From: Salisapilia sapeloensis
Taxonomy: Eukaryota; Oomycota; Peronosporomycetes; Peronosporales; Salisapiliaceae
Length of the DNA: 29,768 nt
Reading direction: 5' to 3'
NCBI GenBank assembly: GCA_023334545.1
Contig: JAADVB010000226.1
Location: 1 to 29,768 of the forward strand
Shown here: in pieces, positions 1-29,768 of the stretch
Layout: each line of letters begins with the position of its first letter
Position numbering within the stretch: the stretch's first letter is position 1
Program-made: the position numbers and the translations under genes
The notes under the pieces: model-generated
Database searches by the model: none
What the model saw: only the letters and a program-made list of their open reading frames with translations
What the model was told of the DNA's origin: nothing

Positions 1-87
1 AGAGGCGTGGTCCCACGGACCGTCGGGGGCGCCAAAGTTCACGGCGCCGGCGCCGATGATGGCGGTGCGGACTCCAGAGGCAGACAT
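1..87 (-). CDS. Gfo/Idh/MocA-like NAD(P)-binding oxidoreductase, N-terminal fragment
   Basis: Only the first 29 codons lie in the window; the gene runs off the left edge. The ATG is read on the minus strand from base 87. After a short Ser-rich lead the protein reads VRTAIIGAGAVNFG, a beta-strand followed by a glycine-rich turn (GxGxxNFG), which is the dinucleotide-binding start of a Rossmann fold. This pattern at the extreme N-terminus is common in Gfo/Idh/MocA-type dehydrogenases, which oxidise or reduce sugars and other small polyols with NAD(P). The substrate cannot be read from so little. The start is supported by a good oomycete initiator 60 nt upstream. An unrelated Rossmann enzyme remains possible. 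Confidence 0.6.
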   Translation of the reverse strand, partial: MSASGVRTAIIGAGAVNFGAPDGPWDHAS

Positions 88-132
88 GGTGGTAGGTGGT
101 TCAGTCGGGGTTGATGCACTTGGGCGCTCGAA

Positions 133-150
133 GGCAAGTTGTAGAATGAG
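133..150 (-). promoter_or_regulatory. Oomycete Inr + flanking element of the oxidoreductase gene
   Basis: On the minus strand CTCATTCT is followed after one base by CAACTTGCC. This matches the oomycete core promoter, an initiator of form YTCAttYY next to a CAWTTT-like flanking region. The initiator A would be base 147, giving a 60-nt 5' UTR. The call is by motif and position only. Confidence 0.6.
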
Positions 151-1345
151 AGGATCTTGACACGCGCAACGTACTTGAAGCGACTGACAATATCTGAAGT
201 AGATCTGACGTGCCCTACTTCAACTACACCGAAAAGCCTAGATGCTTCGAATCAATCCGGACTTGTCATATTTCCATTAGTACCCAATTCATCTGCATGT
301 CGTCCTTAAAGTTGGGGCATACTCGTCTACATGTTTATCAAAGTGAGAGGTGGTATTGACTGGAGCAAATGCCCAAAGGTTGACTATAGGTTGAGTAACA
401 GAACGAAGCCATGCCTTTGTGGATCATTCTGCTTGGACTGCTTTCGCTCAAACAAACTTCAGCTTATTGTGAAGATCTATTCATATATTGAACGTTCTCG
501 ATTCAAACTATCTACTTTATATGTTTTGGTAGTCGAGTGGGACGAGTTTGATGGACCGAGCATGGGCATGAATCACATTCTTCTCAATTGTTTAGCTGCA
601 TCCAGAAAGCTTGATCAATTTCTGATTTGTAAATCCCGATCGTTTATAGCGCTGGCGTCTTAACCAATTGAAGTGCGCGTTCTTGTATGCAGGGCAATCG
701 TTGCTGACGTGGTTGCATGACCTGTTACTTTCAAACGCTCGAGGCATATTCGTCCCTGTAAATGATAAATAGCTATGCTTACAGTGTGGAATTCAAGTAA
801 AACTGGAAGGAATATCCTTACATGCAATGCCCACACAACAAGTAGCAGTTTTATCGTTTGGTTCCCATACAATCATTGCGTATGAAGGAGCATTGCGTTC
901 AAGCTTAAGCCTCCATCTGACTTGAAGTCTCAGTCGATATCGGTTACTAGTCAGACGAAGACATCCCCTTCTGCCTTATATTGGACGATCCATGTTCAAA
1001 ACCTCAGAAACCGGGATTGGTGCTTCGTGCCTTTAGCACTTTATGGACACTAAATAAGGAAGAGCACAGGCAGAATTATTCTATCGATATAGCCATTCGT
1101 TGCGCTTGGCAGTAGAGCTTCAAAGGAAGCTAAAGACAGAAGCGGAGATTTCAGCAGTGCAAAAAATACAGGGCACTCATCTGGTAGTAAATGAAGTTCA
1201 AGTTGCCCGTCTCGTACGATTCCCGTACCAGGTCATACCAACCTGAGCGCTGTCTATCATCAGGGGACGATCGCTCGACAGAGATTCAGTGCGCCGCGAA
1301 ATTGTACACCACCTATGTCTCCCTTCTTCAATCGGTTACCAGTGG
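151..1345. other. Divergent intergenic region, no gene seen
   Basis: About 1.2 kb separates the leftward oxidoreductase gene from the rightward SWEET gene. Open frames here (for example 331-663 on plus) are short, have no recognisable motif and are not supported by a promoter. I see no tRNA, repeat array or transposon end. It probably holds the upstream regulatory DNA of both flanking genes. Confidence 0.5.
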
Positions 1346-1363
1346 CTCATTTCTGAATTCCTC
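1346..1363 (+). promoter_or_regulatory. Oomycete Inr-like core promoter of the SWEET gene
   Basis: CTCATTTC followed by a weaker flanking element (GAATTCC). The initiator A is base 1349, placing transcription start 66 nt before the ATG at 1415. The Inr half is a good match, the flanking half only partial. Confidence 0.55.
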
Positions 1364-1414
1364 TCGACGTACCGCCTACACGCTTTCCAATCGGTGCTGT
1401 GAGGAATAGCTACA

Positions 1415-2122
1415 ATGGCCTCGGACGCAGTCGAACAGACTATCAATGTACTCGCGACGATCGCCACGGTGTTCATCTTCCTTAGTATGATTCCAGAACA
1501 CGTTCGCATTGTGAAGAGTAAATCGACACAGGGCGTCGCCTTCTTCCCTCTTGTTGCCATGTTCGTCCAGTCGCTCTTCTGGGTCCTCTACGGTTGGGCG
1601 TCTCATGCGTTCTGGCCTCTTAGTACGGTCAACTTGCTTGGTGTCGTCATGGCCGTTGTCTACTGGTGCTGCTTCCTGCCATTCGAAAAGGAGTACAACA
1701 AGCGCTACTATGGATACATCATTGTGTCCATCCTGTTTATGATCGCCATGATCATCTACACGATTGTCAGCCCGCAGGACCGCGACTACCGCTCCAAGGT
1801 TGTTGGCTACATGGCCAACGTCGCCGCTATCATCATGTTCGCTTCGCCATTCCTAGCGATGAAGGAGGTGATCACGTCCAAGCATTCGGACTTGATTTCC
1901 CCTGGTATGGCGTTGACCGGTATGATTAACGGTGCGCTGTGGTCTGCCTATGGGTTCATGCAGAGTGACGACTTTGTGGTGGTGCCCAACTTTATCAACG
2001 CTTGTCTGTGCCTCATCCAGCTCATCCTCATCGCCATCTACCCTCGCAGCAAGGCCAAGAAGGGAGCCGAGCTCGGTCTGGACGATGACAAGTACGACAA
2101 CCTTCCCGAGAACGCTGCTTAA
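1415..2122 (+). CDS. SWEET (MtN3/saliva) sugar transporter
   Basis: A complete 235-residue protein, the normal size for a eukaryotic SWEET with two triple-helix MtN3 repeats joined by a linker helix (seven membrane segments, roughly residues 8-28, 42-62, 66-87, 98-119, 130-149, 160-181 and 187-209). SWEETs carry sugars across plasma or internal membranes down their gradient. The proline tetrad that forms the gating hinges is visible (P27, P45, P145, P163), as are the pocket residues N73, W176 and N192, so transport activity is likely intact. The C-terminal tail is short, basic then acidic (KAKK...DDDKYDNL), and cytosolic. There is no intron. The ATG at 1415 opens the first helix with normal spacing and has an Inr 66 nt upstream. 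The substrate is not readable; glucose or sucrose is the family norm. Confidence 0.95.
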   Translation: MASDAVEQTINVLATIATVFIFLSMIPEHVRIVKSKSTQGVAFFPLVAMFVQSLFWVLYGWASHAFWPLSTVNLLGVVMAVVYWCCFLPFEKEYNKRYYGYIIVSILFMIAMIIYTIVSPQDRDYRSKVVGYMANVAAIIMFASPFLAMKEVITSKHSDLISPGMALTGMINGALWSAYGFMQSDDFVVVPNFINACLCLIQLILIAIYPRSKAKKGAELGLDDDKYDNLPENAA

Positions 2123-2723
2123 AGTATGTAGACGTGATGTACGGAAACTAGTGCGAATACAAGTCTATATTTGTCCATGTCAATGGTTGCAACCTATACA
2201 TTCGAATGGAAACTCCACGAGACTAATGAAAGTCCATCTAAATTGCTAATTATCTATGGTAACCGAATAAATATGTTATGTAAATACTCAGAGTATCTGC
2301 TTCAATGCATAAAAAGCAACACATTAGATCAATTTACTCTCGAGTAACAGGGAAATACGAGAGTACTACAGAGCAACCCCCACATGATACGACTCGACAC
2401 ATGGATGGATGAGTCAAGAGCAAGATCATCTATCCATACCAGCAACACCAGCTTTTTCACTGCATGAATCAAATCCTTGAAAAGCCAGTGCCTGCAAACA
2501 AAGTATCCCTCGTATGATCATCGCATCAGTCTATTTATGGATCGACAATACAGACACAACGTCACCGTTTTGCGTCTGATCTTTAGACTTGTCAGACGTT
2601 GCATTGGCTATAAATATCTTTTGCATTCGATGATTGGTGGTAAATACGCCATCGCAATCTCGTCGACCGGTACAATAGCGTCCTGGTCATTCCTCCGCAG
2701 CACTTCTCCTCACACGATCCTTG
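2123..2723. other. Intergenic: SWEET 3' flank and kinase upstream region
   Basis: About 600 nt, AT-richer than the flanking genes. It should contain the SWEET 3' UTR and the upstream region of the kinase gene. The frame at 2477-2779 is not protein-like and runs into the kinase gene in another frame. No RNA gene or repeat was seen. Confidence 0.5.
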
Positions 2724-2741
2724 CTCATCCCTTATTCTCTT
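2724..2741 (+). promoter_or_regulatory. Oomycete Inr + flanking element of the PH-MAPK gene
   Basis: CTCATCCC is followed by TTATTCTCTTC, a good match to the Inr/flanking-region pair. The initiator A is base 2727, only 27 nt before the ATG at 2754. This fixes the start: the open frame extends left to a TTG at 2721, but that codon lies upstream of the inferred transcription start. Confidence 0.6.
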
Positions 2742-2753
2742 CTAGCACAGGGC

Positions 2754-5700
2754 ATGGCAGTTCGGAGACGGGAGAATAACTTGACGCTCGAGTCTGCCGA
2801 TGTGGAAGAGTCTTTGACGATTGAGCCGACGTCGACGCCATGGATGTCCAGGGAGCTTTTCGACACGCTATGGCTCGAATCGACCCACCAGGCTAGTTCC
2901 AGTTGCACTTTTACACCGTACAAAAATTGTTCTTCTGCCGAATCATCTACATCGTCTTCACCAGCTACAGACAACGAAACGCCAGAGTATACGAGCAAAC
3001 CGTCACAGTCGAGATCTACATTCCGGTCGCAGCTTCTATCAGCACTCGGAAGTGAAATTATAGAGGTTCCTTCACATCAAAGCCAAGCATCAGATAAACT
3101 AGAAGAGTTGACCGAAATGTTATACGCGTACGCGAGTGTCAGTGATGACTATGGACTCGAGACAGTGTTCCTGATTCGACTAGAGCGTCTCCGTGGATCT
3201 GAGCAGGTCGCCATCACCGTCAAGAATACAGATCCAGCTCATCCGCTCAAGCTCAGCGTCTTCCTCGGTCTACTGCAGCAACGCATACAGCCAGAGCTGC
3301 CTCCGAGTAAGCCCCACGCGTTTGTGCACGACACGAACGACCTGTTCTTTCGCTCCGAGTCGTCCACAAAAGTCGGTTCAAGTCTTACATTAAGCAGTAG
3401 GAATGATCTAGAGCCTATGATAAGTCCACAGGTAACAAACAGATCTGTCTCGAAGCCTACGAATCGTGGTCGCATGCGTTCCCATACGATTCGATATCGT
3501 AGTGAAGAAGGTATTGCATTCGAAGGCTACTTGTCTAAAAAGAGCGACGTTCTAGTGAATTGGAAGACAGCATATTGCGTCTTAGAAGGCGATGCGCTTG
3601 GGTTTTATGAATCTCGAGAAGATTTCATCTCCAATTCGAAACTCATCGGTCGAATCCTCGTGCAAAAAGTAGAAAATGATAGTAGTGGTAAGCCGAATGG
3701 CTTTCGCGTAGTTACAGATGGAGGACGGACGACACACTTGAGCTCTCGTACGGCCTTTGAAAAACAGCAGTGGAAACGAGCGTTGAAGAATGCCATGTCG
3801 AAACACAGTGGCCGACCTCGCGTAGCATTTGGCTCTCAAGCGTTAAACCCGCATCGGTTCTACGAACTCTTAGGCTCGTTACTCAAGCAAGACGTGATCG
3901 ATTTCCCGCTCTTGTTCCAAAGCGTCCACCCTGACGTCGTGTTAACATCCAACTACCCTCCGATCGTTCCGTTCTGGGGACAATACAGACGCTACGATGG
4001 CCTCTTGCTCTACTTTTCAACGCTACTCGAGACCGTTAGTGTCGAGACGTTCCAAGTGCTCCAAGTCTCAGAGCTCGTGCGAGACGACGTCGATTGTGTC
4101 GATGCCGTCGACGATGGCGTATACAGTTGGGAGAAGCGCCTCGTCATCACTGGAAAAGAGACGCTGTCTCTCCTCGACTTTGAAGGTCGGAACATCACCC
4201 AGCTCTTCGTCCACGAGCTCTGGCTAGATCACAAGGACCGACTCGTGCGCTGGCACTTGAACGGCGATTCCGTCGCGCTTTCCTTGACGTTCGACGACGC
4301 GCCGAAAGGAGAGAACATCCGGCTCGTCTTGCCTGGCGAAGCTTCCTCCATCGACCATGCCATCCCTCCTGGCGTCTTCTACGTCCAAGTGTTGAGAGCA
4401 CAGCACCTCCAGGCCACAGGCAACGGCGTCCCAGTGTCGGGGAAGAAGTCCGACATGCGCGTCTGTCCACTCTACGTCCGAGCAGTGCTGGTCGAAGGGA
4501 CGCACGAAGAGCGAACATTAGATGGCTTGGACCTGTCCTCTACCAACGGCAAGCGTCCATCGAAAGGCACTCGCTTGTTCCGAGGATTAAAGCGTGCGAC
4601 AGGTATCTCTGGTCAGCGTACGCATGGCAAGTACGGCGATCCGTCTGGTTGTGTCACGCGTATCTGCAAATGTCCGTTGCCACAAGCGACCAAGAAGAAG
4701 GTAGAGGGTCTAGACCCTGAGTGGAGAAGTGACTTGCGACTTGAGTTTCCTGGATGCAGTCGAGGGTTCACGTACTACCTCAAGCTCGAAGTATTTCAAA
4801 GTCGTTTCATGCTCCCGGATGAACTAGTTGGAGTCTCTCGCATCAACCTAACGCCTCATCTGTCCTTGTTCAATGCGTCAGCGGAGGCTGTCGCGAACGG
4901 AGCGCTGGCGCGATGGCATAACCTGAGCGACCAATATAATGACTGTCGAGAGTCATGGGCTCCTCCGACCGTCTTCCGTGGTCGGATCCAAGTGAGCGTC
5001 GTCTTCGCACCGACTGTCACGTCTGCCAAGAGCCTTAGTGACTTGAACGCACAGGAAGGCGACGAGTCTCACTCGATGAAACTCGGAGACGGACGACGAG
5101 GGAGTGTTGCTAGGTCTCGTAGCACAAGCCACTTGTCATCCAAATCGAACGCCAAGATGTCGAGACTGGACATGTTGACGAGAGACAATCATACACTTGC
5201 AGGCAAGAGGTCTCTCTTCGACGTTCCGACCAAGTACGAGATGATTAAAGTCGTAGGAGCAGGTACGTATGGAGAAGTGATGGCTGCGAGCGACACAGAG
5301 TCGGGAGAAGCTGTGGCGATTAAGAAGATCTCGAATGCCTTCCAGGACCTTCCGGACACAAAGCGTATCTTACGAGAGCTGTGTCTGCTAAAGCAATTGC
5401 ATCATCCGAATATTATCCAGCTGTTTGATGTCCTCCGACCTGAACGTCGGTTGTACCTAGAAGACTTGTACTTGGTGACAGATCTCATGGAGACAGATCT
5501 CCATCGCGTCGTCCACTCGACTCAGACACTCACAGACGAACACGTTGCTTTCTTCATGCGACAGATACTCCGTGCTCTAGCGTACATGCATTCGGCGAAT
5601 ATCTTACATCGAGACTTGAAACCTTCCAACATCCTCGTGACGAGCAACTGTGAGCTGCGAGTAGCAGACATGGGTCTCGCGAGATACGTCGATCGATCTC

Positions 5701-6413
5701 AAGCCAAGACGTTTGGAGATCAGTCGTTCGTCCCGTTGACAGAGTACGTCGTCACGAGATGGTATCGGTCGCCAGAGATCCTACTGGATGGATGTCGATA
5801 CGATACGGCGTCCGATATGTGGTCTGCCGGCTGCATCCTAGCAGAGCTACTAGGTCGTAAGCCCTTGTTCCCTGGGTCGAGCACCATGAACCAACTGGAT
5901 AAGATCTTTAATGTCCTCGGCACACCCAGCACAGCATACGTGAATAAGATCCATAAGGAAGCAGCGAGGAAGTGGGCGCAGCGACAGCGCAAGCGTCGAG
6001 GCATTCCACTCGCCTCGCTCTATCCGAGTGCCAATACGCAGGCCATTGACCTCGTGAGTAAGTTGCTTGTGTATGACCCAGACAAGCGGCTTACAGCCAA
6101 GGAAGCGCTGCGTCATCCGTACATGAAGGAGGCGTTCCGGTCCATGAGGGCCGATAATATGGAACAGGACGAATGGATGGAGTACAGTGCGGCGGAAGAA
6201 GAGGAAGATACGTTTAGAGGTGTGATTGATGACTCGCACGAGTCGGTGGAAATGACCAAAAGCGCCATGCAGGACGCTGTCTTTGAACGGATCTGTCACT
6301 TCCATCCCGAGGCGTTAGAGTACGAAGAGGTCGTCAAGGAACAGGATGAGCAGTTCTGTGTCAGCCCAGAGTCTGGGAAGCTCGTGCCGATCAGGAAAAG
6401 CGTGATAGAATAA
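2754..6413 (+). CDS. PH domain / C2-like / ERK-type MAP kinase fusion protein
   Basis: A single-exon 1,219-residue protein. A Ser/Thr-rich N-terminus precedes a PH domain (about 255-350, with W-K-x-x-Y-x-V-L-E core and a C-terminal Trp helix). A C2-like beta-sandwich with a basic insert follows (about 540-750), then a complete CMGC kinase (828-1128). Visible kinase residues are the Gly loop GAGTYG, K857, the catalytic D954 in HRDLKPSN, the activation-loop TEY motif (996-998) followed by VVTRWYRSPE, and a LMETDL segment typical of ERKs. The metal-binding D972 sits in DMG instead of DFG. A roughly 90-residue acidic tail ends the protein. MAP kinases phosphorylate Ser/Thr-Pro sites after dual phosphorylation of TEY. 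Here the PH and C2-like modules suggest recruitment to membrane lipid, which is inference. Ordinary MAPKs are about 350-450 residues with no PH domain. ATG chosen at 2754 from the Inr. Confidence 0.92.
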   Translation: MAVRRRENNLTLESADVEESLTIEPTSTPWMSRELFDTLWLESTHQASSSCTFTPYKNCSSAESSTSSSPATDNETPEYTSKPSQSRSTFRSQLLSALGSEIIEVPSHQSQASDKLEELTEMLYAYASVSDDYGLETVFLIRLERLRGSEQVAITVKNTDPAHPLKLSVFLGLLQQRIQPELPPSKPHAFVHDTNDLFFRSESSTKVGSSLTLSSRNDLEPMISPQVTNRSVSKPTNRGRMRSHTIRYRSEEGIAFEGYLSKKSDVLVNWKTAYCVLEGDALGFYESREDFISNSKLIGRILVQKVENDSSGKPNGFRVVTDGGRTTHLSSRTAFEKQQWKRALKNAMSKHSGRPRVAFGSQALNPHRFYELLGSLLKQDVIDFPLLFQSVHPDVVLTSNYPPIVPFWGQYRRYDGLLLYFSTLLETVSVETFQVLQVSELVRDDVDCVDAVDDGVYSWEKRLVITGKETLSLLDFEGRNITQLFVHELWLDHKDRLVRWHLNGDSVALSLTFDDAPKGENIRLVLPGEASSIDHAIPPGVFYVQVLRAQHLQATGNGVPVSGKKSDMRVCPLYVRAVLVEGTHEERTLDGLDLSSTNGKRPSKGTRLFRGLKRATGISGQRTHGKYGDPSGCVTRICKCPLPQATKKKVEGLDPEWRSDLRLEFPGCSRGFTYYLKLEVFQSRFMLPDELVGVSRINLTPHLSLFNASAEAVANGALARWHNLSDQYNDCRESWAPPTVFRGRIQVSVVFAPTVTSAKSLSDLNAQEGDESHSMKLGDGRRGSVARSRSTSHLSSKSNAKMSRLDMLTRDNHTLAGKRSLFDVPTKYEMIKVVGAGTYGEVMAASDTESGEAVAIKKISNAFQDLPDTKRILRELCLLKQLHHPNIIQLFDVLRPERRLYLEDLYLVTDLMETDLHRVVHSTQTLTDEHVAFFMRQILRALAYMHSANILHRDLKPSNILVTSNCELRVADMGLARYVDRSQAKTFGDQSFVPLTEYVVTRWYRSPEILLDGCRYDTASDMWSAGCILAELLGRKPLFPGSSTMNQLDKIFNVLGTPSTAYVNKIHKEAARKWAQRQRKRRGIPLASLYPSANTQAIDLVSKLLVYDPDKRLTAKEALRHPYMKEAFRSMRADNMEQDEWMEYSAAEEEEDTFRGVIDDSHESVEMTKSAMQDAVFERICHFHPEALEYEEVVKEQDEQFCVSPESGKLVPIRKSVIE

Positions 6414-6477
6414 CGATAGAAGCGCATGCTCGGACATTCAACAGTAACTAAATTTTGTGCACTGCCGCTCTTGCCTC
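6414..6477. other. Short tail-to-tail intergenic spacer
   Basis: Only 64 nt separate the stop of the MAP kinase gene from the stop of the oppositely oriented bZIP gene. The two 3' UTRs must therefore overlap unless both are unusually short. No terminator-like hairpin was seen. Confidence 0.6.
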
Positions 6478-7721
6478 CTACTTGCGCCAGTCTAAACGAA
6501 ACTACAAGACATAATGCATCAATAGCAAGTTAAGTGTAAATGGAGCGATGAACTGTACCTTGTCTTCTTCATTCTTGAGCGACTGATCGAGCTCCCCTTG
6601 GTCCGTGCAAACCTGTTCTTCCATTACCCGAACGTCTTGCTGCAATTCGTCCGTCGTATGAGTGCGCATGAGGTCCAACGTCTGCTCCAGATTACTTCGT
6701 TCATTTTCTAGCCGCCAAAGCTCTTGACGTTCACTTTCATCACGTCTCTACTTTACCGAAGACCACATCTTTAGTCTCGTCGACGAGTTCATTTGGTCGT
6801 AAGGTGATCACAAAGGTTCGTTCTTTACTCTTTTGCGATGACGGTGGCGGCGAGAGTTGTTATGCTGACGAAGACGCCGCTTGAGATTACGAAGCTCATT
6901 ATCGTTTGGTTCATGTACGCCAAGTCCAGCAGCATCCACATAATTCTCCGGATCGCTTACTAGCACACCAACGGCGGATGTATGGACGGGTGCACTGCAT
7001 GTACATTGACTCAAAGAGATTTCTTAATAAGCAGTACATCGTATTACCTTGCAGTCGTTGGAAGAATAGGATATTCAGATGCACCCAAAACGTCTTGACT
7101 TTGGCTCGATCCCGTGTTCAGGTTACCGGTAACTTGGTGACCGCCTACACCAGGTGAGCTCATCATCGGTTGCGAAGCGACTACTGGATATGATTGAGTT
7201 ATCCCGAGGCTGTGCAAACAAAAGGCGGCTATTAAGCATATGAATAGACTTGTGTATCATAGCAATACTTACTTGGTGCTTCCTGTCTGAGGTGGCAGAT
7301 AGTGACTCATAGCTCCGTAACCTCCAGTCAGCAATGATGTGTAGCATGGTAGATTGGACCCAGCAACTGGTCCAGTATTGCTACTAGTAGGGTTGGCATT
7401 GCTCGAGCTTCCTCCTTGATTCGCTTGGCCACCTGCACTAGGAGGCAAATTCATTGTCCTTGTACCAGAATTGGCTTGTACGAGAGGTGGATTGTTAGTC
7501 TGGACACCGCCGTAATCTGCAGGTTCTTGCGGTATCTGTTGACCTTGCTGCATTGGATCCTGATCATCACCTCTCGCAAGTAGGTCGAGAACTTCACTCA
7601 TTATCTCTCGATCTTGTGTGCCAAGTCCCTCAAGTACATTCTGCCCACTAACGTTTCGAGAATTTGGAGGTCGTTGCGACGAATTATCATTAGCACCTTG
7701 ACCACTTTGCTCGGATGCCAT
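6478..7721 (-). CDS. bZIP transcription factor, five exons, non-canonical basic region
   Basis: Exons on the minus strand: 7721-7273, 7209-7048, 6994-6829, 6747-6559 and 6501-6478. The joined frame is 990 nt, 329 residues, and every junction keeps phase. Residues 1-235 are low-complexity (Gln, Asn, Ser, Gly, Pro), as in activation regions. Residues 237-261 are strongly basic, and QHNNSRRHRHRKR aligns position by position with a bZIP DNA-contact helix. A coiled coil of about 60 residues follows; taking R255 as the invariant Arg puts heptad positions at E265, L272, L279 and M286, exactly in bZIP register. The invariant Asn is Gln247 here. bZIP proteins dimerise and bind DNA in the nucleus. No unspliced frame contains both halves of the domain. 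The intron 3 boundaries are the least certain. Confidence 0.72.
6502..6558 (-). other. Intron 4 of the bZIP gene (57 nt)
   Basis: Donor GTACAG, branch-like CACTTAAC and acceptor CTTGTAG. It leaves a seven-codon last exon (FRLDWRK, then TAG). A read-through alternative would also end quickly, so the coiled coil is unaffected either way. Confidence 0.65.
6748..6828 (-). other. Intron 3 of the bZIP gene (81 nt)
   Basis: Donor GTAAAG and acceptor GTAAAGTAG. Splicing fuses the basic segment ending HRKR directly to RRDESERQEL in phase 0 and produces the correct bZIP register. This is the longest and least certain of the six introns. Confidence 0.6.
6995..7047 (-). other. Intron 2 of the bZIP gene (53 nt)
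   Basis: Donor GTAATA and acceptor TACATGCAG. It contains in-frame stops, and removal joins exon 2 to exon 3 in phase through a split Ser codon. Confidence 0.75.
7210..7272 (-). other. Intron 1 of the bZIP gene (63 nt)
   Basis: Donor GTAAGT, a CTTAAT branch-like site and a pyrimidine-rich TTTTGTTTGCACAG acceptor. Without splicing the frame stops in the donor (AAG TAA). Joining restores a Gln/Ser/Gly-rich open frame. Confidence 0.85.
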
Positions 7722-7763
7722 TGTATAAGAAAGGTAGGATAGTGCGAGCAATGCAGGAAGCTA

Positions 7764-7781
7764 CGAGAAAGGGGGTAATGC
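7764..7781 (-). promoter_or_regulatory. Possible Inr of the bZIP gene
   Basis: GCATTACC followed by CCCTTTCTC on the minus strand. The initiator A would be base 7779, 58 nt before the ATG at 7721. The match is partial (GCA in place of TCA), but the spacing agrees with the other genes here. Confidence 0.35.
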
Positions 7782-7953
7782 GCTATTCGAGCTCGAAATT
7801 ATTATAAAGCAGACATGCAGAAAGGTTCCAAACAAATCTCTTATTGAGTTTAAGTATCTCTGTCTGGGACGAGGAAGCTAGAACGGTGCAAAGAAAAGTA
7901 TTTTCCTGGGTGTCTTTACGAGTTCGTCCAGCCACTGCGCCAGCTTGCAAATT

Positions 7954-9660
7954 CTATCGCCATCCTACCGTCCAAAACGACATCGCGATTGCCACTGTCA
8001 ATGTTGTCTGCATTTGAGTTGACGCAATCCGACCACTTCCATTATCCTCATCCTCGACACCTCCATAGCACGGTATTTTGCTGGACGACATCTTTCCCAA
8101 AGCTTTTAAAAGATCGGCGTTCGCTTTCTGCCATGAAGCTACCGACATTAATCCATAGTGCGTGCGTCCGAATGCACCAGCTTTTCCATCCTGCGCTCCT
8201 TCAAGATAGTATTCAGTGTCTGGATTCAATGCCCAAAAGTATCCGCCTTGGATTGAAGCCGCATAATCGATCAGATAATCGAGAGCTGCTTTTTGATGGG
8301 GCTGTTCATCTTCGTAGACACCACTGAAGGATCCGAGAACAACAGGAATGGTGCTCTCAACGCTCACCAGATCTCCAAGTGCCTCTTCCATGACACTGGC
8401 ATAATTCGTAGCAATTTCTTTCACTGTTAAGTGTTCGTACGACTCACAATAGAACATCGAGTCGGAGCAATCGATCTTGGACTCTACTTTCTTACCATCG
8501 ACAAAGTCAACGCACTCGGTTTCAAGTTGGTCTTCCGTCAACGACAGATCATCTGCAGATGTCGAGCAGTTCCGGTCAACTTTATAAAAGTAGTTTCGAG
8601 GATCCACATTGTGTGCGTGTGCTTGAGGAGCATAGACAACTTTGTTTTTAGCGGAAACGTCCAAAGGTCTTTCGGTAGCGTTGTGAAGGTTCCCACCATT
8701 CCAATGTTTTGAACTTTGTTTCGGGTAGTCATCATTCACTTGAAAATTCTCGTATTGCGTTGGAGAGCTAGCACCTTCGACGAATACGAGCCACTGCGGG
8801 CAGAGCTCCAGTACGCGTTCTGTCAAGATCTCTGCTGCATCATGCCAATCCGTTTTTGGGTCTGACTCATTGTCGTTTCCAACCCATTGAGCGTCCAGCA
8901 TAGCATTTTTCATCGAGATGCCCAGGATGTTCCACAAACCTGCCTTACACATAGTTTTCGCAAGAACTGAGACTGCGTCATAAATGACAGTCTCATTCAC
9001 CTTCTTGTACGGAGCAGTGTACCACAATGCGTCTTTATTGTAGAGAGTGAGCAAGTGCATGTCAAGGAGTACGCTCACATGTTTATCTTGAAGTGTCTGA
9101 ATGAACCGACCGATCAAATCCAGATACGTGACATCGTTACTGTTTTCCCATGTCGTCAATTCTTGGTTGTCGTACTGGTGGATGTACGAGAGCTGGGGAG
9201 TCGCATCAGCAACGACATATGCAGCTTTTAAAGGCACACGCACAGAATTAAAGTCATTCGACTCGAGGAAGTCCATCACTTTTGCCTATACATACATGAA
9301 TTAATGTTACGACAGGTACCCGTAGCACCATAGATGAACGCACTATAGTTGTGCCTTGCGTGCCTTGTGCATTGTTACTATCTTGTCCCCATAAGCCCTC
9401 CGGAATCATGTTTTCTCTCTCGAAACCGCTCCATGTCACTCCTTTTATCTTTATTTCCGTCTCGATCGCCGAGTCTTCAGGATCAATGGCATATATCTTG
9501 CTATCTCGAGCAACGTAGTTTGGATGGCGGCACTCTATGATGCGGTTCAGATGATTAAACATTTTAACATTACATTGTATGAATCGGCACAACCTCGTAG
9601 CGCAGAACCCGGCGCTGATAAGGCTGTCAAAATCATTGTCATTAAAGCAAGTCGCATCAT
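7954..9660 (-). CDS. Secreted GH5-family cellulase-like protein with a GPI-type tail, predicted catalytically dead
   Basis: Exons on the minus strand: 9660-9594, 9534-9344 and 9285-7954 (1,590 nt, 529 residues). A signal peptide (MMRLALMTMILTALSAPGSA) precedes a GH5 (beta/alpha)8 domain: IKIKGVTWSGF near residue 50, FNSVRVPL, LLDMH, the NILGI..KN strand, WLVFVEG and YFWALNP. Members usually cut beta-glucans or cellulose with two glutamates. Both are missing: the acid/base strand reads KNAM at 212-215 where the family has NEP, and the nucleophile strand reads GSFS at 404-407 where it has GEFG. The usual PH.Y segment reads PQAH. The ends look maintained, with a small-residue site before a C-terminal hydrophobic stretch as in GPI-anchored proteins. 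It may bind glucan at the cell surface without cutting it. An Inr lies 54 nt before the ATG. Confidence 0.82.
9286..9343 (-). other. Intron 2 of the GH5-like gene (58 nt)
   Basis: Donor GTGCGT, branch-like CGTAAC and acceptor TATAG. Splicing joins GTTI to AKVMDFLESNDFNSVRVPL, which restores the continuous helix and strand expected in GH5 proteins. Confidence 0.85.
9535..9593 (-). other. Intron 1 of the GH5-like gene (59 nt)
   Basis: Donor GTTGTG, branch-like CTGAACC and acceptor CATAG. It links the signal-peptide exon to CRHPNYVARD through a split Glu codon. A competing donor (GTAATG, bases 9573-9568) would give an intron of only about 40 nt and seven or so extra residues. The exact donor is therefore uncertain, but an intron here is needed. 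Confidence 0.6.
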
Positions 9661-9699
9661 GGTCCGAGCTTCAGGAGATATGAGGTGCACGTGGTTTTA

Positions 9700-9717
9700 G
9701 AGAGATTGCAAAGTGAG
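9700..9717 (-). promoter_or_regulatory. Oomycete Inr + flanking element of the GH5-like gene
   Basis: CTCACTTTG followed by CAATCTCTC on the minus strand, one of the clearest Inr/flanking pairs in the window. The initiator A is base 9714, 54 nt before the ATG at 9660, which supports the signal-peptide start. Confidence 0.65.
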
Positions 9718-9720
9718 ACT

Positions 9721-10747
9721 CGATAGACTAGAAAGATGACATGAAAGTGTTCAACAGCTTCAGAGATCTTGCTCTGGTAACGTCGATACAAGTAATTCAC
9801 ACTACATCACTTCGATTCTACTCACTCGACAGTGCCAGACCAGCCAAAAGACGCACACATCCCATAACCAGTCGTGACTCTTGACCAGTGAAATGGTGCA
9901 AGTAGCCGCGTCCTTTGAATTTCTCCAGGCAAGTTAATGTACGACCACTTGAAGCATCAATTGCAGTTACATGAACGTTCCAGCAAAAGCCTGCTCAATT
10001 GGAATTGAAACGAATTATTGCAGCACCTTGTGCTAAATGGAGCCTTCCTGCTATGATCTCTACGCACGCATCTTTCCATCTGTAGCTCGTTTTCATCTCC
10101 TTTTACTGGAGACATTGTCAAAGAATCTTGCATTCCATACTTGGTCCATGAAGCGTGCATATAAAACAATTCTAACTTCTACGCTAGCTTATCGACTTGG
10201 AGCTGTGCATGTGCATTGTCCGTCATTAAAAAGTACTAGAAGCTATCATTCTTTGCTGATACCACCTATTGGTCCAACGCTTAGTCCTCTGAACACATAT
10301 CTTTCTGCAACCATATACCCTTCGCTCTTCCGATCAAGATGCGATTTGAACACGTTTATTTTCAACTACTTGAAGCTTTATCACCTAGTCTGATCCGAAC
10401 ATCTTTTATAAAGATGCAGCCAACCTATACAAAATCAGACATCCGTCCATCCTTGTAAATTTTCAAGCAGTTTGCTCTTCTACTATGTCTTGAAAGATGT
10501 GTCTACTCATCTTCAAGCATGCGCGAGTACGAAATACATCTTATAACGTCGTAACGTTTCGCTCTCGCTTCCAATGGTCACCTCCTTCGTACTCTTGTCG
10601 AACGTCAACCGCAAACTTGAGTTCCTACATGATAGAGCGATCTTCTACACGTACATAAAGAGCACCAAGCAACTAGAAACGATCATTTATATGGACAATC
10701 GATTTATCTTTTTAAGAAAGCACTCGTGCGATATCTTGCAGAGTACA
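9721..10747. other. Intergenic region, no gene seen
   Basis: About 1 kb between the promoter of the GH5-like gene and the stop of the SulP gene. The longest frame, plus 10037-10393, has no recognisable domain, odd composition and no promoter match, so I do not call it. No tRNA, repeat or transposon end was seen. Confidence 0.5.
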
Positions 10748-12886
10748 CTAGTTATGGAGCATCGGGTAGGAGATAGAAGTGGCCGAGGGCGAGAATGGTG
10801 GAAGCTGCTGATGTTGCGAACGAGGCGTGAGCGTCGAAGCCGACAGCGATCTCTGCGTTCCGACGTTGGCTGACACGCGATGACTGTTCGTCCGGCGCAT
10901 GCTTCCTTCCACAATCTGAATCTGGACACCGTCGGCAGCAGGTGCACGAACCTCCTCCGTGAACTGCCACCCGACATCATGATGCAGCAAGTCCATCGAC
11001 TGTGGACACAAGTGTCTCGCGACCACGACCTTGCCTTCGGATTCATACTTGTCCGCGACTTCACGCAGTGCTGCGACGGCAGAAAAGTCACAGAAGCGAG
11101 AGTTCATAAAGTCAATGACGATGACATCCGGGTCTTCGGACACTTCAAAGATATGACGAAAGGTCGAGACGGAGGAGAAGAGCAAGTCTCCGCTCATGTA
11201 GTACACCTTGACGCGCTCCGAGTTGGTGATTGTCTGTGGCGGATGCGAATCGTCCGACGTGTTGGACGTCGAGTTGTCGTCCTTTTCTCTCGTGACACGA
11301 AGGACTTCAGTCGTAGTCTCGAACGTGATCTGTCTTCCAGAGCTCCAACCGTGCACGAGTGCCTGCCAGATGACACCAACGATCACTGCGACAGCCAGGT
11401 TGACGGCTGCCGCCAGAACGGATACGAGGATGATATTGAACGCGTCGGCGGTCTTGAGACGGAAGATGAGGAGGATCGAGGGCCAGTAAAAGGTGTGTGC
11501 AACGATGATGAAGAGGATGCCTGTCAAGCAGGCAACAGGCACCAGTTCGATGAGAGAGCTAGCGAAGAGCACGACGATAAAGGTGCAGATGCCGGCCGTG
11601 AAGCACGACAGGCGGAAGCGAGCGCCGTTCAGGACGTTTCCCATGGACTGTCCGATCATGGAGCATCCACCCATGCCGCCAAAGACAGAGCATAGGAAGT
11701 TACCGATGCCTTGTGCTAAGCACTCTTTCCTGCACATGTACTCAGACAACTTCCGGTCCGTGACATCCACAACAGCTTGGAGCGTCATGATCGACTCGAA
11801 GATACCAATGGCAGCAACACTTCCAGCGCACGAGAAGACGGCACCCCAGTCCTGGACGCTCGTCAAGTTTGGAAAGACAAAGGATGGAAAGCCACCACTT
11901 AGTTTCGACGTATCGCCAACTGTGCGCGTATCATAGCCGAGGAGAGGGCGGTTGATACCGAATTCGAGCGCGACGCCAATGATGGCAACGACGAGAGTGG
12001 GCGGGATGAGGCGACCGATGACTGGTACCCGAGGAAAGTAGTGCATGATGATCATGGTTACGACGACGAGGCAGATGGTGCACCAGAGCACTGGATCGGA
12101 TAGCTTCATCCACTCAATGTTATGGTCCGACTCGCATTCACCAAACAACTGGTCTTTGTCTTTGCACTCTTTAAACGTCGTCATCTGCGATAGGAACATC
12201 ATGACGGCGAGACCGTTAAGGAAACCGATGTGAGCTGTGCGAGGGATCAACGCGAATAGACTGGAGAGACCTAAGAGTCCGAAAACAAATTGCATGATGC
12301 CAACGAGAAGCAACGCAACGAAGAAATGGTTCAGCCGCTCCTCTTCACTCAAGTATCCGATCGCGCCGTCCGTCCCCGTGAGCTCCGGCATGACCATCGC
12401 GACGGCTCCAGCGGCACCAGCGACCGTCGCCGGTACACCGCCCAACAATCCGACGACGAGGCCTAGGAAACCGGTGGCGTACAAACCTCGAACTGGCCCT
12501 AGATTGGCAACGTAGCTAAATGCGACGGTCTCTGGGATCATGAGCAACGTCGCGGCGATGCCACATAGAATCTCTGTCTGAAGCACCTTCCAATTAGTAA
12601 AGTAGAATGCCGACGAGTCCTTAATGTCCTTTGGAATTTTCTGGACGGTAGGTCCAGGATTGCTGTGTTTAAGCGCTCGTACGCCTTCTCGGGAGACCCG
12701 TAGAAGGCGCTTGGAGCCATGTACAAAGGTGGCATTTAACAATGCTGAGATGGACTGCACCTCTGGGTTCTCCGCCGATGGTCGTGCGTACGATTCGCCG
12801 ACTGCGGCACGATAGCTGTGTGGAAAATGGAGCAAGTCGTCTTGCTTGGCTGGAGATGGCACGGGTGAAGACGTGTGGGGGCTCAT
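10748..12886 (-). CDS. SulP/SLC26-type anion transporter with C-terminal STAS domain
   Basis: A complete single-exon 712-residue protein. After a roughly 95-residue cytosolic N-terminus comes the SulP membrane domain (about 105-510, many hydrophobic helices). Family-like segments include LQTEILCGIAATLLMIPE with FSYVANLGPVRGLYA, a GxxGAxAMVMPEL helix, GIFESIMTLQAVVD, and GGMGGCSMIGQSMGN. A STAS domain follows (about 556-645, with VIVIDFMNSRFCDFSAVAAL), then a Ser-rich tail. SulP proteins move sulfate, bicarbonate, chloride or related anions across membranes, and the STAS domain regulates them. The membrane core resembles the bacterial bicarbonate/sulfate branch, so sulfate and bicarbonate are both plausible. 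It is head-to-head with the CFAP47-like gene, 472 nt apart. The ATG at 12886 is the first in frame and has an Inr-like site 51 nt upstream. Confidence 0.93.
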   Translation of the reverse strand: MSPHTSSPVPSPAKQDDLLHFPHSYRAAVGESYARPSAENPEVQSISALLNATFVHGSKRLLRVSREGVRALKHSNPGPTVQKIPKDIKDSSAFYFTNWKVLQTEILCGIAATLLMIPETVAFSYVANLGPVRGLYATGFLGLVVGLLGGVPATVAGAAGAVAMVMPELTGTDGAIGYLSEEERLNHFFVALLLVGIMQFVFGLLGLSSLFALIPRTAHIGFLNGLAVMMFLSQMTTFKECKDKDQLFGECESDHNIEWMKLSDPVLWCTICLVVVTMIIMHYFPRVPVIGRLIPPTLVVAIIGVALEFGINRPLLGYDTRTVGDTSKLSGGFPSFVFPNLTSVQDWGAVFSCAGSVAAIGIFESIMTLQAVVDVTDRKLSEYMCRKECLAQGIGNFLCSVFGGMGGCSMIGQSMGNVLNGARFRLSCFTAGICTFIVVLFASSLIELVPVACLTGILFIIVAHTFYWPSILLIFRLKTADAFNIILVSVLAAAVNLAVAVIVGVIWQALVHGWSSGRQITFETTTEVLRVTREKDDNSTSNTSDDSHPPQTITNSERVKVYYMSGDLLFSSVSTFRHIFEVSEDPDVIVIDFMNSRFCDFSAVAALREVADKYESEGKVVVARHLCPQSMDLLHHDVGWQFTEEVRAPAADGVQIQIVEGSMRRTNSHRVSANVGTQRSLSASTLTPRSQHQQLPPFSPSATSISYPMLHN

Positions 12887-12922
12887 GGGAAAATTCGATT
12901 GAGACCGTGCACAATGGAGAAC

Positions 12923-12940
12923 TCTGAATGTAGGAATGTA
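12923..12940 (-). promoter_or_regulatory. Possible Inr of the SulP gene
   Basis: TACATTCC followed by TACATTCAG on the minus strand, resembling the Inr/CAWTTT pair. The initiator A would be base 12937, 51 nt before the ATG. The match is imperfect (ACA in place of TCA). Confidence 0.4.
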
Positions 12941-13358
12941 GGTCTGCCTCTGCTAGAGGATGCGCAGCTTCAGAAATACGGGTGATGTACTTGTGCGTCT
13001 ATTCGTACTGATAAAAGTTATTTCGAGCAAGAATAAGGAGTCAGTATAGAGCACAGATGCGTCTGGGTCCACCGTTTGTCTAACTTAAAGTAGTACCGAA
13101 TCTGATTCCTGTCATCGGAGCTGCGACAAAACTACTGTTGTAAGATACGTGGGACAGCTCCACGGGTCTTCGTATTGGACGTGTACAAGATTCGACGTCG
13201 ATTATGCCTTTGAAGTAGAATTCGAACTGGGTAAGGACATGGGGAGATGCCCGTTGTTCTTCATGTAAAAATGTGCTATTTGTTGAATTTGAAGTGCAGT
13301 TCTTGATGCTTGATGAAACGGACGGCCGTTCAAGTGGTGAGTCGACTTTCACTGTAGG
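12941..13358. other. Divergent promoter region between SulP and CFAP47-like genes
   Basis: About 420 nt serving two head-to-head genes. A minus-strand frame (13080-13439) crosses into the CFAP47-like gene but has no protein-like features. I found no convincing Inr in front of the ATG at 13359. An in-frame TGA at 13338-13340 rules out an N-terminal extension without splicing. Confidence 0.5.
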
Positions 13359-16300
13359 ATGGAGCGACTGCAAGTAGCTCCGACCGAGATCGAATTTGGA
13401 TCCGTCGAGACAGACGTCAACTACGTCGCTGTATTTCACGTCCGTAATAATAGTACGAAGCTCATTCGATATCGGGTGGAACCACCTTCGAAAGCTTCTC
13501 GTTTTAAAGTATTATTAAACAATCGAGATATCGCAGTCGAGGTGAATGCTACCATCAAGCTACCTCCTGGTATCACAACTACCTACCAAATTACGTTTGA
13601 GCATGAACGAGAGCGTCCTGAGCCGCTCCTTGATTCTGTCCATGATCTACTCTTGATAAAGGAAGAAAATCAATCACCGATCGAAGTGCCTCTATTCGCT
13701 CGTCGAGCTTGTCCAGACATTGACATCGAGCCTAGTCGATGTGACGTCGGTCTAGTGGTGATGATGCAGCGGAGTGCTGCATTTGTCAAACTTCGCAATG
13801 CTGGATCTCGAACAGGAAAGTTCATGATCGATATGATAGCCGGCGATAGCACGTCCGAAGGCAATGGCCAAGTCGGAAATACACTAACTGTCAATCCGGA
13901 AGAGGTAGTCCTTGCTCCAGATGAACGTGTCAGTATCAAAGTCGACGTTCTCGGTCAAGTCTTGGGTTCCTTTCGCCGCTTACTTCGTGTTCGAGTTGTG
14001 GAAAGCCAGACGTCTCACAACTCTAAAGATGCTGAAACTGGATGGAGTGATTTATGCAAGAGCGAAAAGTTTGTCGACGTTCGCGGCAAAGTTGTCAGTC
14101 ACACCATGGAGCTTCTTGCAACAAACAGCAAGCAAGCGCTTGAATCGATCTACTTTGGTTCTTTGTTTGCAGGTGAAAAGCGAACGATCCATGCCGTATT
14201 GCGTAACAATGGTCCACAGCCGCTGTCGTTCGATGCATCCATCAGCTTTAGCAGTAGTGGCACCAAGCAGGTAGATGAAGATCGAGCAACGTACGAACGT
14301 CGGAAAGAGTTACAGATATCACCAGCACATGGTAAGATTGAACCCTTTGCTGAAGTACCAGTCAGCTTCAGCTTCTCCCCCAAGGCAGTAGAGTGGGAAG
14401 AATGGAAGAAGCGGCAGTGGGAGCATCAGAAGGAGAACGATACTTTGGACGAGCTGCCACCATCTCTACTACAGGCATTCATGTCCATCCAATGCACTGT
14501 CAGCCACGTGCAAAACTTAACATTGGAAGTGTCTGGAAAACGATACTTACCAAAGATAACTCTATCTCCTGACTCTTGTATTGACTTTGGCGATGTCGCG
14601 AGTCATGATCGTGCAGATATGTTAGTTCAAATCAAGAATCTCTCAGGGTTACCAGTCCGATTCGTCCTACGAAAGATAGCTCATTTCTCATGCAAACCTG
14701 CTAGTGGGAGGTTAGATGTTCTCCAATCCCAAAGTCTAGTAATTAGCTTCACACCGACGCAACTCGGAACCTTTTCCAATGTCTTGAACTTGGTCGTGAA
14801 TCAAACGGTTCTATCAATACCTATCTCTGTGAAAGGAAGAGCTACCATTGTGGGTGAAGTGGACAGTCATAAGCCTCTTGTTGGAGGCGTTCAAGCCTTA
14901 CCAGAAGACTTTACACCAGCGTATAAATTCATTCAACCAGAGGACGCCAAGAAGACCCGAGGTGCCTTGAGCAAACGTTTCAATCGCATTCCGTTTTATG
15001 AGAAAGCAGCATTGACGAGTGAGGCTGTGGTCAATGAGTTTGAGGTAGAAGCCGCCGAGACTGGTCATTTAACGTACTCTGTCAAAGAGCTGGCGAAAAA
15101 GTCAGAGCATCGCGAAAAGTATCGCTCATTTCTCGAGGATCGGAAGAGGGAAAGAGATGCAAAAGCTCAAGAGAAGAAAGAGCGTCGGATTAGGTCCAAG
15201 CTAGGTATCACGCGCAGTATTAATGCTGCTATGCAGGAAGCCATGAGTAACAATGACGATGAGCTTGCGGTTCAGAAAGCGATGGAAGGTTCTGACCTTG
15301 GCATTGCAAGGCAGAGTGGCTTGGAGCCGAAGGAATTGACCTTGCCACGAGAATTGAAAACCAAGATGGAACCTTTGTGGCTGCATGAATCAGCGTTCGG
15401 ATTGACAACAAAAGTGTATTTCGACGAAAATAAGTTTGTCAAGAAGAAGTTTAAAGCTCAGCCGACAACACAGGCAGAACGAAGTGATTGCGAGATGCAG
15501 TTGGAGTTTGAACAGCTAGAACGCGTGCTTTCGGGACCTTCGACCATCCACTTTGGAAAAATTAGTGTCAATAGCATTGCTCGAAAGAGCTTGACGGTTC
15601 ATAATAAACTTCCGAGCTACATTCTCGTTGCATTGCACTTGAGCGTGGAAGATCAATTAGAAGAAATAGCTGTAGCCACGTCGCTCAAATCACAAGTCAT
15701 TCCGCCGAGATCCAGTGCTGGCTTTGATATTGGCTTTCGATCAACGCACGAACAAGTCTTTCAAAAGCAATTGACATACTCCATCAATGGAGCCCATTTG
15801 CGTCGAGTAACTGCTGTGGCCGAAGTTGCTCCGATCACAGTGCAATTATCCACGAACGAGCTAGAGTTTGCATTTAATGTGCTGGACACGAACCCAACCA
15901 TGTCGATGGCATTGACCGTCACGAACCCTAGTGACTCGTGCGCAACGTTCATGTGGAAGAACATCACGAATGTAGCTGCATCGATTGACGATAAGCAATC
16001 GGTTACGAGCAGTACAACAAGTTTAACTCGCAATAAGAATACTGCGGCACCAAAGCCAGCTCCTGGTAAACCTGTGTACCAGGTCCTTCCGGCAAGTGGC
16101 GAATTAGCGCCTGGGGCATCTATGAAGCTACAGGTAGAGTTCACACCTCCACCCTGTGCCTCCACTACACCGTATAATGGAAGCAAGATCAATCGAGGGG
16201 ACAGCGCTGCAATGATGTATCTTGTGAGTGACTTTGAAATGCAAGTGGAAGGAGGTCGACCAGTTCAGTTGAGTTGTAAGAGTCAACTAAGCGATGCTAA

Positions 16301-19300
16301 AGTTGATGTAAAGGAAAAGAAACTAGACTTTGGCAACGTTCCTGTCGGTATAGCGACATCCAAGAAGCTATGCATATCCAATAGTTCCCGCCAAGGTACT
16401 CGATCTACTTATTATGTTACTTTGGAACCAAATACGCAGGCGACATCCTTGGGATTTACATTGTCCAAGGCCGTCGGGTCGGTGTCTGCGCAAGATACGA
16501 GCGAGATCTATTTGGAATTGACTCCAAAGAAGCCTTTTACATTAGACGAAACAGCGCTGTACTTGCAAGTTCAATTCAGAGGTGGCAAAAGCGTTAAAGT
16601 ACCGCTGCATGCAGTTGCTTTGGTACCTGATGTCTGCATTACGCCGACAGAGCAGATCGACTTTGGTCGTGTCGTTATTGGCACCTCCATTTCTCGTGTC
16701 CTCAGTCTTGAAAACAGTAGCCCGACGGTGGCGACATTGGCGCTTGATTTGAGAAAAAGTCTTTCAGACGAGTTTGCAGTGTCCATGCCGCCTCATTTGC
16801 TTGAAGATCTGGAGGATGCAAGCAGCGTCTTCATTCCGTTGGAAGATAAGACTGCAAAGGAAGGATCAAGTGACTCGGTCTCTGCCTCGACCAAGTGGCA
16901 AATCTGCATCCCACCGAACGTGAAGGTGTCTTTACAACTGACGTTTACGCCAACGACAGCTACGTCTCATTTCAATCCATTGCCGCTCCAGTTTACAGGA
17001 TCCCAAAGTGTCCAGTGGAGTCGTCCACCAGCTATCGCTCGCCAAGTATCAGCAGAAGCAGTCGATCCGATCCTGTTGTTCTCATGTGCGAATATCAACT
17101 TCCATCGATGCGTCGTCACCCAGGAAGGTATTCGAAAAGTACCTTACACGAAGCAACTGGTGCTTACAAACAACTCGGACCGAACCCTTCAATGGGAGAT
17201 TGAGTTGGCAAAACTAAAGGCACTTCAGGGGACTGGCCATGTCATCTTTCACATGGCTCCGACGAGTGGAGAGCTAGCTAAAGGTGAAGAAGTTTTCATC
17301 CGAACTAGCTTTTTACCTATGGAAGAGATGGAGTACTTAGTGGAAGGGATCCCACTACTGGTAGAAGGACAAAGCTACATTGATTTAAGTTTATGTGGCG
17401 AAGGTATCCATCCGCATTTATCCTTTAGTGTCTCGAAAGTAGAACTGCCACCAGTACCACTCGGTATACCGTCGCAAGCAGTTTTCATACTACAAAGTAT
17501 CGGGTATGATCATTTGGATGTCACCTATCGCTTACCAATGGACTTGTCGAAAGCTCCTGTGACGTTGCATTTTCCCAAAGGTAAAATCCTGAGTATGGCG
17601 CATCCTGCTCTCCCAGTCGAAGTGCGCTTATTGAGCAAGACAAGTGTCGCTTTTAATGCTCGTATCGAATTCTTTGACTCGGATGGAAACTGCTTTCCTT
17701 TGCCACTGTCCGGATCGACAGAAAACTGTTTGCTTTCCAACTACTCGTTTCTACAGTCCACTAGTCTTCATCAAGACGATGCGGATGCTTGTAAAAGAGA
17801 TCATCTATCGTCCAAGTTTTGCTTCCTTACACACCCATCGGGAGAATATCCGATCTACCTAGTATCTGAAAAGCAATGGGACAAGGAAAACGGGAAGCAG
17901 GTAAAAATTAATACGAAGGGGTTGGAGCATCGACAAAGTGCCAAGTCGCAAACGCTTAAACCTCAACCAATGAACGGATTCATCGATGTCGATTGTAGTG
18001 ATATGTTAGAGGATGTGTCCTCCAATACAGCCAGCGCCCTACCACTGTCACCGGTTCGAAAGAAGATGACGATGGAGACACCGACTTTCAGTCAGCAGGA
18101 GATCGTTTTATTGATCAAGTACTTGAACGCGAATTTTGTGACGTCGCAGATCACAAAGTTTCCACATGATTTTGCTGAAAACCATGGCAAGCCTTTGTAC
18201 GAAATGCTCAGTATGGTCTGTCCAAAGAAACCACCGATGGGTGCAAAAATGTCCAAGCAAGCAAAGAATGTTAAAGTACCGGTAACCACTGCTCCACAGT
18301 CCAAGAAAGACGTACAGAACAAAGTCATAGCGCAGTACGCAAGCTTGCTCAAGTTCCTGAAGCCATATGGGGCGATGCTACATGACATTATGCCAGGACA
18401 TTTGCTTCCACAAGACTTGTACGTGCGAGCATGTGAGGACCCAGCGGCAACACCAGGCCTTCTCTCTTCACCTGCTTTGCTAGCGATGAGGTATGAAGTA
18501 CGTCGACAGGTACTAGAGAAGGAGTGGCTAGATATTAGCACGTCTGCATGGATGAAAGTGATCTATCAAGTCATTAAATGTTTCGTACTCTCACGTATTA
18601 CAGCAGACAGCTATACGAGTCAATTGCAGGAGAAAATCTTGTCGAATAAACAACATCGTCACTTTGACGGTAGTAACATCTATAGCGAAGGAGAGATGGT
18701 GCTAATACAATGGATATGCGATCACGTTCGTGACAAGGCAGCTACTCTTGAAAGCATCATGACCGTGCCATCCGATAGTTTGAAGCCTGAAGTACAACTT
18801 CTGGACATTCGTAACGACCTACAAGATGCTCGCTTCTTGTTCTATCTTCTAGCAGCGCATATTCCAACCATTCGAATGGAGTCGCGAGAGTTCCAATCAC
18901 TTCAATTCGACGTAGCTGATCTGAAAAATGTGAAAGACAGGTTTCAAAAGTCTAAGTTATCGCAGTCTCAATTGCAGCAGAACGCACAGGTCCTGTTACG
19001 AGCCTTCCAGTCTACCGGAGTGGACTTTGGACTCGACCCATCTACCTTCTTGGCGACAATGAACGGACGAGAGATGCTGCTATTGTTGTTGCATTTAAAG
19101 CAAGTTCTACCGCAGTTCGTTCCCAGGGCTACAATTTCCTTCCAAGGACTGCTTGGAACCGCTATTAAGAAAAAGATTGAGCTGACGAATCCTAGCCACC
19201 GTACCCTCGTCTATCAAGCATCTTTAGACCAGACCGGAGGATCTACATCCGGCGGTTCTCTTTCTGGTGGCCTCAGTGTGTCCGATATCTTCCAGATCGA

Positions 19301-22300
19301 GACGACACACATCGTTCTAGAGCCTCAGAAAGCGAAAGCGTTCGTTGTGACTTGTCATCCTCGTTTCTCTCGTAAGATGTGTGCTAGACTAGTCTTTCAG
19401 GCAGTACCGGACGGTAGTGATTCGACTGCCGCGAGTGGTTCGACTATGGTCTTTCTATTAGAAACGGATGTGAGTGCTCGTAAGCCTGTTCGCACGATTC
19501 AAGTGGACGCAAAGTTGTATGAACGCAAGGTGGAGGAGCTTGTCATCGAGAATCAATTTGCTTCGCAAGGCAACTTTAGACTATCGATGACGCAAGTGCA
19601 GACCCAGCAAGCGAGCTCTCCTTTTGATGCTGCACGAAGCACGTTAGAATCATCTCGTGGATCAGTCGTAGCAAATTCAAAGCCAGCTAGTCGAGGGTCA
19701 TCACGACGTGGGAAGAGAGGAACGATTGCTAGAGGATCGATGATAGACGTAAATGTCCCACTATCGAATCTAAGTACAAAGAAAGAAAGCGCTGGTACGG
19801 ATACCAATTGGTGTATTAGCGCGTATCTCCCATTTTTCCTTCCTGATTATCGTGACGCTGGAAGCAATGCTTCGAACGCAACCTCGAGCAGCGCTATAGC
19901 AATGTCTGGACGAGGAAGCGGAAAGATTAAGCTCGAGTTCCTACCGCTTATACTTGGTCAGTACAAATGCCAACTACTTTTCTTAGACGAACAAGTTGGA
20001 GAGTTCATGTACGAGATTCACGGCGTTGGGCACTTGCCTCTGCCATTGGAGAGGTTAGAATTTCAATGTGAACTACCTGATAAAGGCCAGTCATCTGCTT
20101 CCGCTTTAAGTCGTGGACAATTTCTTCGAGAGGTTTTTGTGCCGACAAAGAACGCACCACTATCTAAAGTACTTCCATCAGTCGTGGATCGATTTGATGG
20201 TCTTGTGAAAAGCAAGTGGAAAGCTGGGCTAAAGTCATGTGAAGACGAGCACCATACCAACTTCAAAATCGAGTTCAATTCTCCTTTCTTCACTCCTGTT
20301 TACCAAGAAGTGGTCATGTCAAGTGCTCCACCGTCCAAGACGCATCCATCTCGACCGAATGTCAACACAATAGGCTTAACAGAATCCGACTCAGCTCGTT
20401 TGGAAAGCGGAAGTGAGTACGGTGGATGTAAAACAGTTACTGGGAAAGCGAATCACGCTTTGGTACGTACCCCGAATTCTAGTAGCACGCTCACTGTTTC
20501 GACACCAAATACAGCTCTGTTGAGGTTTGAGCCCAAGGCTGCAGGTGTGTACACTTGCAAATTAGCTTTAAAGTCGCAGCATACTTGCTGTGGTAGTGTG
20601 GATTATCGCGTCTACGACGTTGTCGCCACAGTCAAAGAGCCGAATGTGAAGACCCATCTTGAGTTCGTATCACCGGCGCGTCAGAGTATCTTACAAGATA
20701 TTCCACTATCAAATCCTTCCGACACGACATGGACCTTGAAAGCCACTTTTAAAACCGAATCGTCTGAGAATACGCAAGATGGTACTGACAAGCCAGGAGC
20801 AAATGACACGAAGAGCATGTTTTCCGGTCCATCATCCTTGCTGGTACCGCCACGTAAGACAGTGAGCTACCCTCTATCTTTCACGCCAAGGTGGATATCC
20901 AACCAAGTTACCACGTTCGTCCTGCAGGATCCAGCTACGCAGCAGCAGTTTGAGTTCGAACTGAATGGCATTGGCGACGCACCGCTAGCACTAGACCATG
21001 TGTCCCTGTCGTGCCAAGCTCGCACTAGTATCGTCCACGAGTTTATCGTTACAAGCTTTGCTGACGATCCACCTGGTAGCCAAACCTACGAAGTCGATTC
21101 CGACTTGCGTGACATTATCGGAAACTCCACTGTCAAAGTACCGAATGCCGGCAAGTCGGTCAAGTACCCTTTAACGTTTACACCTCGCGTGAGTGGCATA
21201 TACTCAGGATCCATTACATTTACCAATACAAGAACGAAAGAGTATATGTGGTACACCATCGAGGCACTCGTGAGTGCACCTGATCCAGAAAGAACGTTGG
21301 AGATGAAGACAGCAGTACGAGAAATGATAAGTGTTGAGATTAGATTGGTGAATCCACTTGAAACCGCGGTGGAGTTTACGATCGATCTACAAGGTGACGG
21401 TCTCCTTGGACTGGAAACATTTTCTATGACTGCTAAAGGTGAAGGCATCTATGAGTTGATGTATTCTCCATTGCATACAACGGACCCGGATAAACCAAAG
21501 GAAGGTGCGATCCAGTTCTCTAACCACGAGATAGGACAGTTCTGGTATCGACTGTTGCTATCGGCAGACATGGCTGAACCGCAGGCGACGGAAGATATGT
21601 GCTGTGCTGTTGGCGACGTATGCACTCAACCAATTATTCTTCAAAACCCATCAGACCAAGAGATCCATCTAAGCTATCGTATATCCAACACACGTAACTT
21701 TTCCATTAAAGGAAGCAGCAGCGGTAGTAACAGCTCTTCTCAGCAGCCTCGTATCCCCATCGCTCCATTCGGAGAAACGACTGTTCTAGTCGAGTATACT
21801 CCATCCTCCTTATCCGAGTTTGAGACGTCAAGTATTGTATTTGACGAGCCAGGTGTTGTAAGTGACTGGGAATACCTCGTGCGTGGGAAAGGGAAAGCTC
21901 CGAGTGTCATGAAGCCTATCAACATGTCGACCAAAGTACATGAAGTGGCGACAATCATGTTCCCATTTAAAAACCCGTTTGCATCTATCATCAAGGTCGA
22001 TGTCACTCTTACCATTGATCATGCGGAAGACAAAGAGCGACCAATCTTTGATGTGCTGTTGAAAAAGAAAGAAAACGTACACTTGAACAGCTTTACGTCT
22101 CTTCAAGTGCCAATCGTATTCACCCCGGAAGTTGTCTGTGAAGCTCACGGGATGATTTATATTCGAGGACGGGAAGAATACTGCGAGCTCGAATGGAAAT
22201 ATCCAGTGTATGGCGTTGCTGAAGCACCGTTGCATCCTCGTGCTTTTGTATTGGCATGTCCGGCGAGAGAGTCGATCGAAAAGGATATTAGTTGCGAATT

Positions 22301-22955
22301 AATGTCCGCTTCACCATCCATGCAGTTGGAAAATGAGTCGTTTACAGTAGAATGGGATATTCCAGTCAATCGATTTGGACCGCTAGCTTCCAAGGAAGCA
22401 CTAGAACAGACACTAGTCATTCAACCGAATGGGCAAGTTGGTCGAGAGACAAGTGCTACTCCGCGTTTAAATTACAAGATTCGATTCGATCCACTGCGGC
22501 CATATCGAGGATCGATATACCTTATTATTCGCAAAAGAAGCGGAGGTTTCTGGCGATTTGAGGTTCAGCTAGATGTAAGCGACCCGCCTGTAGATGATTA
22601 CATTACGATCGAATCAAGCTTAAACCAGACATCGAGTATTTCGTTCCAACTGCGCAACCAATTCCGACAGCCAGCACCGTTTTTCGCTGAATTCTCAGCC
22701 GGGTCATCAAGTGCCTTCACCGTGTTTCCAGCAGAAGGAGAGTTACCACCTTATGGAAGTGTAGAAGGTCAAAACTTTGTCATATCATTTACCCCGACAG
22801 CTTACGGGAAGATGCAGTCTGGCCAACTCCTAATAACAACGGACGAGATGCTTTGGAATTTCATTGTAAAAGGAGGCTATCCGGAGATGACGTCGAACGG
22901 AAACAAGGCGCCTACTTCAGCTTTAACGTCAACTTCATCTAAATCAAGGAACTAG
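13359..22955 (+). CDS. CFAP47: CFAP47-like ciliary central-apparatus protein (ASH/Ig-like repeats, CH domain)
   Basis: A single 9.6-kb exon encoding 3,198 residues, close to the size of animal CFAP47. It is built of ASH/MSP-like immunoglobulin folds, most recognisable by a hydrophobic-D/E-FG-x-V-x-x-G start: near residues 8 (IEFGSVETD), 408 (IDFGDV), 728 (IHFGKI), 989 (LDFGNVPVG) and 1099 (IDFGRVVIG). A charged helix lies near 580-617. A helical region (about 1570-1770) leads into a calponin-homology-like domain (about 1775-1915), the order expected for CFAP47. The C-terminal third carries further Ig-like units separated by GxGxAPL-type joints near 2222, 2536, 2843 and 2951. CFAP47 is a central-pair protein needed for normal flagellar beating. 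An intact copy implies motile zoospores. ASH-rich relatives such as hydin lack this helical/CH arrangement. Confidence 0.88.
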   Translation: MERLQVAPTEIEFGSVETDVNYVAVFHVRNNSTKLIRYRVEPPSKASRFKVLLNNRDIAVEVNATIKLPPGITTTYQITFEHERERPEPLLDSVHDLLLIKEENQSPIEVPLFARRACPDIDIEPSRCDVGLVVMMQRSAAFVKLRNAGSRTGKFMIDMIAGDSTSEGNGQVGNTLTVNPEEVVLAPDERVSIKVDVLGQVLGSFRRLLRVRVVESQTSHNSKDAETGWSDLCKSEKFVDVRGKVVSHTMELLATNSKQALESIYFGSLFAGEKRTIHAVLRNNGPQPLSFDASISFSSSGTKQVDEDRATYERRKELQISPAHGKIEPFAEVPVSFSFSPKAVEWEEWKKRQWEHQKENDTLDELPPSLLQAFMSIQCTVSHVQNLTLEVSGKRYLPKITLSPDSCIDFGDVASHDRADMLVQIKNLSGLPVRFVLRKIAHFSCKPASGRLDVLQSQSLVISFTPTQLGTFSNVLNLVVNQTVLSIPISVKGRATIVGEVDSHKPLVGGVQALPEDFTPAYKFIQPEDAKKTRGALSKRFNRIPFYEKAALTSEAVVNEFEVEAAETGHLTYSVKELAKKSEHREKYRSFLEDRKRERDAKAQEKKERRIRSKLGITRSINAAMQEAMSNNDDELAVQKAMEGSDLGIARQSGLEPKELTLPRELKTKMEPLWLHESAFGLTTKVYFDENKFVKKKFKAQPTTQAERSDCEMQLEFEQLERVLSGPSTIHFGKISVNSIARKSLTVHNKLPSYILVALHLSVEDQLEEIAVATSLKSQVIPPRSSAGFDIGFRSTHEQVFQKQLTYSINGAHLRRVTAVAEVAPITVQLSTNELEFAFNVLDTNPTMSMALTVTNPSDSCATFMWKNITNVAASIDDKQSVTSSTTSLTRNKNTAAPKPAPGKPVYQVLPASGELAPGASMKLQVEFTPPPCASTTPYNGSKINRGDSAAMMYLVSDFEMQVEGGRPVQLSCKSQLSDAKVDVKEKKLDFGNVPVGIATSKKLCISNSSRQGTRSTYYVTLEPNTQATSLGFTLSKAVGSVSAQDTSEIYLELTPKKPFTLDETALYLQVQFRGGKSVKVPLHAVALVPDVCITPTEQIDFGRVVIGTSISRVLSLENSSPTVATLALDLRKSLSDEFAVSMPPHLLEDLEDASSVFIPLEDKTAKEGSSDSVSASTKWQICIPPNVKVSLQLTFTPTTATSHFNPLPLQFTGSQSVQWSRPPAIARQVSAEAVDPILLFSCANINFHRCVVTQEGIRKVPYTKQLVLTNNSDRTLQWEIELAKLKALQGTGHVIFHMAPTSGELAKGEEVFIRTSFLPMEEMEYLVEGIPLLVEGQSYIDLSLCGEGIHPHLSFSVSKVELPPVPLGIPSQAVFILQSIGYDHLDVTYRLPMDLSKAPVTLHFPKGKILSMAHPALPVEVRLLSKTSVAFNARIEFFDSDGNCFPLPLSGSTENCLLSNYSFLQSTSLHQDDADACKRDHLSSKFCFLTHPSGEYPIYLVSEKQWDKENGKQVKINTKGLEHRQSAKSQTLKPQPMNGFIDVDCSDMLEDVSSNTASALPLSPVRKKMTMETPTFSQQEIVLLIKYLNANFVTSQITKFPHDFAENHGKPLYEMLSMVCPKKPPMGAKMSKQAKNVKVPVTTAPQSKKDVQNKVIAQYASLLKFLKPYGAMLHDIMPGHLLPQDLYVRACEDPAATPGLLSSPALLAMRYEVRRQVLEKEWLDISTSAWMKVIYQVIKCFVLSRITADSYTSQLQEKILSNKQHRHFDGSNIYSEGEMVLIQWICDHVRDKAATLESIMTVPSDSLKPEVQLLDIRNDLQDARFLFYLLAAHIPTIRMESREFQSLQFDVADLKNVKDRFQKSKLSQSQLQQNAQVLLRAFQSTGVDFGLDPSTFLATMNGREMLLLLLHLKQVLPQFVPRATISFQGLLGTAIKKKIELTNPSHRTLVYQASLDQTGGSTSGGSLSGGLSVSDIFQIETTHIVLEPQKAKAFVVTCHPRFSRKMCARLVFQAVPDGSDSTAASGSTMVFLLETDVSARKPVRTIQVDAKLYERKVEELVIENQFASQGNFRLSMTQVQTQQASSPFDAARSTLESSRGSVVANSKPASRGSSRRGKRGTIARGSMIDVNVPLSNLSTKKESAGTDTNWCISAYLPFFLPDYRDAGSNASNATSSSAIAMSGRGSGKIKLEFLPLILGQYKCQLLFLDEQVGEFMYEIHGVGHLPLPLERLEFQCELPDKGQSSASALSRGQFLREVFVPTKNAPLSKVLPSVVDRFDGLVKSKWKAGLKSCEDEHHTNFKIEFNSPFFTPVYQEVVMSSAPPSKTHPSRPNVNTIGLTESDSARLESGSEYGGCKTVTGKANHALVRTPNSSSTLTVSTPNTALLRFEPKAAGVYTCKLALKSQHTCCGSVDYRVYDVVATVKEPNVKTHLEFVSPARQSILQDIPLSNPSDTTWTLKATFKTESSENTQDGTDKPGANDTKSMFSGPSSLLVPPRKTVSYPLSFTPRWISNQVTTFVLQDPATQQQFEFELNGIGDAPLALDHVSLSCQARTSIVHEFIVTSFADDPPGSQTYEVDSDLRDIIGNSTVKVPNAGKSVKYPLTFTPRVSGIYSGSITFTNTRTKEYMWYTIEALVSAPDPERTLEMKTAVREMISVEIRLVNPLETAVEFTIDLQGDGLLGLETFSMTAKGEGIYELMYSPLHTTDPDKPKEGAIQFSNHEIGQFWYRLLLSADMAEPQATEDMCCAVGDVCTQPIILQNPSDQEIHLSYRISNTRNFSIKGSSSGSNSSSQQPRIPIAPFGETTVLVEYTPSSLSEFETSSIVFDEPGVVSDWEYLVRGKGKAPSVMKPINMSTKVHEVATIMFPFKNPFASIIKVDVTLTIDHAEDKERPIFDVLLKKKENVHLNSFTSLQVPIVFTPEVVCEAHGMIYIRGREEYCELEWKYPVYGVAEAPLHPRAFVLACPARESIEKDISCELMSASPSMQLENESFTVEWDIPVNRFGPLASKEALEQTLVIQPNGQVGRETSATPRLNYKIRFDPLRPYRGSIYLIIRKRSGGFWRFEVQLDVSDPPVDDYITIESSLNQTSSISFQLRNQFRQPAPFFAEFSAGSSSAFTVFPAEGELPPYGSVEGQNFVISFTPTAYGKMQSGQLLITTDEMLWNFIVKGGYPEMTSNGNKAPTSALTSTSSKSRN

Positions 22956-23339
22956 CTGCTAGTTTCTAAATTTACTAGCCGCACGAAAGGATAAACATAA
23001 TCAATGATGGTTTCGATTAAATTGTGTTCAGCTCTTTAATGTACAACCTACTACAGCTATATAGTTCTGCCAGCGTTAGGAGATATTTCAGACATGTATG
23101 ATTATCAATTAGCTAGGGCTTAATCGAGGGGAAATAAGGGTGTTTTTGAATGCAATTTGATATAAATGCAATGAAGCATCACTAGCACGATGCAGTACTA
23201 GTGTTAGGTCGGATTGATCATATACTTGTAAAGGTCGAGCAAAAGCAGTCACTTGACGTAGATCAAATTTAGTCATTATCTATTAATATTAAAAAAGAAC
23301 CATTATTAATTATATCCGTCTTTACGAAACAAGGCTAAT
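22956..23339. other. Tail-to-tail intergenic region
   Basis: About 380 nt, AT-rich, between the stops of the CFAP47-like gene and the receptor gene. It presumably holds both 3' UTRs. A 7-bp inverted repeat with a 1-nt spacer (AACTAGC/GCTAGTT, 22950-22964) overlaps the CFAP47 stop codon. It is probably chance. Confidence 0.5.
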
Positions 23340-26126
23340 TTAGTACTCACGACTTTCTGTTGCTTGGACAAATATTTTTCCCGTATTTTTGGAGCCTGTG
23401 TTACGCCTTCCTTCGCTTTCATTGTGAGTACTGTCGTTAAACTTCGACGATGTTGTTGGGTTTCTGACATTGGATGTAGATGCTGTAAGTGAAGATGCAG
23501 ATCCCCTCGATTCACTCACCAATCCAGTATGCTTCATAAATTTGGGCACTAGCATTAGCGCCATGACAATTCCTGTACACAGCAATATTGATGCAGAAAA
23601 AAAGATGAAGAAAGTCGTCGCTGGTAATTGCACCAAGTATGCCAACGGCAAAAGGACTAAGCATCCTAGCAGTACAACGACGCTTGATGCAAAGATCCAA
23701 ATTGCTTCTTGGAAATCTGCAGATACATTTCGAATTAAGAAAGACGAATACAATCCCAAGAAGAGCATCACAGCTTTCCAGAACAGGAGCAAGATGCTGA
23801 ATATGCCATTCTTTGAGCTGCATTCTAGCACATCAGCGTACCCAGAGAACTCCGTTGATTTTACCTCATAGATCATTGGAACAGGCGGGTCAACACCATA
23901 CCACACGGACATGATCATAGCATCAATGGATAAGAAGCCAAAGAGCTTCATAAATGCATTCCATGCCGATACAGTTTGCTTCTTTAGCGAGCTCTTCATA
24001 AACACTCGATGAACGCGCAGTGATTTCACAATCAATGCACCGAATACAGTCGTAAATCCAAAGCATAATAGTGTTGGCCGCATAAGGCAAATCGCATTGG
24101 TTGGCTTTCCAGCATACTGCATAGTACCTGAGATCATCATGATACCACCGAAAATCATCGTCATTAAAAGTTGGTATTGCGACCTTTTGATAATTGGTGA
24201 GTTGCGATGGATGAATACGGCAATTAACAAGCCGACAAGAATAATGTCGGCGACTATGCACACGACTAGGACTCCAGTAAATGCCGAAGAAGAGGAAGGG
24301 ACGTATTCACATCGAATCACCACGCTTTCCGGTAGTGTAATATCTTTGATTTCACAATCGATTGGCTTTGCTGCATCACTTTCGTTTGGAAGAAGCCATT
24401 GATACTCAACGCGACGGTCCGCCTCTTCGTCACAATCGGAGACTGTGTACGTGTAGTATGTGTGATCACAGTAATCCAGCTGCTCAATCCATCCTTTCCA
24501 AACATTATACCGTGGTTCAAGCCATTCACACGAATGACTTGTGCGAATTGGATCAGGTAAACTTCCCAATCCTCCGTTACAATCGAAAGGCCGAGAGGGG
24601 TCAGCAAGATAAGGGTTCTTCCATTCAAATGTAATGATCCTTTCATTTGATGAGTTTCCACATCCCGTCATCGTGTACTTCACATGCTCATCTAAAGTAC
24701 AAACGACTGGGCGATCGAGCCAAGAATCCCACGTTTTATAGTTGTCTTTGATCCAGCCGCAAGCAGCTTCAAAGGTCGGATCGGAGTTGTTTCCATCAGT
24801 TGTCGCATAAAAGTACCGCTGTAGTATGTCGTTGACATGCAATTCAGAAATGGAAATGGCTTGTGCGAGAGCGCCTGCTTTGGTATCACGAATGACTCTA
24901 CTCATGTATTTGCTCAGAACCATCGATGGGAAGTCAACATCAACCTTGCTATTCGTTCGCTGCCCATAACCATTCTCGCCAAAAGTATTTGTATGTAGAG
25001 CCACTCTCTCCGGTTTCGCACGAGGCAAAAAAATTCGCTCAAATTCTCCCCTGTGCTCCGCATGGAACGTGTCCGGTTCATAGTGGTAGAAAAGGATAGG
25101 TTGTTTGTTCCTTTTAGCATGATCAGCGTACGAAATTACGCCGCCATAGCCGATGAAGCATATGTAGGTTGGGACATCCAGGTTATCAAGTACTGCCTGA
25201 TAGTACCCTGGGTCATATGAACTGATCATGAGCTGCACGACCATGCATTCATCACCTCCATCTTCTCGAAGGGTGCATGCGTACGTCTTTGCACAATTAT
25301 CTAAGCACCCCATGACACCGTCCTTACAGTATACTCCGCTGGTTGGATAAAATGCGGTATTGTTAAACTTGTTCATTGAGAGAGCATTAATCACTGCATC
25401 CTCCACCTTGTAATCACGCCAAAAGTCGACCGAGTAAGGCCCAGAGCCAAAAGCATCTTTATCTTGTGCAAGTTCCACAAAGGCAGTAGTGGTATAAAGA
25501 CCCGTGCGACCGTCGTAGCCGACACTACCTAGTCGAGCAACTTCATCTTCGTGGATGGCGTACAAACTGCGTCGGCTAAAGTCCCATGATTCTAAATTTA
25601 CATGCGTCGGTACGCATGTTCCTGTTTTCTTGGATGACATTCGTTCCGCCATTTCAAGTGTGGTGCTTGTCGTTAAGATCGATACTTTGTACCCCAGAAC
25701 TTCTTGCGCTATTATCGAATAGATTATAGAGGTGAGAGCGTGCGAAGCCCATGCTTGAATCTCAACTACAACTGTGCCTCGAAAATCTTCTTGACTGAGC
25801 GCGTTGTTGCCGCTATCTACTTCAGTCTTGGGACCATAAAACGTGGAGCTGTCATCCAGACACTCAGGAGAATACACACCCTCCACAGCCTGACGGCCAT
25901 CTTCAATGAAGCGGTTTTGCTCAGTTAGAGCAGGGCGAAGGAATGGATGCTCAAATCTGCCATAGCTGTCTTGTGCCTGGGAATCAATTTCAAGATTCTT
26001 TTCCGTTTCCGCGACCCATTCTGGTGTAAGACAAGTTCCTATAAAGTGGTTTGGAGCATATCCGCGTATCATACAGGGCAGACACCCGAGTAACAAGATG
26101 AATATAGAGCACTTCTTTGCATTCAT
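23340..26126 (-). CDS. Class C (GABA-B-like) seven-helix receptor with OpuAC/ProX-like ectodomain
   Basis: A single-exon 928-residue protein. Signal peptide at 1-23. The ectodomain (about 113-440) resembles type II solute-binding proteins for glycine betaine/choline (OpuAC/ProX type): FRGTVVVEIQAWASHALTSI with a following GYKVSIL strand, and QPILFYHYEPDTF. A Cys-rich region (463-612) holds two copies of a roughly 75-residue module. Seven hydrophobic helices follow (about 614-863), with layout and charged loops like the 7tm_3 (metabotropic glutamate/GABA-B) family, then a 65-residue Ser/Thr-rich cytosolic tail. Class C receptors bind ligand in a bilobed extracellular domain and signal through G proteins. 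Betaine or a related osmolyte as ligand is inference from the fold. The ATG at 26126 is the one that gives the signal peptide. The promoter match (TCATCC, A at 26139) is weak. Confidence 0.87.
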   Translation of the reverse strand: MNAKKCSIFILLLGCLPCMIRGYAPNHFIGTCLTPEWVAETEKNLEIDSQAQDSYGRFEHPFLRPALTEQNRFIEDGRQAVEGVYSPECLDDSSTFYGPKTEVDSGNNALSQEDFRGTVVVEIQAWASHALTSIIYSIIAQEVLGYKVSILTTSTTLEMAERMSSKKTGTCVPTHVNLESWDFSRRSLYAIHEDEVARLGSVGYDGRTGLYTTTAFVELAQDKDAFGSGPYSVDFWRDYKVEDAVINALSMNKFNNTAFYPTSGVYCKDGVMGCLDNCAKTYACTLREDGGDECMVVQLMISSYDPGYYQAVLDNLDVPTYICFIGYGGVISYADHAKRNKQPILFYHYEPDTFHAEHRGEFERIFLPRAKPERVALHTNTFGENGYGQRTNSKVDVDFPSMVLSKYMSRVIRDTKAGALAQAISISELHVNDILQRYFYATTDGNNSDPTFEAACGWIKDNYKTWDSWLDRPVVCTLDEHVKYTMTGCGNSSNERIITFEWKNPYLADPSRPFDCNGGLGSLPDPIRTSHSCEWLEPRYNVWKGWIEQLDYCDHTYYTYTVSDCDEEADRRVEYQWLLPNESDAAKPIDCEIKDITLPESVVIRCEYVPSSSSAFTGVLVVCIVADIILVGLLIAVFIHRNSPIIKRSQYQLLMTMIFGGIMMISGTMQYAGKPTNAICLMRPTLLCFGFTTVFGALIVKSLRVHRVFMKSSLKKQTVSAWNAFMKLFGFLSIDAMIMSVWYGVDPPVPMIYEVKSTEFSGYADVLECSSKNGIFSILLLFWKAVMLFLGLYSSFLIRNVSADFQEAIWIFASSVVVLLGCLVLLPLAYLVQLPATTFFIFFSASILLCTGIVMALMLVPKFMKHTGLVSESRGSASSLTASTSNVRNPTTSSKFNDSTHNESEGRRNTGSKNTGKIFVQATESREY

Positions 26127-26997
26127 ATGCTTGATGGATGATAGACCAAGTTGCTTTCACACAGGGGGAAACTTTTAAATGAATATGGGAGATATAAAAG
26201 CTTTTAAATGTATTTATAGATCATTCAAGTTTATTAGATCAATGCACAAACTCTAAATTTGGAAACACTGATCATCTCTTGAAACGGTCAGGCTCAGTGC
26301 AGTGGGTCTCAATGGTAGTTGTTGATGGCGAGTGTCCTCATCTACGCACATTGTAAGGCTAGTTCATATCTGAACAGATCTAAATCTCACTCAGCTACAG
26401 CTTTTTCATATAATGGGCACATTCGAGACTAATATGTTCGTGACTGCTGCCGTCAGTGGTGGGCTCGTAAGCAGAACGAAAACCTACAAATGAGTACTAT
26501 GTTCACCTGCTATATAGCTATTAACATTACATGTACAGATGAGTGAGGAGAGGCTAAATTAGACAACGAAGTGTATTCAACCTATTAATTTTCCCATGAA
26601 GAAAGGATTGAAAACGCTTGTGCTCAGGTTCAGAGTTAGCCAAATCCGATTGTCTCTGTTCAGTGAATGATATGAATTAGGACAGTTTTCATGATCTAAT
26701 TTACCAATGGCCCCTCAGATAAAAAAGACAACGGACAATGAAAACACCGAGGCTTCTATGCGTATAGGAGGTATAGCAAACTTGGTTGTGCTCATGCAAA
26801 AACTTGCCGTGGACCTAGCAAATAACTTAAGCATCCAAACAGTTACAAGTCGTAGCGCATGATCTTTAGAAAGATAGTCTAGTCCTCATAATAACAACCA
26901 TCTCTCTGCTAGTTCTCAAATCTGACTGGGAAACTTCCAATGAAACGACTTGTATCATTATAAATAGTCTTCATGCTCAGACACTACTTACATGGGA
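26127..26997. other. Intergenic region upstream of the receptor gene
   Basis: About 870 nt of AT-rich DNA with no open frame over 60 codons that looks protein-like. No tRNA, repeat array or transposon terminal repeat was seen. Confidence 0.5.
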
Positions 26998-27718
26998 CTA
27001 CTCGTCGTCAGTATCTGATGGAGAAGCACAATATGCTTGAAGGTATGTGCTAGAAGCCTTGCTTTTCTTATTTAATGCGTAGATATCCATAGCAAGCATT
27101 TTTGCTTTAAAAATCTGGACAAACGGTTTAAGAATAAGTAGTTTTGCCAGTATGAATGCAGACTTGGAAGCTATTTTATACAACAAGTCGTGTTAGGATG
27201 TAACGATAGCACCTCCTCGAACTTTTCTACTCCTTTCATCGTAATGAAAGTGACAGCCGACCACAGTGCTGCCATATGTGGGATTTGGCGATTGGATTGC
27301 GACCGATAACAATGGTCACTTTGAGAAGACTCGACCAGGTCCTGTGAAGCAGTTTCAACGAAAGCTTCACAAGTATTGTACTGTGGTTTAAAACGCTGAG
27401 TATTTGGCAAGTCACAAGCATAACGCGTGCCATGGACAGCTCAAGAAGTAAGTATCTTACCGACTTTGTCGCGATGGCGTAATTCGGAAGTGCAAGGTAC
27501 ATCGAGTTCTACATTGTAATTGGACTCTCTATCGTAATGCTACGGTCGATCGAGATGATAATGCAAGTCGAAACATTCTCTAAATCTTGCTGCATCAGCT
27601 CCAAGGCCAGGATCGCCCAGCAGCATTTTAACGACCGCAAATGAATAATGTACAAGACCGAGATTAAGGTCAAGGAAAATGTATAATATTATGCAGTGCC
27701 TCACTTCAGCGTTAAGGC
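26998..27718 (-). pseudogene. Unidentified decayed reading frame
   Basis: Reading leftward from about 27718, one frame stays protein-like for about 180 codons, interrupted by only two stops (TAG at 27542-27540, TGA at 27443-27441). It contains MLLGDPGLGADAARFRECF near its start and a Gln/Ser-rich middle, and ends at 27171. A second frame overlapping its end (27186-26998) is Lys/Ala-rich and finishes in the acidic tail SPSDTDDE, which looks like a natural C-terminus. The simplest reading is one old gene with two nonsense changes and a frameshift near 27180. I do not recognise the family; a transposase remnant is possible but unproven. Chance open frames cannot be excluded. Confidence 0.3.
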
Positions 27719-27738
27719 TGTACTGTAGCTTTTTGTCG

Positions 27739-27764
27739 TAGATGTAATCCTAGGATTACATCTA
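27739..27764. repeat. Perfect 26-bp palindrome
   Basis: Bases 27739-27764 equal their own reverse complement, with half-site TAGATGTAATCCT and no spacer. The flanking bases (G on both sides) end the symmetry. It lies between two pseudogenes. It could be a cruciform, the junction of two element ends or a dimeric protein-binding site. Confidence 0.9.
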
Positions 27765-27929
27765 GAATTCATAGCATGAAGCCATTTGACCCCGTGATTT
27801 TCAAATTACAATTTAATATTGCGAGGATCCAAACAGGCCCCAAATCACTTCTATTTACATCTATAGCAAGTTCGACTTTCGTTCATTCGATAGTCCCTTG
27901 ACTACTTCTAGACAACGTCCATTATTCGA

Positions 27930-29688
27930 TCACATCTCTCGCCGACACTCTCGACATTCGGCAAAGACCGGCGAATGATTGTTGAACCATCGAGTTACTT
28001 CAGCTTGGTTCCGCCTTTCACGCGTGTGCTTCGTCCGCACCGAAGATCCGTTCGGTCGGCTGCGATGAAGATAGATGAACGTATTCAAACGTTCATTAGA
28101 AGCTGTGCGCTGAATTGCATACTCTGAACATCTTTTCGTCCGATTTCCATTCAGGAACTTGACAACATCAATATGACCGCTTTTTAGCGTCAGATAGTGC
28201 TATTTGATCGCATCTCTCGAATCGATTGGCATGCAACCACTGGACGACATCCAGATACCCTTTTGCACTCGCTTGATTCATCGCTATTGATTTCGATTCG
28301 CATGCAGCCATTGTACAATATCTAAGTGTCCAGGAGCTGCTGCGATACCCAGAAGATAAACAGTCTCATCGACTTCTCCGGTCTCGAAAAGATATTGCAG
28401 TATCGTCAAATGATCATATATAGCTGCTTGACCAACACTAAAGCAAGTGTCCGTCTGTTGTTTCTCGAAAAGAAAAGCAATCATATCATTATCTACATTT
28501 CGTATCGCTGCAAAGTCCATTTTCGTTAAATCCAGATCTGGATCCAAAGCATACAGATCTTGTATCATTTCCAGTCGATTATACTTCCCTATGTCCTCCT
28601 GTTATACACCAACAAGGTATGCTATGACATGAATTTGGCTATAATTCATTTTATCCAACAGCAAACTTTCCTTCTTTCGCTCGACTACTTTTGGATCATG
28701 CTTATCAATCACACGAATACAGTCGACATCATCGTTTACGCCAAACTCATCAAGTCCGAGTTGAATGAAACTAAGCTGAGAACTAGTCTTGGACAATAGC
28801 AGACGCAGGACATTCATACCCGTCCTGCATTGTCTTCTACGGAACAGCTTCTTCATTATTTTCCTTCTGCTTGGATACTGGAATTTGTTCAAATAGGAAT
28901 TGTACGGTTTACAACTGATCTTTCGAAGCTACTGCCTCAATCGCATATGAATCTACAAGCGTTCCCTCTCGATGAGCCAATAGCCATTTAATTGTTTCGA
29001 TATGACCGTTAGGAGCTGCTTCGTTCGTTTTTCCGAGTGTAAATCCTTTGCTTTGATATTGTTCTAGCCACTCCAACACATGTAAATAACCATTCGTTGC
29101 AGCGCAATTCAGTACAGACGTCGTGCATCCTCCCTCCCAATACTGATGAAGCCATTGGACGACCTCTAGATGACCTCCAGCACAAGCATTATCCATCGCA
29201 TGGTGTGTGGCACCTCCGTCATCGTCACCTCAGAGTGAATGGGGCCACCAGATTGTTTGCAGATGTCCTCCTCTAGCTGCGTTATCCATGGATCGGTAGT
29301 TAAAAGACGCATACGGGCGATTGACATACATTTACTGATCTAAAGCCAAATGGCTGTGGATGGCAATGGCTTTCAGTGCTTCCAATGGGAGGTGCCAGTC
29401 TGGACGGAAGGAATGGAGGCTAATGACATTGTTTAAACGACCACTTTGAGCAACATTGGTGACTGCATCATTCTACTCTTTACGAGGGACAGAGCACTCG
29501 ACGAGGACACACCATCGCTCGAGAACATGGATCGAGCCATATCTACTCGCTTTCAAAATGCGTATACTAAGAGATGGTCCAGGGAAGGCAGTGATACATT
29601 CAGCTACGTCATCGACAAGAGGAGGGAATTGGAGATGTTTGCTCTGAATTACCACGGAGGCGGAAGTGAAGGGAGGAGGGATCATCAT
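27930..29688 (-). pseudogene. Ankyrin-repeat protein pseudogene (oomycete expanded family)
   Basis: Starting at ATG 29688-29686, one frame runs about 780 nt with no indel but four stops (29475-29473, 29334-29332, 29232-29230, 28911-28909). A frameshift near 28870 moves to a second frame with a stop at 28604-28602. Two further, mutually compensating shifts occur between about 28300 and 28190, and the frame ends at TGA 27932-27930. Conceptual pieces read as ankyrin units: SMDNAARGGHL, MDNACAGGHLEVVQWLH, GHIETIKWLLAHREG, GHLDIVQWLHANR, GYLDVVQWLHANR and GHIDVVKFLNGNR. The start (FTSASVVIQSKHLQFPPLVDD) and end (AEVTRWFNNH) also look native, so nearly the full gene is present, about 580 codons. 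Intact relatives are a large oomycete family of unclear function. Splicing cannot explain this many scattered stops. Confidence 0.85.
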
Positions 29689-29768
29689 TAGGATTGCAAA
29701 TGTGCTTCTCAGATGGGAGTAGTAGCTACAAATTAGATGGAAAACTATACGCTATTCTTGAAATAAAG

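What the first reader, a model, noticed from the sequence alone, without database searches (positions are those of the whole stretch)
7954..9660. GH5-like secreted protein has lost both catalytic glutamates
The acid/base strand reads AAT GCT ATG (Asn-Ala-Met, residues 213-215) where GH5 enzymes have NEP. The nucleophile strand reads GGA TCC TTC AGT (GSFS, 404-407) where they have GEFG. The usual PH.Y segment is PQAH. Structural positions are kept: the VRVPL Arg, LLDMH, the FVEG strand and FWALNP. The frame, two introns, signal peptide and C-terminal hydrophobic tail are intact, so this is not simple decay. It looks like a maintained pseudoenzyme, possibly a surface glucan-binding protein or a decoy.
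Basis: partly seen in the sequence, partly recalled or inferred. Interest (0 to 1): 0.75.

Follow-up and report, generated by a model that had tools for sequence, protein, structure and literature searches.

The report
Dead cellulase-like oomycete surface protein
This oomycete gene encodes a secreted protein shaped like a cellulase but missing both residues needed to cut cellulose; it belongs to a conserved family of such relatives, so it probably grips glucan rather than digesting it.

Summary

It is not an isolated oddity. In its oomycete family, called A here, 0 of 35 rows with a residue there keep the nucleophile Glu, while 23 of 33 keep the acid/base Glu; the window's protein lost both. 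The other 34 GH5 relatives keep both. A second family, B, with a copy in this genome on contig C232, also lacks the nucleophile (0 of 37). The masked tree needs two nucleophile losses.

The protein looks constrained: it keeps 80 of 82 columns invariant in 24 other family A rows.

Best reading: a maintained, surface-tethered pseudoenzyme that binds beta-glucan, probably of its own wall. Loss of canonical hydrolysis is well supported by sequence; binding, anchoring and role are inferred. A plant-immunity decoy is less likely. The ten literature searches found no description of either family.

The parts
9594..9660 (-). Exon 1: start codon and signal peptide (MMRLALMTMILTALSAPGSALR)
   Evidence: N-termini of family A members such as P0007, P0008 and P0014 have the same layout (..AVRECRHTNYIAR..AKRACRHANYIARD..AKNECRHPNYIARD). 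Splice site inferred, no transcript data.
9535..9593 (-). Intron 1 (59 nt, GT..AG)
   Evidence: inferred from frame and homologues
9344..9534 (-). Exon 2 (ECRHPNYV..GTTI; should carry barrel strand beta-1)
   Evidence: aligned with P. horikoshii endocellulase and family A; not part of the structure model
9286..9343 (-). Intron 2 (58 nt, GT..AG, phase 0)
7954..9285 (-). Exon 3: rest of the GH5 barrel, C-terminal tail and stop
   Evidence: AlphaFold model pLDDT 88.2, pTM 0.86
9238..9240 (-). Arg102 of VRVPL, kept
9055..9057 (-). His163 of LLDMH, kept
8899..8907 (-). Asn213-Ala214-Met215 in place of NEP (acid/base Glu absent)
8776..8778 (-). Glu256 of FVEG; Gly in 29 of 36 family A rows
8617..8628 (-). 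PQAH (306-309) in place of PHxY
8323..8334 (-). Gly-Ser-Phe-Ser (404-407) in place of GEFG (nucleophile Glu absent)
8221..8238 (-). FWALNP (436-441), with the conserved active-site Trp437
7957..8004 (-). C-terminal hydrophobic tail, GPI-signal-like by position and hydropathy only
   Evidence: best 14-residue mean hydropathy 1.49; no GPI predictor was available

Best explanation
The gene encodes a secreted GH5-fold pseudoenzyme, kept by selection, that has lost retaining hydrolysis. Its ancestor was an ordinary two-Glu GH5 with a C-terminal hydrophobic tail. The nucleophile Glu was lost once, at the base of family A. In a minority of lineages, including this one, the acid/base Glu was then also lost, usually with the neighbouring His. 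I propose that the protein is exported, held at the cell surface by a GPI-like C-terminal signal, and uses the inherited substrate cleft to hold a beta-glucan chain without cutting it. The ligand is probably cellulose or mixed glucan of the organism's own wall, and the role that of a wall linker, scaffold or sensor. Shown here: the motif losses, the fold, family conservation and, by parsimony, a single nucleophile loss in family A. Inferred: the anchor, glucan binding, the ligand and the role.
Against: No binding, expression or localisation data. The tail of the window's copy is the weakest of the 21 measured. Two further residues lost (His to Gln, Tyr to His) also belong to the active site, so affinity may have fallen. 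Its end branch is among the longer ones in family A (0.59 against a median of 0.16). The Pfam GH5 match is weak in part of the families: none for P0001, below the cut-off for P0081. Family A was not seen in Albugo, which scored only about 8000 candidates each. No dN/dS.
Confidence: 0.6

Rival explanations
1. A decoy or immune-facing effector: the dead enzyme is released and absorbs a host inhibitor or receptor that targets active cellulases, as PsXLP1 does for PsXEG1.
For: PsXLP1, an inactive GH12 paralogue of Phytophthora sojae, binds the host inhibitor GmGIP1 (PMC8960721, passages). The protein has a signal peptide, and many named family A rows are from plant pathogens.
Against: Relatives in Pythium insidiosum and the mycoparasite P. 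oligandrum. Family B, a parallel case, is in Albugo, Achlya, Aphanomyces and Lagenidium. A membrane-held protein would suit a released decoy poorly (inference). No fast-evolving pattern was seen (80 of 82 invariant columns kept), though site-wise selection was not tested.
Confidence: 0.13
2. An enzyme with changed chemistry: family A lacks the canonical nucleophile but most members keep the acid/base Glu and an HxHxH segment, so the site may do another reaction; the window's copy may be the decayed end of that line or use other residues.
For: Glu kept in 23 of 33 family A rows; in the PHAHxHG segment the middle and last His are each 96% conserved among the 28 longer rows, where active relatives mostly have Tyr and Pro; the window copy has Glu256 where most others have Gly.
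Against: The window's copy has lost the acid/base Glu and the first His of that segment. Family B rows lack the acid/base Glu (36 of 37) and mostly the His residues, yet family B is conserved across orders.
Confidence: 0.15
3. A recently dead gene: a cellulase copy that lost its catalytic residues and is drifting.
For: Longer end branch than most relatives (0.59, median 0.16); loss of the Asp found in most relatives before K[ND]xM; weak tail.
Against: Open frame over 443 codons where 0 of 2000 shuffles stay open; plausible GT..AG introns; 80 of 82 invariant columns kept; nucleophile loss shared by the whole family; the same genome's family B copy has a similar branch.
Confidence: 0.04
4. An ordinary active GH5 whose catalytic Glu residues come from elsewhere in the chain.
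For: Many Glu and Asp occur in the chain; Glu256 is next to a conserved strand.
Against: Family alignment and model put the two motifs at the usual strands. Glu256 coexists with the normal pair in 28 of 34 relatives with intact motifs, so it is not a stand-in there.
Confidence: 0.04

Closest known systems
GH5 endo-1,4-beta-glucanases of the EGPh/E1 type (Pyrococcus horikoshii 3qho/3qhn/3qhm, Acidothermus E1 1ece)
   Different: Both catalytic Glu, the His and the Tyr of HxY are replaced; C-terminal hydrophobic tail
Subfamily GH5_20 of stramenopiles (oomycete 'cellulases', activity not determined)
   Same: Restricted to stramenopiles (PMC3526467, passages); the oomycete relatives with intact motifs may belong here
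   Different: P. parasitica GH5_20 proteins are reported with an N-terminal TMD (PMC4176579, passages); family A has a signal peptide and C-terminal tail. Subfamily assignment itself was not tested
Subfamily GH5_30 (fungal)
   Same: A whole subfamily lacking the essential residues (PMC3526467, section 31)
   Different: Fungal; not compared by sequence here; family A keeps the acid/base Glu in 23 of 33 rows
Rsi24C-GH5 biosensor of Clostridium thermocellum
   Same: GH5 module without its acid/base that binds crystalline cellulose outside the cell (PMC3526467, section 31)
   Different: Bacterial; coupled to an intracellular anti-sigma factor; not compared by sequence here
gp43 of Paracoccidioides brasiliensis
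   Same: Glucanase relative said to be inactive (PMC2809070, abstract start in the listing), while its P. lutzii orthologue with NEP is called active (PMC4148228, title and passages)
   Different: Difference between sister species, not a conserved family; not compared by sequence here
PsXLP1 decoy of Phytophthora sojae
   Same: Inactive paralogue of a secreted oomycete glucanase (PMC8960721, passages)
   Different: GH12, inactivated by truncation, acts on a plant inhibitor

Membership tests
GH5 (clan GH-A), as a fold family | Sequence match to PF00150 above the curated cut-off | tested here: met
   33 bits against 23.5, E 5.7e-8 (model A protein)
GH5 (clan GH-A), as a fold family | (beta/alpha)8 barrel like solved GH5 enzymes | tested here: met
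Catalytic GH5 (retaining hydrolase) | Acid/base Glu in NEP on beta-4 | tested here: not met
   Asn-Ala-Met
Catalytic GH5 (retaining hydrolase) | Nucleophile Glu on beta-7 | tested here: not met
   Gly-Ser-Phe-Ser
Catalytic GH5 (retaining hydrolase) | Measured hydrolysis | not testable with these tools
   Needs expressed protein
Subfamily GH5_20 | Placement in the CAZy subfamily tree | not tested
   No CAZy subfamily models were at hand; only taxonomic range agrees
Subfamily GH5_30 (non-catalytic, fungal) | Sequence grouping with GH5_30 members | not tested
   No GH5_30 sequence was fetched
Family A (defined here) | Clade with GxFSGVYG in place of GEFGGVYG | tested here: met
   Clade support 100/99 on 47 rows with motif columns masked; SH-aLRT 99 on 88 rows, not masked
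GPI-anchored protein | Signal peptide plus omega site and hydrophobic C-terminus | tested here: inconclusive
   Hydropathy only; tail of the window copy is weak
PsXLP1-like decoy | Binds a host inhibitor of an active paralogue | not testable with these tools
   Needs protein interaction assay

The most novel reading that the evidence does not exclude
Oomycetes have twice, independently, turned a GH5 cellulase into a membrane-held non-cutting cellulose receptor or scaffold for their own wall: family A with a C-terminal anchor, family B with an N-terminal membrane helix. Family A passed through a stage, still seen in most of its members, with the nucleophile gone but the acid/base Glu and an HxHxH segment kept, which may carry out some other chemistry. 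The window's protein is a fully non-catalytic end point.
Probability: 0.2. Interest if true: 0.72.

Novelty: new variant of a known kind. Interest (0 to 1): 0.52.

Why it matters
Papers on oomycetes count GH5 genes as glucanases and read biology from their expression; one ranks GH5_20, called a cellulase family, among the most expressed CAZy families in Phytophthora kernoviae spores (PMC8295517, passage), while another notes that no GH5_20 member appears to have been characterised (PMC8637047, passage). If two conserved GH5 lineages cannot cut glucan, such counts may mislead, and a class of surface glucan-binding proteins has been overlooked. Family B has members in Albugo and Hyaloperonospora, obligate biotrophs (recalled), which points to a role in the organism's own wall. 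Two losses, each with a sister group that keeps the motifs, and family A members at intermediate stages, make the path from enzyme to binding protein testable.

Tried and rejected
Homology searches and alignments used model A; A and C differ by five residues near the N-terminus.

First structure job: by mistake run on A1, whose first row is P0030, with seven rows; mean pLDDT 49, not used. The second used exon 3 only, because a spliced protein is not a contiguous reading of the window; beta-1 is missing from the model.

dN/dS: not done; orthologue DNA was not obtained (metagenome scans are capped at zero; the viral and the prokaryote contig collections were not tried).

Coupling of acid/base loss with His-to-Gln: 8 of the 9 family A rows with Ala at the acid/base column have Gln at the His column, but only 2 independent pairs lie on supported branches, so it has no statistical weight.

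Age of family A: Aphanomyces stellatus P0036 has the family motif but nests inside Pythium-like rows on a long branch, so presence in the common ancestor of Saprolegniales and Peronosporales is not claimed.

Other GH5 genes: one search lists 17 PF00150 matches in the genome; the more distant ones (C101, C52, C23, C31, C436, C5, C235) were only glanced at by a motif scan of seven loci and are not counted.

Not searched: NCBIfam, PHROGs, PADLOC, Rfam. The organism was not identified by name.

Literature: 10 of 10 searches used (one search found nothing). Listings, passages and one whole section were seen; none described these families. The library holds open-licence papers only, and supplements were not readable.

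Full report
What is there. The minus-strand gene at 9660-7954 has three exons and two introns of 59 and 58 nt (GT..AG) and encodes 529 aa. The protein begins with a signal-like hydrophobic stretch and ends in a modest hydrophobic tail. Pfam gives PF00150 at 33 bits, cut-off 23.5. The closest solved sequences are Pyrococcus horikoshii endocellulase entries, E about 2e-21. The printed alignment sets GISMKNAM on GADLKNEP in the strong stretch; GSFSGVY on GEFGGKY is in a second stretch that is not significant on its own.

Family A. A search of about 5.8 billion proteins gave 32 hits and a profile search 62; each scored only the roughly 8000 candidates sharing most words. Named members come from Globisporangium, Pythium, Phytophthora, Plasmopara and one Aphanomyces. 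I set the groups by hand from the hit lists and the motif table: 36 rows in A, 37 in B, 34 others. At the nucleophile column, 0 of 35 A rows with a residue have Glu (19 Ser, 12 Ala, 3 Thr, 1 Gln; 1 gap). At the acid/base column, 23 of 33 have Glu (9 Ala, 1 Pro in a fragment; 3 gaps). The 34 others have both Glu, 34 of 34. The window's protein is in the minority that lost both. Three rows with intact NEP and GEFGG (P0029-P0031, unnamed sources) form the sister group of family A.

Family B. The same genome holds a second GH5-like gene without the pair, on contig C232 (KDGL and LSSFGG). One search lists nine places, which are eight loci; of the seven other than the window, six keep NEP and GE[FW] and C232 does not. 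A search with C232 gave 37 hits; named ones include Phytophthora, downy mildews, Pythium, Lagenidium, Albugo, Aphanomyces and Achlya. Nucleophile Glu is present in 0 of 37 family B rows; a Glu falls in the acid/base column in 1 of 37 (P0077, beside an insertion). The Pfam GH5 match weakens in some members: Albugo P0081 is under the cut-off, and family A's P0001 has no match.

Two losses. On 47 of the 107 rows, chosen by me and with six motif columns masked, family A (14 rows) and family B (15 rows) are each one clade at 100/99. Family A joins the three sisters with intact motifs at 100/99, and family B joins nine rows with intact motifs at 96/88. The nucleophile state needs two changes, the acid/base state five. 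The 88-row quick tree, not masked, shows the same groups (family A 99, with sister 100; family B 100, with sister 86). On the 32-row family A tree the nucleophile changes once, the acid/base three times, the His of HxY four times. The place of the window's protein inside family A differs between trees (with P0015, P0027 and P0036 at 92/91; first branch), so its nearest relative is not settled.

Constraint. Leaving each row out in turn, the window's protein keeps 80 of 82 columns invariant in the other 24 family A rows of at least 430 aa (P0027 and P0036 were set aside before this count). The other 24 rows in the same test keep 92 to 100%; P0027 keeps 75 of 78 and P0036 64 of 78. The window's end branch, 0.41, is near that of the C232 protein from the same genome, 0.35, though within family A it is long (0.59, median 0.16). 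This is not a dN/dS test.

Anchoring. In 21 of the 36 family A rows (those given to the script) the best 14-residue C-terminal hydropathy is 1.49 to 3.15, the window's being lowest. The three sisters have 2.24 to 3.06; two other relatives with intact motifs have 0.71 and 0.39; three family B rows have 0.48 to 1.10, with N-terminal stretches of 2.17 to 2.79 instead. This suggests a GPI-type signal in family A and its sister, and an N-terminal membrane helix in family B. Three of 25 P. parasitica GH5 proteins are reported with GPI anchors (PMC4176579, passages); whether they are family A was not checked.

Mechanism. The simplest explanation for a conserved GH5 cleft without its nucleophile is glucan holding. 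A precedent is the C. thermocellum GH5 module that lost its acid/base and reports crystalline cellulose (PMC3526467, section 31 read whole). Because the two families include members from species with very different hosts (P. insidiosum, P. oligandrum, Lagenidium, Albugo and plant pathogens; lifestyles partly recalled), a function in the organism's own cellulose-containing wall is more likely than a plant-specific decoy.

Known or new. Aspeborg et al. call GH5_30 the only subfamily in which all sequences lack the essential residues, and list stramenopile GH5_20 with activity not determined. Passages of oomycete papers treat GH5 proteins as glucanases or other hydrolases, and no passage shown mentions catalytic loss in oomycete GH5. 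Against this, the P. parasitica paper says that key catalytic residues were used where possible to deduce function (PMC4176579), so its unseen supplement may hold such notes. The ten literature searches found no account of these families; supplements and subscription papers were not seen, so a report there cannot be excluded.

Noticed in passing
G000:C232:9061-9960 (L010): Second GH5-like gene in the same genome without either catalytic Glu (KDGL, LSSFGG), with an N-terminal membrane-helix-like stretch; its family has members in Albugo, Achlya and Phytophthora, some named endoglucanase in databases.
   Followed up: yes
window 2679-6413, + strand: Single 1244-aa frame with a PH domain (281-373) and a protein kinase domain (853-1149); the sequence TEYVVTRWYRSPE resembles a MAP kinase loop (motif recognised from memory).
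   Followed up: partly
window 13341-22955, + strand: Single 3204-aa frame matching CFAP47 and HYDIN/CFAP65 Ig-like domains, suggesting a flagellated life stage.
   Followed up: partly
window 26156-23340, - strand: 938-aa frame with a class C GPCR seven-helix domain (7tm_3, E 1.1e-40) behind a long N-terminal part without a Pfam match.
   Followed up: partly
window 1406-2119 (+) and 12952-10751 (-): SWEET-type sugar transporter (MtN3_slv) and sulfate permease with a weak STAS match.
   Followed up: no
Family A rows such as P0004 and P0013, PHAHxHG segment; window residues 306-311: HxHxH in most family A rows where relatives with intact motifs mostly have PHxY; two of the three His persist in the window's copy. 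Could be a metal site.
   Followed up: partly
   Followed up: no
P0010, P0002, P0007, P0023: Family A entries of 816-913 aa, one with many further Pfam accessions (Kelch-type, recalled); probably gene-model fusions.
   Followed up: no
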